A stretch of 64,000 nucleotides of DNA from Thermococcus siculi (GTDB lineage: Archaea; Methanobacteriota_B; Thermococci; Thermococcales; Thermococcaceae). Made by a program: the position numbers and the translations under genes. The stretch's first letter is position 1, and every line of letters starts with the position of its first letter. The stretch lies in assembly GCF_002214505.1 (NCBI RefSeq), contig NZ_CP015103.1, positions 124,001 to 188,000 on the forward strand, written 5' to 3'. Under the pieces are notes generated by a model. The model was given only the letters and a program-made list of their open reading frames with translations, searched no databases and was not told the origin of the DNA. Below, one piece after another: positions 1 to 64,000 of this stretch.

Positions 1-664
1 AGAGCATTATGCTGTCCACAGCTCCAGTGGCCAGGACGACCCTCTTGGCCATAAACTCTATCAGCTGGTCGCCCCTGACTGCCGGAACGAGGAAGTACTC
101 GCCCTTGTCGAAGACGCCTAAAGCGGTAGTCCCGAGGAAAACCCTGACGTTCTCCGGAAAGTCGGTGAGCCTCTCTATTGCCTCCCGTGGGTTCCCGAAG
201 CCCTCCTGGTCAACGCCCTTGAGCCACATGTCGCCTCCAAGCCAGCCCTTCTCCTCTATTAGTGCAACGGTGAGCTTTCCTCCGATTTCCTCAACGACGC
301 CGAGACCTGCCGGGCCGGCTCCGATGACGGCAACGTCAACAACGTAGCGGAGGACGGGCTTGCCCTCGTCTATCTCTACCTGCTCTTGGAACTCGTCGTA
401 GCGCTGCCTCTCGATCCTCATGCCGTCCCTCAGCTTGAGCTTCCGCCCATTGACGTTCTTAACGCCGTTCACCGTAACGGGAAGGGGACCGAAGGTAAAA
501 GCGCCGCGGTGCCTGCCTTCAGTGCTGGTGGTGAGCCAGTAAACGCCGTTGGCGAGCATCGCCACCGGGAATTTCTCACCCTCGTAGGCCTCGTAGGGCT
601 TTCCATCGAGATGTATCGTGATCTTCTTAGAAGGGTCCTTCTCCGTCAGGTCGAGTGGTCTCAT
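1..664 (-). CDS. L-proline dehydrogenase alpha subunit, 3' part outside window
   Basis: The FAD-dependent oxidoreductase subunit of the archaeal dye-linked proline dehydrogenase complex, which oxidises proline to pyrroline-5-carboxylate. About 221 codons are visible and the C-terminal half lies beyond the window edge. The N-terminal 100 residues resemble the ferredoxin-like (Fer2_4) domain of sarcosine-oxidase alpha-type proteins. A Rossmann motif [10 protein letters not shown] follows, then the conserved stretch EEKGWLGGDMWLKG. The whole segment resembles, from memory, the Pyrococcus horikoshii PDH1 alpha subunit. The ATG at 664 is chosen because GGTGGG lies just upstream. The gene lies downstream of the proline-type symporter, with a promoter of its own between them. 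A general sarcosine-oxidase-like enzyme is the alternative, but the neighbour favours proline. Confidence 0.85.
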   Translation of the reverse strand, partial: MRPLDLTEKDPSKKITIHLDGKPYEAYEGEKFPVAMLANGVYWLTTSTEGRHRGAFTFGPLPVTVNGVKNVNGRKLKLRDGMRIERQRYDEFQEQVEIDEGKPVLRYVVDVAVIGAGPAGLGVVEEIGGKLTVALIEEKGWLGGDMWLKGVDQEGFGNPREAIERLTDFPENVRVFLGTTALGVFDKGEYFLVPAVRGDQLIEFMAKRVVLATGAVDSIML

Positions 665-710
665 GTTCCCACCTCGAAAATTTTACAATAGGCGCTCTTT
701 CTTATACAAC

Positions 711-722
711 GATGTTTATAAA
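711..722 (-). promoter_or_regulatory. TATA box of the proline dehydrogenase gene
   Basis: Read on the minus strand, the sequence gtttataaac lies about 50 bases before the dehydrogenase start. This predicts transcription starting near 688, so the dehydrogenase can be expressed separately from the upstream symporter. A TATA-like tttaaaacc further upstream (about 743-751) is a weaker candidate. Confidence 0.5.
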
Positions 723-811
723 CGTTAGGCTGCCCAAAAATGGTTTAAAACCTTTGGTTTAGAAGAACAGTCAAGGCGCGATGAAACGCTTCAAAACAAA
801 GAAAGAGAGGG

Positions 812-2428
812 TCAGGCAATACCCTTGGCAAGGACGAACTCGGCGACGTTCTCGACCTGGCTCTTGGCCCTGGTCTCGGTGACGGTCTTCTTGCCCGTCT
901 CGATGGGAACCTTCTTGAATATCTCCCCGTGGAGTTTGACGACGTCCTCGGGCGGCTTTGTGAAGAGGCTGACGATTATGATGACGAACAGCGTTATGAA
1001 GAAGTTGATGAAGAACACCGGGATGCCGTTGAACCAGCCGCCGATGGTGCCCCAGAAGCCCGGAGCGTCGGGGTGGAATGCCCAGCCGTATATCTTGGCC
1101 TCGAAGATGACCTCGCTGATCAATCCGTAGGCCATTCCAACTATGGCCCCCTCCTTGGTGGTTCTCTTCCACCAGAGGCTCAGCGTGAGTATAGGACCGA
1201 AGCCGACTGCCAGGCCGCCCCAGGCGGTGGCAACCATCTGGTAGATGACGCCCGGACCGGTCAGGGCGAACCAGAGGCCTACGAGGGCGACGGCGGCGAC
1301 GACCAGACGCGAGATGTTGACCATCTGCTTCTTTCCTAGCTCCTTGCCGAGCACCTTGTGGTAGAAGTCCCTCGCTATGGCCGAAGAAGCCACGAGGAGC
1401 TGTGAGTCGGCGGTACTCATGACGGCCGAGATGATACCGGCTATGACGAAACCCGCTATCCAGCTGGGCATCAGCTCGACTGCCATCGCAGGGATAACCC
1501 TCTCGGGGTCGCTGACTTCCAGCATGCCTGCCTCGTAGAGGGCGAAGCCGAGGAATCCCGCGAAGAACGCACCCCACAGGACGATGGTTGTCCAGATGCC
1601 GCTGATGAATATACCTGGCCTTCTGAGCTTCCTCGGATCCTCAACGCTCATGTAGCGGGTAACTATGTGCGGCTGACCGAGATAACCGACTATCCACGAG
1701 GCGTATCCGATGGCGAAGACAAGGGCCGCTGTTCCGGTGGCGCCGCCGAAGGGGTGGAGCTTGGCGGGATCCACCGCTCCGATGATTTCGGTCGCCTTGT
1801 CGAGGCCACCAATCTCCGCGAGGGCGAGGAACGGGACGACTATCAGCGTCAGCAGCATGAAGAGGGCCTGCACAACGTCCGTCCACACGACCGCGAAGAA
1901 TCCACCGGTGATAACGTAGGCCGTCAGTATGACCACCGTTATTATGATTCCGGTGTCCACACTTACTCCGAAGCCCTCCGCGAAGGTCTTCCCTCCTGCG
2001 GTGAACTGTGCCGCAACGTATGCGGTCATGAAGATTATGATTATCAGCGCGCTGAGGATTCTTATGAGCTTGGTGTTGTCCTTCAGGCGGGCCTCAAGAT
2101 AGTCCGGCAACGTTATTGCCCTGAATTTACCGGCGTATATCCTGAGCCTTGGGCCTATTAGAACGTAATCGGCGAGGGTACCGAAGAGACAGCCGATTCC
2201 CGCCCAGAATGCCCCAATACCGGCTTTGAATGCGCTGCCCGGATAACCCAGCATCAGCCAGCCGGAGAAGTCGCTGGCTTTGTCACTGAGGGAAGCGGCG
2301 AGGATGTGGACCTTCCTGCCTCCGACGAAGTACTGGTCTTCGGTTTTTGTGTAGCGGTTGGCCCACCAGCCGATGTAGGCCAGGATGCCGAGATAGATCA
2401 GGAAGCCGAGGAGGATTCCGCTGTTCAT
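812..2428 (-). CDS. putP: Sodium:proline symporter (SSS family, PutP-like)
   Basis: A 538-residue polytopic membrane protein of the sodium:solute symporter family, normally 12-13 membrane helices driving uptake by sodium symport. The first helix is near residues 5-22, and SDFSGWLMLGYPG near residue 50 is typical of PutP proteins. The position next to proline dehydrogenase supports proline as substrate. The start overlaps the stop of the small upstream gene by four bases (ATGA), so the two are probably translated together. The soluble C-terminal tail (about residues 485-538) is rich in Lys and Glu. Other SSS substrates such as pantothenate cannot be excluded from sequence alone. Confidence 0.88.
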   Translation of the reverse strand: MNSGILLGFLIYLGILAYIGWWANRYTKTEDQYFVGGRKVHILAASLSDKASDFSGWLMLGYPGSAFKAGIGAFWAGIGCLFGTLADYVLIGPRLRIYAGKFRAITLPDYLEARLKDNTKLIRILSALIIIIFMTAYVAAQFTAGGKTFAEGFGVSVDTGIIITVVILTAYVITGGFFAVVWTDVVQALFMLLTLIVVPFLALAEIGGLDKATEIIGAVDPAKLHPFGGATGTAALVFAIGYASWIVGYLGQPHIVTRYMSVEDPRKLRRPGIFISGIWTTIVLWGAFFAGFLGFALYEAGMLEVSDPERVIPAMAVELMPSWIAGFVIAGIISAVMSTADSQLLVASSAIARDFYHKVLGKELGKKQMVNISRLVVAAVALVGLWFALTGPGVIYQMVATAWGGLAVGFGPILTLSLWWKRTTKEGAIVGMAYGLISEVIFEAKIYGWAFHPDAPGFWGTIGGWFNGIPVFFINFFITLFVIIIVSLFTKPPEDVVKLHGEIFKKVPIETGKKTVTETRAKSQVENVAEFVLAKGIA

Positions 2429-2604
2429 GCCTTACCCTCCTCCTTAAGCTGTTTTACGAGGTCCTCGTCGTAGGCAAGAATCTCATCGTCGACGTAGTAT
2501 TCCTTGCCCGTTATTCTGTCCCAGTAGCCGTACAGCAGCATAGTTAAAATCCCCAAAAAAGTTGGAACCAACAGTGTCGCCCAGGCTTCACCGCTCAGTC
2601 CCAT
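2425..2604 (-). CDS. Small membrane partner protein of the symporter
   Basis: A 59-residue protein with one hydrophobic helix (about residues 8-26) followed by an acidic, Lys/Glu-rich soluble tail. Its stop codon overlaps the symporter start in an ATGA arrangement. Small single-helix proteins encoded directly before SSS symporters are known as symporter small accessory proteins; I infer it assembles with or stabilises PutP. The ATG at 2604 is chosen over an in-frame upstream start because GAGGTGG lies at proper spacing before it. The catalytic carrier is the downstream gene; nothing here suggests an enzyme. Confidence 0.7.
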   Translation of the reverse strand: MGLSGEAWATLLVPTFLGILTMLLYGYWDRITGKEYYVDDEILAYDEDLVKQLKEEGKA

Positions 2605-2625
2605 TTTAGACCACCTCAATACATC

Positions 2626-2645
2626 GATGCCGTCGAGACGGCATC
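2626..2645. promoter_or_regulatory. Perfect inverted repeat in the symporter leader
   Basis: GATGCCGT-cgag-ACGGCATC is a perfect 8-bp inverted repeat with a 4-base spacer. It lies between the minus-strand TATA candidates (catataag near 2652-2660, tttatattt near 2672-2682) and the start of the small symporter gene. It could be a repressor operator overlapping the transcription start or an RNA hairpin in the leader. No regulator is known from the sequence. Confidence 0.45.
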
Positions 2646-2782
2646 AAGCTACTTATATGCCCCTTACAAATATAAACGTATTGGTTTAATTCTTCCGAAT
2701 ATTCAACGTGATGTCAAAAAACTGTAACAGAACTTCCGCAAGAATTAATTAGGGGGCGGTTGTAGATTACAGGGGGTTTAAA

Positions 2783-3268
2783 ATGAGGGTCACCGTGATG
2801 AGGCCGATATTCAAACCTGAGAATGCTTCAAACATTGACTTCGTGCTCTACCCGTACCACATCTTCCACCTCAGGCTCTTCTACAAGCGCCTCGGGAGGA
2901 GCGACAGGGTCTTCGACTACTTCGCCTACGTCGACCTGTATCGCCTGGGTGCAGAGAGGGGCGACGGCTTCATCGAACTCTACGAGTGGGACGTCGAGGA
3001 CAGGAAGGTAATGGAGCCGCTGGTCGACTACGAAGAGGCCGAGAAGAAGGCCTTCGAGAGCGCCATAACATGGGGGAACTCTAGAGTGGTCTCATGGTGG
3101 CTGCCGAGGATAGAGATCGTCCGGCACGAAAGGGCATACAAGGTCTTCTGGCTCTATGAGAGTGACGGAGAAAAGCTGATAATGGACAGCCTCGACGGGA
3201 AGGAATACTCGCTGGATGCAATGGTTGGGAAGAACGGGAGAAAGTGTAAGGGGCCGTGGTGCAGGTGA
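2783..3268 (+). CDS. Hypothetical protein
   Basis: A 161-residue soluble protein I do not recognise. It is rich in aromatic residues (YPYHIFHLRLFYKRL near residue 25 and VVSWWLPRIEIV near residue 105) and ends in GRKCKGPWCR with two cysteines. There is no signal peptide or membrane helix. A G-rich ribosome binding site (AGGGGG) precedes the ATG. It is divergent from the proline operon and has its own upstream region with AT-rich stretches. Codon use looks like that of its neighbours. No function is assigned. Confidence 0.7.
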   Translation: MRVTVMRPIFKPENASNIDFVLYPYHIFHLRLFYKRLGRSDRVFDYFAYVDLYRLGAERGDGFIELYEWDVEDRKVMEPLVDYEEAEKKAFESAITWGNSRVVSWWLPRIEIVRHERAYKVFWLYESDGEKLIMDSLDGKEYSLDAMVGKNGRKCKGPWCR

Positions 3269-3314
3269 CGAAAACGTTATCAAATCCAAAGTTTAACGCC
3301 TTATGGGGATGTGA

Positions 3315-3509
3315 ATGGACGTGACCTTGAAGGTGAGGGTTCCTAAGGGAATCGACGAAAAGCTCGTGGGGGAAATGACGGAGATATTCGCACGGGCTCA
3401 GGCTTTGAGGATGCTTGCCTCCAATAAGAGAAAGGTGAGAGCTGAGAGGGCATCATGGGGGGAGCTTCGTGAGTATCTACAGGAGTACAGGGACTTTTCT
3501 GGACAGTAG
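3315..3509 (+). CDS. Antitoxin-like small protein, VapB-type partner
   Basis: A 64-residue charged protein beginning DVTLKVRVPKGIDEKLVGEM, which looks like a short beta strand followed by helices, as in ribbon-helix-helix or AbrB-type VapB antitoxins. Its 3' end overlaps the PIN-domain gene by 41 bases, the arrangement expected for toxin-antitoxin pairs. The ATG follows a GGGGATGTG ribosome binding site. Sequence similarity to named antitoxins is weak, so the call rests on size, charge and context. Confidence 0.6.
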   Translation: MDVTLKVRVPKGIDEKLVGEMTEIFARAQALRMLASNKRKVRAERASWGELREYLQEYRDFSGQ

Positions 3510-3936
3510 CGTCCTTCTCAACCTGCTCTTTGAGACCGAACTGACAGAGAGGGCAAGAAAGCTCTTTTCCATGGCTGATGATCCGCTGGTTTCCGAAACG
3601 GTCGTGGATGAGTGTGTCTACGTCACGCTCAGGAAGAAGGCCTCTTCCAGAGGGATCATGAACATCCATGGGCTGAGGAAATTCCTGAAAACTGAAGAGG
3701 GAAGGACCCTCCTCAGGGAATCCTCCGAGATGGTGCTTTCGTTCATAGGCAAGTACGGGATTGAGATTATTGAAGACCCCGATATTTTTCTGACCCTGAG
3801 CATAGCGGAGAAGTACGGCCTTCTAATGCACGATGCAAAAATCATTGGTGCCATGATGTCCAGCGGGGTCAGGCGGATAGCAACCCTTGACCGGGACTTT
3901 GAGGGGATACCCATAATCGAAGTCCTCAAAGAATAG
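3469..3936 (+). CDS. PIN-domain ribonuclease, VapC-like toxin
   Basis: A 155-residue PIN-fold protein. The acidic residues expected for metal-dependent RNase activity are visible: TFLDSSVLL near residue 11, ETVVDECVY near residue 45, LLMHDAKIIG near residue 122 and ATLDRDFEG near residue 139. VapC toxins cleave tRNA or rRNA and are held inactive by VapB. The GTG start at 3469 sits inside the antitoxin gene after GGGGGAGC, giving translational coupling. Some archaeal PIN proteins act in rRNA processing instead, but the overlapping small partner favours toxin-antitoxin. Confidence 0.75.
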   Translation: MSIYRSTGTFLDSSVLLNLLFETELTERARKLFSMADDPLVSETVVDECVYVTLRKKASSRGIMNIHGLRKFLKTEEGRTLLRESSEMVLSFIGKYGIEIIEDPDIFLTLSIAEKYGLLMHDAKIIGAMMSSGVRRIATLDRDFEGIPIIEVLKE

Positions 3937-3995
3937 TAGTAAGGAATCTCAGGAACTCGTATACTGCCTTAGAATGCTGTGGACGTGCTGTGAAG

Positions 3996-4075
3996 CATCT
4001 GGTGGAGTATGTACTTCATGTTCATTGCCTTAAATCAGTGTATCGAGCCAAGGAGATCTCCTAAGCCACCAGATG
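3996..4075. repeat. Separated inverted repeat in non-coding spacer
   Basis: CATCTGGTGG at 3996-4005 pairs with CCACCAGATG at 4066-4075, 60 bases apart, with a short palindrome GGAGATCTCC at about 4051-4060 between them. It lies in the 249-base spacer between the convergent PIN-domain and GTPase genes. It may be a folded non-coding RNA or the worn remnant of a small element. Confidence 0.35.
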
Positions 4076-4185
4076 TCCTTCAAGAGAACACCCTCGTCCT
4101 CTCGCCGATTTCAGCATCTCAAAAGCCGAATAGCACGATTTATCTCACATGAAAAAAGGGCGTAAGGCGTATTCAGGGATTTCGT

Positions 4186-5352
4186 TTACCTCGCGTGAAT
4201 CTCCACTATATCCCCGTCTTCCAATACGTGATCTGCTCCAACCCTCTGCCCCGGGAACTTGACGCTCTTACCCCAGACCCTTGCATAGCGGAAGTTCCTG
4301 GCGAAGTCCTTGTGGATCCTCTCGGCCAGATCCATAACCGTCGAACCCTTCTTGAGCGGCACCGGCGGATACGCTGGCTCCTCCCCGGGGCTCTTGGTGA
4401 ATACCCTTATTATCCCGGCCAGCTCGTACAGCTCGTCCTTGAGCTTGTCCAGTTGTATCTTCCTCTTCGCCGAGACTGGAACTATCTTGAAGCGGTCTCC
4501 GTATGCCTTGACCAGCTTTTCGTAGTTCTCCTTGCTGCCCGGGGCGTCTCCCTTGTTGGCAATGATGATGGCCCTCCTCCAGACGAGACTCTCATCCAAA
4601 GCATCGGCGAACTCCTCAAGGGTTACAGGCTCCTTGACGGTTATCTCCGCGGAGTGAATCCTCTCCTCGCGGAGCATCCTCATGACCTCGCTGATATCTC
4701 CCTTGATGTTCTCCTGGCCGTTGATGACGATTCCGCCCATGGCGGTCCTCTTTATCTCCACCCTGGGCTTCCTCTTGTTGAGCTTTATTCCCGCCCTCTC
4801 AAACTCCTTCAGAAGGATTTCCATCTGCTTAACCGGGTCCTGAGAGAGGTCTACCACAATCGCTATTGCATCGGCGTTCCTTATGACACTCAACAGCTGC
4901 GGCCCCATTCCTTTTCCGAGTGCCGCTCCCTCAACTAGCCCCGGAACTTCAACGAGCTGTATCTGAACGTCCTTGTGGTGCATCATTCCCGGAATCGGCT
5001 CCACCGTTGTGAATGCGTAGTCGGCCACGTCTGCATCGACGTTGGTGAGGGCCTTCATGAGGGAGCTTTTGCCGACGTTCGGAAGGCCCGCGAGAACTAT
5101 CTGGGCGGCACCCTCTTTCCTCACTGCGAGGGAGGGTCCACCACCGCCCTTCTTCATCTGGCGCTGCTTCTCAAGCTCCTTCCTCAGCTCGGAGAGCTTT
5201 CTCTTTATCTGGAGCCTGAGCTTCTCGGTTCCCTTGTGCTTTGGAACGGTGGCGTACATCTTTTCGAGGGCGCGTATCTTCTCGGGGATACTCTTGGCGT
5301 TCCTGTACTCCTCTTCGGCCGCCAGATACTCTGCTGTCACGTTCGTTGGCAT
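4186..5352 (-). CDS. DRG-family GTP-binding protein with TGS domain
   Basis: A 388-residue Obg/DRG-type GTPase. The basic coiled N-terminus (residues 20-75) is followed by the G domain with GLPNVGKSS (89-97), the switch and G3 region (VEVPGLVEGAALG) and NKGD near residue 265. A C-terminal TGS domain spans about 315-388. Archaeal and eukaryotic DRG proteins bind ribosomes and assist translation. The ATG at 5352 is preferred over an open upstream extension because GGGAGGG stands before it. It is divergent from the FL11-type regulator. The family is firm; the specific target is not. Confidence 0.9.
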   Translation of the reverse strand: MPTNVTAEYLAAEEEYRNAKSIPEKIRALEKMYATVPKHKGTEKLRLQIKRKLSELRKELEKQRQMKKGGGGPSLAVRKEGAAQIVLAGLPNVGKSSLMKALTNVDADVADYAFTTVEPIPGMMHHKDVQIQLVEVPGLVEGAALGKGMGPQLLSVIRNADAIAIVVDLSQDPVKQMEILLKEFERAGIKLNKRKPRVEIKRTAMGGIVINGQENIKGDISEVMRMLREERIHSAEITVKEPVTLEEFADALDESLVWRRAIIIANKGDAPGSKENYEKLVKAYGDRFKIVPVSAKRKIQLDKLKDELYELAGIIRVFTKSPGEEPAYPPVPLKKGSTVMDLAERIHKDFARNFRYARVWGKSVKFPGQRVGADHVLEDGDIVEIHAR

Positions 5353-5428
5353 CGCTGACCCTCCCAGAAGCTCTGAATTTAAAAGAGGACGGCGTTTTAT
5401 AAAAGTATGGTTTTCGGAAATCGGCAAG

Positions 5429-5455
5429 TTTATATATCCTTCCGAAAATTTTTTA
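5429..5455 (+). promoter_or_regulatory. FL11 regulator promoter with FL11-like operator
   Basis: A TATA box tttatatat (5429-5437) lies about 30 bases before the start of the Lrp-family gene. Directly downstream, CGAAAATTTTTTA (5443-5455) matches the known FL11 site TGAAAWWWTTTCA at 10 of 13 positions. Its place between TATA box and predicted start fits autorepression. Confidence 0.5.
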
Positions 5456-5470
5456 CCGGCGGTGATGCTC

Positions 5471-5923
5471 ATGCGAACGGGTTTGGACGAGGTCGACAGG
5501 AAGATACTCACGATACTCCAGAAGAACAGCAGAACGCCCCTCCGCGAGATTTCTAAGGAAGTAGGACTGGCGGAGTCGACGGTCTACGAGAGGATAAAGA
5601 AGCTCAAGGAGCGGGGGATAATAAAGAAGTTCACCGTGATGCTTGACCCGGATTCCCTGGGCTTCAAGATACTGGCCTTCATACTGATAAAGTCCAAGGC
5701 CGGCATGTACTCCCACGTGGCGAACGAGCTTAAGAGACACCCCCAGATAGTCGAGATATACGAGACCACCGGCGACTACGATATGCTGGTCAAGATAAGG
5801 ACGAGCGGGAGCGACGAGCTGAACGAGTTCCTCGATACCATAGGCGAGATAGACGGGGTCGTTGCGACCCACACGATGGTCGTTCTGAAGATACACAAGG
5901 AGACAACGGAGCTGCCTCTCTGA
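5471..5923 (+). CDS. Lrp/AsnC-family regulator, FL11 type
   Basis: A 150-residue feast/famine transcription regulator: an N-terminal winged helix-turn-helix (residues 6-55, LREISKEVGLAESTVYERIK) and a C-terminal RAM effector domain (about 65-145, with YETTGDYDMLVKIR). The ending HKETTELPL and much of the body match, from memory, Pyrococcus FL11, which binds lysine and represses many genes as an octamer. The start is set at 5471, with GGTGATG just before it; the ATG at 5465 is an alternative. An operator-like site upstream suggests autoregulation. Confidence 0.88.
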   Translation: MRTGLDEVDRKILTILQKNSRTPLREISKEVGLAESTVYERIKKLKERGIIKKFTVMLDPDSLGFKILAFILIKSKAGMYSHVANELKRHPQIVEIYETTGDYDMLVKIRTSGSDELNEFLDTIGEIDGVVATHTMVVLKIHKETTELPL

Positions 5924-5995
5924 CCATTTCTGTCCAGAAAGGGTTATAAGTGTCTTTTTCTATTTCCTTCTGAACGTTAGCATGGAGGTGTTCTC

Positions 5996-6496
5996 ATGAA
6001 GGTGCTGTTTCTGAGTGCTGACGGGTTCGAAGATCTGGAACTGATCTACCCACTTCACAGGCTCAAGGAAGAGAACCACGAGGTCTACGTGGCCAGCTTC
6101 CAGAGGGGCAAGATTACGGGCAAGCACGGCTACACAGTCAACGTTGACCTTTCCTTTGACGAGGTCGATCCGGACGAGTTCGATGCCCTGGTTCTTCCGG
6201 GAGGAAAGGCCCCCGAGAGGGTGAGACTCAACGAGAAGGCCGTGATGATAACCAGAAAGATGTTCGAGGACGGAAAACCGGTTGCCAGCATCTGCCACGG
6301 GCTGCAGATACTCATCTCGGCGGGGGTTCTTTAGGGCAGGAAGGGGACGAGCACGATAACCATCAGGGACGATGTGAAGAACGCCGGCGCCGAGTGGATC
6401 GATGCTGAAGTCGTGGTCGACGGCAACTGGGTCAGCTCGAGGCATCCCGGAGACCTCTATGCCTGGATGCGCGAGTTCGTGAAGCTTTTGAAGTGA
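5996..6496 (+). pseudogene. pfpI: Intracellular protease/deglycase PfpI, broken by in-frame TAG
   Basis: Reading through one TAG at 6332-6334 (codon 113) gives exactly 166 residues, the size of PfpI. The hexameric DJ-1/PfpI-superfamily enzymes act as proteases and as glycation-repair deglycases. The catalytic Cys100-His101 pair lies in SICHG, before the stop; the remaining 53 codons (GRKGTS to FVKLLK) stay in frame and look conserved. Two further departures from the usual sequence are ICHGLQ, where Leu replaces a usual Pro, and GTSTITIRDD, where family members have GTSYPGIKDD. Either the gene is recently inactivated, or the base is a sequence error. Confidence 0.85.
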
Positions 6497-6594
6497 TGCT
6501 TCCCCTTTTGGGCTTTTCCTGTTTCCCCGCCATCGTAACTTTTGAAAATCGTAAACTTTATACGGTGGAGTGAGTATAAGTATCGGGTGAGAAC

Positions 6595-7308
6595 ATGCTC
6601 AGACGTGGTGGTGCCCTTCTTCTGATCGTCGGCGTCGTTCTTGCGGTCATACTCATCGGGGCAGTCGCAACCCTGGTGATTCACGGTCGCGAGATTCCCA
6701 AAAAGGAAGCCGGGCCATTGGAGGAGCTGGGAACCTTCGATGCCGGCGCAGTCGTTGTCAGGGAGGTAGTTGGCGACGTGCAGATCACCGAGGCGAATGT
6801 GAGCGGCGTCGTCGTTAAGAGCAACCTCCCCGTGAACGTCAGCTACTCCGACGGTCTCCTGACCGTGTACTGCCAGAGAAAGAGCGTTAGGGAACTCTTC
6901 CGGTACAGAGAAACGAACGCCTGCAACGAGTATGTGGGTGGTAAAGTCGTGATCGAGGTTGGAAAGAGGCTCGCGGATGTTTGGGTTCGCGAGACCGTCG
7001 GAAACGTCAGTGTTAACGTGAACGCCACAAGGCTGGTCTTCGAGGACATCGTCGGCGACGTTTCCGCGAGCGCACCGGCGGAATACATGATCGAGGACGT
7101 GGTTGGGGACGTCTCGATACGCGCGGAGGGAGACGTCACAGTTAAAGACGTCGTCGGAGACGTCTACATCTCTGTCCCCGCCAGCTTCTCCGTCCAGCTC
7201 AGCGTCGAGAACATCGTTGGCAACGTTGAGAACACCCATCCCGGAAGCGGGAAGCCTGTTCTGGTGAGAATATCCCACGTCATAGGCGACGTTAAGATCG
7301 GGCAATGA
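6595..7308 (+). CDS. Membrane-anchored DUF4097-like beta-repeat protein
   Basis: A 237-residue protein with one N-terminal membrane helix (about residues 7-29, rich in Val, Leu and Ile) and an outward beta-rich domain. The motif [ED]VVGDV or IVGNV recurs about every 18-20 residues (REVVGDVQI, RETVGNVSV, EDIVGDVSA, EDVVGDVSI, KDVVGDVYI, ENIVGNVEN, SHVIGDVKI), as expected of a right-handed beta-helix of the DUF4097 adhesin-like type. A PspC gene follows closely, an association common for DUF4097 proteins, suggesting a role in envelope stress. It has its own promoter region with a TATA-like ctttatacg near 6555. Confidence 0.65.
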   Translation: MLRRGGALLLIVGVVLAVILIGAVATLVIHGREIPKKEAGPLEELGTFDAGAVVVREVVGDVQITEANVSGVVVKSNLPVNVSYSDGLLTVYCQRKSVRELFRYRETNACNEYVGGKVVIEVGKRLADVWVRETVGNVSVNVNATRLVFEDIVGDVSASAPAEYMIEDVVGDVSIRAEGDVTVKDVVGDVYISVPASFSVQLSVENIVGNVENTHPGSGKPVLVRISHVIGDVKIGQ

Positions 7309-7347
7309 TTTTTAAGCCCGCCCTAGTTTTTTATTCCGGTGAGAGAA

Positions 7348-7800
7348 ATGGCGAAGAGACTGGTGAGATCGAAGAAGGAGAGGGTTCTCCTGGGCGTCCT
7401 TGGAGGTTTCGCGGAGCACCTGGACCTCGATCCAACTCTGGTGAGGCTGCTCTTCATCGTCCTGTTAGTCTTCAATCCCGTTGCCATGACCCTGCTCTAC
7501 TTCCTCGCGGCATTGATAATCCCGGAGGAAGGCGAAGAAGGGGAGGAAAGCAAGAGGCTCGCCGAGAGGCTTGACGAGGTCATAAACGAGACGGGCAACA
7601 GGTTGAGCGAGCTGTTCTCCGGGAGCGAGAACTCGAAGGCGATAGCCCTCGTTCTGATACTCCTCGGGGCCCTCCTCCTGGCCGGGCCGTTCATGCCGGT
7701 CTTCCTCCCGGCAATAGACATCAGAACCCTGGTTGGACTCGTTCTGCTTGCACTGGGGGTAATCCTGCTCGTTAAGGGTGAGAACAATGGAGCGCTTTAA
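7348..7800 (+). CDS. PspC-domain membrane protein
   Basis: A 150-residue membrane protein. Residues 1-60 form a PspC domain (RSKKERVLLGVLGGFAEHLDLDPTLVRLLF) with one helix near 32-57. After an acidic coiled segment (58-95) two more helices follow (about 100-145). PspC proteins sense membrane stress in bacteria and are common, poorly understood membrane proteins in archaea. The ATG at 7348 is chosen over a GTG nine bases earlier because GGTGA precedes it at normal spacing. The 3' end overlaps the next gene by 14 bases. Confidence 0.8.
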   Translation: MAKRLVRSKKERVLLGVLGGFAEHLDLDPTLVRLLFIVLLVFNPVAMTLLYFLAALIIPEEGEEGEESKRLAERLDEVINETGNRLSELFSGSENSKAIALVLILLGALLLAGPFMPVFLPAIDIRTLVGLVLLALGVILLVKGENNGAL

Positions 7801-8713
7801 GATCGTTCGCGCCTTCGTCCTGGGGCCGCTTCTGGAGGCGACCGTTCCGAAGCCCGGCAACGTTAACCGCTTTAAGGACTTCGGGGATTTAACCTACTAC
7901 AACTTCCTCTTCGCCGATACCGCCGTCATTGGAGTCTACTACGAGGCAATAAAGACCGCTGAACTCCTCAGGAAGGGCGTTTTGGGTTTCAACGAGGCCG
8001 GGATTGGGGAGCTGATAAAGCGCGCCGTCCAGGCCTCGCGCGAGGCCCAGAATTCAAACCCCAACTTCGGGATAATAGCCCTCTCGGTTCCCCTCATAAT
8101 GGGTATGGTTCTCGGCAGGAACATGCTCGACGCGAGGGAAAAGGCGAGGCTCCTGATAGAGGAATCCACAGTCAGGGACAGCATGGAGTTCTACAGGGCA
8201 ATAAGGATAGCTAACCCCAAGGGCATCCCCAGTGGAGTAAAATACGATGTTTACAGCGACGACTCCTTCAAGGAACTCTTCCGAGACGGGATAAACCTGG
8301 CCAGACTCGCCGAGATGAGCTGTGAGAGGGAACTGATATTCTGCGAGTGGCTCAACGGCTACGAGCTGAGCTACAAAACCTTCGGCAGGCTCTACGAGCT
8401 TGTAAAAGAGCTTCCCCTTGAGAAAGCCATTGTAAGGGCGTTCCTTGAGCTTCTGGCTGAGAGGGAGGACACGCTCATAGTCAGGAAGGCCGGGAGGGAG
8501 GAGGCCAGGCTCGTTATGGAAAAGGCCAGAGAAGCCCTTGGCGGGAGGCTTTCCATCGAGGAGTTCGATGGGTTCATGCGCGAGAAGGGGGATCTGAGGA
8601 ACCCCGGAAGCCTGGCGGACATCATGGCGGTTGCGCTGAGCCTCCTCGTCCTCAGGGGCCTCAGAATGGAAATCAGAAACGGGGAAGTCTGGGGAGTCAT
8701 AGGACGACCCTGA
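7787..8713 (+). CDS. Triphosphoribosyl-dephospho-CoA synthase family protein (CitG-like)
   Basis: A 308-residue all-helical protein of the CitG/MdcB family, which joins ATP and dephospho-CoA to make the prosthetic-group precursor of citrate or malonate lyase. Family motifs visible are LLEATVPKPGNVNRF (residues 12-26), NFGIIALSVPL near 92 and the C-terminal RNPGSLADIMAVALSLL. No citrate lyase genes are nearby, so the archaeal substrate may differ. The start at 7787 has GGTGA eight bases before it and overlaps the PspC gene, suggesting one transcript. A role with DUF4097/PspC is not evident. Confidence 0.8.
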   Translation: MERFKIVRAFVLGPLLEATVPKPGNVNRFKDFGDLTYYNFLFADTAVIGVYYEAIKTAELLRKGVLGFNEAGIGELIKRAVQASREAQNSNPNFGIIALSVPLIMGMVLGRNMLDAREKARLLIEESTVRDSMEFYRAIRIANPKGIPSGVKYDVYSDDSFKELFRDGINLARLAEMSCERELIFCEWLNGYELSYKTFGRLYELVKELPLEKAIVRAFLELLAEREDTLIVRKAGREEARLVMEKAREALGGRLSIEEFDGFMREKGDLRNPGSLADIMAVALSLLVLRGLRMEIRNGEVWGVIGRP

Positions 8714-8978
8714 AGCGCTTGGCCCCTCCGAGGCCAAGGCCGAGGATTTTACTGTCTATGACAACTCCATCCTCCCCCAGCTCCTCCACAACTCTGATTT
8801 TCAGGCCTGAGAGTTCGAAGATCTCTTCCTCGTCTCCAAACTCCTCGTTCACCTGCTCCCTGACGAACTCGTAGGCCTTCCTTCCGAGCAGAACCACGTC
8901 AGGCTCGTAGCCGTCGAGCTTCAGCTCGTTGGCCTTCTCCTCGACGGAGCTGAGAACCCTTATCAGGTCACCCCTCAT
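8697..8978 (-). CDS. Small conserved protein, DUF1884-like
   Basis: A 93-residue soluble alpha/beta protein: an N-terminal helix (GDLIRVLSSVEEKANELK), PDVVLLGRKAYEFVREQV, then strands (LKIRVVEEL, GVVIDSKILGLGLGGAKRF). The pattern matches, from memory, Pyrococcus furiosus PF0899, a structurally solved protein of unknown function (DUF1884). The helix-strand pattern is faintly like HK97-type capsid proteins, which I offer only as a thought. The last 17 bases overlap the convergent CitG-like gene. Confidence 0.6.
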   Translation of the reverse strand: MRGDLIRVLSSVEEKANELKLDGYEPDVVLLGRKAYEFVREQVNEEFGDEEEIFELSGLKIRVVEELGEDGVVIDSKILGLGLGGAKRFRVVL

Positions 8979-9023
8979 GGTATCACCGGTTTCAGTTATG
9001 CACGGCTCGTATTAACCTTTCCC

Positions 9024-9677
9024 TCAGAGGCCGAACGCCCCCTTGATGCCGTTGATTATCATCTGGACCGCCATCGAGGTGAGTATGAGACCCATCATCC
9101 TCGTCATGACCTTTATTCCCACCCTTCCGAGCTTCCTCTGTATCCTGTTCGAAGAGCAGAGGATCAGCCACACCGTAAGGCCTATCGCGGCAATGCTGGC
9201 TACCACGGTTGCTTTCTCGGATACGTGGTGGCTCTTGGCCATGTAGATCATGACCGTCGTTATAGCACCGGGGCCGGAGATAAGCGGAATCGCGAGGGGG
9301 ATTATCGCTACCTCCTCAAGGGTAACGACCTCCTCGCTGAACTCCTCCGTTTCCTCCTTGCTTATCTTAACCGTCGAGAGCCTTCCGGAGAGCATGTCTA
9401 GGGCCATTTTGAAGAGCAGTATGCCTCCGGCTATTGCAAAGGCATCAACGCTGGAGCCGAAGAATTTGAATATCCACTCGCCGACGAGGGCGAAGACTAC
9501 GAGGGTTACCACGACTGTTATGGCCGTTTTCGTCGCTATCTCCCGCCTCTCGCTCCAGCTCAGGTCGTGGGTAACGCTTAAGAAGACTGGGACGGCTCCG
9601 ATGGGATTGGTTATCGCAAAAAGCCCGCCGTAGAGGAGTACGAAGTACTTGAGGTACTCTATCACGCGATCACCCAT
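9024..9677 (-). CDS. snatA: MarC/SnatA-family small neutral amino acid transporter
   Basis: A 217-residue membrane protein with six predicted helices. ITNPIGAVPVFLSVT near residue 22 and the matching half-repeat IPLAIPLISGPGAITTVM near residue 126 are the hallmarks of the MarC (NAAT) family. The Thermococcus KS-1 member SnatA was reported to transport glycine and alanine with a cation gradient; I assign the same role by family. A charged cytoplasmic loop (KISKEETEEFSEE, about 103-116) separates the two halves. It starts at ATG 9677 and stands alone on the minus strand after the OsmC gene. Confidence 0.85.
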   Translation of the reverse strand: MGDRVIEYLKYFVLLYGGLFAITNPIGAVPVFLSVTHDLSWSERREIATKTAITVVVTLVVFALVGEWIFKFFGSSVDAFAIAGGILLFKMALDMLSGRLSTVKISKEETEEFSEEVVTLEEVAIIPLAIPLISGPGAITTVMIYMAKSHHVSEKATVVASIAAIGLTVWLILCSSNRIQRKLGRVGIKVMTRMMGLILTSMAVQMIINGIKGAFGL

Positions 9678-9705
9678 TCGGGCCGGAGAGTAGGGGGTTA
9701 AAAAG

Positions 9706-10122
9706 TTAATGCCCTTCCCCCTGAATTATCTCGAAGGAGTAGGTCAGCTCGGCCCCGCTGAGCTTCACGTGAGCCGAGGCGGAGCAGTACTTGTCCTGGC
9801 TCAGCTCTATCGCGCGCTTGGCCTTCTCCGGATTCACGTTTCCGTGTATCCTGTAGTGGAGGTGCACCTTGCTGTAAATCCTAGGGTGCTCTTCGCGCCT
9901 CTCCCCGCTTATCTCCACTTCCAGGCCCTCTATCGGCTCGCGCATCTTCTTGAGTATCATGACGACGTCGTAGGCCGTGCATCCGGCAACGCTCAAAAGC
10001 AGGAGCTTCATGGGGCTTATTCCGCCCTCGCCAAGGATTACGGAGCACTTGTCGTCGGCTATCCTCCCGATGAACTGGTAATCCTTAAACCACTCGACCT
10101 TTCCCCTGACGGGTTCCGACAT
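9706..10122 (-). CDS. OsmC-family peroxide reductase
   Basis: A 138-residue OsmC/Ohr-fold protein. The two redox cysteines are present: one in SVAGCTAYD (near residue 49) and one in DKYCSAS (near residue 111). OsmC proteins reduce organic hydroperoxides with a dithiol as electron donor, as homodimers in the cytoplasm. The ATG at 10122 is preceded by GGTGGTG; a GTG nine bases earlier has its own GGTGA and is a possible alternative start. It is divergent from the radical SAM gene, with only about 50 bases between them. Confidence 0.85.
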   Translation of the reverse strand: MSEPVRGKVEWFKDYQFIGRIADDKCSVILGEGGISPMKLLLLSVAGCTAYDVVMILKKMREPIEGLEVEISGERREEHPRIYSKVHLHYRIHGNVNPEKAKRAIELSQDKYCSASAHVKLSGAELTYSFEIIQGEGH

Positions 10123-10175
10123 GAGCACCACCGTTTCACCCTCGGGGAAGGCATTTAAAGGGCTTTCTCAAACCA

Positions 10176-11024
10176 ATGGTGATGTACGTAAGGCCCTTCG
10201 ATCCCTGGAAGGCGAAGCTCTGCACATGCCCCTTCAAGTACACGCTGAACGTCTACACCGGCTGCGATCATGCCTGCGTCTACTGCTACATCACAAGCTA
10301 CATTCCCAACGCCTTCCGCGTGAGGACGAAGGAGGGACTGCTCCCAAAGCTTGAGAAAGAACTGAGGAAGTTCGACAGGCGCTACATCATAGCCCTCTCC
10401 TACTCCTCGGACCCATATCCCACAATCGAGAGAAGGCTGGGGATAACGAGAAAGGTCCTGGAGCTTTTCAAACGATACGGCATCAGGTGCCTTCTCCTCA
10501 CGAAGTCCGACATCTTCGAGCGCGACATCGATATTCTGAGCGAGCTGAAGTGTGCCGTGGGGATAACCGTGACGACCGTTGACGGGAGGAAGGCGAAGCT
10601 GCTGGAGCCGAACGCCCCCTCACCCAGAGACAGAATCCGCGCGCTTGAGAAGGTGAAAGAGGCTGGAATCCCGGTCTACGCGAGGATAGACCCGATAATC
10701 CCCTTCTACACGTGGGGGGACTTCGACGAGACCCTCGATGCCCTCTCCTTCGTGAACCACATAACGGTATCGACGCTCAAGCTCCGTCCGGACTCAAAGA
10801 GGAGGATGTTTGCAAAGTTTCCGGAGCTTATGGAGAGGCTGTGGCCCCTCTACGAGGAAGGAGAGCGCATCGGCGGATATTACTATCTCCCGCAAAAACT
10901 GAGGTTTGAGATACTGAGGGAAGCGGAGAGAAAAATCCGGGAAAGGGGAATCACGTTTGGGTCGTGTCGGGAAGGCTACCGCTCGTTTCCAAGCTGTGAT
11001 GGCTCCCATCTGGTTCCTCTCTAG
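10176..11024 (+). CDS. Radical SAM protein, SplB/spore-photoproduct-lyase-like
   Basis: A 282-residue radical SAM enzyme. The [4Fe-4S] cluster motif is CDHACVYC (Cys30, Cys34, Cys37), followed by SYSSDPYPTIE and a TIM-barrel-like core with ARIDPIIPF near residue 172. The architecture belongs to the Rv2578c/SplB-like group of uncharacterised radical SAM proteins. A TATA box (atttaaag, 10153-10160) lies about 22 bases before the ATG, so the mRNA may be leaderless. The last 74 bases overlap the convergent amidotransferase gene. The substrate is unknown. Confidence 0.8.
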   Translation: MVMYVRPFDPWKAKLCTCPFKYTLNVYTGCDHACVYCYITSYIPNAFRVRTKEGLLPKLEKELRKFDRRYIIALSYSSDPYPTIERRLGITRKVLELFKRYGIRCLLLTKSDIFERDIDILSELKCAVGITVTTVDGRKAKLLEPNAPSPRDRIRALEKVKEAGIPVYARIDPIIPFYTWGDFDETLDALSFVNHITVSTLKLRPDSKRRMFAKFPELMERLWPLYEEGERIGGYYYLPQKLRFEILREAERKIRERGITFGSCREGYRSFPSCDGSHLVPL

Positions 11025-11835
11025 GTTCCTCCCCCGAGGCTTCCGCGGTAATTAACCCCTCGCGCACCTCGGCCTCTATCTCTATCCTCTCCAGCTCGAG
11101 CCTCCGCGCCCTGTATTCGGCCGCGGCTTTAATGAATGCCGCGTAGAGCCTCTCCATCTCCGGCAGATACTCCGGCTGCCACTGGACGCCCATAACGAAG
11201 CCTTCCAAATCTTCGGAGCCTTCAATGGCCTCTATAAGGCCGTCGATGGAGTAAGCGGCCGGTTTAAGCCCCTCCCCGACCCTCTTGACCGCCTGGTGGT
11301 GGAAGCTGTTGACCCTGATGTAAACCTCGTTGGTGCCCTCTATGTCGAGTTCCTCCTTGAGTATCTCGTAGAGTTTCGAACTGGTCTTTATCCTGACCCC
11401 ATGGACGCGTTGAGTCGGCCCTATCAATTTCAGCTCCCAGTCGTGCTTTATCGCCTTGGGAATCTCGGTGATGTCCTGATAGAGGGTTCCACCGAGGGCC
11501 ACGTTTATTACCTGCATGCCCCTGCAGACTCCGAAAACTGGGATTCCCCTCTCGACGGCCATCTTGACGAGCTTTATCTCGAACTCGTCGCGGTAGGTAT
11601 CAACGAACTTGATGGAGCTTGAGGGGTCCTCACCGTAGAAGTAGGGGTGGATGTCTGGACCCTCGATGAGGAGTATGCCGTCAACGTGCTCGAGAACCTC
11701 CTCGGGCGAAACGTCCATGTTGAAGACGGCGGGGATGCCCCCGGCCCTCGCGACCTTCTCGGCGTGAGTCCGGTCGAGGAAAAGCCTGTTCTTTGAATAG
11801 TCCACCTGACCGATTATACCGATTAACGGCTTCAT
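10951..11835 (-). CDS. Class I glutamine amidotransferase-like protein, peptidase C26 family
   Basis: A 294-residue protein of the gamma-glutamyl-gamma-aminobutyrate hydrolase (PuuD-like) group. The nucleophile is Cys104 in FGVCRGMQV, followed by NVALGGTLYQDI. The place of the catalytic histidine (usually VQWHPE) reads VQWQPE (Gln220, Glu222). The C-terminal tail (about 250-294) is acidic and low in complexity, and it is encoded over the end of the convergent radical SAM gene. The ATG at 11835 follows GGTGG; the upstream GTG overlaps that site and is less likely. The substrate is unknown. Confidence 0.8.
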   Translation of the reverse strand: MKPLIGIIGQVDYSKNRLFLDRTHAEKVARAGGIPAVFNMDVSPEEVLEHVDGILLIEGPDIHPYFYGEDPSSSIKFVDTYRDEFEIKLVKMAVERGIPVFGVCRGMQVINVALGGTLYQDITEIPKAIKHDWELKLIGPTQRVHGVRIKTSSKLYEILKEELDIEGTNEVYIRVNSFHHQAVKRVGEGLKPAAYSIDGLIEAIEGSEDLEGFVMGVQWQPEYLPEMERLYAAFIKAAAEYRARRLELERIEIEAEVREGLITAEASGEEPREEPDGSHHSLETSGSLPDTTQT

Positions 11836-11908
11836 GGGAACCACCTTGGAGAAGGTTGGAACGGGGGGTAAAAAGCTTTTGGATAAACTATGGGGAAGAA
11901 AAGAAGGG

Positions 11909-13150
11909 TCAGCCCTTCAGGGCCTTTATCTCAGCCTCGATGACCTCGGCGAGCCTCTTGACTCCCTCGCGTATCTTCTCCTCCGGAACGTAGGTGAAGT
12001 TGAGCCTCATGGTGTTCTTAACGTCGCGGTGTGCAAAGAAGGCCTCTCCCGGGACGTAGGCGACGCCCTTCGCCACCGCCTTCTCCATCATGAGCTTGGT
12101 GTCGATGCCCTCCGGAAGGGTGACCCAGATGAACATTCCACCGTCGGGCTTCGTCCACCTGGCCTCCTCGGGCATGTACTCCTCGAGGGCCTCGAGCATG
12201 GCATCGCGCCTCGGCTTGTAGAACTCGACTATCTCCGGTATGTGCCTGTCGAGGTAGCCCTCCTCAACGTACTTCCAGGCTATGAGCTGGGCCAGGGTGT
12301 TGGCGCAGAGGTCAACGGCCTGCTTGGCTATCTCCATCTTCCTTATGAAGTGCGGGTGGCCGGCGACCCAGCCAAGGCGGAAGCCGGGGGCGAGTATCTT
12401 TGAGAAGGTTCCGAGGTACAGAACGCGGCCCTCGTCGTCGAAGTGCTTGATCGGCGGTACAGGCTCGCCGGAGTAGCGAAGCTCGCTGTAGGGGTTGTCC
12501 TCAACGATGAGGAAATCGTACTCCCTTGCAAGCTCTATGAGGCGCTTTCTCCTGTCAACGGACATGGTAACGCCCATCGGGTTCTGGAAGGTCGAGACGG
12601 TGTAGACGAACTTTATCTTCTTGCCCTCGGCGTTGAGTTTCCTGAGCTTCTCCTCCAGGAGGTCGACCATCATGCCGTTGTCGTCCATCGGAATGCTGAT
12701 GAACTCTGGCTCGTAGTACTTGAAGGCGTTGATTGCCGCGAGGTAGGTCGGTCCCTCGACGACGACGAGGTCACCGGGGTTGATGAAAGTCCTCCCTATG
12801 AGGTCGAGGGCCTGCTGGCTTCCGGCGACCATCATTATCTCGACCTTGCTGGTCGGGATGCCGTAGCGCTTCTCCATCCAGTCCGCGAGGGCCAGCCTGA
12901 GCGGTGTGAAGCCCTTGGTGGTGCCGTACTGGAGGGCCTTGTCGGCGTGGTGGGTGAGCACCTCCTGGGCTATCTCCTTTATGTCTTCGACCGGGAAGGT
13001 CTCGGGAGCGGGAAGACCGCCGGCAAGGGATATAACGTCCGAGCTCTCGACGAGCTTGAGAAGCTCCCTAATCTCAGAGGCTTTCATGCCCTTGGCTTTC
13101 TCCGAGAAGTACGTTTCAAAGTCCAGTGAACCTGAACCCAGCTTGCGCAT
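11909..13150 (-). CDS. PLP-dependent aminotransferase, 2-aminoadipate/kynurenine/aromatic type
   Basis: A 413-residue fold-type I aminotransferase. Visible active-site residues are Asn190-Pro191 (FQNPMG), Asp218 and Tyr221 (VEDNPYSELRY) and the PLP Schiff-base Lys251 (GTFSKILAPGFRLGW). It closely resembles, from memory, Pyrococcus horikoshii PH0207, a kynurenine/aromatic aminotransferase, so it probably feeds 2-oxoacids to oxidoreductases such as IorAB. The ATG at 13150 is preceded by GGAGG; a GTG at 13165 behind GGGGGG is an alternative. The promoter holds a TATA box flanked by an inverted repeat. Confidence 0.88.
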   Translation of the reverse strand: MRKLGSGSLDFETYFSEKAKGMKASEIRELLKLVESSDVISLAGGLPAPETFPVEDIKEIAQEVLTHHADKALQYGTTKGFTPLRLALADWMEKRYGIPTSKVEIMMVAGSQQALDLIGRTFINPGDLVVVEGPTYLAAINAFKYYEPEFISIPMDDNGMMVDLLEEKLRKLNAEGKKIKFVYTVSTFQNPMGVTMSVDRRKRLIELAREYDFLIVEDNPYSELRYSGEPVPPIKHFDDEGRVLYLGTFSKILAPGFRLGWVAGHPHFIRKMEIAKQAVDLCANTLAQLIAWKYVEEGYLDRHIPEIVEFYKPRRDAMLEALEEYMPEEARWTKPDGGMFIWVTLPEGIDTKLMMEKAVAKGVAYVPGEAFFAHRDVKNTMRLNFTYVPEEKIREGVKRLAEVIEAEIKALKG

Positions 13151-13204
13151 GAGTTTTTCCTCCACTTCCGTTCCCCCCATTTGAATGCACATCTTTGAAC
13201 ACGT

Positions 13205-14373
<1,169 letters not shown>

Positions 14374-14463
14374 GGGCTTTCCTTCCCTTTTCTTCCCACC
14401 GGTAGGGTTTAAAACTCCCAACCCTTTTATACTCCGGAGACAAAAACTGAAAAGGTGATGATG

Positions 14464-15738
14464 ATGAAAGCTTACATAGCGGAGAACGTCAGGGGCGTCT
14501 ACGCCTTTGACGGGGACGGCAACCTCATCGCGAGCAAGCCCTTCACTGGAAAGCCAGAGGTGAGCCTCGACAGGCTCCTGAAAGGCGAGCCGACCGATGA
14601 GATTCTCGAACTTATCGACGAGCTGAGCGAGAAGGGCTACACCGAGTTCATCGTGGAAGACACGGAACTCGCGAGGAGTCTTAAGGATATGGGCTACAAC
14701 GCGACGGCCGAGTTCCCGAGTGTGGCCGGAGAAAGGCTCCGCTCGAACCCGGAGGAGTTTTTGGGGGAGAAGTGGTTCGACGAGTACTTCAGCGTTGGCG
14801 TCGCTTTAACCAGGCTCCGCATACAGGAGCAGAGCGGCGCTCGCGATAAGATGATCATCCAGGCCATAGAGGCCCTCGACGACATTGACAAGGTTGTCAA
14901 CCTCCTCGTCTCCAGGCTTAGGGAGTGGTACGGCCTCCACTTCCCGGAGCTGGATGAGATACTCCCCAAGCACGAGCAGTACGTGGCTTTCGTTAGTGCG
15001 ATAGGCGCGAAGGAGAACGCCACCGAGGAGAGGCTCAAGTCCCTCGGCCTGCCGGATGCCAAGGTCGAGAAGATACTCAACGCGGCCGAAAAGTCGATGG
15101 GCGCTCCCCTTGGAAAGTTCGACGAGGACATCATCAGGAAGCTCGCAGGCGAGATAAACGACCTCTACAAGCTCAGGAGGCAGATAGAGGACTACCTTGA
15201 AACGGCGATGGACGAGGTAGCGCCAAACCTCAAGGCCCTCGTCGGAGCGAAGCTCGCTGCCAGGCTCATGAGCCTCGCTGGCGGCTTAAGGGAGCTGGCC
15301 ATAATGCCCGCCTCGACCATACAGGTCCTCGGAGCCGAGAAGGCGCTCTTCAGGCACCTCAGGAGCGGGGCAAAGCCGCCCAAGCACGGCGTCATCTTCC
15401 AGTATCCTGCCATAAACCGCTCGCCGTGGTGGCAGAGGGGTAAGATAGCCAGGGCTTTGGCCGGAAAGCTGGCCATCGCCGCGAGAGTGGACTACTTCTC
15501 CGGTGAATACATCGCTGAGGAGCTGAAGCAGGAGATAGAGCAGCGCATCCAGGAGATAAAGCAGAAATACCCGAACCCGCCCAAGAGGAAGGCGAAGCCC
15601 GAGAAGAAAAAGAAGAAGGAGAAGTTCAGGGGCAAGAAGAAGGGCAAAGGAAAGTCCGAGAAAGGCAGGAAGTTCGAGAAGAAGGAGAAGGGTAAGAAAG
15701 ACAAGAAGAAAAAGAAGAAGGGTAAGGGCAAGAGGTGA
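14464..15738 (+). CDS. Nop5/Nop56-like C/D-box sRNP core protein
   Basis: A 424-residue protein of the archaeal C/D box sRNP, which holds fibrillarin and L7Ae on guide RNAs for 2'-O-methylation of rRNA. The N-terminal domain (1-115) binds fibrillarin, a coiled coil follows (about 120-255), and the Nop domain contains [20 protein letters not shown] near residue 295. The final 55 residues are almost all Lys, Gly and Glu, as usual for this family. ATG 14464 is the third of several starts after GGTGATG. The stop lies just before the fibrillarin start, and the two form an operon. Confidence 0.95.
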
Positions 15739-15743
15739 TGGCG

Positions 15744-16424
15744 ATGAGGATTAAGGCTCACAAATTCCCGGGCGTTTACGTTTTCATCGATGAGGACGGG
15801 AGCGAGAAGATCGCAACTAAAAACCTCGTTCCAGGTCAGAAGGTCTACGGCGAGAGGCTGATAAAGGCCGAAGGGGAGGAGTACAGGATTTGGAACCCGA
15901 GCAGGTCGAAGCTCGGTGCTGCCATCCTCAACGGCCTCAAGAACTTCCCGATAAAGCCCGGCTCAACCGTTCTCTACCTCGGTGTTGCGAGCGGAACGAC
16001 CGCTTCCCACGTCAGCGATATAGTCGGCTGGGAAGGCAAGGTCTTTGGCGTCGAGTTCTCCCCGCGCGTCCTGAGGGAGCTGGTTCCCCTCGTTGAGGAG
16101 AGGAGGAACATCGTGCCGATACTCGGTGATGCAACCAAGCCGGAGGGCTACCGCGCGCTGGTTCCGAAGGTAGATGTCATCTTCGAAGATGTCGCCCAGC
16201 CGACGCAGGCGAAGATACTCATAGACAACGCGAAGGTCTTCCTGAAGAGCGGCGGCTACGCCATGATATCCGTCAAGAGCAGGAGCATCGACGTCACCAG
16301 GGAGCCGGAGCAGGTCTTCAGGGACGTCGAGAAGGAGCTTTCGACCTACTTCGAGGTCGTGGAGAGGCTCTCACTGGAACCCTACGAGAAGGATCACGCA
16401 CTCTTCGTTGTCAGGAAGCCGTGA
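15744..16424 (+). CDS. flpA: Fibrillarin-like rRNA/tRNA 2'-O-methyltransferase
   Basis: A 226-residue SAM-dependent methyltransferase that modifies ribose 2'-OH groups when guided by C/D box RNAs. The SAM loop is [16 protein letters not shown] (about residues 78-93), and [14 protein letters not shown] and ISVKSRSID are typical. It is nearly identical in length and sequence to Pyrococcus fibrillarin. It follows nop5 directly, with GGTGATG in the junction; ATG 15738 is a possible longer start by two residues. A T-rich terminator follows the stop codon. Confidence 0.96.
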
Positions 16425-16427
16425 AAG

Positions 16428-16453
16428 TTTTACCCGTTTTTTGCCATTTTTTA
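16428..16453 (+). terminator. T-rich terminator after fibrillarin
   Basis: Two runs of six T (16437-16442 and 16447-16452), after a shorter tttt run, follow the fibrillarin stop codon. Oligo-T tracts without a hairpin are the usual archaeal intrinsic terminators. Confidence 0.55.
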
Positions 16454-16555
16454 TCGCTTATTGTCGAAAAACTCTTTTACTTTTACCGAAAGGCTTTTAT
16501 AACTCCCCCTTTAACCTTAGGCGAAGTCATGTTCAACTTTTGTAGGTGATGCCCC

Positions 16556-17608
16556 ATGGGAAAACTCTTGAAGCCAAACCGTGAGGTTGGTATCGTTGGC
16601 TACGGCGCCTACGTGCCGATGTATAGAATCAAGGCCGAGGAGATCGGAAGGGTCTGGGGGGTCAGCAGCTACCCCATCCAGGAGAAGTCCGTTCCGGGTC
16701 TCGACGAGGACACGATAACCATTGGAATTGAAGCGGCTAGAAACGCCCTCAAGAGGGCTGGAATTGACCCCAAGCTGATCAGGGCCATCTGGCTCGGAAC
16801 CGAGAGCAAGCCCTACGCGGTAAAGCCGAGCGGAACCGTTATAGCGGAGGCCATCGGTGCCACCCCAGACCTCAACGCAGCAGATTTTGAGTTTGCCTGC
16901 AAGGCTGGAACCGAGGCTCTCCAGGCGGCCATAGGATTTGTCGGTTCTGGAATGGCCGACTACGCAATGGCGATCGGTGCCGACACTTCACAGGGCAGAC
17001 CAGGCGATCATCTGGAGTTCACGGCCTCGGCGGGTGGTGCCGCGTACATAGTCGGCCCGAAGAGCTCCGATACCCTCGCTTACTTCGAGGCGAGCTACTC
17101 CTACGTTACAGACACGCCAGACTTCTGGAGAAGGCAGCACGAGCACTATCCGAGGCACGGCAACAGGTTCACCGGTGAGCCGGCCTACTTCCACCAGATA
17201 ATAAGCGCCGCCAAGGCCCTGATGGACGAGATGGGCTACAGCCCGAGCGACTTCGACTACGCCGTCTTCCACCAGCCGAACGTCAAGTTCCCGCTCACCG
17301 CCGCCAAGATCCTTGGAATCCCGAAGGAGAAGGTTCTCCCGGGACTCCTCAGCGGAGTCATCGGCAACACCTACAGCGGCGCGACCCTCGTCGGTGTATC
17401 AGCGGTTCTCGACATCGCCAAGCCCGGCGACAGGATTCTCTGGGTGAGCTTCGGAAGCGGTGCCGGAAGCGACGCCTTCAGCCTCGTCGTCCAGGACGCC
17501 ATCGAGGAAAAGAGGGACCTGGCTCCAAAGACGATGGACTACGTGAACAGGAAGAAGTACATCGACTACGCCCTCTACGCGAAGGCGAGGAGGAAGTACA
17601 TCGTTTGA
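16556..17608 (+). CDS. Hydroxymethylglutaryl-CoA synthase
   Basis: A 350-residue thiolase-fold enzyme that condenses acetyl-CoA with acetoacetyl-CoA for mevalonate and archaeal lipid synthesis. Cys115 in [12 protein letters not shown] is the acyl-carrying nucleophile; [14 protein letters not shown] (near 80) and the histidine in [10 protein letters not shown] (near 240) complete the site. It is the first gene of a three-gene operon with thiolase and a DUF35 protein, which form a known channelling complex in archaea. A TATA box (cttttataa, near 16494) and GGTGATG before the ATG support the start. Confidence 0.95.
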
Positions 17609-17618
17609 GGTGGTCAAG

Positions 17619-18785
17619 ATGAGGAAGGCGGTCATAATTGGTGCCGGAATGGTTCCGGTTGGCGAGCACTGGAAGCTCTCACTTAGGGACATTGCAGTTG
17701 AGGCCCTCCTCAACGCGATGGACGACGCTGGAATCGATAAGGTGGATTCACTCTACGTTGGAAATATGGCGTCCGGCTCCTTCGTCGAGCAAGAGAACCT
17801 CGGTGCGCTCATAGCGGACTGGGCCGGACTCGGGAACATCCCCGCCGTTAAGGTCGAGGCCGCCTGTGCCAGCGGCGGTGCCGCGGTTCAGGAGGGCGCG
17901 AAGGCCGTTCTGAGCGGGCTTGAGGATGTTGTAGCGGTCGTCGGCGTCGAGAAGATGACCGACGCCTGGCCGAGCGACGCAACGAGATACCTCGCCTACG
18001 CCGCCGACGCCGACTGGGAGCTTTTCCACGGCGCGAGCTTCGTGGCTCTGAACGCGCTCATCATGAGGCTCTACATGAAGACCTACGGCTACACCGAGGA
18101 GGATCTGGCGCTGTTCGCGGTCAACGCCCACACCAACGGTGCCAAGAACCCCTACGCGATGTTCAAGCGCCCGATTACTGTTGAGACCGTCATGAAGAGT
18201 CCCTACGTTGCCGACCCGCTCAAGCTCTTCGACGCCTCGCCGGTCTGCGACGGTTCTGCCGCGGTCATCATAACCACCCCCGAGAAGGCCAGGGAGCTGG
18301 GCGTTCCGAAGGAGAAGTGGGTCGAAGTTGCCGGTATGGGAAGGGCGATAGACACCATCAACCTCGCCAACAGGAAGGACTTCCTCACCCTCAAGGCCGC
18401 CAAGGCCGCCGCCGAGAAGGCCTACAAGATGGCGGGAGTAACCGCCAAGGACATCGACTTCTTCGAGGTTCACGACGCGTTCACGGTAATGGCCGCGCTC
18501 AGCCTTGAGGCCCTCGGCGTTGCCGAGAGGGGCAAGGGAGCAATGCTCGCCAAGGAAGGGCAGATAGCGATAGACGCCGACTACCCGATACAGACGATGG
18601 GCGGCCTGAAGAGCCGCGGACACCCGGTTGGAGCAACCGGCGTCTACCAGACCGTCGAGGCCGTTCTCCAGCTCCGCGGAGAAGCGCCGGAAGGAATACA
18701 GGTACCCGACGCCGAGGTCGGCCTGACCCAGAACATAGGTGGAACCGGCTCTAACATAACCGTTAACGTGTTTAGGAGGGTCTGA
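17619..18785 (+). CDS. Acetyl-CoA acetyltransferase (archaeal thiolase)
   Basis: A 388-residue thiolase that makes acetoacetyl-CoA for the neighbouring HMG-CoA synthase. The nucleophilic Cys83 lies in VEAACASGGAAV, with FFEVHDAFTV and SRGHPVGATG near the C-terminus as the His/Cys-region motifs. Archaeal thiolases of this type work in a complex with HMG-CoA synthase and a DUF35 scaffold, passing acetoacetyl-CoA directly. The ATG at 17619 follows GAGGTGG and lies ten bases after the upstream stop; the downstream gene starts immediately afterwards. Confidence 0.94.
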   Translation: MRKAVIIGAGMVPVGEHWKLSLRDIAVEALLNAMDDAGIDKVDSLYVGNMASGSFVEQENLGALIADWAGLGNIPAVKVEAACASGGAAVQEGAKAVLSGLEDVVAVVGVEKMTDAWPSDATRYLAYAADADWELFHGASFVALNALIMRLYMKTYGYTEEDLALFAVNAHTNGAKNPYAMFKRPITVETVMKSPYVADPLKLFDASPVCDGSAAVIITTPEKARELGVPKEKWVEVAGMGRAIDTINLANRKDFLTLKAAKAAAEKAYKMAGVTAKDIDFFEVHDAFTVMAALSLEALGVAERGKGAMLAKEGQIAIDADYPIQTMGGLKSRGHPVGATGVYQTVEAVLQLRGEAPEGIQVPDAEVGLTQNIGGTGSNITVNVFRRV

Positions 18786-18786
18786 A

Positions 18787-19191
18787 ATGGGGAAGCCGAT
18801 GCAGGTTGCAAGGCACTGGAGGCACTTCCGCGAGAAGTACGCCCTCATCGGCGGAAAGTGCGAGAACGGTCATCTGATGTTCCCGAAGAGGGACGTCTGC
18901 CCGGTCTGCGGAAGTAGGAACGTTGAGGAGTACCAGTTCAGCGGGAAGGGCAAGGTTCTCACCTGGACCATCGTCAGGAACCCGCCCAGCGGGATGGAGT
19001 ACTACAAGCCCTATCCGCTCGCTCTGGTGCAGCTCGAGGAGGGGCCGGTCGTCCTTGCCCAGCTGACGGACGTCGACCCGGAAGAGATCGACTTCGGAAT
19101 GGAGGTCGAGATGGTCACCAGGAAGGTCAGGGAGTTCGACGAGGACGGAATAATCCTCTACGCCTACAAGTTCAGGCCTGTGCTCAGGTGA
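18787..19191 (+). CDS. DUF35 OB-fold/zinc-ribbon scaffold of the thiolase-HMGCS complex
   Basis: A 134-residue protein with a rubredoxin-like zinc ribbon (Cys25 in GGKCENGH, Cys38 and Cys41 in CPVCGS) and a C-terminal OB fold (about 55-134). In archaea this protein bridges thiolase and HMG-CoA synthase and helps form a shared CoA-binding site. The gene starts one base after the thiolase stop codon, with GGAGGG inside the end of the thiolase gene as ribosome binding site. The fourth zinc ligand is not certain from sequence; His29 lies close by. Confidence 0.92.
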   Translation: MGKPMQVARHWRHFREKYALIGGKCENGHLMFPKRDVCPVCGSRNVEEYQFSGKGKVLTWTIVRNPPSGMEYYKPYPLALVQLEEGPVVLAQLTDVDPEEIDFGMEVEMVTRKVREFDEDGIILYAYKFRPVLR

Positions 19192-19286
19192 GCACGGCTA
19201 CTTCCCTTCTCTTTTTGACTATGGCATTCCAAAAGGGACAATGGTATCCAAAAATGCGAACACCAAAACAGAATGATCGAAGGCCC

Positions 19287-19538
19287 TCAGGCCTTCTCGA
19301 TCCTCATCCTGTCCCCGTTCTCGAACTCCATCTCGAGCTTTCCGCGCTGCATTCTGACCTTCACTCCGTCAACGGTGGCCTCTATTTTTCCGTCCGCTGG
19401 CTCGACGCCGAGCATCTCGGCTATCTCTTCCACGCTCTTCAGCGAGCCGTTCATCGTAGTTTCGAGAGTCTCCCCCTCGCTCTCTATGACGACGCGAACC
19501 CTTCCCTTTCCTTCCCGTATGAAGCTCTCCTCCTTCAT
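19287..19538 (-). CDS. Small hypothetical acidic protein
   Basis: An 83-residue soluble protein I do not recognise. It shows a beta-rich start (GKGRVRVVIESEGETLETTMNG), a short helix (SVEEIAEMLGV) and another beta stretch (IEATVDGVKVRMQRGKLEMEF). The ATG at 19538 is chosen because GGTGAGTGG stands before it; the open frame extends 18 codons further without a ribosome binding site. It lies convergent to the DUF35 gene. No function is assigned. Confidence 0.6.
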   Translation of the reverse strand: MKEESFIREGKGRVRVVIESEGETLETTMNGSLKSVEEIAEMLGVEPADGKIEATVDGVKVRMQRGKLEMEFENGDRMRIEKA

Positions 19539-19592
19539 CCCACTCACCTTCTCCGGCTGGGGCGGTTTTATGCACGGCATTTTCCCACCCAT

Positions 19593-20096
19593 TCAATTTT
19601 TTCCTGAACTGTTATCACCCTTTCGCACGTCCTTCACCATGCGCACCCATATGCCACTCTGGCCGACGCGCCTGAAGCCGTAGCCTTCGTAGAACCTCGC
19701 CGCACCCTCGTTCTTCTCTCCGACCCACAGCTCTATCCTGTCGTTTTGTTTTGCCAAGTATTCAAGGCACTTCTCCATCAGCCTGTGCCCTATCCCGTGC
19801 CCCTGGAAGCGCTTGTCGACCGCGAACTCGTGGACGGCCCCGACAACCCTGCCCTCGTACTTGCTGTACCAGTCGCTGTCGCAGACTATGAAGCCCGCGA
19901 TCTCGTCGCCGACCTTCGCCACGAAGAAGCCGTCTTTAGCTTTGTTCCAGCACCACCTAAGGTAGCGCTTCGCGTAGCTCTCTCCCTCGCCGCCGTACTC
20001 GCGCATTCCCTCGTAGGCGTTCATGTATATCTCTATCAGCCGCTCAAGGGTCTCCTGATCGAGTTCCTTAAGGCGCTCTATCTTAACCTCCACCAT
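19593..20096 (-). CDS. GNAT-family N-acetyltransferase
   Basis: A 167-residue GNAT protein. The acetyl-CoA binding motif A is VHEFAVDKRFQGHGIGHRLMEKCLEYL (fits the R/Q-x-x-G-x-G/A pattern as RFQGHGIG near residue 99), and motif B is ARFYEGYGFRRVG near residue 140. The family acetylates protein N-termini or small amines; the substrate is unknown. A minus-strand TATA box (ttttaaac, about 20118-20126) lies just before the ATG, so the leader is short or absent. The start region is divergent from the aMBF1 gene. Confidence 0.82.
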   Translation of the reverse strand: MVEVKIERLKELDQETLERLIEIYMNAYEGMREYGGEGESYAKRYLRWCWNKAKDGFFVAKVGDEIAGFIVCDSDWYSKYEGRVVGAVHEFAVDKRFQGHGIGHRLMEKCLEYLAKQNDRIELWVGEKNEGAARFYEGYGFRRVGQSGIWVRMVKDVRKGDNSSGKN

Positions 20097-20166
20097 CAAC
20101 CTAAGCTTATCGTGGGGTTTAAAAAGCCTGACTCCGAGCCTTAAGTGGAGCCAGAAGGTGATTGAG

Positions 20167-20709
20167 ATGGGAAAGGCCAAGCCCAAGTACTGCGAGATAT
20201 GTGGCGCACCGATAAGAGGACCCGGTCACAGGATAAGGCTCGAGGGTGCTGAAGTTCTCGTCTGCGACCGCTGTTACGAGAAATACGGTGGCAAAAAGCC
20301 GGGAACGTTCAGCATAATGCCAACGGGCAGGCAGCCCACGAGGAGGACATACTCGAGGCCATCAAGACCCAGACCTGCCCCGAAGCCGAGAACCGAGAGA
20401 CCGCTCTACACGGAGGAAATTGTGGAAGACTACGCGGAGAGGGTCTACCATGCGATACAGCGTTCAAAGAAGAGCTACCAGGAGCTAGCCCAGGAGATAG
20501 GCCTGTCCATGAACGACCTCCGCGCAATAGCCCACGGCCACCGCGAGCCAACCATAAAGGAGGCAAGGAAACTGGAGAAGTACTTCAAGATAAAGCTCAT
20601 CGAGACTGCGGGGGAGGGGCTGGTCGAGAAGAAGACGATCCCGAGGGACTACGAGCCAACACTGGGGGACATAGCCAACATCAAGATCAAGAAGCGGAAA
20701 AAGAAGTGA
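20167..20709 (+). CDS. Archaeal multiprotein bridging factor aMBF1
   Basis: A 180-residue protein with an N-terminal zinc ribbon (Cys9, Cys12, Cys33, Cys36), a basic proline-rich linker (about 55-80) and a C-terminal helix-turn-helix (about 92-150, with QELAQEIGLSMNDLRAIAHG). Archaeal MBF1 associates with ribosomes and is thought to act in translation, whereas the eukaryotic homologue is a coactivator. The ATG at 20167 follows AAGGTGA; an in-frame GTG three codons earlier is less likely. The C-terminal tail IKIKKRKKK is strongly basic. Confidence 0.92.
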   Translation: MGKAKPKYCEICGAPIRGPGHRIRLEGAEVLVCDRCYEKYGGKKPGTFSIMPTGRQPTRRTYSRPSRPRPAPKPRTERPLYTEEIVEDYAERVYHAIQRSKKSYQELAQEIGLSMNDLRAIAHGHREPTIKEARKLEKYFKIKLIETAGEGLVEKKTIPRDYEPTLGDIANIKIKKRKKK

Positions 20710-21126
20710 TCAGAATCCCTCTGATTCTTCCTCCTCTTCCTCGCGCTTTTTCTTGAGTTCCTCTGCCTTCGTTCTCTTCGGAGAGTGGAAGCCGCGCAGC
20801 TTTTCAAAGGTCTTCCAGAGGCGCATCAGCTCCTCCCATACCTCCGTGTCCGGCGGGACGACGAGGACGTGGGCCGGCGGATGTATGTCGGTCAGCCTGC
20901 CGATGGCCTTCGCTGGCGGCAGGTCTATCTGCGCTACGACGTGCGCCTTAAAGCGTTTCCTGGGCTTCTCGCCGCTGATATGCTCGAAGGCCCAGTCCGA
21001 GAGGGCGGGGGGTATTATCCTTGGGTCTCCACGTATCTTCATACCCCCGTAGCGAACTAGATCGGCAAGCGCTATGCTCGCCTTCTGGAAGTTGTCGGTT
21101 CTCACCAAAACGATCGTGTTTCTCAT
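20710..21126 (-). CDS. DUF356-family protein
   Basis: A 138-residue protein. The N-terminal 95 residues match my memory of DUF356, an archaeal family of unknown function (MRNTIVLVRTDNFQKASIALADL; PRIIPPALSDWAFEHISG; HPPAHVLVVPPDTEVWEELMRL). The last 30 residues form a charged Lys/Glu tail. There is no membrane segment. The stop abuts the convergent aMBF1 stop exactly. The function is unknown. Confidence 0.7.
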   Translation of the reverse strand: MRNTIVLVRTDNFQKASIALADLVRYGGMKIRGDPRIIPPALSDWAFEHISGEKPRKRFKAHVVAQIDLPPAKAIGRLTDIHPPAHVLVVPPDTEVWEELMRLWKTFEKLRGFHSPKRTKAEELKKKREEEEEESEGF

Positions 21127-21189
21127 GGTCTCACCGAGGTTAACTGAACGGGAGGGCTTTTAAACCTTCCCAGATTTTAGTAACCAAAA

Positions 21190-21215
21190 TTTTTAAAAAC
21201 TGGTGGTTTTTAAAA
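21190..21215 (+). promoter_or_regulatory. Inverted-repeat promoter upstream of the SDH-type protease
   Basis: TTTTAAAAAC (21191-21200) and GTTTTTAAAA (21206-21215) form an inverted repeat around tggtg. The right arm doubles as a TATA box, predicting a start near 21237. The symmetry suggests operator control of this promoter, or two overlapping TATA boxes. Confidence 0.45.
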
Positions 21216-21237
21216 TTACTGAGGTGCGAAACCTGAG

Positions 21238-21333
21238 GTGGGTGCAGTGCATCTGAATAGTAGACACATTGAGATGCTCCACGAACTAGGCCTCACCGGG
21301 GCCGGTAAGGTCTCCTTGAAGCGGTATATGTGA
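21238..21333 (+). CDS. Possible leader mini-gene, 31 codons
   Basis: An open frame GTG to TGA encodes 31 residues, including SRHIEMLHELGLTGAGKVSL. The predicted transcription start lies almost on its GTG, which would make it leaderless. Its stop TGA is followed directly by the GGTGA site of the protease gene, so it could couple translation. The peptide slightly resembles the helix start of TrmB-like regulators and may be a gene remnant instead. The evidence is positional only. Confidence 0.25.
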   Translation: MGAVHLNSRHIEMLHELGLTGAGKVSLKRYM

Positions 21334-21342
21334 GGTGATAGC

Positions 21343-22185
21343 ATGGAGGGCGCCGCGGGATTTTGGAGTTCAATGTTCTGGCTCCTATTCTTCCTCTATC
21401 TGTTGCTCTGGCCCCAGATGCAGTACAGGAGCCTCCAACTGGCCAGGGCAAAGCTCCTAAGGAGACTCTCAGAAAAGCGCGGCTCAACGGTAATAACGCT
21501 GATCCACAGACAGGAGAGCATCGGCCTCTTTGGAATACCATTCTACAAGTTCATAAGCGTGGAGGACAGCGAGGAGGTTCTCAGGGCGATAAGGAGCGCG
21601 CCAAAGGACAAGCCGATCGATCTAATAATCCACACGCCCGGTGGACTGGTTCTGGCTGCAACCCAGATAGCAAAGGCCCTCCACGACCACCCTGCGGAAA
21701 CCAGGGTTATAGTCCCGCACTACGCGATGAGCGGCGGAACGCTGATAGCTCTAGCGGCTGATAAGATAATAATGGATCCGCATGCAGTCCTCGGACCGGT
21801 CGACCCCCAGCTCGGGCAGTATCCGGGGCCGAGTATAGTGAGGGCCGTTGAAAAGAAGGGCGTCGAGAATGTGGACGACCAGACCCTCATCCTTGCAGAC
21901 GTTGCCGAGAAGGCCATAAAGCAGGTCAGGGACTTCGTCTACAGCATTCTCAAAGACAAGTACGGCGAAGAGAAGGCCAAAGAGCTGGCTCAGATTCTAA
22001 CGGAGGGCAGGTGGACCCACGACTACCCGATAACCTACGAGCACGCCAAGGAGCTGGGACTTCACGTTGAGACCGACGTTCCAGAGGAAGTCTACGCCCT
22101 CATGGAGCTATACAAGCAGCCGATGAAGCAGAGGGGAACCGTCGAGTTCATGCCCTACCCGGTAAAGCAGGAGAACCACCGCTGA
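21343..22185 (+). CDS. Membrane-anchored ClpP-fold serine protease (SDH/SppA-like)
   Basis: A 280-residue protein with one N-terminal membrane helix (about residues 8-24) and a ClpP-fold domain of the serine dehydrogenase proteinase family. HTPGG (97-101) forms the oxyanion region, and Ser130 in HYAMSGGTLIALAADKI is the likely nucleophile; ILGPVDPQLG-like VLGPVDPQLG follows. Such proteins degrade membrane proteins or signal peptides. The ATG at 21343 follows GGTGA. The upstream region carries an inverted-repeat promoter and a possible mini-gene. The exact substrate is unknown. Confidence 0.85.
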   Translation: MEGAAGFWSSMFWLLFFLYLLLWPQMQYRSLQLARAKLLRRLSEKRGSTVITLIHRQESIGLFGIPFYKFISVEDSEEVLRAIRSAPKDKPIDLIIHTPGGLVLAATQIAKALHDHPAETRVIVPHYAMSGGTLIALAADKIIMDPHAVLGPVDPQLGQYPGPSIVRAVEKKGVENVDDQTLILADVAEKAIKQVRDFVYSILKDKYGEEKAKELAQILTEGRWTHDYPITYEHAKELGLHVETDVPEEVYALMELYKQPMKQRGTVEFMPYPVKQENHR

Positions 22186-22291
22186 ACCATTTCACCTTAC
22201 TCTTCTTTTTGCCCCGGAACCTAAACCTTTAAAAACTCATGCGGCATCATTTATAAAGGGTTTTTAAACCCACCATCCGGAGGTGTAAGCC

Positions 22292-22864
22292 TTGGTCGAT
22301 ATGAGCAATGTAAAGCTCAGGATTGAGAACATCGTCGCTTCTGTTGATTTGTTTACGCAGCTCAACCTCGAGAAAGTCATTGAAATCTGCCCGAACTCCA
22401 AGTACAACCCCGAGGAGTTCCCGGGCATAATCTGCCGCTTCGAGGAGCCGAAGGTCGCCCTTCTGATCTTCAGTTCCGGAAAGCTAGTTGTTACCGGCGC
22501 CAAGAGCGTCGAGGACATCGAGAGGGCCGTTAACAAGCTCATCCAGATGTTGAAGAAGATAGGTGCAAAATTTGGAAGAGCGCCCCAGATCGACATCCAG
22601 AACATGGTCTTCAGCGGCGACATCGGCATGGAGTTCAACCTCGATGCGGTTGCTTTGAGCCTGCCCAACTGTGAGTACGAGCCGGAGCAGTTCCCCGGCG
22701 TCATATACCGCGTCAAGGAGCCGAGGGCGGTCATACTGCTCTTCTCGTCCGGAAAGATAGTCTGCTCTGGTGCAAAGAGCGAGCACGACGCCTGGGAAGC
22801 GGTCAAGAAACTCCTCCGCGAGCTGGAGAAATACGGTCTCATCGAGGAAGAGGAAGAATGGTGA
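22292..22864 (+). CDS. tbp: TATA-box-binding protein
   Basis: A 190-residue general transcription factor that binds TATA boxes and recruits TFB. The two imperfect repeats are visible: [16 protein letters not shown] to [15 protein letters not shown] and [16 protein letters not shown] to [15 protein letters not shown]. The C-terminus ends in an acidic EEEEEW tail, typical of Thermococcales. The start is a TTG at 22292: GGAGGTG stands six bases before it, and MVDMS matches the Pyrococcus protein start. A TATA box (catttataaag) lies near 22248-22258. The stop overlaps a hairpin at the next gene's start. Confidence 0.97.
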
Positions 22865-22879
22865 AGGCCCTTGGCCTTC
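22863..22879 (+). promoter_or_regulatory. Hairpin covering the next gene's start codon
   Basis: GAAGGCC-ctt-GGCCTTC is a perfect 7-bp hairpin at the TBP stop codon. It encloses the TTG start (22871-22873) of the deacetylase-fold gene, so the mRNA may mask that start unless TBP is translated. Confidence 0.45.
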
Positions 22880-23875
22880 TCGGTTATCTATTCTCCAACT
22901 TTTCTCGAACACAGGCCATCCGGCTACCATCCCGAGAATCCAGAGAGGCTTTTGAAGGCAGTTGAGGGCCTGAAGAATGCTGGACTCTGGGAGAACGTTC
23001 TGGAACCGGAACCCGTTCCTGAGGAAGAACTGCTGAAGGTTCATTCAAAGGAGTACGTTGAACTCGTGAAAAACTCCAGCAGCGGCTTTAAATACATAGA
23101 CCCCGACACCTACGTTTCTCCCGGCACGTGGCATGCGGCTTTGAGGGCATTTGGGGCGGCCAGAAAAGCTGTAGAACTCGCGCTTGAGGAAAAAGGACTG
23201 TATCTGGCCCTCGTGAGGCCACCCGGTCATCACGCCGGAAAATCTGGAAGGGCATTCAGCGCGCCAACCCTGGGCTTCTGCATATTCAACAACGCGGCCT
23301 ACGCGGCGAAGGTGGCGGAGGAAAGAACCGGAAGGATTCTCGTCATCGACTTCGACGCACACCACGGCAATGGAACCCAGGAGATACTCTGGAAAGACCC
23401 AAAAGCCGTTCACATAGACCTCCACGAGCGGGACATCTATCCCGGGAGCGGCTACGAGCACGAGATTGGGGGCAAAGGCGCTGAGGGAACGAAGGTGAAC
23501 CTTCCGATGCCCCACTATGCAACGGACGATGACTACATCTTCGCCTGGAACGAGGTCGTTCTGCCGGTAATTGGGGAGTTCAAACCGAAGCTCATAGTCA
23601 TCTCCGCAGGCTTCGACGGATTTCACGGGGAGAACCTGACGACGCTCAGGTTGAGTGAACTCTTTTTCGAGCACGCCGGTGCGACCCTCTCGGATTATCC
23701 CCTCGCGGTGATCTTCGAGGGCGGCTATTCGATGGGGCTTGAAAGGGGCCTGCCGGCCTTTGCCAAGGGCTATCTGTCCGGAAAGGCAGGAGAACTTACG
23801 GTTAGGCCATCGTATGAGGCTCTGAAGGTTGTGGAGCGCGTGAGGGAAATCCACGGGGAGTGGTGGGAGCTGTAG
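22871..23875 (+). CDS. Histone-deacetylase-fold amidohydrolase
   Basis: A 334-residue member of the arginase/deacetylase superfamily (HDAC/acetylpolyamine amidohydrolase-like). The tandem active-site histidines are His120-His121 in RPPGHHAG, and the zinc site includes Asp162 and His164 in VIDFDAHHGNGTQ, with SAGFDGFHGE near residue 255. Archaeal members may deacylate polyamines or protein lysines such as Alba. The start is a TTG at 22871 inside a hairpin; no better start exists before conserved residues IYSPTFLEH. It is coupled to TBP with six bases between stop and start. The substrate is unproven. Confidence 0.87.
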   Translation: MAFSVIYSPTFLEHRPSGYHPENPERLLKAVEGLKNAGLWENVLEPEPVPEEELLKVHSKEYVELVKNSSSGFKYIDPDTYVSPGTWHAALRAFGAARKAVELALEEKGLYLALVRPPGHHAGKSGRAFSAPTLGFCIFNNAAYAAKVAEERTGRILVIDFDAHHGNGTQEILWKDPKAVHIDLHERDIYPGSGYEHEIGGKGAEGTKVNLPMPHYATDDDYIFAWNEVVLPVIGEFKPKLIVISAGFDGFHGENLTTLRLSELFFEHAGATLSDYPLAVIFEGGYSMGLERGLPAFAKGYLSGKAGELTVRPSYEALKVVERVREIHGEWWEL

Positions 23876-23910
23876 CTTACCCAGGGGTAAGTAACTTACC
23901 GGAGGGTAAG
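23876..23910. repeat. 35-bp paired palindrome, copy 1 (3' side of ATPase gene)
   Basis: Two CTTACC-spacer-GGTAAG palindromes stand in tandem, joined by TAA. Copy 1 begins one base after the deacetylase-fold stop codon and contains the stop codon of the ATPase gene (23896-23898 on the minus strand). It matches copy 2 at 29 of 35 positions in direct orientation; being near-palindromic it also matches in inverse. Confidence 0.85.
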
Positions 23911-25002
23911 TTGGAGTCCCCTTATGGCCTCCTGGACAACCGGATCCGGCAGGATATATTTCCTGCCTTTCTTTTCAAGGTAGCCGTACTTCACGAGGTT
24001 ATTAAGCAGATTTGAGAACTTTGCGTCGTTTATTGGCCCACCTTTGAACTCAACGTACTCCTTTATCGTGCTCCACGTCTCGTTGCCCATCGCCACCGCC
24101 CTGAGGATGATGCCGTATCTCCTACTGTAAGCGAGAAGCGTGGAGAGTTCCTCGCGGACGAGAGCCTGAGCCCTGTTGAAAAGTTCTTCGAGTGCCTCAT
24201 TCTCGGAGAGCTTCCGCACTCCCCTCAAATAGCCGTACATCGTCAGCCAGCCCACGATTCCATCAAGCCTATCAACGGCGCGCTCTATCTCCAATTCGTC
24301 CACAGCCATTCCAAGCTCGCCGAAGCCCTTTTGGAGGAAGTTGATGCTTTCATCCCTCCCGAACCTCTCGAGCACTATCTCTCCGGCATATCGGCCAAAG
24401 AGGGGCTTTTTGGGGTTCTCAAGGCCAAGGAAGTCGTGGAGCGTCCCAATTTCGGAGCCGGTGAGGACAAAGGTAAGGTTTGGGAGGTTATCAACGGCGT
24501 ATGCAATCAGGCCGTCGTACTGAATCCCGGAGAGCCTCAGATACTGGGCCTCGTCGAAGGCAAGTATAGCCCTCGTCCCCTCCTTCTCTGCCCAAAGGTT
24601 TATTTTCTCCAATATCTCGGCCAGGTCGGGCCTACTTTCAAATTCCACCTGAAATCCGGAGATTTTCAGCCCTTTTACGCTGCTCAGGACTTTTTCAAGC
24701 CTAAGTCTGAGGGCTTTGCTGGACGATATGGTTGAGAGCAATGAACCCAGGATTCTTCTCGCCAGAATCTCCTGGGGTATCGAGCCGTGGGTGAAGTACA
24801 GGGAGCGGACGTCGATCTTTGCATATGGCATGCCTGACTCAGTAAGGGCTACGTTGAGGAGGGAGCTCTTCCCGAGACGTCTGATGCCGAGGAGGAGAAC
24901 CATCCTTTCACCGAGATCTATGGCGCTCTGGAACTCCTGGAGTTCCCTTTCGCGATCATACAAATCCTCGCGCCGGCTCTTTGGCTGAAGGTCGAATAGC
25001 AA
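23896..25002 (-). CDS. Archaeal STAND-type ATPase with C-terminal winged helix
   Basis: A 368-residue protein of the archaeal ATPase family (PF01637). RRLGKSS (41-47) is the Walker A motif and ILAFDEAQYL (about 146-155, Asp150-Glu151) the Walker B. The C-terminal 90 residues (AVAMGNETWSTIKEYVEFKGG, then NLLNNLVKYGYLEKKGRKYIL) look like a winged helix that could bind DNA. The TTG start at 25002 directly abuts repeat copy 2, and the stop lies inside copy 1. The family is greatly expanded in Thermococcales, and its roles are mostly unknown. It lies downstream of the McrBC-type genes on the same strand. Confidence 0.8.
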   Translation of the reverse strand: MLFDLQPKSRREDLYDRERELQEFQSAIDLGERMVLLLGIRRLGKSSLLNVALTESGMPYAKIDVRSLYFTHGSIPQEILARRILGSLLSTISSSKALRLRLEKVLSSVKGLKISGFQVEFESRPDLAEILEKINLWAEKEGTRAILAFDEAQYLRLSGIQYDGLIAYAVDNLPNLTFVLTGSEIGTLHDFLGLENPKKPLFGRYAGEIVLERFGRDESINFLQKGFGELGMAVDELEIERAVDRLDGIVGWLTMYGYLRGVRKLSENEALEELFNRAQALVREELSTLLAYSRRYGIILRAVAMGNETWSTIKEYVEFKGGPINDAKFSNLLNNLVKYGYLEKKGRKYILPDPVVQEAIRGLQLTLR

Positions 25003-25037
25003 CTTACCCCACCGTAAGTAACTTACCCGGGGGTAAG
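25003..25037. repeat. 35-bp paired palindrome, copy 2 (5' side of ATPase gene)
   Basis: The second copy of the double CTTACC-spacer-GGTAAG palindrome. It lies between the ATPase TTG start and a minus-strand TATA box, so it covers the predicted transcription start and leader. The ribosome binding site (ggtgggg) is part of the repeat. Confidence 0.85.
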
Positions 25038-25046
25038 TTATAAGGG
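25037..25046 (-). promoter_or_regulatory. TATA box of the ATPase gene
   Basis: Read on the minus strand, cttataac stands directly before the palindrome repeat. It predicts transcription starting near 25015, within the repeat, a usual place for a repressor operator. Confidence 0.5.
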
Positions 25047-25062
25047 TTTCGAAAACGGGAAA

Positions 25063-27828
25063 TTAGCTGAAGCTCGCGAAGCCTATCTCATAAAGTTCGC
25101 GGAGCATGCGGAGAACTTTCCTAGCGGTATGTTTGAAGCGGAAGTTCTCCTGTTCTTTCTCCCAATTCTTTAGCATTTCAAGGAGCCTATCAAGCTTTAA
25201 GTATTCTACGTCGAGTGGGGAGTTGCCATCAAGACAGAGTTTAAGTACTTCCTTCAGCGGTTTCTCAAGCTTCTTTCTGTTGCCGTGGAACTTCGGGAGG
25301 ACTTTCATCAGCAGTGCCAGATCAAATATTTCATCGTCGCTCTCGAATTCGATGATCCCTTTTCCTCCGCTCTCTTTTGCGTTTTTGAAGAAGAGTGCAA
25401 TCTCATCAACAACGCGGTAGCCGAAGTGGAGATCGTAGGGTTCGAGGGCTCTGTTTAGCTCTTGTAGGATTTTCCAGTAATCATTAATAGTCTTGAGCTC
25501 ATTAACCGCCTCGTTCATCTGTTCCTTCTGAGAGGCGAGGAACCTTCCCTCGTGGCCTCTCAGGTCATCAAGTAATGCATCCCTTAAACCTTCAAAGTTC
25601 TCTGATGAGTTTTCGTTGGCAGGTGGGCACTTCTCAAGATCAACGTCATGGAACTCCACCACAAAGGCTCTGTCGAGAACTTTGGGGCTGAAGGAGTAAG
25701 TTGTCTCGTCCATATTGACGGTGCCGATGATGTAGAGATTCGGCGGGAGTTTAAGCACTCTGGGTATTCCTTCAAAAGCTTCAACCTCCCTGCTGTCGTG
25801 GAGCTTTATGCCCTCCCTCGTGAAACCTTTGTTATTTCTCCCGCTCTCAAGAACGCTCAGAAAGTCTGCGAAATAGTACTCCACATGAGCTAAATTCATC
25901 TCGTCGAGGAGAACGAAGTATGATTTTGAATTAGTGCTATTGTTCCGGTAGTCTTCTACCGCCCTTAGGAGGAAATCTAGAAGCTCGGTTCTGTGATACT
26001 CTCCAGTTAGCGGGTTGTAATATCCTAAAAGCGCCTTGGAGTCGCGCCAGTTCGGGCGGACGGAGAGGAAGAGGAAGCTCTTACTACTTGGATCTCCAAA
26101 TTTCAAGTTTTTAAAGGGAGCCACTCTTTTGAATCCCACTCTTAGGGACACTTCAGAAGCATCAATAGGTTCTATCAGTGGGATTATCTCAACCACTTTG
26201 AAAACCACGGCACTCCCATATTTTGAGTGGTGATTCTTAACAGCACTCTCAAACGTTTCGTTGTATTTTCCAAGATTCCACTTGAATCCCCGGGAGAGCT
26301 CACCTGCCTCTCTGAGGGCTTCTTCGGCTGAATATTTCTCTATTACCAGTGCCGCAGCTTTGGCCTTATTTTGATGTCCTATCCAGAAGACAAACGGTGG
26401 CTCAACGTTGCGGACTTCTCCCTCAGGACCCCATAATAATATCACGAATCTATTATCTTTTATGACTCTTTGAATCTCCTCGATAGAGTTCTCAAACTCA
26501 TCGTCTGTCCCCTCCCATTTGGAGAAAACGTTGGGTAGCTCATTAGCCCATATTGAACTCGTTAATTCGGCTAACTCCTGGGCTATCTTCGTTTTGCCTG
26601 TCCCAGTCAGGCTAGAGAGGATTACAAAACCCTTCGTCTTGAGGGCGGTGTAAAACTGAGAGACAAGGTGTTTTGGGTAGAGGTAGCCTTTTGAGGCAAA
26701 ATACTCATCCAACTTAACGACCCTTGTATCAATGCCTTCCTGGACGATCCCTAGCTTCTTCAGGACTTCAGGGGATATATCGATCAGATACACTCTCTCA
26801 AGCCCTCCCGAAGAGGGCAAACCTCTGACTTCAGAATATTTGAGAGGTTTATTCAGCTTTCTAAAGTTACCAAGTTTAACAACGTAGAACTTTCCATTTT
26901 TAGATTTGCTAAACCAACCCTCTGCAAATTCCCGGTAATCTTCAGTCCAAATCCCGGTTTCTTTAAAAAGCTCTATGACTTCTTCTTTTGTTTTTCCCTC
27001 CTTTGATGCCTCTTCTATAACTGACGAATATCCAACGATCTTTCTATTAACATCATGAAGCACTATATCCCCGACTTTTAACAGTCCCATCTTCCCCTCA
27101 TGACCGTTCCAGTATTTTTCATCTGCAGGAGACCAAAGAAAACGACCGACATGAGTCTTATCTAGATTCAAAAAATCTCTGTTACTTAGTGTTTTCTTCT
27201 TACCAAAAGGCTTTGTTATTTCCATGTAAACATAGGTTTTCCTATTACCCGAATCTACAATGTCTTTTCTGCTCTTTAGCCACCATCCAAAGTGATCTAC
27301 AATAACAAAGTTGATGTCCTGATGGGAACATTCCTCTTTGAACAGCATTTTTAATTCTTCGAGATGGGAGAGAACTTCTGAATACTTTGTTGGTTTTCCC
27401 CATCCTAGTTCCTGAAAGTACCAGTCAACAGTGTTGTTCCATGGAACAAAATGATTTGGATAATAAAAAGCCAGAGCCTCAGATATAAGCCCCCTACCTG
27501 CTCCTTTTATTTGTTTCCATCTCTCAAAGCGTTCATCAATATCTTCTAAAAGTTTTTCTGGAGTTGTTTCAATGATCTCTCTAAGGAACTTTTCCCAGAG
27601 ATTCTCCAAATCAGATGGAGTCTTGATGTGAAATCTAAGAGCATTTTTTCCAGAATGTAAGCGACGGAGAGCCTTTTTCAGAAGTCCATAATCGCCGGTA
27701 TTCCTAATTTCATTGAGAATTTGTCTAAACTCATGAATATTCTTGTCAGCCCATTCATTCTTCGCCTTGTTGAATTCGGTATGACAGTACTCCCTAATTA
27801 ATTCTCGAAGTTTAGTTTCACTTATCAT
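25063..27828 (-). CDS. McrB-like AAA+ restriction GTPase/ATPase with EVE domain
   Basis: A 921-residue motor subunit of a modification-dependent restriction system. A helical N-terminal domain (1-185) carries an HhH-like stretch (IKGAGRGLISEALAFY, 107-122). An EVE/PUA-like domain (about 198-360) is probably the modified-base reader, as in Thermococcus gammatolerans McrB. The AAA+ core has Walker A SLTGTGKT (406-413), Walker B YFVLLDEMN (637-645), the McrB-type continuation LAHVEYYFADF, and sensor GTVNMD (702-707). About 150 residues (430-580) are inserted between Walker A and VRPNWRDS. The start ATG overlaps the stop of the nuclease gene (ATGA). Codons are AT-richer than the neighbours, suggesting transfer. 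Confidence 0.88.
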   Translation of the reverse strand: MISETKLRELIREYCHTEFNKAKNEWADKNIHEFRQILNEIRNTGDYGLLKKALRRLHSGKNALRFHIKTPSDLENLWEKFLREIIETTPEKLLEDIDERFERWKQIKGAGRGLISEALAFYYPNHFVPWNNTVDWYFQELGWGKPTKYSEVLSHLEELKMLFKEECSHQDINFVIVDHFGWWLKSRKDIVDSGNRKTYVYMEITKPFGKKKTLSNRDFLNLDKTHVGRFLWSPADEKYWNGHEGKMGLLKVGDIVLHDVNRKIVGYSSVIEEASKEGKTKEEVIELFKETGIWTEDYREFAEGWFSKSKNGKFYVVKLGNFRKLNKPLKYSEVRGLPSSGGLERVYLIDISPEVLKKLGIVQEGIDTRVVKLDEYFASKGYLYPKHLVSQFYTALKTKGFVILSSLTGTGKTKIAQELAELTSSIWANELPNVFSKWEGTDDEFENSIEEIQRVIKDNRFVILLWGPEGEVRNVEPPFVFWIGHQNKAKAAALVIEKYSAEEALREAGELSRGFKWNLGKYNETFESAVKNHHSKYGSAVVFKVVEIIPLIEPIDASEVSLRVGFKRVAPFKNLKFGDPSSKSFLFLSVRPNWRDSKALLGYYNPLTGEYHRTELLDFLLRAVEDYRNNSTNSKSYFVLLDEMNLAHVEYYFADFLSVLESGRNNKGFTREGIKLHDSREVEAFEGIPRVLKLPPNLYIIGTVNMDETTYSFSPKVLDRAFVVEFHDVDLEKCPPANENSSENFEGLRDALLDDLRGHEGRFLASQKEQMNEAVNELKTINDYWKILQELNRALEPYDLHFGYRVVDEIALFFKNAKESGGKGIIEFESDDEIFDLALLMKVLPKFHGNRKKLEKPLKEVLKLCLDGNSPLDVEYLKLDRLLEMLKNWEKEQENFRFKHTARKVLRMLRELYEIGFASFS

Positions 27829-29444
27829 TCTTTCACCTCCGGTACAATCCTCAAATAGCCAACACCGCTCAATTCTCCAACCAAAACTTCCTCTAGGACA
27901 AATCTTTCAACCTTACCCTTATTCGCCTCAAAAAACACATTCCTACCGCCGGGATACAATACCACGGCAAACTTAGCACTTAACGCATCTCTGTACGTAT
28001 GCATCTTGTAAACGTCCTCTAGTTTTGCCCACGTCTCATAGTTTCCAGTTTTTTCTGCAATCTCAGTCTCTTCATCGAATTCTTCCACCCCTTTCGCTTC
28101 ATTCACAACATCGAGCTTGAATTTTGCATCGAATACACCCACTAGTGTGGTATCTTTTCGCTTAGGATCCCCTGTAAAGAGCGAAAAGTCTGGCCTCAGC
28201 GTCACGGAATAGCTCCATTTCTTAGGAACGAGTCGTTTGTTGTAGTAAAGACGCCAGCCGTTGTCGAATTCTGCGTAAACGTCTCCCTTTTCGGAGAGTT
28301 CGCCCGCAGGAAGCACGTGGATTTTGAGCTTTTTCTCCCCAAGAATTCCTCCAAGCTCCTCAACGAGCCTAAAGAACGCCCAGTATTCGTAGAGCTTGGC
28401 GATGTCCTTGTTGTCAATTGCTCTCTTCATCTCCTCAAAGAAAGGAACGTAAGCCGTGAACTCACGGTAGAGTTCGAGAAGGTCGCGATAGCCATCACCT
28501 TTCAGGAGCGTCTGCGAGGTGTAAGGGAAGAGATCCATATCACCAACGTCATCCCAGACCCCGTCGCTTGCGATGAACTCAAGCTCCCCGAGGATTTCTC
28601 TAATCGAGCCAACGTTAGCCGCCCTATTGTTCCAGAAGGAGTCAATGACGCGCTCGCTCCATTCGATGAGCAAACCGAGGAAATACTTGGCAAAGCGGTT
28701 TTCTGGAGTGTCAAAGCTCTCGTACTTCCTGAAGCCGAGAATTCTTGTGGGGGCGTAGCCGTTAAGGTGCTCAGCTATCAGGACTCCTTCTCCTGCAGGT
28801 GCTAGATACTCAGGGTGTTGCGCTATGGATAAGAGGGTTTCTGGGGTTATGTTGTCAATTTCATCCGGCCTCAGCCACTCATCTTCAACGATTAGCTTTC
28901 GCTTCATCCGACGGATCACGGTCTCAAAGGCACTGGTTATTCTTTCTCCATTCGAGCGAAGGTAGTGGTAGGCAAAGAGCTCGTTGATTGGCTCGTCACT
29001 CTCCGTGGTCGAGAAGTCAGTTGGAGATTTCAGAGAGAAGGGAATAGTAGAAGAGATTTTTACAAGTTCCCCTATAAGGCTCCCTACTAGAGTGTCGAAT
29101 GCGTCTATTAACTCATCTATGCTATCTGACGATAAACACTTTTCAGAATCGGATATCCCCAGTATTTTCCCTACCTTCCTTGAAAGGACAAGAATTGGTA
29201 TAGCACGCCCATCTTCAAGTCTTATCTCTGACAGTCCTACGTAGTTTGAGTATCTGAATTTGTATCTATCAGCAATTTTTTTGATTTCTAGGCCATGTAT
29301 CTCAAACTCAAGAGATGATTTCACGTAGTAATCCACCCATTCAAAAAGAATCAACCTCTGTCCATCATAGAATGCATTGGGCCATTTCTCTTCAGAGTAT
29401 ATCTCGAGGGTATCCAGAACCCGCTGAACAGGTTCCCAAGGCAT
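27825..29444 (-). CDS. McrC-like nuclease with DUF2357 and PD-(D/E)XK domains
   Basis: A 539-residue partner of the McrB-like motor. The N-terminal two-thirds resemble DUF2357, including TPENRFAKYFLGLLIEWSE (246-264). The C-terminal nuclease of the PD-(D/E)XK type shows LYEYW (Glu353), LRPDFSL (Asp419) and VGVFDAKF (Asp439, Lys441), followed by DVYKMHTYRDAL. It likely cuts DNA when the motor binds modified or foreign DNA. It is encoded first, with GGTG before ATG 29444, opposite to the usual mcrB-mcrC order. The AT-rich codon use matches the McrB gene. Confidence 0.82.
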   Translation of the reverse strand: MPWEPVQRVLDTLEIYSEEKWPNAFYDGQRLILFEWVDYYVKSSLEFEIHGLEIKKIADRYKFRYSNYVGLSEIRLEDGRAIPILVLSRKVGKILGISDSEKCLSSDSIDELIDAFDTLVGSLIGELVKISSTIPFSLKSPTDFSTTESDEPINELFAYHYLRSNGERITSAFETVIRRMKRKLIVEDEWLRPDEIDNITPETLLSIAQHPEYLAPAGEGVLIAEHLNGYAPTRILGFRKYESFDTPENRFAKYFLGLLIEWSERVIDSFWNNRAANVGSIREILGELEFIASDGVWDDVGDMDLFPYTSQTLLKGDGYRDLLELYREFTAYVPFFEEMKRAIDNKDIAKLYEYWAFFRLVEELGGILGEKKLKIHVLPAGELSEKGDVYAEFDNGWRLYYNKRLVPKKWSYSVTLRPDFSLFTGDPKRKDTTLVGVFDAKFKLDVVNEAKGVEEFDEETEIAEKTGNYETWAKLEDVYKMHTYRDALSAKFAVVLYPGGRNVFFEANKGKVERFVLEEVLVGELSGVGYLRIVPEVKE

Positions 29445-29499
29445 TTTAGCACCTTATGTAACTGGCAATAAAAAGTTAAAAAGGTTACGAAATAGGGCA

Positions 29500-30117
29500 T
29501 CAAAGCCCCAGAATCTCCTTTGCGGCCTTTATTCCAAGGTCGAAGGCCTTCATGTTCATGTCGACGGCCTTCGGCGGGACGCTGAGCCTTATCACTTCCC
29601 TGACGTGCTCCGCATCGAGCGGGAACTCGGGGATCTGCGTCAGCGCACCGATGAGGACGGTGTTGGTGGTTATGACGTGGCCTGCTTGGGCGGCTAGTTC
29701 TTCCGCGTTGAAACCTATCCACTTGCCCCTGAACTCCTCTTCCACGATCTTCTTTATCTCGTCGATCTCCGGGTAGCGGGCCTTGCCCATCGAAACCTGG
29801 ACCGGGACGATGGGCTTGGTGTTGGCGACGACCATTCCGCCCTGCTTGAGGTGGTTGATGTAGCGGAGCGCTTCCACAGGCTCGAAGGACAGTATGACGT
29901 CGCCCTTTCCTTCAGGAACCATCGAGCCGTAAACCTCGTCACCGAAGCGGACGTATGAGACGACGCTTCCAAAGCGCTGGCTCATTCCGTGAACCTCACC
30001 CATCCTCACCTTGTAGCCGGCGTGAAGGGCGGCCCAGCCGAGTATGTTTGCCGCTGTCAGAACACCCTGGCCGCCGACACCGGTGATGACTATGTTGTAC
30101 TCCCTAATCGGCTTCAT
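29500..30117 (-). CDS. iorB: Indolepyruvate:ferredoxin oxidoreductase, beta subunit
   Basis: A 205-residue subunit of the enzyme that oxidatively decarboxylates aryl pyruvates (from Trp, Phe, Tyr) to aryl-acetyl-CoA with ferredoxin as acceptor. The motif [20 protein letters not shown] (8-27) and [19 protein letters not shown] are characteristic of the gamma-domain of 2-oxoacid oxidoreductases. The ATG at 30117 overlaps the iorA stop. The product AcdA and IorA are encoded just upstream, as in Pyrococcus furiosus. The enzyme is oxygen-sensitive and cytoplasmic. Confidence 0.93.
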
Positions 30118-32053
30118 GCCTCTCCCTCCTCTTCGGGCTTGAAGGCATCGAAAGGACAGATCTGCGCACATCCGCCGCAGCCCCAGCACATGCTGGGTTC
30201 TATCCTCGCCTGCTTCTTCTCCTCGTCCCAGTAGATGGCCGGACAGCCGTAGGCGTTGATACATATCTTACAGCCGGTACATGCATCCTCGTCGACGTAG
30301 TAGATCGGCCACTTCTCGCCCCTGCGCCTCATCTGGCCTATCTTGTAGAGGGCACAGACCTGCCTCGACACGACGACGCTGACTCCCTCAACTTCGAGGG
30401 CCTTCTTTACCGTCTCGTAGGTGGCCTTTATGTCGTAGGGGTCGACCACTGCCACGAAGTCCGCGCCCATCGCCTTAGCGACGTCCTCGATGGGTATCCT
30501 CTTGCCCATGCCGTGCGGCGTCTGGCCCGTGCTCGGGTTGGGCTGGTCGCCGGTCATTGCCGTGACGAGGTTGTCGAGGACGACTATGAGAACGTTGGAG
30601 CGGTTGTAGATGGCGTTCGCCAAAGCCGGAAGTCCGGTGTGGAAGAACGTCGAGTCACCTATTGTGGCGACGATGACCTTCTTCTCCTTCTTCCTCTGCT
30701 CCTCGCTTATCGAACCGTGCTGGGCAATCTCAAGTCCGTGGGCGATGCCTATAGAGCCGCCCATTGCGACGGTTGTGTCAACCGCGTTGAGAGGCGGGAG
30801 CAGTCCGAGGGTGTAACAGCCGATGTCGCTCGGGTAGATGCCCCTAGCTCTCGTGGCTTTCTTTATGGCGTAGAAGCTGTTCCTGTGCGGACAGGCCGGA
30901 CAGAGGCTCGGTGGCCTCGGCGGGACTATCTCAAGAGCCTTCTGGTACTTAGCGTCAAGCTCCTCGTAGTTCAGTGGAGTCTCGATGCCGAGGAACTGGG
31001 CTATGGCGGTAACCGCTCTCCTGGGGTCATCTCGTAAACGCGCGGAACTAGGTCCTTTCCGTGGATCGGGATTCTCAGCCCCCTGTCGTAGGCCCAGGTC
31101 TTGACCTGCTCCTCGACGACCGGCTCAAGCTCCTCAACGATGAGAACCTTCTCGAGACCGTCCATGAACTTCTCGAGCAGGCCGTATGGAACGGGGAACG
31201 GGGTTCCGAGCTTGAGAACCTTGACGTTCTCGACGCCGAGCCAGTGTAGGGCCTCCTTGACGTAGGCGTAGCTGAGGCCAGGAGCGATTATACCGACCTT
31301 TGCGTTCTCGTCACCTTCAATCCAGTTGAAGGGCATGTCGTTGAACTCTTCCCTTATCTTTTCGATCTTCTCGAGTATCTGCGGGTGGAAGCGCCTCGCG
31401 TTCGAGGGAACGTCGACGAACCTGCTCGGATCCTTGTTGAACTTCCCGAACTTCCTCTTTGCCTGCTTTATCTCCTCCGGAAGCTCACCGAGGACGACCT
31501 CTCCCCTGGCGTGGGAGCTTCTGGTGGTGGTTCTAAGGATGACAAAGTGCTTGAACTTCTCGCTCAGCTCGAAGGCGTACTTTGTCATCTCCTTGGCCTC
31601 GTGGGGGCTGCTCGGCTCCAGAACCGGGACGTTGGCGAACTTCGCGTAAACGCGCGTGTCCTGCTCGTTCTGGCTGCTCCACATGCTCGGGTCGTCGGCG
31701 ACCATTATGACGAATCCGCCCTCGACGCCCATGCCAACGGAGCTGAGGAATGTGTCGGCGGCGACGTTAAGTCCAACGTGCTTCATGGCAGTCATTGCCC
31801 TGAGGCCGCTCCAGGCCGCGGCCAGAGCGGTCTCAAAGGCCACCTTCTCGTTGGTGGAGTACTCCATGTAAACTCCTGCCTTCTTGGCGACGATCGCCAT
31901 AGTATCGGTCAGCTCCGAACTCGGCGTTCCTGGATATGCCGCGTAAACAGCTATGTTCGCCTCAAGGGCTCCCCTGGCTATTGCCTGGTTTCCAAGCAGG
32001 AGAACCTTCTCCCCGGGCTTGTCCCACAAAACCATATCAGTAACTTTCGCCAT
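30114..32053 (-). pseudogene. iorA: Indolepyruvate:ferredoxin oxidoreductase, alpha subunit, frameshifted
   Basis: The gene is read in two frames: 32053 to about 31024 encodes the N-terminal 345 residues, and the rest to 30114 encodes the C-terminal half with the TPP site (GDSTFFHTGLPALANAIYN) and two ferredoxin-type motifs ([26 protein letters not shown]). The total of 1940 bases is one short of 647 codons. The shift lies at [15 protein letters not shown]: four C where five (ACC CCC AGG AGA) would keep the frame; unshifted translation stops after GERLPP. It could be a real mutation or a homopolymer sequence error. It lies in the operon acdA-iorA-iorB. Confidence 0.9.
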
Positions 32054-32064
32054 CCAAAATCACC

Positions 32065-33441
32065 TCACTCCTCCTTCAAAACTCCCTTTGCCTTCGCGAA
32101 CTCGACAAGGGCATAGGCCGCAGCGGCGGCATCCTCTGGCCTCTCGTAGCTCGGGATTCCGTTCTCCTCGAGTACCTCCTTGGCCTTCTCGCTGACGTAG
32201 CCGGCCATGAAGAGGCCGAGGACGGGCTTTCCGTTGTTGACCTCCTTAACTGCCCTGACAACGCCCTCCGCGTGCTCGGTTGGTGTCATTCCGGCGAAGG
32301 TCGGGACGACGCAGATGCTTATGAGCATGTCAACGTTCGAATCCTCAAGGAGGGCCTTGGCGGTTCTGTAGTAGTCCTCGCCCCTTGCCGAGGCTATCAT
32401 GTCGACGGGGTTTTTCACCGCCGCCATCGGCGGCAGGAACGAGCGTAGCTCCTCGATGGTCTTCTCCTCGAGGTCGGCCAGCTTCAACCCGAGCTTGTCT
32501 ATGGCATCGGCGGGGGGGACACCCGGACCGCCGGCGTTTGTCATTATTGCAACGCGGTTGCCCTTCGGGAGCGGCTGGGTGAATGCCCTCGCCATGCTGA
32601 GCATGTCGTCGATGGTCTCGGCAACGATAACCCCGCTCTGCTTGAAGGCCGCCTCGTAGATGCGCCAGCTTCCTGCCAGAGAACCGGTGTGGCTCGAAGC
32701 GGCCCTGGCACCGCTCTCACTCCTTCCTGCCTTGAGGACTATTACCGGCTTCTTCTTGGTAACCTTCTTGGCTATCTCCATAAAGCGCCTTCCGTCCTTG
32801 AGGCCCTCGATATAGAGGGCTATTGCCTTGTCATCCTCCGTGTCTGCCAGGTACTCCATGAACTCGGCGAAGTCCACATCGGCCATGTTTCCGATGCTCA
32901 CGAACTTTGAGAAGCCTATTCCTTCCTTGACGGTCTTGTAGATGATTCCCGCTCCAAGTGCCCCGCTCTGGCTGATGAAGCCTATGTTGCCCTTCTTAGC
33001 GTCCATCACGAAGGTGGCGTTCATGTCGTTGTGGGTGTTCATTATGCCGACGCAGTTGGGGCCGACTATGCGCATGCCATACCTGTGGGCTATTTCCACG
33101 AGCTCGCGCTCCTCCCTCTTGCCCTCCGGGCCGACCTCTCCGAACCCGGCCGTGATGAGGATTATCCCCTTGACGCCCTTTTCGCCGCAGTCTATTACCG
33201 TCTGCTTGACAAATCTCTTCGGGACAACGACAACCGCGAGGTCGACATCGTCCGGGATGTCCTTCACGTTCCTGTACGCCTTGACGCCCTGAACTTCCTC
33301 GTCCTTGACGTTGACAGGGTAAACCTTTCCGTCCCTGTACTTCTTGAGGTTCTTGAAGACTTCATAGCCGAGCTTGAGGGGATCGTTTGATGCCCCGATA
33401 ACAGCTATAGCCTTCGGCTTGAAGAAATAATCAAACGTCAT
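32065..33441 (-). CDS. acdA: ADP-forming acetyl-CoA synthetase, alpha subunit
   Basis: A 458-residue subunit of the nucleoside-diphosphate-forming acyl-CoA synthetase that makes ATP from acyl-CoA. The CoA-binding domain begins at residue 5 (PKAIAVIGASNDPLKLG), and His251 in ASSHTGSLAG is the phosphorylated histidine expected at about this position. Linkage to iorAB matches the Pyrococcus furiosus ACS II arrangement (PF0532-0534), so arylacetyl-CoA is the likely substrate. The beta subunit is not in the window. The ATG follows GGTGAGTGAC. Confidence 0.92.
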   Translation of the reverse strand: MTFDYFFKPKAIAVIGASNDPLKLGYEVFKNLKKYRDGKVYPVNVKDEEVQGVKAYRNVKDIPDDVDLAVVVVPKRFVKQTVIDCGEKGVKGIILITAGFGEVGPEGKREERELVEIAHRYGMRIVGPNCVGIMNTHNDMNATFVMDAKKGNIGFISQSGALGAGIIYKTVKEGIGFSKFVSIGNMADVDFAEFMEYLADTEDDKAIALYIEGLKDGRRFMEIAKKVTKKKPVIVLKAGRSESGARAASSHTGSLAGSWRIYEAAFKQSGVIVAETIDDMLSMARAFTQPLPKGNRVAIMTNAGGPGVPPADAIDKLGLKLADLEEKTIEELRSFLPPMAAVKNPVDMIASARGEDYYRTAKALLEDSNVDMLISICVVPTFAGMTPTEHAEGVVRAVKEVNNGKPVLGLFMAGYVSEKAKEVLEENGIPSYERPEDAAAAAYALVEFAKAKGVLKEE

Positions 33442-33578
33442 CTGTCACTCACCGCTTGAATCTCGCCGGAATCGTATATAAGCTTTCCCAAAAAGGACAG
33501 CGAGGCAAATACCGGCATGGAAGGGGGAAAGTAAGGCCCTGATGGGCTAAAAAGGGCATCAATGGATAAAAATAGAAA

Positions 33579-35045
33579 TCAGGCGGTGGAGGCTTTCCCC
33601 TTCGGCTTCAGCGCATAGGTTGCCAGCACCGCGACTATTGCCGTGACGATGAATGTCATCAGCCTGGCGGATACTATCTCCTCCAGTCCCGAGCTGATCC
33701 AGAATATCGTGAAGAGCAGTCCCGTAACGATGGTCGGTGGAACGGCCCTTCCGTGGAACTTCTTCCAGAACAGCGTCAGGATAACTATCACGGAGAATGT
33801 ATCGCCGATTCCAGCCCAGGTGTAGCCGACGATGGTGTAGATGAGGTTGGACGGAACCACGTAGGCCGTTATCAGCGCTATGATTCCAAGGGCAATGGTG
33901 GATATCCTGGAGAGCTTGAGGCTTCTCCTTGGGTCGAAGCTCTCTTTGTAGACGAAGGGCTTGAGCAGGTTCTCCGAGAGTTCAGTTGCGGAGAGTATGA
34001 GCAGGGAGTCCGCGGTGGAGAGCATGGCGGCAATGGCACCGGTGATGAAGATCGCAGCCAGGAACGGCGGGAAGAGCGTGAGCATGACCTGGGGCATCAC
34101 AGCCTCCTGGTCCTCCAGGCCGGTCGGGCCGAAGATTGCTATTCCGATCCAGCCTATGAGGAGGGCGCCGATGTAGGCTATGATCGTCCAGCTGACTCCA
34201 ACGTTCCTTGCGAGCTTTGCGTTCTCCTCGTCTTTGATGGCCATGAACCTGATGCTGAGCTGGGGCATTCCACCCAGGTAGCCGAAGAACCACGAGAACT
34301 CCGCTATGACGAAGACGAAGGCGGCGCCTCCAACCAGACCGCCGAGGAGTGTGGAGTACTCCGGTCCTGACATCTCAAGGGCACTGGAGACGGAGTGGGC
34401 GAAGACGTCTGGGTGGTTGGCTATGTAGACGAGACCGACCACTGGGGCTATGGTCAGGGTGAGTATCATGACTATCGCCTGAACACTGTCGGTGTAGGCA
34501 ACGCTCTTGAGACCTCCCAGGACGGTGTAAGGCAGGATTATGACGGCGGTTATGAGCATTCCCACCTTTGGGTCTATACCAAAGAGGGCGTTGAGTGTCT
34601 TTCCACCGCCGAGGAACTGGGCTCCGACGTAGAAGAAAAAGAAGAACACCACGGTTATGCTTCCCAGTATTCTAATCCACTTCTCGGCGTCCGAGTGGCG
34701 CTTGGCTATGTAGTCTATGAAGGTCGTGGCGTCGTACTTCTCGGCCTCCCTCCTGAGTCTTCCCGCGAAGACCACCCAGGCCACGATGATACCTGCAACA
34801 CAACCAATCGCAACCCAAACGGCGGATAGACCAGCGGCATAGGCGAAACCCGGAAGGCCCAGGAGAGCCCATGCAGATTCGCCAGTGGCACGCTCGGAGA
34901 GCGCCGCAACCCATCCCGGAAGCTGTCTGCCTGCTATGGCAAAATCCTTGCCGCTTTTAGCCTTTTTTCCCTGGTAGATTCCAAAGCCTATCAAAAACGA
35001 AAGGTACAGAACCAGAACTATCAGTATTTGAGTCTGGCCCTCCAC
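33579..35045 (-). CDS. Sodium:solute symporter (SSS family), second copy
   Basis: A polytopic membrane protein of 488 residues from GTG 35045, related to but clearly different from the symporter at 812-2428. Typical SSS sequence includes SERATGESAWALLGLPGFAYAAGL near residue 55 and AMLSTADSLLILSATELSENL in the second half. The first helix begins ten residues in. GGTGA precedes GTG 35045; a start at ATG 35063 is possible but is close to the predicted transcription start. No small accessory gene is adjacent. Substrate unknown; proline or another amino acid is plausible. Confidence 0.85.
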   Translation of the reverse strand: MEGQTQILIVLVLYLSFLIGFGIYQGKKAKSGKDFAIAGRQLPGWVAALSERATGESAWALLGLPGFAYAAGLSAVWVAIGCVAGIIVAWVVFAGRLRREAEKYDATTFIDYIAKRHSDAEKWIRILGSITVVFFFFFYVGAQFLGGGKTLNALFGIDPKVGMLITAVIILPYTVLGGLKSVAYTDSVQAIVMILTLTIAPVVGLVYIANHPDVFAHSVSSALEMSGPEYSTLLGGLVGGAAFVFVIAEFSWFFGYLGGMPQLSIRFMAIKDEENAKLARNVGVSWTIIAYIGALLIGWIGIAIFGPTGLEDQEAVMPQVMLTLFPPFLAAIFITGAIAAMLSTADSLLILSATELSENLLKPFVYKESFDPRRSLKLSRISTIALGIIALITAYVVPSNLIYTIVGYTWAGIGDTFSVIVILTLFWKKFHGRAVPPTIVTGLLFTIFWISSGLEEIVSARLMTFIVTAIVAVLATYALKPKGKASTA

Positions 35046-35076
35046 GATTGAATCACCGTTCATATGTAATGGTGTT

Positions 35077-35087
35077 TACGTTTATAA
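35077..35087 (-). promoter_or_regulatory. TATA box of the second symporter
   Basis: Minus-strand gtttataaac at about 35077-35086 predicts transcription starting near 35055, just before the GTG start at 35045. It is a near-copy of the gtttataaac at 712-721 in front of proline dehydrogenase. Confidence 0.5.
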
Positions 35088-35211
35088 ACCTTGCCATTCT
35101 TGTACAGGGATGCCCTTAATTGGGCAAGTGATGTGCAATTTGTTACAATGCTCTGCGAGATTTCCCGGCTCCTCTGTGACCCCTTTTCTCAGTAAGTTGG
35201 AACCCACTAAA

Positions 35212-35225
35212 AGTGATATATCACT
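35212..35225. promoter_or_regulatory. 14-bp perfect palindrome in divergent spacer
   Basis: AGTGATATATCACT is a perfect palindrome located between the second symporter and the UPF0173 gene, about 30 bases upstream of an AT-rich promoter candidate for the latter (tttaagtt, about 35252-35259). Probable operator for an unknown dimeric regulator. Confidence 0.4.
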
Positions 35226-35293
35226 GGGTAACAGCCGCCGTTTCCCGAAACCTTTAAGTTAGTTCGGGTTAGTATAATCCTGAGGTGATGGGA

Positions 35294-35968
35294 ATGGTGA
35301 GGGTGAAGTTTCTCGGCCACGCGGCTTTCCTGATCGAGGGAAGCAAGAAAATCCTGATAGACCCGTTCCTCACGGGCAACCCGAAGGCAGCGGTAAAGCC
35401 GGAAGAGGTCGAGGCGGACCTGATACTGATAACCCACGCCCACGGCGACCACATAGGTGACGCCGTGGCTATAGCCCAGAGGACCGGGGCGAAGATCGTC
35501 GCCATGTACGACATAGCCAACTACCTCGTCGAGGGCAATCAGGGGATAACCACGATAGGCATGAACTACGGCCCGACCGAGGTGGACGGCGTTAAGATAG
35601 TCCAGGTTCCGGCCTGGCACTCGAGCAGCGACGGGAAGTACGGCATAGGCAACGCCTGCGGTTACATAGTTGAACTCGACGGCGTCAAAATCTACCACGC
35701 CGGCGACACCTTCGTGTTCGGCGATATGGCCCTCTTTAACGAGCTTTACGGGCCGATCGACGTTGCCCTGCTCCCGATAGGCGGGCACTTCACGATGGGG
35801 CCGAAGGAAGCTGCCAAAGCGGTCGAGCTTCTCAGGCCGAGGAAGGTCGTCCCGATGCACTACAACACCTGGCCGCCGATTGCACAGGATCCTGAGGAGT
35901 TCAGGAGACTCGTCGGCGACAGAGCCGAGGTCGTCATCCTCGAACCCGGTGAGACCCTGGAGCTTTGA
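35294..35968 (+). CDS. UPF0173 metal-dependent hydrolase
   Basis: A 224-residue metallo-beta-lactamase-fold protein of the UPF0173 family. The metal site is shown by THAHGDHIGDA (near residue 50), WHSS near 110, HAGDTFVFGDM near 140 and MHYNTWP near 195. The biochemical role is unknown; some members act on phosphodiesters or thioesters. The ATG at 35294 is chosen because GGTGATGG lies directly before it. The gene is divergent from the symporter and precedes a membrane-sensor gene on the same strand with 44 bases between. Confidence 0.88.
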   Translation: MVRVKFLGHAAFLIEGSKKILIDPFLTGNPKAAVKPEEVEADLILITHAHGDHIGDAVAIAQRTGAKIVAMYDIANYLVEGNQGITTIGMNYGPTEVDGVKIVQVPAWHSSSDGKYGIGNACGYIVELDGVKIYHAGDTFVFGDMALFNELYGPIDVALLPIGGHFTMGPKEAAKAVELLRPRKVVPMHYNTWPPIAQDPEEFRRLVGDRAEVVILEPGETLEL

Positions 35969-36012
35969 AAAACCTTTTAAGGGGCTTTTCTTACCCTTTT
36001 TAAGGTGATGAA

Positions 36013-37017
36013 ATGGTTAAACGGGCCGTTGCTCTGGCGCTCATGGTGGTCGTGTTCTCATCGTTCCTGCTCCCCCTTGCTTCAGCCCAGGAAAAGGAGG
36101 AGAAACCCAAGTACGACCTGATAATCGTCCGTAACGACGACATGATAGACTATATACTGGCCATTCCCTACTCCAAGATGCTGGACGTCCCGATTCTCCC
36201 GGTCAATCCTAAGGAACTCGACCCCGCGACCATTGCCCAGCTCCAGAGCTACGCCCAGTTCGGGTGGAACCATGTGCTCATAATAGGCGATTCCCAAGCT
36301 GTAAGCGACGAGGTTCAGGACGAGCTCCTCAACATGGGCTTTGTAGTTGAGAGGATAGGCGGCGCGGTTAGAACGGAGACCGCCGCCAAGCTGGCCCTCC
36401 ATTTCTACCCCAACGGCGCCGACACCGTGGTCGTCGCCAGCTCCAGCGACTACGGTTCAGCCCTCGCCGCCGCGAGGTGGGCCATGGTGTACGGCTTCCC
36501 CCTCCTCCTTACCCAGGAGGACGCACTGTCGGATTCCACGGCCGACGCCATAAAGAAGCTCGACCCCGAGCTGGTTGAGCTTATGGGCGCCGGAATGTCC
36601 AAGGACGTCCAGAAGAAGATAGAGGAGATGGGCTACCAGACCTACTGGGTCAAGGAAAACATCGAGATAACGATACCCGAGCAGCCCAAGGAGACCAACT
36701 GGACGGTCGTCATACTGGCGGTGCTGGTTTCCCTTGTGGTGGCGATTCCGGCTTCGGTATACTACGCCAGAAAGCGCTGGGCCGCCAACAGGGTGCCGAT
36801 AGAGGTCCTCACAGAGAAGGAGCGCATAGTTGTCAAGGCGATCATCGACAAGGGAGGCACCGTCAAGCAGGAGGAGCTGCCGGAACTGACGGGCTATTCA
36901 AGGCCGACCATCAGCAGGATAATCCAGGAACTGGAGAAGAAGCAGCTCGTGGAGAGGGAGAAGGTTGGGAAAACCTTCATAGTGAAGCTCACGAAGGAGA
37001 TAATAATCCGCGACTGA
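36013..37017 (+). CDS. Membrane-anchored regulator: extracytoplasmic CWB2-like domain, one helix, winged helix
   Basis: A 334-residue protein. A signal peptide (1-25, ending ASAQ) is followed by an outer domain (about 30-215) resembling cell-wall-binding repeat 2 proteins (YDLIIVRNDDMIDYILAIPYSK; DTVVVASSSDYGSALAAARWA; PLLLTQEDALSDSTADAIKKL). A membrane helix spans about 231-252, and the inner C-terminal domain (about 265-334) is a MarR-like winged helix (LPELTGYSRPTISRIIQELEKKQLVERE). Thus one polypeptide may sense outside the cell and bind DNA inside. The ATG follows AAGGTGATG. Confidence 0.8.
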   Translation: MVKRAVALALMVVVFSSFLLPLASAQEKEEKPKYDLIIVRNDDMIDYILAIPYSKMLDVPILPVNPKELDPATIAQLQSYAQFGWNHVLIIGDSQAVSDEVQDELLNMGFVVERIGGAVRTETAAKLALHFYPNGADTVVVASSSDYGSALAAARWAMVYGFPLLLTQEDALSDSTADAIKKLDPELVELMGAGMSKDVQKKIEEMGYQTYWVKENIEITIPEQPKETNWTVVILAVLVSLVVAIPASVYYARKRWAANRVPIEVLTEKERIVVKAIIDKGGTVKQEELPELTGYSRPTISRIIQELEKKQLVEREKVGKTFIVKLTKEIIIRD

Positions 37018-37107
37018 CCGGTCGGAAAGCCCTACCGCTCATCACTTTTTTCAGCCCTGGCCGTTCTCCTCATCCCGAAGGTGAGGGGAGGAGAATAAAA
37101 AGGAGGT

Positions 37108-37251
37108 TCACTTTCTGAACAGGTGCCCGTGGGCCCTGTTAACGTGTCTCGTGTACTCCTTGGAGTCCCTGAAGAGCATTCCACAGCGCGGGCAGCGGTA
37201 GTAGCGGACACCGTCGCGGTCGTAGAAGATAACCGCCTTCAGCTCCGCCAC
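37108..37251 (-). CDS. Short C2H2 zinc-finger protein
   Basis: A 47-residue protein with one C2H2 finger: Cys20-x2-Cys23, then His36-x4-His41 ([22 protein letters not shown], written here as positions 20-41). The basic ending HGHLFRK follows. Small single-finger proteins of this kind occur widely in Thermococcales and probably bind DNA or RNA. The GTG start at 37251 follows GGAGGTGG; GTG 37257 is a two-codon longer option. It is convergent to the sensor gene and downstream of no evident operon partner. Confidence 0.7.
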
Positions 37252-37324
37252 TTCCACCACCTCCGCGCTTAGGTGGGGGGAGGTATTTTAAAATTTTACG
37301 GCGTGAGAAGAGGGGAAAATGGTA

Positions 37325-38137
37325 TCAGACCCATATCCTGTTGCCCTTCACCTTCAGGTAGCCGAGGGTTTGAAGTTCCTTCAGGAAGTCCTCTATAGCT
37401 TCTTCGTCGAAGTAGATGTTCACCCTCTCCCTCTCGCCCTCGACCACTATCGGCTCCCTCTCCAGGAGAGCCTCCATCAGTTCGTTCTTGCGCCTGTACT
37501 TCTCGGCCAGCTCGAGGATGACGTCGGCCAGAACGGAGCGGGCTATGCCGTCGAACATCGCCTCCACGACACTCTCCTCTGTCGCGTACTCCTCCGCTAT
37601 CTCCAGAGCCGCCTCGACCAGCTCCCTCTCGACCTCCATGACCTCGACGTAGTAGTTCTTCTCGAGGGTGTACTCCGTGACCATGCTCGGGTTGAAGCGC
37701 TCCTCCAGCCCGTCTAGGTACTCCTCAACCTCGTCTATCGGAAAGCGAAGCTCAATCTTAAGGACGTCCAGCGCTGGCCTCTCGCGGAGGATCAGCTTGC
37801 CGTCCTCCTCCTCGACCGCCCCAGCTTCCATGAGCGCGGTGACGAGTATCAGCTTTCCGAGGTCGGACTCTCCAAAGAGCGCCTCAATGCTTTTTTCCTC
37901 TCCCAACCCCCAGTCCGAGAGCATCTCATCGTAAGCTGCCTTCAGCTCCTCCAGGTACTCCTCCACCGGCTCGATGCCCTCGCCCTTTTCGAGTATCTCT
38001 GCGTAGGTGCCTTCGATGACGATGTAGTGCAGTATCTGCGGGGAGACCTCCTCCCTCGTCCTGTTCATTATCCCGGCCCTGCTGAGTTCCCTCGACAGGG
38101 CGTTCATATCCTCCCGACTCAACACCTCAAGCCTCAA
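37325..38137 (-). CDS. Hypothetical acidic helical protein
   Basis: About 270 residues, soluble, very rich in Glu, with long helices and no recognised domain except a possible winged-helix-like C-terminus (EEAIEDFLKELQTLGYLKVKGNRIWV). A TTG start at 38137 is preceded by GGTGA; an in-frame GTG at 38146 overlaps that site. It follows the upstream membrane-protein gene by about 40 bases on the same strand and may be cotranscribed. I do not recognise a family. Confidence 0.6.
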   Translation of the reverse strand: MRLEVLSREDMNALSRELSRAGIMNRTREEVSPQILHYIVIEGTYAEILEKGEGIEPVEEYLEELKAAYDEMLSDWGLGEEKSIEALFGESDLGKLILVTALMEAGAVEEEDGKLILRERPALDVLKIELRFPIDEVEEYLDGLEERFNPSMVTEYTLEKNYYVEVMEVERELVEAALEIAEEYATEESVVEAMFDGIARSVLADVILELAEKYRRKNELMEALLEREPIVVEGERERVNIYFDEEAIEDFLKELQTLGYLKVKGNRIWV

Positions 38138-38177
38138 GCTTCTCACCGGAGATAGAAAGGTGAAAGGGGTTATAACC

Positions 38178-38819
38178 TTAGCCTTCCAGGAGGGTCTTCA
38201 GGAGGGCCTTCAAGGGCCTGTTCGTGAGCTTCTCGATGGTGTCCCTGACCTCACCCTCGAGTTCCGGCGAGTAGTTGGCGTAGAGGTACAGGGCGTAGGC
38301 GTTGAGCTTTGGATCACCCTCGGCCATTCTCTCGACGGCGCTGGCCAGCACCGGGTTGCCGAGAAGCTCATCTGCGATCGCCACCAAGGTCTTCCTATCA
38401 TCCCCCTCGACGGCCTCCCTGAGAGGACGATAGAATCTCACGAGAACCTCCCGGGCCAGTCTCTCCCTGTCTTCCAGTTCCTCCATTGGAGTTGGCGGGG
38501 TTTCGCGCCTGCTCCAGAGGAGGTAAGCCACGGGGGCGATCAGGAGGACGAGGGATATTATGAAATAGGGCAGCAGGGGAATGTTGAAGTAGTAGGGAAG
38601 GCGGTTCTTCATGAAGAGGAGCGCCAGCATGCCGATGACTATCCACGCCCCCATCAGGAGGAGGTAGTAGGCGCTGTAATCCTTCCGCCTGAGGGCGCGG
38701 TATTTCGTCGGTGCCCCTATCTCCTCCAGGTACCTCATCCTGTCCTCGGCCATCTCGATCTCCGCTTCGAGGCGCTTTATGCGCCTGTCTATCTCGGCCA
38801 GCACCTCGTCCTTTCCCAT
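38178..38819 (-). CDS. Hypothetical membrane protein
   Basis: A 213-residue protein. An N-terminal coiled helix (residues 1-35, DRRIKRLEAEIEMAEDRMRYLEE) is followed by two membrane helices (about 52-70 and 78-100) and a soluble helical C-terminal domain. The ATG at 38819 is preceded by GGAGTG; the longer open frame has no ribosome binding site. It may be cotranscribed with the acidic protein gene downstream. No family or function is recognised. Confidence 0.6.
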   Translation of the reverse strand: MGKDEVLAEIDRRIKRLEAEIEMAEDRMRYLEEIGAPTKYRALRRKDYSAYYLLLMGAWIVIGMLALLFMKNRLPYYFNIPLLPYFIISLVLLIAPVAYLLWSRRETPPTPMEELEDRERLAREVLVRFYRPLREAVEGDDRKTLVAIADELLGNPVLASAVERMAEGDPKLNAYALYLYANYSPELEGEVRDTIEKLTNRPLKALLKTLLEG

Positions 38820-38906
38820 GGGCAGCACTCCATCAGAGGTTGTGCCTAGAACCTCATAAGCTTTCCGCGTTGGGGGAAAGGGGAGATCCAAAGGAGAGAA
38901 GAGGAG

Positions 38907-39779
38907 TCACTCCCCGCCCTTCTCAAGGAGCTTCCTCACGTAGCGCGGCATCTGGAAGAGCGTCTCGTGCCTCTCGGGGTCGTAGTAGTAGAGGTCGAGG
39001 TTTTTAGCCCTCTCGAGGTCGACCTTCGTGAAGTCTATATCGCCCTTAACACCCACAAGGAAGCTCCAGGGGGATGCGTAGCCGATGACCGGGAAGCTGA
39101 AGTAGTAGACCCTGTCGAAGACCCTCTTCATAGCCTTGTACGCATCTATAAGCTCGTTGGTGAAGAGGTAGACGCTGCCGGCCTGGGTTATGTATATTCC
39201 CGGATCGCCGAGCTTCTCGTAGGCGTCGCGGTAGAAGTCCTCACTGAAGAGGAGCTTTGCCGGCCCGACCGGGTCGGTGGAGTCGACTATTATGGCGTCG
39301 AACTTCTCGCCGCTCTCGCGGAGGTACTTCACGCCGTCGCCTATTATCAGCTCGGCCCTCGGCTCCTCCTTCTTTATGAGCCTGTCCAACAGCTCCTTGG
39401 CCACGTCGAGGTAGAGGTAGGAAGCCTCAACGACGCCGTCGTCTATCTCCACCATCGTGGCCTTCTCCACAGTTTCGTGCCTGAGAACCTCCCTGAGGGT
39501 TCCGCCGTCGCCGCCTCCGATGACGAGTACCCTTCTCGGGTTCGGGTGGGCGAGCAGAACCGGGTGAACGAGAACCTCGTGGTAGCTCTCCTCCCCGACC
39601 TCAACGAGCTGGACCGTGCCATCGAGGACGAGCAGCTTGCCGAAGCCCTCGGTCTCGTATATCTCGAGCCTCTGATAATCCGTCTGCGTCTCAAAGAGCC
39701 GCCGGATGACCTTGAAGCCAACGCCGTAGCCCCTAGGATACCATTCGATGAAAGCGTTATCCTCCTCGTTGTACCCCAT
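38907..39779 (-). CDS. speE: Polyamine aminopropyltransferase (spermidine synthase family)
   Basis: A 290-residue enzyme that transfers the aminopropyl group from decarboxylated SAM to a polyamine acceptor. The SAM-site motif [18 protein letters not shown] (about 84-101) and [15 protein letters not shown] (about 164-178) are diagnostic. In Thermococcus the preferred acceptor is agmatine, giving N1-aminopropylagmatine. The pyruvoyl arginine decarboxylase that makes agmatine is encoded 600 bases upstream on the same strand. The ATG at 39779 follows GGTGAGACTC. Confidence 0.93.
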
Positions 39780-39877
39780 GAGTCTCACCGGGATTAGGTA
39801 GGGCGTTGGGTTTTAAAGTTTGGGGTTTCCCTCGGCCGAAGAAATTTTTATAAACGTCCCGGCAATTACGGGCGGTG

Positions 39878-40372
39878 ATGGAGTCCGGAATAAGGCGCAA
39901 ACTCTCTCAGGAGCTGGTACGAATAAGGGGGGAGATCGAGGACGGGATGAGATACGGAATCCCCCACGTCGTCGGTGAGATCGTGGACGGTGGGGGAGAA
40001 GCCGAAGTCAGGCTCTCCGTGGCGGTTTTTTAAAAATCCAGGCACAGCTGGGTAATCCGGGAGGACGGGACGGTTCTTTTCCTCCACCCCGCGGAGGAGG
40101 CGAACCCCCACAGGCTCTTCTTCGATATATGGCGCCTTCTTGACGGGAGGAAAAAGGGGAACGGGGGCTTTGGGCCGGGCACCCGCGTGAAGGGTATCCT
40201 CAAGAACGCCCTCCAGAGGGAGGGATTCGATGTTCTCTGGATCACGGTCCGCCCCGTGGGAGAGCTTGAGTACATCGAGGTCTGGGCGGCGAAAGGGGGC
40301 AACAGGTATAGCATGCTGTTCCAGAAGATATCCTCCGGGGACTACGTGCTGATGGAAATGGAAAAGGTCTGA
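39878..40372 (+). pseudogene. Hypothetical protein broken by an in-frame TAA
   Basis: Reading through one TAA (40031-40033, codon 52) gives a continuous 164-codon frame from ATG 39878 to TGA 40372. Part one (ESGIRRKLSQELVRIRGEIEDGMRYG) and part two (SRHSWVIREDGTVLFLHPAEE to KISSGDYVLMEMEKV) both use typical Thermococcus codons, so the whole looks like one recent gene. GGTG precedes the ATG, and a TATA box (tttataaac, about 39848-39856) stands upstream. The stop sits in a T6A5 run (ttttttaaaaa). I do not recognise the family. Confidence 0.6.
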
Positions 40373-40378
40373 AAAGAA

Positions 40379-40852
40379 TCAGTACGGGAACATCACAACA
40401 ACCGCCAGAGCCGCGGCGGGCTTGTCCTTCACCGTTATGCTCGCGCTCGCAACCCTGAACTCGGCCAGCTTCCAGCCGCGCTGGGCGAAGCCCTCCTCTA
40501 CCATCTTCCTGACCATCTCCTCGGCCTCTTCCTTGGTGCAGTAGCCGGAGTACTCGTATATGAGACCGCCCTCGTTGTTCTCGCTGATGCCCACCCCCAA
40601 AGCGGCGCTTATGGTCATTCCCGGCTCGTCGCTCTCGATGTGGGCGTAGACGGTCGGCAGGAGCATCCCTATCGGCACGTCGTGAACCTCGTCCATCCAC
40701 TCTATGTGCGCGGGGATAACGCTGCTCAGCTTGACGAGGTTGACGTTGCCGATGCCGAGCTTGAGGAGCGCGTTGTCAAACGCGTTGAGCTTGGTACCTC
40801 CTTCGGCAACTGCGGCACCTATAAATGCTCTCTTGGGTGTTGTCCAGCTCAT
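40379..40852 (-). CDS. pdaD: Pyruvoyl-dependent arginine decarboxylase
   Basis: A 157-residue proenzyme that cleaves itself at Ser43-Ser44 (KLSSVIPAHIEW) to create the catalytic pyruvoyl group, then decarboxylates arginine to agmatine, the first step of polyamine synthesis. The start ATG 40852 follows GGAGTTCGG. Other family features are AFIGAAVAEGGTKLNAFDNAL and YAHIESDEPGMTISAALGVG. A minus-strand TATA candidate (cctataatcg, about 40892-40899) fits the start. The neighbour speE acts on the product, which makes the assignment firm. Confidence 0.94.
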   Translation of the reverse strand: MSWTTPKRAFIGAAVAEGGTKLNAFDNALLKLGIGNVNLVKLSSVIPAHIEWMDEVHDVPIGMLLPTVYAHIESDEPGMTISAALGVGISENNEGGLIYEYSGYCTKEEAEEMVRKMVEEGFAQRGWKLAEFRVASASITVKDKPAAALAVVVMFPY

Positions 40853-40974
40853 CCGAACTCCCTCCTCCTTTTTCTCACCGATTAGGCGATTATAGGGCAA
40901 AGTAACGGTTCGCTTACTCGCTACTCTGCAGGCGGCTTAAAAACGTTTCGTTATATTTGAAAGGGGCACGGGAG

Positions 40975-41015
40975 GGCCTTTTCGTGGGCAAAGCCCGCAG
41001 AAAAAGCAGGGGCCA
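40975..41015 (-). terminator. Hairpin region after the antiporter gene
   Basis: The sequence around gggcaaagccc forms a small stem, flanked by a complementary ccttttc / gaaaaag pair, making a longer imperfect hairpin just past the antiporter stop codon. It probably ends antiporter transcription. Confidence 0.4.
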
Positions 41016-41018
41016 CCA

Positions 41019-42167
41019 CTAAGAAACCTTGCTGGCCTTCTTTGAGCTTCTGTGATTCACAATCCTGCCCACGGTGGCGGAGGCGAATATGCCGAGGACG
41101 CTCGCGAGGGAGGACATGGCGTACATGTGCTCGCTCAGCACGCCGGAGACGAATCCAATCTCACCTATGAGGAGGCCGAGGACTCCAAAGCTTGCTATTC
41201 CTGCGCCACGGACTAGACTTTTGGAGGGGCCGTCCTTCCGGACGGCGAGCGTTGAGAGTAGGAGCCTCACGGTGTAGATGGCCACGAAGAACTCAATGAC
41301 GACGAAGGAAAGCTCCGTCTCGAAGTTCAGTCCACGCCAGGCGAAGAATATGGGCGCGAAGATGCCATAGGTAACACCGCTGAGTATCGTCGTTAACCTC
41401 TCGTACTGCTTTGTCCCCAGGAGGTCGCTGTGCATGAGCAGGCCCGCCAGGAAGCCACCGATGGTAAAGTGCATCCCTATCTCCTCGCTTATGAACGCGA
41501 GGGACGTGGAGAGTACCATGAACAGCCCAAAGACGGCCTCGTCGCTCTTGAGCCTGCGGAGGAACCGGATGAGCATGACCTTGTGCTTTATGCCTATGAG
41601 GTAGTTGACGTAGAGTATGCCGCCGATGAAGATGGCGTCCTTGAGTATGTCGAGGAGTATGGGCGCGTAGTCGCCGGGACTCTCGTGGAAACGAACCGTC
41701 ATGTAGACGATGAAAAGGCCCATTATCTCGCTTATGACCGCGTAGGAGAGGGCGACGTGGAGAAAGCCCTCGCCGAAGAAGCGCTTTAACCTGAGTACTA
41801 TGGGTGCGGAAGCTATTGAGAGTATGGCCGCGGAGACGATGTTGTCGAAGCCGACCACCCCGCCGGTGAAGGGGATTGTGATCAGGAACATGACGATGTA
41901 GGTTGCAACGTAGAGGGGGACCGTCTTCCTCCCGGCGTAGTGAAGCTCCTCAGGGGTCACCTCCAGACCCGCGGAGATCATCAGGAAAAAGAGGCCAAGC
42001 TCCGCCAGAAGCTCCATCTGATCGCGCGGCATGCCAACGAGAACCGCGCTCAGTATCATTCCTGCCGTTATCTCACCCAGGAAACCGGGGTAGCCAAGCC
42101 TCTCGAAGACCTCGGCAAGAAGCCTCGCGAACGCTATGATGATGAAGACGTACCCGATGATTTCCAT
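41019..42167 (-). CDS. Cation:proton antiporter, CPA2 family
   Basis: A 382-residue membrane protein with about 12 helices, of the KefB/NapA-like monovalent cation:proton antiporter family. The N-terminus (ARLLAEVFERLGYPGFLGEITAGMIL) and SAGLEVTPEEL near residue 67 are typical, as is HFTIGGFLAGLLMH near 225. It probably exchanges Na+ or K+ for protons. No TrkA-N domain follows the membrane part. It is divergent from the ACT-domain gene and separated from the Mrp operon by that gene. Confidence 0.85.
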   Translation of the reverse strand: MEIIGYVFIIIAFARLLAEVFERLGYPGFLGEITAGMILSAVLVGMPRDQMELLAELGLFFLMISAGLEVTPEELHYAGRKTVPLYVATYIVMFLITIPFTGGVVGFDNIVSAAILSIASAPIVLRLKRFFGEGFLHVALSYAVISEIMGLFIVYMTVRFHESPGDYAPILLDILKDAIFIGGILYVNYLIGIKHKVMLIRFLRRLKSDEAVFGLFMVLSTSLAFISEEIGMHFTIGGFLAGLLMHSDLLGTKQYERLTTILSGVTYGIFAPIFFAWRGLNFETELSFVVIEFFVAIYTVRLLLSTLAVRKDGPSKSLVRGAGIASFGVLGLLIGEIGFVSGVLSEHMYAMSSLASVLGIFASATVGRIVNHRSSKKASKVS

Positions 42168-42244
42168 GTCGGCCCCCTACGGCACGGAAGTTAATAACCC
42201 TTCCGCCGGGCAAGACTTTTATCGTCTTGAGCGTACGTTCCTCC

Positions 42245-42652
42245 ATGAGGCACTACGAGATAGTCCGGATAAAGGAGAGCGGAAAGATAGAGGTGCCCCT
42301 CGAGTACGCCTACGACCTCGGACTCGTTGAGGGAGCCTATTTTCTGCTGGAGATAGACACGGACCTGAAGGAACTCCACGCCGAGCGCGTTGCACTGCCC
42401 GGGAAGAGACTCGTCGAGGTGGAGCTGGTGGTGGAGGACAAGCCCGGTGTTCTGGCCAGGATAAGCGGACTGATGGGAAGGCACGGGGCCAACATACTCT
42501 TCAGCGAGTCCGAGGAGCTGTCCGCCATAGGGCTGGCGGGGATAGTGGCAGTGATAGACGTGGGGAGCATGAACGGCACCGTGGACGAGCTTCTGAGTGA
42601 GCTGAAGGCCCTGCCCGAGGTGAAAGAGGTCACCTTCCGCCCGCTGGAGTGA
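42245..42652 (+). CDS. ACT-domain protein with AbrB-like N-terminus
   Basis: A 135-residue protein. Residues 1-50 (YEIVRIKESGKIEVPLEYAYDLGLVEG) resemble a SpoVT/AbrB-type DNA-binding swapped hairpin, and residues 56-130 form an ACT domain (LVVEDKPGVLARISGLMGRHGANI), which usually binds amino acids. This combination suggests a small amino-acid-responsive regulator. A TATA box (cttttatcg, about 42214-42222) lies about 25 bases before ATG 42245, so the mRNA is likely leaderless. Its 3' end overlaps the convergent Mrp gene by 23 bases. Confidence 0.72.
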   Translation: MRHYEIVRIKESGKIEVPLEYAYDLGLVEGAYFLLEIDTDLKELHAERVALPGKRLVEVELVVEDKPGVLARISGLMGRHGANILFSESEELSAIGLAGIVAVIDVGSMNGTVDELLSELKALPEVKEVTFRPLE

Positions 42653-44150
42653 GCCAGTGGAGCAACGTGAGGATGACGATGACCGCGACGAGGGTCATTG
42701 TCATCAGGTTTATATCCCTCCCAGCGTCCCGGGAAGGGGCGGGACGCGCCTTACCCAGTATTCCCAAGGCCTTCAGCAGGAAAAACAGCACAACCGCCAG
42801 GGCAATGCTGAGGGCGTCCTTGGGGTTTATTCCTGCCCCGAGGATAACACCCGCCGCGAGAGCTGCCAGGGCCAGGCCCAGGGAGGACAGCTTCCACGCG
42901 GAGGGCACGCGGGGGGCCTCGGTGCCCATGAGGTGGTAGTTCAGTTTCGTGAATGAAACGAGGGTTCCGAGGGTTCCGAGGTAGACTGCGAGCTTCCAGC
43001 CGGTTGCTAAGCCCGATGAGACAAGCCCCTTGGCGTAGGCACCTATGAAGGGGGAAACTCCTCCTATCGCGAGGCTGAGCATCAGAATTGAGAACGCCAT
43101 CACCGGGGCGTTTCTGTAGCCGAACTCACCCAGTTTTCTGCTTTTCGTGGCGAGTGAACCGACCCCCAGGAAAAGTCCCCCCTTGAAGATGGAGTGGGCC
43201 ATCGCGTAGTAGGCCGCGCCGGCGAAGTTGAGGCTCGCTATTCCTAGCAGGATGTAGCCCATCTGGGACACGGTGTGGTACGCCAGCAGTCTCTTCGCAT
43301 TCCTTTGGAGGAGGGCCATCGCCACTCCGAAGAATATCGAGGCGACGGCAACGCCCATGATGGCCGTTCTGAAGGTACCGCCGGAGGGCAGAGCGGAGAA
43401 CAGCAGAACCATGCCGTAGGCCGGGGCCTTGACGACGGCACCGCTCAACACGGCGCTCACTGGAGTTGGTGCCTTTGAGTGCGCGTCCGGGAGCCAGGAG
43501 TGAAGGGGGAATATTCCTGCCTTGAGGATAAGCGAAGCGCTGGCCAGGGCCAGGGCGGTGTTGAGTGCCCTTGAGGGGACGGCAGTCCCGGATACCAGCT
43601 CGACGTTCAGGTAGCCCGTCTCCATGTACACCAGCCCTATGGAGAACACGAACAGGTAGGAGGCCAGCAGCGAGAGGATCAGGTACTTGAAGGCGGCCCT
43701 CTTTGCTCCCCTCTCCTCGGAGAACGCCACCAGCGCGAAGGCCGAGACCGATGCTATCTCCATGTAGATGTAAAAGTTGAAGAAGTCCCTGGCTATGAAT
43801 GCCCCGAGGAGGCCCGTATGGATGAGGAGGAACAGGGCGAGGACCTTGGGGGTTTTCCTGTCCCTGAAATCCAGGTAATAGACCGTGTAGATGGCAACGA
43901 AGAGGAAGAGAATAAGCTCGCCCAGGATGAACGGGACGTTCGTCTCCGTCAGGGCAACCTCTATCCCCGCCTCACGCGCCCAGCCGCCAACTATTTCGCT
44001 CTCCCCTTTCGCGAGCCACAGCACCGGGAGGGGCGAGAGAACACCCAAGACGAAAACCGCCTTGATTATCCCCCTCCTGGCCTGCAGGACGTCGAGGAGC
44101 ACGGTGAGGAAGGCGAACAGGAGCGGGAGGGCTGACATAAGGGGTATCAC
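42630..44150 (-). CDS. Mrp-type antiporter subunit D (MnhD/MbhH-like)
   Basis: A 506-residue antiporter-like subunit with about 14 helices, homologous to NuoM/N-type proton channels. LILKAGIFPLHSWLPDAHSKAPTPVSAVLSGAVVKAPAYGM (the conserved Lys/His channel region, near 208-248) and LLAYHTVSQMGYILLG are clear. It is the last gene of the eight-gene cluster. No hydrogenase genes follow, unlike in the Mbh operon whose antiporter module has the same order. Its C-terminal 20 codons overlap the ACT gene on the other strand. Confidence 0.88.
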   Translation of the reverse strand: MIPLMSALPLLFAFLTVLLDVLQARRGIIKAVFVLGVLSPLPVLWLAKGESEIVGGWAREAGIEVALTETNVPFILGELILFLFVAIYTVYYLDFRDRKTPKVLALFLLIHTGLLGAFIARDFFNFYIYMEIASVSAFALVAFSEERGAKRAAFKYLILSLLASYLFVFSIGLVYMETGYLNVELVSGTAVPSRALNTALALASASLILKAGIFPLHSWLPDAHSKAPTPVSAVLSGAVVKAPAYGMVLLFSALPSGGTFRTAIMGVAVASIFFGVAMALLQRNAKRLLAYHTVSQMGYILLGIASLNFAGAAYYAMAHSIFKGGLFLGVGSLATKSRKLGEFGYRNAPVMAFSILMLSLAIGGVSPFIGAYAKGLVSSGLATGWKLAVYLGTLGTLVSFTKLNYHLMGTEAPRVPSAWKLSSLGLALAALAAGVILGAGINPKDALSIALAVVLFFLLKALGILGKARPAPSRDAGRDINLMTMTLVAVIVILTLLHWLTPAGGR

Positions 44151-44443
44151 TCTCCCTCACCCCGCATGCGCATTATTATCGCGAGGGCCAGCGATGTTAT
44201 CGCCACGTCCACGACAAGCGTCGTGAGCATGAGCGTCGCAGGGAGCGGATCCACCGGGTCGGTCGGCATTATCGGGACGTCCCTGCCCGGGGAATAGGCC
44301 AACCCGACGAAGAAGAGCACTAACCCGAGGGAAACCACGTTTATCGAGAGCACCAGCTTCACAGGCTCTCTCTTCGCCATCAATCCATAGATTCCAACCA
44401 GCATTATGACTATTCCGGCCTGCTCCGGACTAATCACTCTCAA
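44147..44443 (-). CDS. Mrp-type antiporter subunit C (MnhC/NuoK-like)
   Basis: A 98-residue, three-helix subunit of the NuoK/MnhC family. Helices lie at about 9-23, 29-48 and 68-90, with the typical ending ATLMLTTLVVDVAITSLALAI carrying a buried acidic residue. The stop overlaps the start of the D subunit (ATGA-type). It contributes to the proton or sodium path of the Mrp complex. The assignment is supported by its position between B- and D-type subunits. Confidence 0.85.
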   Translation of the reverse strand: MRVISPEQAGIVIMLVGIYGLMAKREPVKLVLSINVVSLGLVLFFVGLAYSPGRDVPIMPTDPVDPLPATLMLTTLVVDVAITSLALAIIMRMRGEGE

Positions 44444-44831
44444 CCCACCTCAGCAGGATGTAGAAGACGAAGGTGAAGGCCGCCCCGACCTCGAGGCCGA
44501 CTATGACGTTGAACGGCAGTATTATACCACCCTCCGTCGGCAGGAAGTTCGCGTAAAAGGCCCCGAAGGCGAGTCCGGCCAGACCGAGGAGCACCAGCAG
44601 TGCCCCGGCGGAGCTCTCTATAAGGCTCGCCCAGTTGAAGTGGAACCTCCTTCTCACCTTCGCGTAGCCGTGGGAGGTTATGAGGAGTATAACTGCAACG
44701 GCCAGGATAACCCCTCCCTGGAAGCCGCCACCCGGGCTGAGGTGGCCGTAGAGCATCAGGTAGGCGGCGTAGGTGACGAGGAAGGGGCTGACCATCTTCG
44801 TCGTTGTCCTCACGACGGTGCTCATCTTCAC
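44430..44831 (-). CDS. Mrp-type antiporter subunit B (MnhB/MbhF-like)
   Basis: A 133-residue membrane protein of the MnhB family with four predicted helices. The loop HLSPGGGFQGGVILAVAVILL (near 30-50) is the hallmark of the family. It overlaps the preceding gene by four bases and the next by 14, so the eight genes are tightly coupled. It is a structural subunit of the complex beside the small MbhD/E-like pieces. Confidence 0.87.
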   Translation of the reverse strand: MKMSTVVRTTTKMVSPFLVTYAAYLMLYGHLSPGGGFQGGVILAVAVILLITSHGYAKVRRRFHFNWASLIESSAGALLVLLGLAGLAFGAFYANFLPTEGGIILPFNVIVGLEVGAAFTFVFYILLRWVESD

Positions 44832-45070
44832 TTCTTCTTCCCTCCCAGGAGGATGTAGAACCCGATGACCGCCGTGAAGAGCAGGCTGGCCTCTCCCAAA
44901 CTGTCGTAGGCCCTCCAGCCGGCGAGTATCGCCGAGACGAGGTTGGGGATGCCTATTTCACTCCAGTTTGAGACGTAGTATTCATAGCTTCCCCCGTAGG
45001 GTGCCGAATAACCCAGCGAGAGGAGAAGGAAGCCGAGTGCAAGCGTCAGGAGCACCGCGACCGCCCTCAC
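44828..45070 (-). CDS. Mrp-type small subunit (MbhE-like)
   Basis: An 80-residue membrane protein with helices at about 4-20 and 58-75 and a polar middle (SAPYGGSYEYYVSNWSEIGIPNLVSAILAGWRAYDSLGEA). The pattern NLVSAILAGWRAYDSLGEA is typical of MbhE and of the equivalent C-terminal part of MrpA. It overlaps both neighbours by four bases. Together with the next subunit upstream it replaces the C-terminal section of a full-length MrpA. Confidence 0.8.
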   Translation of the reverse strand: MRAVAVLLTLALGFLLLSLGYSAPYGGSYEYYVSNWSEIGIPNLVSAILAGWRAYDSLGEASLLFTAVIGFYILLGGKKK

Positions 45071-45297
45071 CCGGTCACCTCCTCTATGGTGAACAGGAAC
45101 ACCCCGATGACGATCGCGCCGACCACTATGGCAGAGAGGGCCACGTCCGGCGCGTTCAGCTCGAAGAGGGCCAGGACAAAGAGCAGGCTAAGCAGGGCGT
45201 ACTTGACGACGGCGCTCACCAGTTCCCTCTCCTCCACGACGGCCAGTGCAAGGAGCGCCATTGCGATGAATATCACGTCAAGGATTGTCCCAAGCAT
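45067..45297 (-). CDS. Mrp-type small subunit (MbhD/DUF4040-like)
   Basis: A 76-residue, three-helix protein of the DUF4040 family (EERELVSAVVKYALLSLLFVLALFELNAPDVALSAIVVGA). APDVALSAIVVG is conserved in MbhD and in the MrpA C-terminal region. It overlaps the MnhG stop by 20 bases, so translation is coupled. Its job in the complex is to help link the antiporter modules; a separate catalytic role is not known. Confidence 0.82.
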   Translation of the reverse strand: MLGTILDVIFIAMALLALAVVEERELVSAVVKYALLSLLFVLALFELNAPDVALSAIVVGAIVIGVFLFTIEEVTG

Positions 45298-45601
45298 ACA
45301 TGTCCACCACGACTTCGGGCTTTACACCGTATCTGTAGGCCCCCCTCGCGAGGGCGTGGCTGACCATGGGATTCATCATCGCTATCAGGAAGGCAAGCAC
45401 GAGGAACTTGGCCCTGACGAGTGCGGGTGCGTCCATGGTTATGACCAGGTAGAGGATTATGCTCATCGCACCCCCGGTGTCGCACTTCGTGGCCGCGTGG
45501 AGTCGCGTGTAGACGTCCGGAAAGCGGATTATCCCGAGGGCACCGAAGACCATGACGGCCTCCCCGAGGAGCAGCAGGATGACCTCAGGCCCCACTCCCA
45601 C
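45278..45601 (-). CDS. Mrp-type antiporter subunit G (MnhG/MbhC-like)
   Basis: A 107-residue membrane protein of the MnhG family, three helices. GIIRFPDVYTRLHAATKCDTGGA (near 23-45) is the signature. The C-terminal tail (RYGVKPEVVVDMYAWDNP) is soluble. The gene overlaps both neighbours, by 17 bases upstream and 20 downstream. It assembles with the E and F subunits to form the part of Mrp complexes that is linked to sodium transport. Confidence 0.88.
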   Translation of the reverse strand: MGVGPEVILLLLGEAVMVFGALGIIRFPDVYTRLHAATKCDTGGAMSIILYLVITMDAPALVRAKFLVLAFLIAMMNPMVSHALARGAYRYGVKPEVVVDMYAWDNP

Positions 45602-45860
45602 CCCTCCTCTCCATGTACTTGGCCAGTATAAGTCCCCCGACGGAGTTCACCATCAGGAGGACGATGGCCAGGTCTATCAGGTAGTACTCGCCCCTCATGA
45701 CCGAGACTATGGCTATTATCACAACGATCTTGGTCGTTATCGTGTTGAGGCCCACCACCCTGTCCGGCAGAGTGGGTCCCCTAAGCACGCGGTAGGTTAT
45801 CAGCACCGCGGTGAAGACGAGGATGTAGAAAGCGCTCACCAGAAGACCTTCTTGAGCCAT
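45585..45860 (-). CDS. Mrp-type antiporter subunit F (MnhF/MbhB-like)
   Basis: A 91-residue membrane protein with three helices. RVLRGPTLPDRVVGLNTITTKIV (near 25-47) is the MnhF signature. The start ATG lies within the end of the E subunit gene (25-base overlap) and the end overlaps the G gene. It is a structural subunit of the Mrp complex. No other function is suggested. Confidence 0.88.
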   Translation of the reverse strand: MAQEGLLVSAFYILVFTAVLITYRVLRGPTLPDRVVGLNTITTKIVVIIAIVSVMRGEYYLIDLAIVLLMVNSVGGLILAKYMERRGGSGA

Positions 45861-46441
45861 TCCTCGATGTCCCCCTTTATCTTATCTCCCGCCTTTTCCC
45901 GGTTGAGGGTTTCGACGTCTATCCAGTGGACGTAGAGGTAAGTTTCCCCAAGCTTCTTCTTAACGTCCAGCGTCAGCGTCCCCGGCGTTAGGGTTATCGA
46001 GTTGGCAAGGAGGGTTATCCCAGTGTCGGAGTGGAGATCCGTCTTTATCTTGACTATACCGGGCTTTATGTCCATGAAGATGACGTTCTTCGCCACCTTG
46101 AGGTTGCTCTCCAGCAGGCGAAAGGCCATTATCACGATGTACTGGGGCATGTATATCAGCGTGAAGTACAGGATTTTCTCGACTATGTGTCCGCTCCGCC
46201 GTATGTCGTCCGTCAGGAGATCGCGCATAAAAAAGGCCACGATGAACGTCACGATGGCCCCGGCGGTGAGGCTTTTTGGCGAGATATCCGAAGAGATGAC
46301 CACCCAGAAGGCCATTAAGATGAGCCACGTTATCGCGACCCTCTCCCATGGGGGAAGGTTTGAGGCCTCGAACCTCTCGTGGAGAAACCTCTCATCCAGC
46401 CTTTCAAGCCTCTCCTTCAGATAAAAGGGGACGCGGCTCAT
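45836..46441 (-). CDS. Mrp-type antiporter subunit E (MnhE/MbhA-like), first gene of operon
   Basis: A 201-residue subunit. The N-terminal cytoplasmic part (1-40) is charged, helices lie at about 43-60, 65-82 and 100-120, and the soluble end LANSITLTPGTLTLDV (about 148-163) is the MnhE signature. The ATG at 46441 is set by a minus-strand TATA box (gttataacc, about 46464-46472), which places transcription start almost on the ATG; the mRNA is probably leaderless. The eight genes from here to 42630 form one overlapping operon with the order E-F-G-D'-E'-B-C-D found in the Mbh antiporter module. Confidence 0.87.
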   Translation of the reverse strand: MSRVPFYLKERLERLDERFLHERFEASNLPPWERVAITWLILMAFWVVISSDISPKSLTAGAIVTFIVAFFMRDLLTDDIRRSGHIVEKILYFTLIYMPQYIVIMAFRLLESNLKVAKNVIFMDIKPGIVKIKTDLHSDTGITLLANSITLTPGTLTLDVKKKLGETYLYVHWIDVETLNREKAGDKIKGDIEEWLKKVFW

Positions 46442-46636
46442 GTGGTATTTTAGGGCGGGGATGGTTATAACGCTTTTGCAATTAGCCAGGGGACTGCCCA
46501 AAAATGTGAAATTCGTTCGGAGTTCTCCTGGAGTTGCCGAAATTCCGAGCTTGTGGGGCGGAAAAGGCGAATGCAGAACCCTTCACTCATGGAAAGGTTT
46601 AAATCTCTGCTTTCCCTACGAGAACCGGTGATGTTC

Positions 46637-47041
46637 ATGATTGAAGTTGGGGAATACAGGGTTAAGGAGGGCCTTTACTACACCAAAGACCACGAGTGGG
46701 TCCAGGTTCTTGAGGATGGAACCGTTCTCGTCGGAATAAGCGACTACGCCCAGAAGGAGCTTGGCGACCTGGCCTACGTCGAGCTTCCCGAGGTTGGGGC
46801 GGAGTTCAACAAGGGCGACGTTCTCTGCGAGCTGGAGAGCGTCAAGGCCGTTTCGGAGGTCTACGCCCCGGTCAGCGGCGAGGTCATCGAGGTCAACGGG
46901 GAGCTTGAGGAGAGTCCGGAGCTTCTCAACGAGGACCCCTACGAGAACTGGATAGCCAAGCTCAGGCCGAGCAACCTCGACGAGGAGCTTAAGGAGCTTA
47001 TGGACGCCGAAGCCTACGCCGAGTATCTGAAGAGCCTCTGA
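46637..47041 (+). CDS. gcvH: Glycine cleavage system H protein
   Basis: A 134-residue lipoyl-carrier protein. Lys70 in CELESVKAVSEVYAPVSGEV is the lipoylated residue that shuttles the aminomethyl group between the P, T and L proteins. The ATG at 46637 follows CCGGTGATG; the ATG two codons earlier lies inside that site. A TATA box (gtttaaatc, about 46597-46605) lies upstream. The other gcv genes are not in the window. It is divergent from the Mrp operon. Confidence 0.95.
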   Translation: MIEVGEYRVKEGLYYTKDHEWVQVLEDGTVLVGISDYAQKELGDLAYVELPEVGAEFNKGDVLCELESVKAVSEVYAPVSGEVIEVNGELEESPELLNEDPYENWIAKLRPSNLDEELKELMDAEAYAEYLKSL

Positions 47042-47329
47042 TTCTGTTCCCTTTTCATTCCATTCCTCCTCAAAGAGGATTCTGAGGGGAGTGAGCTCGG
47101 CTCTCTTTTATCATCACTGCCGCTCCCGCGGTTCAGATACCCTAGAGGTCGTCATCGCTCGTTCTACACTCTCAAGGGGGGAGTTAAAAGGGTAGCGGAA
47201 TGGAAAGATTTCCACAGGATAAAACTTCAACCACTGAGCTTTCAATCGTCCGCTATAACTTCTGCCCTAGAAGTTAACTTCTGGGGTGGTAGTTAACATG
47301 GACAGAAGCCTAGCTACATCAAGACGAGC
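47042..47329. other. Convergent spacer with short inverted repeats
   Basis: 288 bases lie between two convergent genes. I see no coding frame. AACTTCT (47257-47263), AGAAGTT (47269-47275) and AACTTCT (47276-47282) occur together, giving one 7-bp inverted repeat with a third direct copy, followed by AGTTAAC (47291-47297). The role is unknown; an untranslated RNA or a terminator region is possible. Confidence 0.4.
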
Positions 47330-48484
47330 CTATAACCCGCCTAACACCTCTTCGTACAAGTTTTCAATGTCTCTGGCAACGACTCTCCACGAATAGCGGC
47401 TCTCCACGGCCTTTCTTCCCGCATCTCCAAACTTCATGGCAAGTTCTTTATCATGGAGGATCTTTAAGACCGCTTCAGCAAGCGCAACCTCGTCGCCGGG
47501 CGGCACAAGGATGCCGCTTCCATTTTCTTTCACGACTTCGGGTATTCCCCCAACGGTGGTCGTGACGACGGGAACGCCGGCGGCCATCGCCTCGAGAATC
47601 ACTATGCCAAAGGCCTCGGACATTGTTGAGGGCAGTACAAAGACGTCCGCTGAAGCGTAGAGCTTGGGAAGGAGTTCATCGGGAACGTAGCCCATGAACT
47701 TCACGCGATCCTCAATGTCCAGGAACTTGGCCTGTGCCCTAAGGAAGGGGAGCATCTCGCCGGAACCGACCATCACCAGCGTGACCTCGTCCTTCTCCCT
47801 CGCTATGTTCTGGAAGGCATTGATGAACACGTGAGGCCCTTTTCTGGGGGACATCCTGCTGACGTACAGGACAAGGTCTCCACTGATTCCAAGCTCTTCT
47901 TTTACCCGCTCTTTTTCCTTCTCACTTATCGGTCTAAAGCGCTCGTCATCGACGCCGTTCGGGATTACCTTAATGGGAGAGTCAGTAAAGTGTTCTATGA
48001 AAGCTTTTGCAGCCTTGCTAACGGCTATTATCTCATGGGGATATTTGAGGTAGTGGCTGAAGAGCGGGAATGTTAACCCAAGGGCACTCCACAAGGACGA
48101 TTCGTGGGAAAACGATATGCTGTGGGTCGTGAGCAGGGTTGCCTTTCCAAGCGTCCTTCCTGCTTTAACCGCCTTCAGTGCGAGGGGTGTGAAGGCATGA
48201 TGAGCATGGACAACGTCAAAATCTCTGAGAAACATGCCGAGTTCTTTATTTGACTTTAGGCCATAGGTTATGTTTACTCCAAGCACCGGACTGACAACGC
48301 CAGGAATCTTTACAAGCCCGATTCCCAGCTCCTCAAGTTCCTCTTCCTTCCCCGTCTTCAGGCCGTTGGTCACTATCGAGACATCGTGACCGCGCTTTTT
48401 CAAATAAATGGCAAGCTGGTGCATATGGGTTGCGACACCGCCGATTTTTGGATAATACCAGTCGCTTACTAGGGCGATTTTCAT
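47330..48484 (-). CDS. Glycosyltransferase, GT4 family
   Basis: A 384-residue GT-B-fold glycosyltransferase. The N-terminal Rossmann half starts with MKIALVSDWYYPKIGGVATHMHQLA; the sugar-nucleotide half holds VLYVSRMSPRKGPHVFINAF (about 208-227) and the EX7E motif SEAFGIVILEAMAAGVPVV (near 293). It is most like the PIG-A/PimA-type lipid mannosyl- or glucosaminyl-transferases. It is probably peripheral to the membrane and acts on lipid or protein glycans. It is monocistronic; the codons are somewhat AT-richer than those of the neighbours. Confidence 0.87.
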   Translation of the reverse strand: MKIALVSDWYYPKIGGVATHMHQLAIYLKKRGHDVSIVTNGLKTGKEEELEELGIGLVKIPGVVSPVLGVNITYGLKSNKELGMFLRDFDVVHAHHAFTPLALKAVKAGRTLGKATLLTTHSISFSHESSLWSALGLTFPLFSHYLKYPHEIIAVSKAAKAFIEHFTDSPIKVIPNGVDDERFRPISEKEKERVKEELGISGDLVLYVSRMSPRKGPHVFINAFQNIAREKDEVTLVMVGSGEMLPFLRAQAKFLDIEDRVKFMGYVPDELLPKLYASADVFVLPSTMSEAFGIVILEAMAAGVPVVTTTVGGIPEVVKENGSGILVPPGDEVALAEAVLKILHDKELAMKFGDAGRKAVESRYSWRVVARDIENLYEEVLGGL

Positions 48485-48552
48485 GGTTATGTGGTCAACA
48501 GACCGCCTTAAAAGTCCTCGGGTGAAAATATTAACGGGAAGAGAAGAGGAAA

Positions 48553-50879
<2,327 letters not shown>

Positions 50880-51046
50880 AATGAACACCTCCGTACATAA
50901 GTCCAAGTCTGGACATCTAAAGGTTCACAACCTTGAGTACTTATAAATCTGTTGTTAACCAAAGGTTTAGGTGGTGGAAGGATCCTCGGGTTTCCCGGGG
51001 AAAAATTAAAAAACGTTCGCAGAGATAACCGTCCGGTGCGTGTACA

Positions 51047-51262
51047 ATGAGAAAACTGATCTACGGGATTTCCATCTTCCTCACGGCGATAGCCCTCTTC
51101 TGGCCAATAATCTACGGTAACGTAAGTGCGCTCCACGAACTGCCCGGCAACCCCGTTCTCCAGGCCATCGTGGGCGTGCTGCTCTTCGGGGGAATTGCAT
51201 ACTTTGCCTACGAAGAAGAGGGTGGGGAAGCGAACGAGAGGGAAGAACTCACAGCTTCCTGA
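51047..51262 (+). CDS. Small two-helix membrane protein
   Basis: A 71-residue protein with two hydrophobic helices (about 4-22 and 38-57) and an acidic tail (YEEEGGEANEREELTAS). I do not recognise the family. The ATG is behind ggtgcg and its 3' end overlaps the convergent TrmI gene by 14 bases. It stands alone on the plus strand and could be a lipid- or complex-associated peptide. No function is assigned. Confidence 0.55.
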   Translation: MRKLIYGISIFLTAIALFWPIIYGNVSALHELPGNPVLQAIVGVLLFGGIAYFAYEEEGGEANEREELTAS

Positions 51263-52010
51263 TGAATGTTATGTAGCCCGTGTGGGCCAGCATCGTCGTC
51301 TTCGGCCTCATGCACTCCTTCTTGACCTCCTGCTCCCTCACCAGAACCTCAACGACCCTCGGTTTGTAGAACTCCTTCTTGTACTCCTGAAACGCCTGGA
51401 AGAACCTGTGGACTTGGTTCGTGCACGGAGTGTATGCGACGAAGTATCCGCCCGGCCTGAGGACCTCAACCGCGTGCGGAAGGACGTTCTCCGGCTGCGG
51501 GAGGTCGAGGACGATGTGGTCGGCGTAGTCCTCCTCGATGCCCTCGTAGATGTCCTTGAGCTTTATCGTCACCCTGTCCGAGAAGCCCGCGAGTTCGACG
51601 TTCTTCCTGGCTATCTCGGCGTGATCTTCCCTCACCTCGTAGCTGATGACCCTCCCGCTCGGCCCGACTATGTTAGCGAGGAAGAGCGTGAGCGCGCCGC
51701 TGCCGACGCCGGCCTCTATGACCGTGTCGCCAGGTGAGATGCCGGCGTATGAGATTATGATCCCCGCGTCCTTCGGGTGGACTATCTGCGGCCCGCGCCT
51801 CATCTTGGCTATTATGTCGTTGATATCCGGCTTGATGACCCTGAACTCCTCGCCCTTGTGGCTGGTTATCGAACTCCCGTAGTCCTTTCCGATGAGATCG
51901 CCGAGCTTGAGTATTCCGAGGTCGGTGTGGAACTCCCTATCCGAGACCGTCACGAGGTACCTCTTGCCCCTCCTGTCTATCAGGAGAACCTTATCCCCCT
52001 CCCTGATCAA
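51249..52010 (-). CDS. trmI: tRNA (adenine-N1)-methyltransferase TrmI
   Basis: A 253-residue SAM-dependent methyltransferase that makes m1A at positions 57 and 58 of archaeal tRNA. Visible motifs are PQIVHPKDAGIIISYAGISPGDTVIEAGVGSGALTLFLA (SAM loop; near 80) and DIVLDLPQPENVL-like HIVLDLPQPENVLPHA (near 168). The length equals the Pyrococcus abyssi enzyme, as does MIREGDKV at the start, which supports the TTG start at 52010 preceded by GGTGG. It overlaps the upstream DUF257-like gene by about 20 bases. Confidence 0.92.
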   Translation of the reverse strand: MIREGDKVLLIDRRGKRYLVTVSDREFHTDLGILKLGDLIGKDYGSSITSHKGEEFRVIKPDINDIIAKMRRGPQIVHPKDAGIIISYAGISPGDTVIEAGVGSGALTLFLANIVGPSGRVISYEVREDHAEIARKNVELAGFSDRVTIKLKDIYEGIEEDYADHIVLDLPQPENVLPHAVEVLRPGGYFVAYTPCTNQVHRFFQAFQEYKKEFYKPRVVEVLVREQEVKKECMRPKTTMLAHTGYITFIRKL

Positions 52011-52629
52011 TAGCTCCACCTTCCTTCTTCACTTTCAGGCCATCCCTCGATATATGGAACACCATTGAGGATATCTCCTCGAGCATTGCCAGGCGTTCCC
52101 TCTTCATGACTCCCTCGTTTATAAAGTGTATCCCAACCCAGTCTTCCATGGGTATCGTGCTGACTGCAGTGAGCAGCGCCCTGATTGCCTCGTCCCTTCC
52201 GAAGTGGATGTAGTGGCCGAGACCGAACGTGACGAAGTATTCCGGCTTGGTCGGGAGCCGGCTCATTCTGGTGATGATGGTATGGTAGTTCTTGAGGAAG
52301 GCGTGGGCTTCGTACGAGGGCGTTATCTCCTCGACGACCTCACCGTAGCTGGCCGAACCGGGGCCGATTTTCACGACTTTGATCTTCTTTATGAACTCAA
52401 TCGCCTTGGAGTACTCCCTTCCGGAGACCTTGCGGAGATAGTTTCTGAAGAGGAGGTTCCCCACTCCAAAGAAGTCGGCAACGACGAGACCATCCCTATC
52501 GAGCAGTACGGGTATGAGGAAGCCCCACGAGAACTCCTCCACGGGGTAGGTTGGGTCATACTCGATCAGAACAGTGTCTCCCCTGTTGGCTTTCCCGAGG
52601 ATGTATTTTTTGAGGGTGGGGACATCCAT
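51991..52629 (-). CDS. DUF257-like protein
   Basis: A 212-residue protein resembling DUF257, a family restricted to Thermococcales. The N-terminal segment GDTVLIEYDPTYPVEEFSWGFLIPVLLDRDG looks like the edge of a RecA/KaiC-type alpha/beta fold, but no full Walker A motif is present. The ATG at 52629 follows GGTGAG. It is translated together with trmI, with which it overlaps, suggesting one operon. The function is unknown. Confidence 0.6.
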   Translation of the reverse strand: MDVPTLKKYILGKANRGDTVLIEYDPTYPVEEFSWGFLIPVLLDRDGLVVADFFGVGNLLFRNYLRKVSGREYSKAIEFIKKIKVVKIGPGSASYGEVVEEITPSYEAHAFLKNYHTIITRMSRLPTKPEYFVTFGLGHYIHFGRDEAIRALLTAVSTIPMEDWVGIHFINEGVMKRERLAMLEEISSMVFHISRDGLKVKKEGGAIDQGGG

Positions 52630-52686
52630 ACGTCTCACCAAAAGGGTTTTTAACGGCATTTCTTTTAAACCTTGTCAGGTGGGAAG

Positions 52687-53028
52687 ATGAGAAAGTTCGT
52701 GGTGTGGCCCAACGAGCTCGACGCGAGGCTCAGCAGGAAGTACGGAAGGGCCGTTGGAAAGGAGTTTGCGGTCGACGCTCCTAAGCTCAGGGAGATAGCG
52801 GATGCGGCAGTTGCCCTCGGGATGACGGTTGTCGAGCTTGACGAGGGGAAGATGAATCCCCGGCTTTCGGCCCTCGACGAGGTCTACAGAATAAGGGGCA
52901 TGCTCAGGATAGAGAGCAAGCACCCAAAGGGAAAGTCGCTGAGGATGATAGGCCAGAAGATTCGGGAAATCAGGAAAACCCAGTCCAAGGGCAGGAAGAA
53001 GCACAAATCCAGGAAGAAAAAGAGGTGA
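52687..53028 (+). CDS. srp19: Signal recognition particle 19 kDa protein
   Basis: A 113-residue RNA-binding protein that binds 7S RNA and prepares it for SRP54. KFVVWPNELDARLSRKYGRAV (residues 3-23) and MNPRLSALDEVYRIRGMLRIES (56-77) are characteristic, and the basic end (KGRKKHKSRKKKR) is typical. The ATG at 52687 follows GGTGGG. It is divergent from the DUF257-like gene. The 7S RNA gene is not in the window. Confidence 0.95.
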   Translation: MRKFVVWPNELDARLSRKYGRAVGKEFAVDAPKLREIADAAVALGMTVVELDEGKMNPRLSALDEVYRIRGMLRIESKHPKGKSLRMIGQKIREIRKTQSKGRKKHKSRKKKR

Positions 53029-53274
53029 TCACTCCTCTTCTTCCATTTCTACGACTATCGCAGTGGTAGTGTCGATGACACCGTCGATGTTGTGTATGTC
53101 GTGGAGTATCTTTCTGGTCAGCTCCCCGAGGTCGCTGGCCTCGATGTGGACTATGGCATCGTAGGGGCCTGTAACGGCATCCGCCTTTGTAACGCCCGGG
53201 ATCTGCTTGAGCGCCTCTATGACGCTCTCAACTTTTCCAATCTCAACGGTCAATAAAACGTACGACCTAACCAT
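53029..53274 (-). CDS. Stand-alone RAM-domain protein (AsnC effector domain)
   Basis: An 81-residue protein with only the C-terminal effector domain of Lrp/AsnC regulators (SYVLLTVEIGKVESVIEALKQIPGVTKADAVTGPYDAIVHIEA) and no DNA-binding domain. Such RAM proteins form dimers or decamers and bind small ligands such as amino acids, possibly modulating a partner regulator by mixed oligomers. The stop abuts that of srp19 directly. A C-terminal EMEEEE tail is acidic. Confidence 0.85.
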   Translation of the reverse strand: MVRSYVLLTVEIGKVESVIEALKQIPGVTKADAVTGPYDAIVHIEASDLGELTRKILHDIHNIDGVIDTTTAIVVEMEEEE

Positions 53275-53441
53275 TTTTCACCACCGCGGAAAGGCTTTAC
53301 GTCCATATTTAACCCCCCAACTCATTTAAGCTTTTCGTAGTTTTTCCGGGTTCTTTGGAGTGGTATGCGGGCGGTTAATGGCGTGAAGTAACCTATGGTG
53401 CGGCTAAAATGTCCATACAGAACCCATGGTGGCATCGAAAG

Positions 53442-53449
53442 ATTTATTA
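53442..53449 (+). promoter_or_regulatory. TATA box of the ABC importer operon
   Basis: atttatta lies about 55 bases before the lipoprotein start and predicts transcription from near 53470. No clear operator is seen between. Confidence 0.45.
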
Positions 53450-53499
53450 CCTTCATAGGCACAATAGTCCATGCCCTCAATGTACAGGGGTGGATATTA

Positions 53500-55689
53500 A
53501 TGAAGGCGAAGGCTACAATAGCCCTACTGGTTGTTTTTTTGGTAGCCTTTTCTGTTGTTGCTAGCGGCTGCATTGGTGGCGGCGGAAAGACCACAACCAT
53601 AACCCAGAGTCCCGGCACCAGTGAGAGTCCGAGTGGTGGCCAGACCACTTCCCAGGCGGGCACCTCCGGTGGAACCACGACCTCAAGCCCGACCCAGACC
53701 GGAACCCAGACACCGGCCGAAGTAAAGCCAGGGATCCTTGAAATGGGAGACGTCTACGTCATCGTTACGGACAAGAGCGTGGTGGTCGTTGGTCCGAAGG
53801 GCGCCAGCCCGACCGTTGACATACCCAAGGACAGGAAGGTCATAAAGGTAGAGTACGAGGTTGATGAGGCCAACACCCCGGACGTCCAGACCCTCATGGA
53901 GAAGGGTCAGGGCTTCGGTGCCATCGACCCTGCCTTCTTCCGCGACGAGCACGTTGATGCCCTCATCGTTGCCGCCAGGCGCGAGACCGACCCGACCATC
54001 AGAACCGAGCTTTTCAAGGCAGTCTACATGCTCGGAAACAAGCTCGTCCCAGAGGTCATACTCGGCCAGAACAGGCAGCTCCGCGTCTACTGGGACTGGG
54101 TCAAGGGACGCTACTACCACCCGACCCTCGCGGAGCGCTACGACCTCCTTAGCGAGGACTCCAACGCCCCGGTCGTCAAGATCGGTATCAAGGACTACAC
54201 CAACGATCCGGATACCTACACCATAGCCACCATCGGTTGGCCCGAGAGCTTTGACCCGGCCATGACCTACGAGACCTTCGGATGGGAGATCTGGCACGAG
54301 ATCGGTGACACCCTCGTCACCTACTGGAAGGAGGAGACCGAGCAGGTCAGCCCAGACCTGGCCGTTGCATGGGCCCACAACAAGGACGGCACCGAGTGGT
54401 ACTTCCTCATCCGCGGCGGTGTTAAGGCCTACGACCCGTGGAACGACAAGACCTACCCGATCGATGCCACTGACGTTGCCTTCACATTCCTCCGCGTTGA
54501 GAGGCTCGGCCACAGCGTCAGCTGGATGGTTGACAGCTTCATGGATGTCAACCACTCCGCGGCCCTGACCGAGGACGAGTTCGACCAGTACCTCAAGGAG
54601 CACCCGCTCATAGCCGAGTTCAACGGCAAGAGCACCGAGGTTAAGAGCCTCGACGAGCTCAAGCAGTTCTTCGGCTACGATGGAGAGACTGCCGGAGTCT
54701 TCAAGCTCGTTCTCCCGGCCCCGTACGCTCCCGTCCTTGGAATACTCGCCGACCCGTTCCTCAGCGTCGTCCCGATGGAGTACCTCCTCGGCGACAAGTA
54801 CCAGGAGGCCCTCCAGGCAAGCGACAACGGTCACAACCCGAGCGCCTGGTGGAACTACCTGAGCGAGGGCAAGAGCGACCCGACCCACCAGCTCATGCAC
54901 AACAACCCGGTCGGAACCGGTCCGTTCTACGTGAAGGACTACCAGAAGGACGCCTACATCGTCCTCGAGTACAACCCGTACTACTGGAACGCCACCTCAA
55001 CACCGGGCCACAAGAGGGTCATCTACATCATCAACAGCGACGCTATGGCCAGGATTAACATCTTCAAGACCGGAACTGCAGACGCAGTCGCCATACCGCC
55101 CGAGAAGATGGACACCGTCAAGGGCCTCACCCTCCAGGGCTTCAACTCGGTCGTTCAGACCGACATCCTCCAGCCGATACTGACCTTCCTCGTCTTCAAC
55201 ACCCAGAGGGAGCCCTTCAACGACCCGCTCGTCAGGGAGGCCCTCGCCTACGCGGTTCCGTACGACCAGATCAAGCAGATCGTCTACCAGGGACTCCTCG
55301 AGAGGAACTACGGCCCGATACCCAAGCCGTGGCCGGGCTACACCGAGGAGGGCATCGCCAAGTACAACTACAACATCGCCAAGGCCAAGCAGCTCCTCAA
55401 CCAGGCCGGCGTCGACCCGACCCAGTACAAGATCGAGCTGATCTACAACGAGGGCAACTCGGCCCGTGAGAAGATCATGACCCTCCTCCAGAACGTCTGG
55501 AGCCAGCTCGGCTTCCAGGTCACCGTCAACAGCTACAACTGGCCGACCTACCTCGACAAGACCGAGCACGGCGAGTACGACGTCTACGTCGTCGGTTGGG
55601 TTCCGGACTACCTCGACTCCGACAACTGGGTTGGCCCGTTCCTCTACGGTGCCACCGAGTTCAAGAGCCTCGAGGTAACCGTCGGTTGA
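53500..55689 (+). CDS. ABC importer substrate-binding lipoprotein, SBP_bac_5 family, apparently circularly permuted
   Basis: A 729-residue binding protein for peptides or oligosaccharides. The signal peptide ends at lipobox ASGC (Cys24), followed by a Thr/Ser/Gly-rich linker (30-75) that tethers it to the membrane. The usual start of the family fold (TIATIGWPESFDPAMTYE) appears only near residue 241. The segment at about 148-210 (DEHVDALIVAARRETDPTI... VKGRYYHP) is what normally closes the C-terminus. The protein ends at DSDNWVGPFLYGATEFKSLEVTVG, where that segment would normally follow. Hence the order looks rotated. The ATG 53500 follows AGGGGTGG. Confidence 0.88.
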   Translation: MKAKATIALLVVFLVAFSVVASGCIGGGGKTTTITQSPGTSESPSGGQTTSQAGTSGGTTTSSPTQTGTQTPAEVKPGILEMGDVYVIVTDKSVVVVGPKGASPTVDIPKDRKVIKVEYEVDEANTPDVQTLMEKGQGFGAIDPAFFRDEHVDALIVAARRETDPTIRTELFKAVYMLGNKLVPEVILGQNRQLRVYWDWVKGRYYHPTLAERYDLLSEDSNAPVVKIGIKDYTNDPDTYTIATIGWPESFDPAMTYETFGWEIWHEIGDTLVTYWKEETEQVSPDLAVAWAHNKDGTEWYFLIRGGVKAYDPWNDKTYPIDATDVAFTFLRVERLGHSVSWMVDSFMDVNHSAALTEDEFDQYLKEHPLIAEFNGKSTEVKSLDELKQFFGYDGETAGVFKLVLPAPYAPVLGILADPFLSVVPMEYLLGDKYQEALQASDNGHNPSAWWNYLSEGKSDPTHQLMHNNPVGTGPFYVKDYQKDAYIVLEYNPYYWNATSTPGHKRVIYIINSDAMARINIFKTGTADAVAIPPEKMDTVKGLTLQGFNSVVQTDILQPILTFLVFNTQREPFNDPLVREALAYAVPYDQIKQIVYQGLLERNYGPIPKPWPGYTEEGIAKYNYNIAKAKQLLNQAGVDPTQYKIELIYNEGNSAREKIMTLLQNVWSQLGFQVTVNSYNWPTYLDKTEHGEYDVYVVGWVPDYLDSDNWVGPFLYGATEFKSLEVTVG

Positions 55690-55698
55690 TTCTGAGCT

Positions 55699-55725
55699 TT
55701 CTTTTTTTCTCTGATTTTTGGAGCC
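55699..55725 (+). terminator. T-rich attenuator between binding-protein and permease genes
   Basis: Seven T (55702-55708) and a second T-run follow the binding-protein stop codon. Partial termination here would give more binding protein than permease, as is common in ABC import operons. Confidence 0.4.
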
Positions 55726-55764
55726 GTTTCCACAAAGGAGCCAAAGGAAGCAGGGGGGATAGAA

Positions 55765-56766
55765 TTGGCGAATCTGAAGAAGTTCCTAATAAGGAGGTTC
55801 CTCACCTTCATCCCGACCCTCATCGGCGTCACACTCATCGTCTTTTTAATCGCCTACGTGATCCCGGCCGATGTTGCGAGGGCGTGGGCCGGCGGTGAGA
55901 AGGCCAGCCAGTCTTATATGGAGCAGATCAGGAAGGAATACCACCTCGACGAGCCGTGGTACGATCAGTACTGGTTCCTCGTGAGCGGGCTAGCGAAGAA
56001 CGACATAATCGACCCGAGGACGTCTAACTACGTCTTCGACGACATAAGCGAACGGTTCCCGATAACGTTTGAGCTGGCGTTGGTGGCGTTCTTCTTCATA
56101 CTGATAATAGGCATACCCCTCGGCATAATCTCGGCACTTAAGAGAAACACCTGGGTGGATACCGTTATCAGGTTCTTTGCCCTCGCCGGCGTTTCCATGC
56201 CGGTGTTCTGGTTGGGTTACCTCCTCATCTACGTGTTCTTCGTTGAGGTTCACTGGATCACCCTCGCGGGCTTCCCCGCTCCACCCGAGCACGAGATAAC
56301 CCACATCCCGATGATAGACGCCCTCATAACCGGGGACTTCGACACCTTCAGCCAGCACCTCCACAGGCTCTGGCTTCCGGGTTTCACGCTCGGTTTCATG
56401 GGCGCCGGTGTTCTGGCCAGGTTCGTGAGGAACAGCTTCCTTGAGGCCATAGGCAGCGACTACGTGGCCTTCCTCAAGGCCAAGGGAGTTCCAAAGAGGG
56501 GCATCTACCGCCACGCCCTCAAGAACGCCATGGTTCCGATAGTTACGGTTCTCGGACTCCAGTTTGGAGGACTCCTCGGTGGAACTCCGATCACCGAAAC
56601 GGTCTTCGGTCTCCCGGGAATGGGTTCCTACGTCATAGAGTCCATCAGAAACCTCGACTTCCCCGCGGTCGTGGCTATAACCATGGTCTTCGCCCTGATA
56701 TTCCTCATAACCAACCTGATCGTGGATGTCCTCTACGCCCTGATAGACCCGAGGGTGAGGTACTGA
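55765..56766 (+). CDS. ABC importer permease, DppB-like
   Basis: A 333-residue membrane permease with six helices. The coupling motif is EAIGSDYVAFLKAKGVPKRGIYRHALKNA (near 224-252), containing the EAA loop that contacts the ATPases. The N-terminus (KKFLIRRFLTFIPTLIGVTLIVFLI) is characteristic of DppB/OppB. The TTG start at 55765 lies behind GGGGGGAT; no ATG is better placed. It pairs with the DppC-like subunit encoded next. Confidence 0.92.
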   Translation: MANLKKFLIRRFLTFIPTLIGVTLIVFLIAYVIPADVARAWAGGEKASQSYMEQIRKEYHLDEPWYDQYWFLVSGLAKNDIIDPRTSNYVFDDISERFPITFELALVAFFFILIIGIPLGIISALKRNTWVDTVIRFFALAGVSMPVFWLGYLLIYVFFVEVHWITLAGFPAPPEHEITHIPMIDALITGDFDTFSQHLHRLWLPGFTLGFMGAGVLARFVRNSFLEAIGSDYVAFLKAKGVPKRGIYRHALKNAMVPIVTVLGLQFGGLLGGTPITETVFGLPGMGSYVIESIRNLDFPAVVAITMVFALIFLITNLIVDVLYALIDPRVRY

Positions 56767-56787
56767 GGTCTGGAATGAGGTGATAAA

Positions 56788-57966
56788 ATGGGAAGGGAAG
56801 AGTATAAGAAGAAGTTGCTCGACAGGGTCTCGGACGCGTTCATCGACGCACTGGGTTCATTCTTCAGCCTCTTCAAGAAGGACTGGAAGAAAAAGAACCG
56901 CTCTAAGATGGAAGAGTGGAAGCTGATGCTCTACGCCCTGAACCGCTCTCCTCCCGGCCTGATAGGACTCGCCCTCGTCCTGATGTTCGTGTTCCTCGGC
57001 ATCTTCGGGCCAAGCATGGCGACGTGGAGCTACAGGTTCTTCCCGACCAACTACAACTTCGACACTTACCTCGCTCCCCCCGGCTCAACCTACACCCTGA
57101 ACGTCACGGAGATACAGGGGGACACCGTAATCCAGTACATCACCACGATCCACTACACCCTCGGTGCCGACCACTACGGAAGGGATCTGGTTAGCCTCAT
57201 CCTCTACGGTGCCAGGGTCTCCTTCGTGATATCCATAATAGTCATCGCCCTCGGAGTCCCCCTCGGCATCATCCTCGGCCTCATAGCCGGTTACTACGGA
57301 GGAAAAGTCGACGAGCTGGTCATGCGCATAACCGACGTCTTTCTGGCGTTCCCGGCGCTCATACTGGCAATAGCCTTCTCTGCAGTCCTTCCGCAGAGGC
57401 TCCAGAACTTCATCTCATCCCATGAGTCCATCCAGAACTTCGTGCTGTGGCTCTTTGCCCTCGAGCCTCAGGACGCGGGGAACCTCGGAAAACTCCTCGC
57501 GGTCATACTGGCGATGATAATCGTCTGGTGGCCTGCATATGCCAGAATCACGCGCGGTTCAACTCTAACGGAGAGGGAGAACCTCTACGTCGAGGCCGCG
57601 AGGGCCATAGGCCTCAGCTCCAGAACCATAATGTTCAGGCACATACTTCCAAACATCATCGGCCCGATACTGGTCTACATCACCCTCGACTTCGGTGGCG
57701 TCATCCTCATGGAGGCCGGCCTGAGCTTCCTTGGATTGGGTGCAACGCCGCCGATAGCCGACTGGGGTAGGATAGTCTACGACGGCTCCCAGTACTTCCC
57801 GGAGAAGTGGTGGCTGGTCACCTTCTCGGGCCTGATGATCATGCTGGTGGCGCTCGGATGGAACCTCCTCGGGGATACGATGAGGGACATCCTCGATCCA
57901 AAGACGAGGAGGAGCATAGAGTTCAAGGTCAAGAAGGCCAAGAAGGAGGGTGAGAGCAATGCCTGA
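56788..57966 (+). CDS. ABC importer permease, DppC-like
   Basis: A 392-residue permease. A long charged N-terminus (1-45) precedes the first helix (about 52-72), and an outward loop of about 70 residues follows, longer than in bacterial DppC. The EAA motif is VEAARAIGLSSRTIMFRHILPNI (near 270). Start ATG 56788 follows GGTGATAAA and lies 21 bases after the DppB stop. Its stop overlaps the first ATPase gene by 8 bases. Confidence 0.92.
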   Translation: MGREEYKKKLLDRVSDAFIDALGSFFSLFKKDWKKKNRSKMEEWKLMLYALNRSPPGLIGLALVLMFVFLGIFGPSMATWSYRFFPTNYNFDTYLAPPGSTYTLNVTEIQGDTVIQYITTIHYTLGADHYGRDLVSLILYGARVSFVISIIVIALGVPLGIILGLIAGYYGGKVDELVMRITDVFLAFPALILAIAFSAVLPQRLQNFISSHESIQNFVLWLFALEPQDAGNLGKLLAVILAMIIVWWPAYARITRGSTLTERENLYVEAARAIGLSSRTIMFRHILPNIIGPILVYITLDFGGVILMEAGLSFLGLGATPPIADWGRIVYDGSQYFPEKWWLVTFSGLMIMLVALGWNLLGDTMRDILDPKTRRSIEFKVKKAKKEGESNA

Positions 57967-58939
57967 GCCTATCCTTGAAGTCCGTGACCTGACCGTCCAC
58001 TTCTACACCTACGCCGGCATAGTCAAGGCCATAGAGAGGGTCTCCTTCGACGTTTACCGCGGCGAGACCTTCGCTTTAGTTGGAGAAACCGGCTGTGGAA
58101 AGAGCGTCACGTCGAGGGCACTCACCCAGCTCATCGAGAGTCCCGGAAGGATAGTCGAGGGCAGCGTCATCTACCACCGCGAGGACGGCTCCACCGTCGA
58201 CCTCCTCAAGCTCGGCCCGGAGGAGATAAGGGACATCCGCGGCAGGGAGATAGCCTACATCTTCCAGGACCCCCACGCATCTCTCGATCCGCTCTACACG
58301 GTCGGCTACCAGATAGCCGAGGCAATGGTCGTCCACAACACTGTGAAGGACTGGAAGGAGGGCATGAAGAGGGCCGTGGACATACTCAGGCGCGTTCTCA
58401 TCCCCGACCCCGAGAACAGGGTGAAGAACTATCCCCACGAGATGAGCGGAGGAATGAAGCAGAGGGTGGTAATAGGAACCGGCGTTTCAAACAACCCCAA
58501 GATCCTCATCGCCGACGAGCCGACGACTGCCCTCGACGTTACCGTCCAGGCGCAGATACTCGAACTGATGAACAAGCTCAAGAAGGAATACAACACGACC
58601 GTCATACTCATAACCCACAACATGGGCGTCGTCGCTGAGATGGCCGATCGCGTCGCGGTTATGTACGCCGGCAGAATAGCAGAGATAGGAACCGTCGAGC
58701 AGATATTCAAAAACCCGCTTCACCCCTACACTCAGGGCCTCCTCAGGGCCGTGCCGAACCCGCTGGGCAAGATAGAGAGGCTCGAAACTATCCCCGGAAC
58801 AGTTCCAAACCTCATAGAACCTCCAGGCGGCTGTCGCTTCCACCCGAGGTGTCCGAAGGCCATGCCCATATGCAAGGAAAAGGTTCCCGAACTAAAGGAG
58901 GTGGAACCCGGCCACTTCGTGGCCTGCCACCTGTACTGA
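57959..58939 (+). CDS. ABC importer ATPase, DppD-like
   Basis: A 326-residue ATP-binding subunit. Walker A GETGCGKSV (about 42-50), signature motif MSGGMKQRV (about 161-169), and Walker B ILIADEPTTALD (about 181-192) are intact. The C-terminal oligopeptide extension ([21 protein letters not shown], about 284-304) contains the cysteines that hold a [4Fe-4S] cluster in some Dpp/Opp ATPases. GGTGA precedes the ATG. It pairs with the next ATPase. Confidence 0.92.
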   Translation: MPEPILEVRDLTVHFYTYAGIVKAIERVSFDVYRGETFALVGETGCGKSVTSRALTQLIESPGRIVEGSVIYHREDGSTVDLLKLGPEEIRDIRGREIAYIFQDPHASLDPLYTVGYQIAEAMVVHNTVKDWKEGMKRAVDILRRVLIPDPENRVKNYPHEMSGGMKQRVVIGTGVSNNPKILIADEPTTALDVTVQAQILELMNKLKKEYNTTVILITHNMGVVAEMADRVAVMYAGRIAEIGTVEQIFKNPLHPYTQGLLRAVPNPLGKIERLETIPGTVPNLIEPPGGCRFHPRCPKAMPICKEKVPELKEVEPGHFVACHLY

Positions 58940-58948
58940 GGTGATAGC

Positions 58949-59929
58949 ATGAGCGAGCCGATACTCGAGGTTAAGAACCTCAAGAAGTACTTCCCGATCA
59001 GGGGTCTAATAAGAACCGAGGGCTACGTCAAGGCCGTTGATGATATAAGCTTCACGATAAACCGCGGCGAAACCTTCGGTCTCGTCGGTGAGAGCGGCTG
59101 CGGAAAGACTACCACCGGGAGGACGATCCTGAGGCTCATAGAGCCGACGGCCGGCCAGATAATCTTCAACGGCAAGGACGTTACGCAGCTCAAGGGCGAG
59201 GAGATGAAGTGGTTCAGGAGGAAGGCCCAGATAATGTTCCAGGACCCCTACTCCTCCCTCAACCCCCGTCAGACGGTCTTCGAGATAATCATGGAGCCGG
59301 TTCGCTTCCACAAAATACCCGTAGATGACCCGGAGGAGTTCGTGATAAAGCTCCTCGAGAGCGTCGGCCTCAACGAGATGCACCTCTACCGCTACCCCCA
59401 CGAGTTCTCGGGCGGTCAGAGGCAGAGGATAGCGCTGGCCAGGCTTTTGGCACTAAAACCGGAGTTCATAGTCCTGGACGAGCCGACTTCAGCGTTGGAC
59501 GTCTCGGTTCAGGCCAACATCCTCAACACCCTGAAGGACCTCCAGAGGAAGTTCGGCTTCACATACCTCTTCATCAGCCACGACCTCGGTGTCGTCAAGT
59601 ACATGAGCCACAGGATGGGCGTCATGTACCTCGGAAAGCTCGTCGAGGTGGGGCCGGCGGAGGAGATATTCGAGAACCCGCTGCATCCGTACACCAAGTT
59701 CCTGCTCTCGGCCATACCCATCCCGGACCCGGAGCTGGCTAGAGAACTTAAGGCAAAGCGCATGAAGGTTGAGGGAGAGCCGCCGAGTCCCATCAACCCG
59801 CCCAAAGGCTGCCGCTTCCATCCAAGGTGTCCCTTCGCCAAGGCGGGTCTCTGCGACAAGAAGGAGCCGCCCCTCATCGATGTTGGAAACGGCCACTACG
59901 TCGCCTGCTGGCTCTACGGCAAGGCCTGA
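58949..59929 (+). CDS. ABC importer ATPase, DppF-like
   Basis: A 326-residue second ATPase of the importer. Walker [10 protein letters not shown] (about 46-54), signature [19 protein letters not shown] (about 152-170) and Walker [13 protein letters not shown] (about 172-183) are intact. The C-terminal extension ([22 protein letters not shown]) has the same Cys pattern as its partner. GGTGATAGC precedes the ATG. The 3' end overlaps the convergent hypothetical gene by 16 bases. Confidence 0.93.
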
Positions 59930-60498
59930 CACCCTCTCTTATCCATTTTCAGTTTCAACCACTGGAGGGCCATTCCTGCGTTGGAATCCATTTTGAACAG
60001 CTCCCTGTAAACGGGATCGCCCACCTCGTTTCCGCTGATTTCAAGCTCCAGCACAGCGTAGCCTTTGGGAACTACCATTGCCCTTTCCAGCTCTGTTGGG
60101 CTTTTTATCCCCAGCACCTTCCTCACTATGGCCAGGGCAAGAAGGGCCTCCCGGTTTTTCTTCGCCAGCTCCTCATCCCTCTCGATGTGCCTCTGGTGCC
60201 CGGTTGGAATCCCTATGATCCTCCAGATGCTCCAGCGCCTCATGTGACGCGTCCTCTCGTTGAATCTCTCCCCGCTGAGGTCGTAGAGCGTCAGAAAGAG
60301 GGATGTCAGGTAGCCCTCAACGGAACCAAGATCGAGCAGAACTCCCTGCGGTTTACCATTCACCCTTTCCAGGTCTACAGCCTTCCGTATAAGCGTCGCC
60401 CTCCGCTCCGGCCTCTCGACCCTCAGTGAGAAGTAGGCGTCGATTCCGTATTCGCCAGTTCTGGTTTCAAAGATTATGTAGGGCACCCTCAACTCCAT
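59914..60498 (-). CDS. Hypothetical protein sharing a promoter region with Hel308
   Basis: A 194-residue soluble, mixed alpha/beta protein: PYIIFETRTGEYGIDAYFSLRVERPERRATLIRKAVD at the start, then a long charged helix (about 95-120) and GYAVLELEISGNEVGDPVYRELF. I do not recognise the family. The ATG at 60498 follows GGGGGAGGG. A minus-strand TATA box (ttttatatg, about 60529-60537) overlaps that of the Hel308 gene in a two-way promoter. No function is assigned. Confidence 0.6.
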   Translation of the reverse strand: MELRVPYIIFETRTGEYGIDAYFSLRVERPERRATLIRKAVDLERVNGKPQGVLLDLGSVEGYLTSLFLTLYDLSGERFNERTRHMRRWSIWRIIGIPTGHQRHIERDEELAKKNREALLALAIVRKVLGIKSPTELERAMVVPKGYAVLELEISGNEVGDPVYRELFKMDSNAGMALQWLKLKMDKRGCQALP

Positions 60499-60525
60499 GT
60501 CCCTCCCCCGCGATACTGTGTGGGA

Positions 60526-60540
60526 TAAGCATATAAAACC
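60526..60540. promoter_or_regulatory. Two-way promoter between the hypothetical gene and Hel308
   Basis: The sequence gcatataaaac reads as TATA boxes in both directions: catataaaa for Hel308 (start 60572) and ttttatatg for the gene on the minus strand (start 60498). The two genes probably compete or are controlled together. Confidence 0.45.
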
Positions 60541-60571
60541 GCCGCCCCCAATTGGGTGGGATGTGAGGGGC

Positions 60572-62752
60572 ATGAAGGTGGATGAGCTTCCTGTCGATGA
60601 GAGGATCAAGAGAATAATACGCGAGAGGGGCATAGAGGAGCTTTACCCGCCGCAGGCCGAGGCGTTGAAGAGCGGTGTGCTGGACGGAAAAAACCTCGTT
60701 CTGGCCATTCCGACGGCGAGCGGGAAGACCCTGGTGAGCGAGATAGTCATGGTCAACAAGCTCCTCCGCGAGGGAGGAAAGGCAGTCTACCTCGTCCCAC
60801 TGAAGGCCCTCGCCGAGGAGAAGTACAGGGAATTTAAAGAGTGGGAGAGTCTGGGAATAAGGGTCGCCGCCACAACCGGCGACTACGACTCAACAGACGA
60901 GTGGCTCGGGAGGTACGACATCATAGTTGCCACCGCAGAGAAGTTCGACTCCCTTCTGAGGCATTCCCCGAAGTGGGTTAAGGACGTCAAGCTCGTCGTT
61001 GCGGACGAGGTTCATCTCATAGGCTCCTACGACAGGGGTGCAACGCTCGAGATGATTCTCAGCCACATGCTCGGGAAGGCCCAGATTCTGGCCCTGAGCG
61101 CGACGGTTGGAAACGCAGAGGAACTGGCCGAATGGCTCGACGCCGCTCTGGTCATGAGCGACTGGCGGCCGGTTGAGCTGAGGAAAGGCGTTTTCCAGCT
61201 GGGCACCCTCTTCTGGGAGGACGGTAAAATCGACCGCTATCCCGAGAACTGGGCGTCCCTCGTTATAGATGCCGTTAAGAGAGGAAAGGGAGCGCTCGTC
61301 TTCGTGAACACGAGGAGAAGCGCCGAGAAAGAAGCCCTCTCACTTTCATCCAAAGTTTCAAAGCTCCTCACGAAGCCAGAGGCGAGACAGCTTGAGGAGC
61401 TGATTTCCTCCATCGAGGACAACCCCACCACTGAAAAGCTCAAGAGGGCCTTGAAGGGAGGTGTGGCCTTCCACCACGCGGGCCTGAGCAGAGCGGAGAG
61501 GACACTTATAGAGGACGCCTTCAGGGAGGGAGTGATCAAAGTCATCGCGGCTACCCCCACCTTGGCCGCCGGTGTGAATACCCCCGCCTTTCGCGTCATA
61601 ATCCGCGACACCAAGAGGTACGCAGGCTTCGGCTGGACTGACATCCCCGTTCTGGAGATACAGCAGATGATGGGCCGCGCTGGAAGGCCCAGGTACGATA
61701 AAGTCGGCGAGGCCATAATCGTCGCCAGAACAGACGATCCAAAGAAGCTCATGGAGAAGTACATCCACGGGAAGCCCGAGAAGCTGTTCTCGATGCTGGC
61801 AAATGAGCAGGCCTTCAGGAGCCAGATACTGGCCCTGATAACCAACTTCGGGATAGGCAACTTCCGCGAGCTGGTTTCATTCCTTGAAAAGACCTTCTAC
61901 GCCCATCAGAAGGGTGACATAGCCGCTCTGGAGTACAAGGCGAAGAACGTCGTCTACTTCCTCATAGAGAATGAGTTCATCGACATGGATACAAGCGACC
62001 GCTTCATGGCCCTCCCCTTTGGAAAGAGAACCTCCCAGCTATACATCGACCCTCTCACCGCCAAGAAGTTCAGGGACGCATTCCCGCAACTTGAGAGGAA
62101 CCCCAACCCCTTCGGAATCTTCCAGCTGCTCGCCTCCACGCCGGACATGGCGACGCTCACAGCTAGAAAACGCGAGCTTGAGGACTACCTCGACTTAGCT
62201 TACGAGTTCGAGGAGAGGCTCTACACCAACATCCCCTACTACGAGGACTCCCGCTTCCAGGGCTTCCTCAGTCAGGTGAAAACCGCCAAAGTCCTCCTCG
62301 ACTGGATAAACGAGGTTCCGGAGACGAGAATTTACGAGACGTACAACATAGACCCCGGTGACCTCTACAGAATCCTTGAATTAGCGGACTGGTTGATGTA
62401 TGCCCTCATAGAACTCTACAAGCTCTTCGAGCCGAAGGACGACGTCCTCCAGTACCTCCGCGACCTGCACCTGAGGCTGAGGCACGGGGTCAGGGAGGAA
62501 CTTCTCGAGCTGGTCAGGCTGCCCAACATAGGCAGGAAGAGGGCGAGAGCGCTTTACAATGCCGGCTTCACGACGCAGGATGCCATAATGCGCGCAAAGG
62601 TCAGGGATCTCCTCGAGGTGGAGGGCATAGGTATCAAGGTTGTGGAGGGTCTCTTCAGGTACTTCGGAGTCGAGATGCCTGGAAAGGTCAGAGAAGCCGG
62701 AAAGAAAGCTGAGACCAGAAAGAAGGGCACGCTGGATGCCTTTCTTAAGTAG
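60572..62752 (+). CDS. Hel308/Hjm-family DNA helicase
   Basis: A 726-residue superfamily 2 helicase that unwinds stalled forks and recombination intermediates. Q-motif PPQAEALKSG (26-35), Walker A PTASGKT (47-53), DEVH (near 145) and motif VI GRAGRPRYDKVGEA (near 368) are clear; the helix-hairpin-helix domain GIGIKVVEGL lies near the C-terminus. The final GTLDAFLK is a PCNA-binding-like tail (PIP box). ATG 60572 is chosen because GTGAGGGG precedes it and MKVDELPVDERI matches Pyrococcus Hjm; an ATG at 60497 lies upstream of the promoter. Confidence 0.94.
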   Translation: MKVDELPVDERIKRIIRERGIEELYPPQAEALKSGVLDGKNLVLAIPTASGKTLVSEIVMVNKLLREGGKAVYLVPLKALAEEKYREFKEWESLGIRVAATTGDYDSTDEWLGRYDIIVATAEKFDSLLRHSPKWVKDVKLVVADEVHLIGSYDRGATLEMILSHMLGKAQILALSATVGNAEELAEWLDAALVMSDWRPVELRKGVFQLGTLFWEDGKIDRYPENWASLVIDAVKRGKGALVFVNTRRSAEKEALSLSSKVSKLLTKPEARQLEELISSIEDNPTTEKLKRALKGGVAFHHAGLSRAERTLIEDAFREGVIKVIAATPTLAAGVNTPAFRVIIRDTKRYAGFGWTDIPVLEIQQMMGRAGRPRYDKVGEAIIVARTDDPKKLMEKYIHGKPEKLFSMLANEQAFRSQILALITNFGIGNFRELVSFLEKTFYAHQKGDIAALEYKAKNVVYFLIENEFIDMDTSDRFMALPFGKRTSQLYIDPLTAKKFRDAFPQLERNPNPFGIFQLLASTPDMATLTARKRELEDYLDLAYEFEERLYTNIPYYEDSRFQGFLSQVKTAKVLLDWINEVPETRIYETYNIDPGDLYRILELADWLMYALIELYKLFEPKDDVLQYLRDLHLRLRHGVREELLELVRLPNIGRKRARALYNAGFTTQDAIMRAKVRDLLEVEGIGIKVVEGLFRYFGVEMPGKVREAGKKAETRKKGTLDAFLK

Positions 62753-62797
62753 GGGCTAACTTTTTAAATCCCCCAATTTTATCCGGGCGTGGGCACT

Positions 62798-63355
62798 ATG
62801 ATAATCATCGTGACTGGAATGCCTGGTTCGGGAAAGAGCAGGATCGTTCACGAGTTCGAGAGGAGAGGTTTTCCCAGCGTTTCTATGGGGGACGTCGTGA
62901 GGGAAGAAACTGCAAAGCGCGGTCTGGCACTCACGAAGGAGAACGTGGCCAAGGTCAGCATAAGATTGAGGCAGGAGCTTGGCCAGAACGCGGTCGCAAA
63001 GCTAACCGTTGAGAAGGTCAGGGAACTGCTGAGGGAGAGCGATGTGGTCGTCATAGACGGTGTCCGCTCACTCGACGAGGTCGGAACCTTCAGGGGCGCT
63101 TTTCCGGACGAGGAGATAATCATCATCGCAGTCCACACACCGCCCCACACCCGCTTCGAGAGGCTCAGGGCGAGGGGCAGGCACGATGACCCCCAAACCT
63201 GGGAGGACTTCGAGGAGAGGGACTGGAAGGAGCTGAAGTTCGGCATAGGCAACGTCATAGCGATGGCCGACTACATGCTCGTCAACGACGGCTCAAAGGA
63301 AGAGTACGAAAAGAGGGTAAACCGGCTCGTGGACAGGATCCTAACCGAGCATTGA
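62798..63355 (+). CDS. UPF0200 P-loop nucleotide kinase-like protein
   Basis: A 185-residue protein similar to dephospho-CoA kinase and adenylate kinase. Walker A is GMPGSGKSR (7-15), and a DGVRSLDEVGTFRG segment and ARGRHDDPQTW (lid-like) follow. The UPF0200 family is archaeal and of unproven substrate, suspected to be a nucleoside or dephospho-CoA kinase. The ATG at 62798 follows GGGCGTGGG; a TATA-like tttttaaat (62761-62769) stands upstream. The last 15 bases overlap the convergent transporter gene. Confidence 0.82.
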   Translation: MIIIVTGMPGSGKSRIVHEFERRGFPSVSMGDVVREETAKRGLALTKENVAKVSIRLRQELGQNAVAKLTVEKVRELLRESDVVVIDGVRSLDEVGTFRGAFPDEEIIIIAVHTPPHTRFERLRARGRHDDPQTWEDFEERDWKELKFGIGNVIAMADYMLVNDGSKEEYEKRVNRLVDRILTEH

Positions 63356-64000
63356 GTCCAGGAAGAGCATGACGTAGAAGCCCACGAAAAAGCCGAGGGT
63401 TACGAGCGTCTGGTTCTTTTCTCCCCTGTATATCTCCGGTATCATCTCCTTCACCGTGACGTACAGCATCGCGCCGCCCGCCATGCCTAAGCCGTACGGT
63501 AAAAGCCAGCTGAAGAGCGTGAAGAAGTACGCTCCAACAAGAACCATCGCCATCTCCGCGAAGCCGCTCAGGACGCCCATGGCTATCGGTGTCAGGCGCT
63601 TCTTCTGTATCGCCGCCAGCGGGAGGGAAACAACAGTTCCCTCGGGAAAGTCCTGGATGCCAATCGCTATCGTCGTGACGAGACCGACCTCGAGGTCGTA
63701 GACCAGCGAGGTTCCGACGGCGAGGCCCTCTGGCAGGTTGTGGATTATCACCGCTATGACGAGGAGCCAGGCCTTCCTCAGTTTATCCTTCATGGCCTTG
63801 GGGCCTTCGTAGCCCTTGACGAGGTGCTCGTGGGGCAAAAAGCGGTCTATCGCGTAGATCAGCAATACTCCGAGGGCTATGCCAACCCCTGCGGGGGAGA
63901 ATGAACCCGTGCTCTCTATGGCCGGAAGGATGAGCGAGGTGAAGGACGCCACTATCATAACCCCTGCGGCGAAGCTGAGGGAGAAGTCTATCCCTCCCTC
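63341..64000 (-). CDS. ZIP-family metal transporter, 5' part outside window
   Basis: About 220 codons of a ZIP zinc/iron permease are visible, running from the window edge to the stop. The metal-binding helix pair is AVIIHNLPEGLAVG (HNLPEG) and AIGIQDFPEGTVVS (QDFPEG); the first is the classic ZIP motif. A His-rich loop (HEHLVKGYEG) lies before it. It imports divalent metals, probably Zn2+ or Fe2+. The N-terminal region is beyond the end of the window, so the start cannot be judged. Confidence 0.86.
   Translation of the reverse strand, partial: EGGIDFSLSFAAGVMIVASFTSLILPAIESTGSFSPAGVGIALGVLLIYAIDRFLPHEHLVKGYEGPKAMKDKLRKAWLLVIAVIIHNLPEGLAVGTSLVYDLEVGLVTTIAIGIQDFPEGTVVSLPLAAIQKKRLTPIAMGVLSGFAEMAMVLVGAYFFTLFSWLLPYGLGMAGGAMLYVTVKEMIPEIYRGEKNQTLVTLGFFVGFYVMLFLDSMLG

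Follow-up and report, generated by a model that had tools for sequence, protein, structure and literature searches.

Private double palindromes at both ends of an ATPase gene in Thermococcus siculi suggest a self-recognising gene unit

RAYT proteins are HUH-type transposases whose genes are flanked by their own co-evolving REP palindromes, with REPs also scattered through the genome. The ATPase gene of Thermococcus siculi that we describe here is similar in being flanked by its own palindromes, which evolve together with the gene. It differs in that the ATPase has no nuclease domain and that just two sites are present in the genome, none of them scattered. Nor does the ATPase unit resemble an insertion sequence or transposon: the domain search revealed no transposase or nuclease, and there are not several copies in the genome. 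Orc1/Cdc6 proteins with their ORBs have an arrangement that the T. siculi ATPase shares, although we make no claim of homology on this basis. Haloarchaeal cdc6E has its own binding elements at its origin and also downstream of the gene, the latter likely having a titrating role (PMC3936714). With oriC2 and the downstream ORB-rich region, cdc6E is likewise an AAA+ ATPase having its own repeats both near and downstream of the gene; however, it is a replication initiator, whereas there is no evidence of an origin at the T. siculi locus. The promoter of the autoregulated Rv2827c/AbiEi toxin-antitoxin system contains two inverted repeats to which the product of the system binds (PMC7319586). By contrast, the T. 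siculi ATPase has no visible partner gene and has a second copy at the 3' end. As for the protein itself, SSO1545 (2FNA) and the P. abyssi Walker-type ATPase (2QEN) belong to the same PF01637 family over their full length, and SSO1545 is structurally related to Orc1/Cdc6, combining AAA+ with a winged helix (PMC4599002). The literature searched gives no function for this large archaeal ATPase family, and the available portions of the literature on SSO1545 and 2QEN make no mention of private palindromes at two ends or of clean ORF loss.

The window, that is, the whole stretch of 64,000 nucleotides of T. siculi DNA that was analysed, contains the following features at this locus:

22871..23875, plus strand: histone-deacetylase-family (HDAC) gene, convergent neighbour and anchor for gene-less sites
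23876..23910, minus strand: 3' copy of the double palindrome, supplying the ATPase stop codon and abutting the stop of the convergent HDAC gene
23896..25002, minus strand: STAND/AAA+-type ATPase ORF (PF01637), TTG start, 368 aa
23956..24123, minus strand: C-terminal winged helix (Pfam MCM_C, E 2.4e-9, residues 293-348), the presumed DNA-reading part
25003..25037, minus strand: 5' copy of the double palindrome, operator-like, spanning from the TATA box end to the start codon
25007..25013, minus strand: SD-like GGTGGGG within the 5' copy (2 changes in 156 cells), putative in its role
25038..25051, minus strand: BRE/TATA-like putative promoter CGAAACCCTTATAA, from the upstream column profile
25063..27828, minus strand: McrB-like gene, PADLOC PDC-M26A match
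27825..29444, minus strand: McrC-like gene, DUF2357 and PDDEXK_7
29500..30120, minus strand: conserved gene that we take to be IorB, the other anchor of the locus

The ATPase matches PF01637 with 49.4 bits (curated cut-off 33.2), and 16 genes of the T. siculi genome score above this cut-off. Only the ATPase and winged-helix domains were found in the ORF; the domain search revealed no transposase, nuclease or dedicated recombinase in the unit, and PADLOC matches of the ATPase are weak (about 1e-3). The match to the solved homologs 2QEN (E 8e-67) and 2FNA (E 4e-49) extends over the full length, and 2QEN, judged by eye, resembles the paralogous group OG8. A protein search of 94 Thermococcaceae genomes yielded 28 orthologs, which we refer to as OG1; besides the T. 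siculi copy, their identity is 65-81%, and both Walker A (GIRRLGKSS) and Walker B (AFDEAQYLR) are conserved. An earlier note on this DNA had drawn attention to the adjoining McrBC-type module. That neighbour is real, yet the McrB-like gene adjoins just 11 of the 28 orthologs and is absent from the others, so that McrBC was rejected as a constant partner of the ATPase. The McrBC-like pair (25063-29444) shares the locus independently of the ATPase, and in three genomes having no ATPase ortholog (G059, G027, G030) an McrC-like gene adjoins IorB.

Each end of the ATPase ORF carries a 35-bp double palindrome (23876-23910 and 25003-25037) with the architecture CTTAC-N6-GTAAG, 3 nt, CTTAC-N6-GTAAG. 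We reproduced the coordinates and the 29/35 identity reported in the earlier note, as well as the position of the stop codon within the first copy and the abutment of the second on the TTG start. The copies had been described as lying in direct orientation. The direct alignment does give 29/35, but the inverted one gives 29/35 too, and since each copy is itself near-palindromic, the two orientations are indistinguishable. In the complete 2,029,167-bp genome CTTAC-N6-GTAAG occurs at four sites, which are the four palindromes of the two copies; the reversed control pattern has no match in the same genome, and a 35-mer control allowing up to 2 mismatches has none in the 94 genomes. The repeat might have turned up at unrelated sites, as the earlier note cautioned; in the genome it did not, and a genome-wide element was rejected, as only the one pair is present. 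A looser double pattern adds two sites: at 901362 the OG2-type site of a paralog, and at 640334 an eroded one of the OG8 type.

Across the orthologs, the motif is private to the ATPase gene and near-invariant at the 5' end; 18 of the 28 also have a matching 3' copy. In T. siculi, the 5' copy directly follows TTATAA and ends exactly at the TTG start. By a strict pattern it was found in 26 of the 28 orthologs, and all 26 copies directly adjoin the start codon, at a distance of 0 bases; the remaining two have either a contig edge inside the 5' copy (L044) or a damaged start region (L052). Its arms show only 5 changes in 520 cells. The TATA-like CCCTTATAA ahead of the copy is conserved as well, and conservation does not extend beyond about 14 bases upstream. 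The second palindrome is imperfect and is conserved in this form (CTTACGGTGGGGTAAG), plausibly because the SD-like GGTGGGG may share the site. We read the 5' copy as an operator because it is private, lies over the promoter, is conserved and varies with the protein group; a gene-restricted palindrome over a promoter, the hallmark used here for an operator, is what the 5' copy presents. In other words, it may be an autoregulatory operator of the gene's own promoter, with the ATPase predicted to bind its own palindromes via the C-terminal winged helix. The earlier note took this to be "not a normal operator"; that does not hold for the start copy, whose location is the one expected of an operator. 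The other suggestion made there, a site recognised by the ATPase's own winged helix, agrees with a motif that is private, promoter-overlapping, conserved across genera and group-dependent; the binding itself is predicted from sequence.

The 18 3' copies score 8.7-55 bits, compared with a best score of -13.4 for gene-interior windows (n=798). In four orthologs (L042, L049-L051) the 3' copy is absent, and it is eroded in several others. The earlier note would have counted such orthologs against its readings; they show that the 3' copy is not essential, but it is still common. Among the 18 copies, 4.4% of the arm cells are changed, compared with 23% of those in the middle and spacer, a difference whose significance is overstated by the p-value, given that the sequences are related. 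In L034 the 3' copy is nearly of the 5' type, and conversion of one copy by the other could account for part of the arm conservation. The ATPase ORF and the 3' copy overlap by 15 bp in T. siculi. In OG1 as a whole the stop codon takes different positions within the repeat (offsets -34, -19, -15 and 0), and the repeat therefore functions at the level of DNA rather than as part of the coding sequence. Because it is motif-matched and its arms are conserved, we read the 3' copy as a second binding site of the same protein, which might serve looping across the ORF or titration. Terminators or RNA hairpins that are alike by chance would also be palindromic, and one of the two copies does lie between convergent genes. 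However, each group has its own sequence, with a match between the two ends; the 3' copy is not directly followed by a T-run; and most of the 5' copy should be untranscribed, judging by the position of the TATA box. We consider hairpins of this kind highly improbable. The explanation that we favour, and regard as fairly probable, is a self-referential unit: an ATPase with a winged helix, for which the genome offers matching sites solely at the two ends of the ATPase's own ORF.

The earlier note, whose readings are supported in part, recognised less than the full extent of the pattern, which encompasses several orthologous groups with different palindromes. The double palindrome is not, as might have been supposed from that note, a general mark of PF01637 genes, since each subgroup has its own sequence. 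Three of the related groups also have a matched 3' copy: OG2 (CTTGC type) in 10 of 25 loci, OG3 (CACCAG type) in 10 of 15 and OG8 (CTTAT/CTTAC type) in 4 to 6 of about 20. OG4 has the start copy only, with a 3' copy in 0 of 24 loci. For 8 OG2 cases and 4 OG8 loci, the 3' copy starts right at the stop codon; that of OG3 begins 3-6 bp past it. OG2 is found with several different flanks. Close T. siculi paralogs carry similarly built palindromes of other sequence over the start. At L013 these are GTATCGGTACCGATAC-TTA-GTATCGGAGGCGATAC and at L016 GTAATGGGGGCGTTAC-TTA-GTAACGGGGGCATTAC; in L017 the start carries a single CACCAG-TAA-CTGGTG, repeated directly past the stop, and L015 has CTTGC/GCAAG palindromes at both start and stop. 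More distant paralogs have different upstream palindromes or none that are obvious. The recognition-helix residues differ by group as well (NDAKFS, NDSNFS, DDKNFS, TNARLS and others), and such group-specific pairs of palindrome and recognition helix make a ready set for studying how DNA-reading specificity changes. More generally, private two-ended sites provide a concrete, testable handle on what PF01637 proteins bind. A Micrarchaeota homolog with 32% identity (L213 3845-5042) is preceded by a 22-bp palindrome, a near-identical version of which lies shortly after the stop, and in homologs from Desulfurococcales/Pyrodictiaceae the start carries a double palindrome of the form 16-3-16. An OG3 palindrome located 3' of OG7 genes (L103, L104, L130) was considered as a mismatch between group and motif and rejected, as the flanks suggest a neighbouring OG3 gene-less site. 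Two isolated OG8-type double palindromes are also worth pointing out. One (L153 3001-3035, genome G022) lies 1.5 kb past the stop of an OG8 gene. The other, eroded and with no adjoining ATPase gene (G000 contig 640334-640368; L229 1535-1569), is probably an old gene-less site.

In several lineages the ORF is missing with one copy left, and the clearest cases retain the promoter followed by a chimera of the start and stop copies. G016 and G023 have the OG1 promoter, next to it one double palindrome, and after that the sequence of the 3' neighbour. The promoter side is 94.5-95% identical over 400 bp to the filled locus of G044 and the other side 91.5-92% identical to that of G042, and within the copy the first palindrome is of the 5' type with 3'-type sequence after it. 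G051 has the promoter and one copy, which matches the 3' copy of G035. Five further genomes (G019, G043, G062, G041, G070) keep one copy with an eroded or changed promoter, and six (G015, G031, G036, G054, G058, G071) have partial or eroded remnants. Most gene-less sites were found by a motif search, which favours intact ones; the less biased part is an IorB-anchored scan of 30 genomes, in which nine have an IorB-HDAC junction without a clear copy. These nine may represent secondary total loss. A tree of the HDAC gene from 35 loci requires 7 changes of the scar state, and supported branches force at least 4 of these. As the chimeric one-copy scars show, the pair of copies turns the ORF into a unit that can be excised. 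Under the self-referential reading, excision would proceed by recombination or slippage between the copies, carried out by host enzymes. With these scars one can address whether a protein lacking a recombinase of its own is able to frame its gene as a unit that is excised or swapped.

ORF-less sites were observed in OG2 and OG4 too. Six OG4 loci (L168, L169, L170, L171, L173, L174) keep the promoter and operator with the ATPase ORF gone and the next conserved gene, probably argS, nearby; at the clearer ones 23-41 bp of unrelated sequence separate the operator from that gene. None of the filled OG4 loci examined carries a 3' copy, so the losses cannot all be put down to recombination between two copies. 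The ORF-less OG4 operators could point to 3' copies that were formerly present, or something could favour operator retention.

Gene-less sites are frequent at one OG3 locus, where the filled and empty states require 8 changes on a flank tree built with FastTree, compared with a mean of 7.8 for shuffled labels. A rival reading, overlapping with ours, differs by giving the two-ended layout no further role: the gene would be plainly autoregulated, the 3' copy would act in titration or as a roadblock only, and gene-less loci would be chance deletions between short repeats. It is in line with a 5' copy covering both TATA and start, with no other sites in the genome, with an AAA+ plus winged helix protein as in Orc1/Cdc6, to which SSO1545 is structurally related (PMC4599002), and with the cdc6E precedent (PMC3936714). 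Nonetheless, it leaves unexplained both the 3' copy at the stop codon in several groups and the high turnover at the OG3 locus, and we see it as possible, if on the improbable side. The pattern is more suggestive of a self-recognising gene unit than of an ordinary regulator.

A second rival, among the two readings offered in the earlier note, is a cassette capable of moving or recombining by way of its ends. The palindromes would then be recombination sites, and a circular ORF-plus-copy would enter a promoter with a single copy, integron-like, the ATPase serving its own spread. Gene-less promoter-plus-one-copy loci in several lineages agree with this proposal, as do the precise filled and empty states, the several flanks of OG2 and the OG3 states being as scattered as shuffled labels. 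In OG3, filled G061 is nested among empty G044, G033 and G031, which implies either one gain or three losses. The pair L109-L110 has a similarity of 0.96 inside (ORF and operator) and 0.79 outside, with breakpoints at -77 and +24, and L077-L082 shows the reverse, the flanks being more alike than the ORF and operator. On the other hand, the unit has no recombinase or nuclease, and at the nine IorB-HDAC junctions without a clear copy the copy may not have been a pre-existing target. In a breakpoint scan of 176 pairs, 83 were significant, and only 5 of these had their two breakpoints at the ends of the ORF. The motif matched nothing in viral contigs, and the protein matched nothing in plasmid and phage records. 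Exchange of ORF-sized segments is therefore no more than suggestive: it looked clear in hand-picked pairs, but the systematic scan gave no strong excess at ORF ends. We consider the cassette rather unlikely. The general form of the idea, minimal self-recognising mobile units that are excised between copies and re-inserted at promoter-plus-one-copy loci, with a private site per subgroup, is in our opinion unlikely. Finally, an OG1 gene fragment in G063 has three tandem identical palindromes at its 3' end (L142 180-233), possibly the result of unequal exchange between copies.
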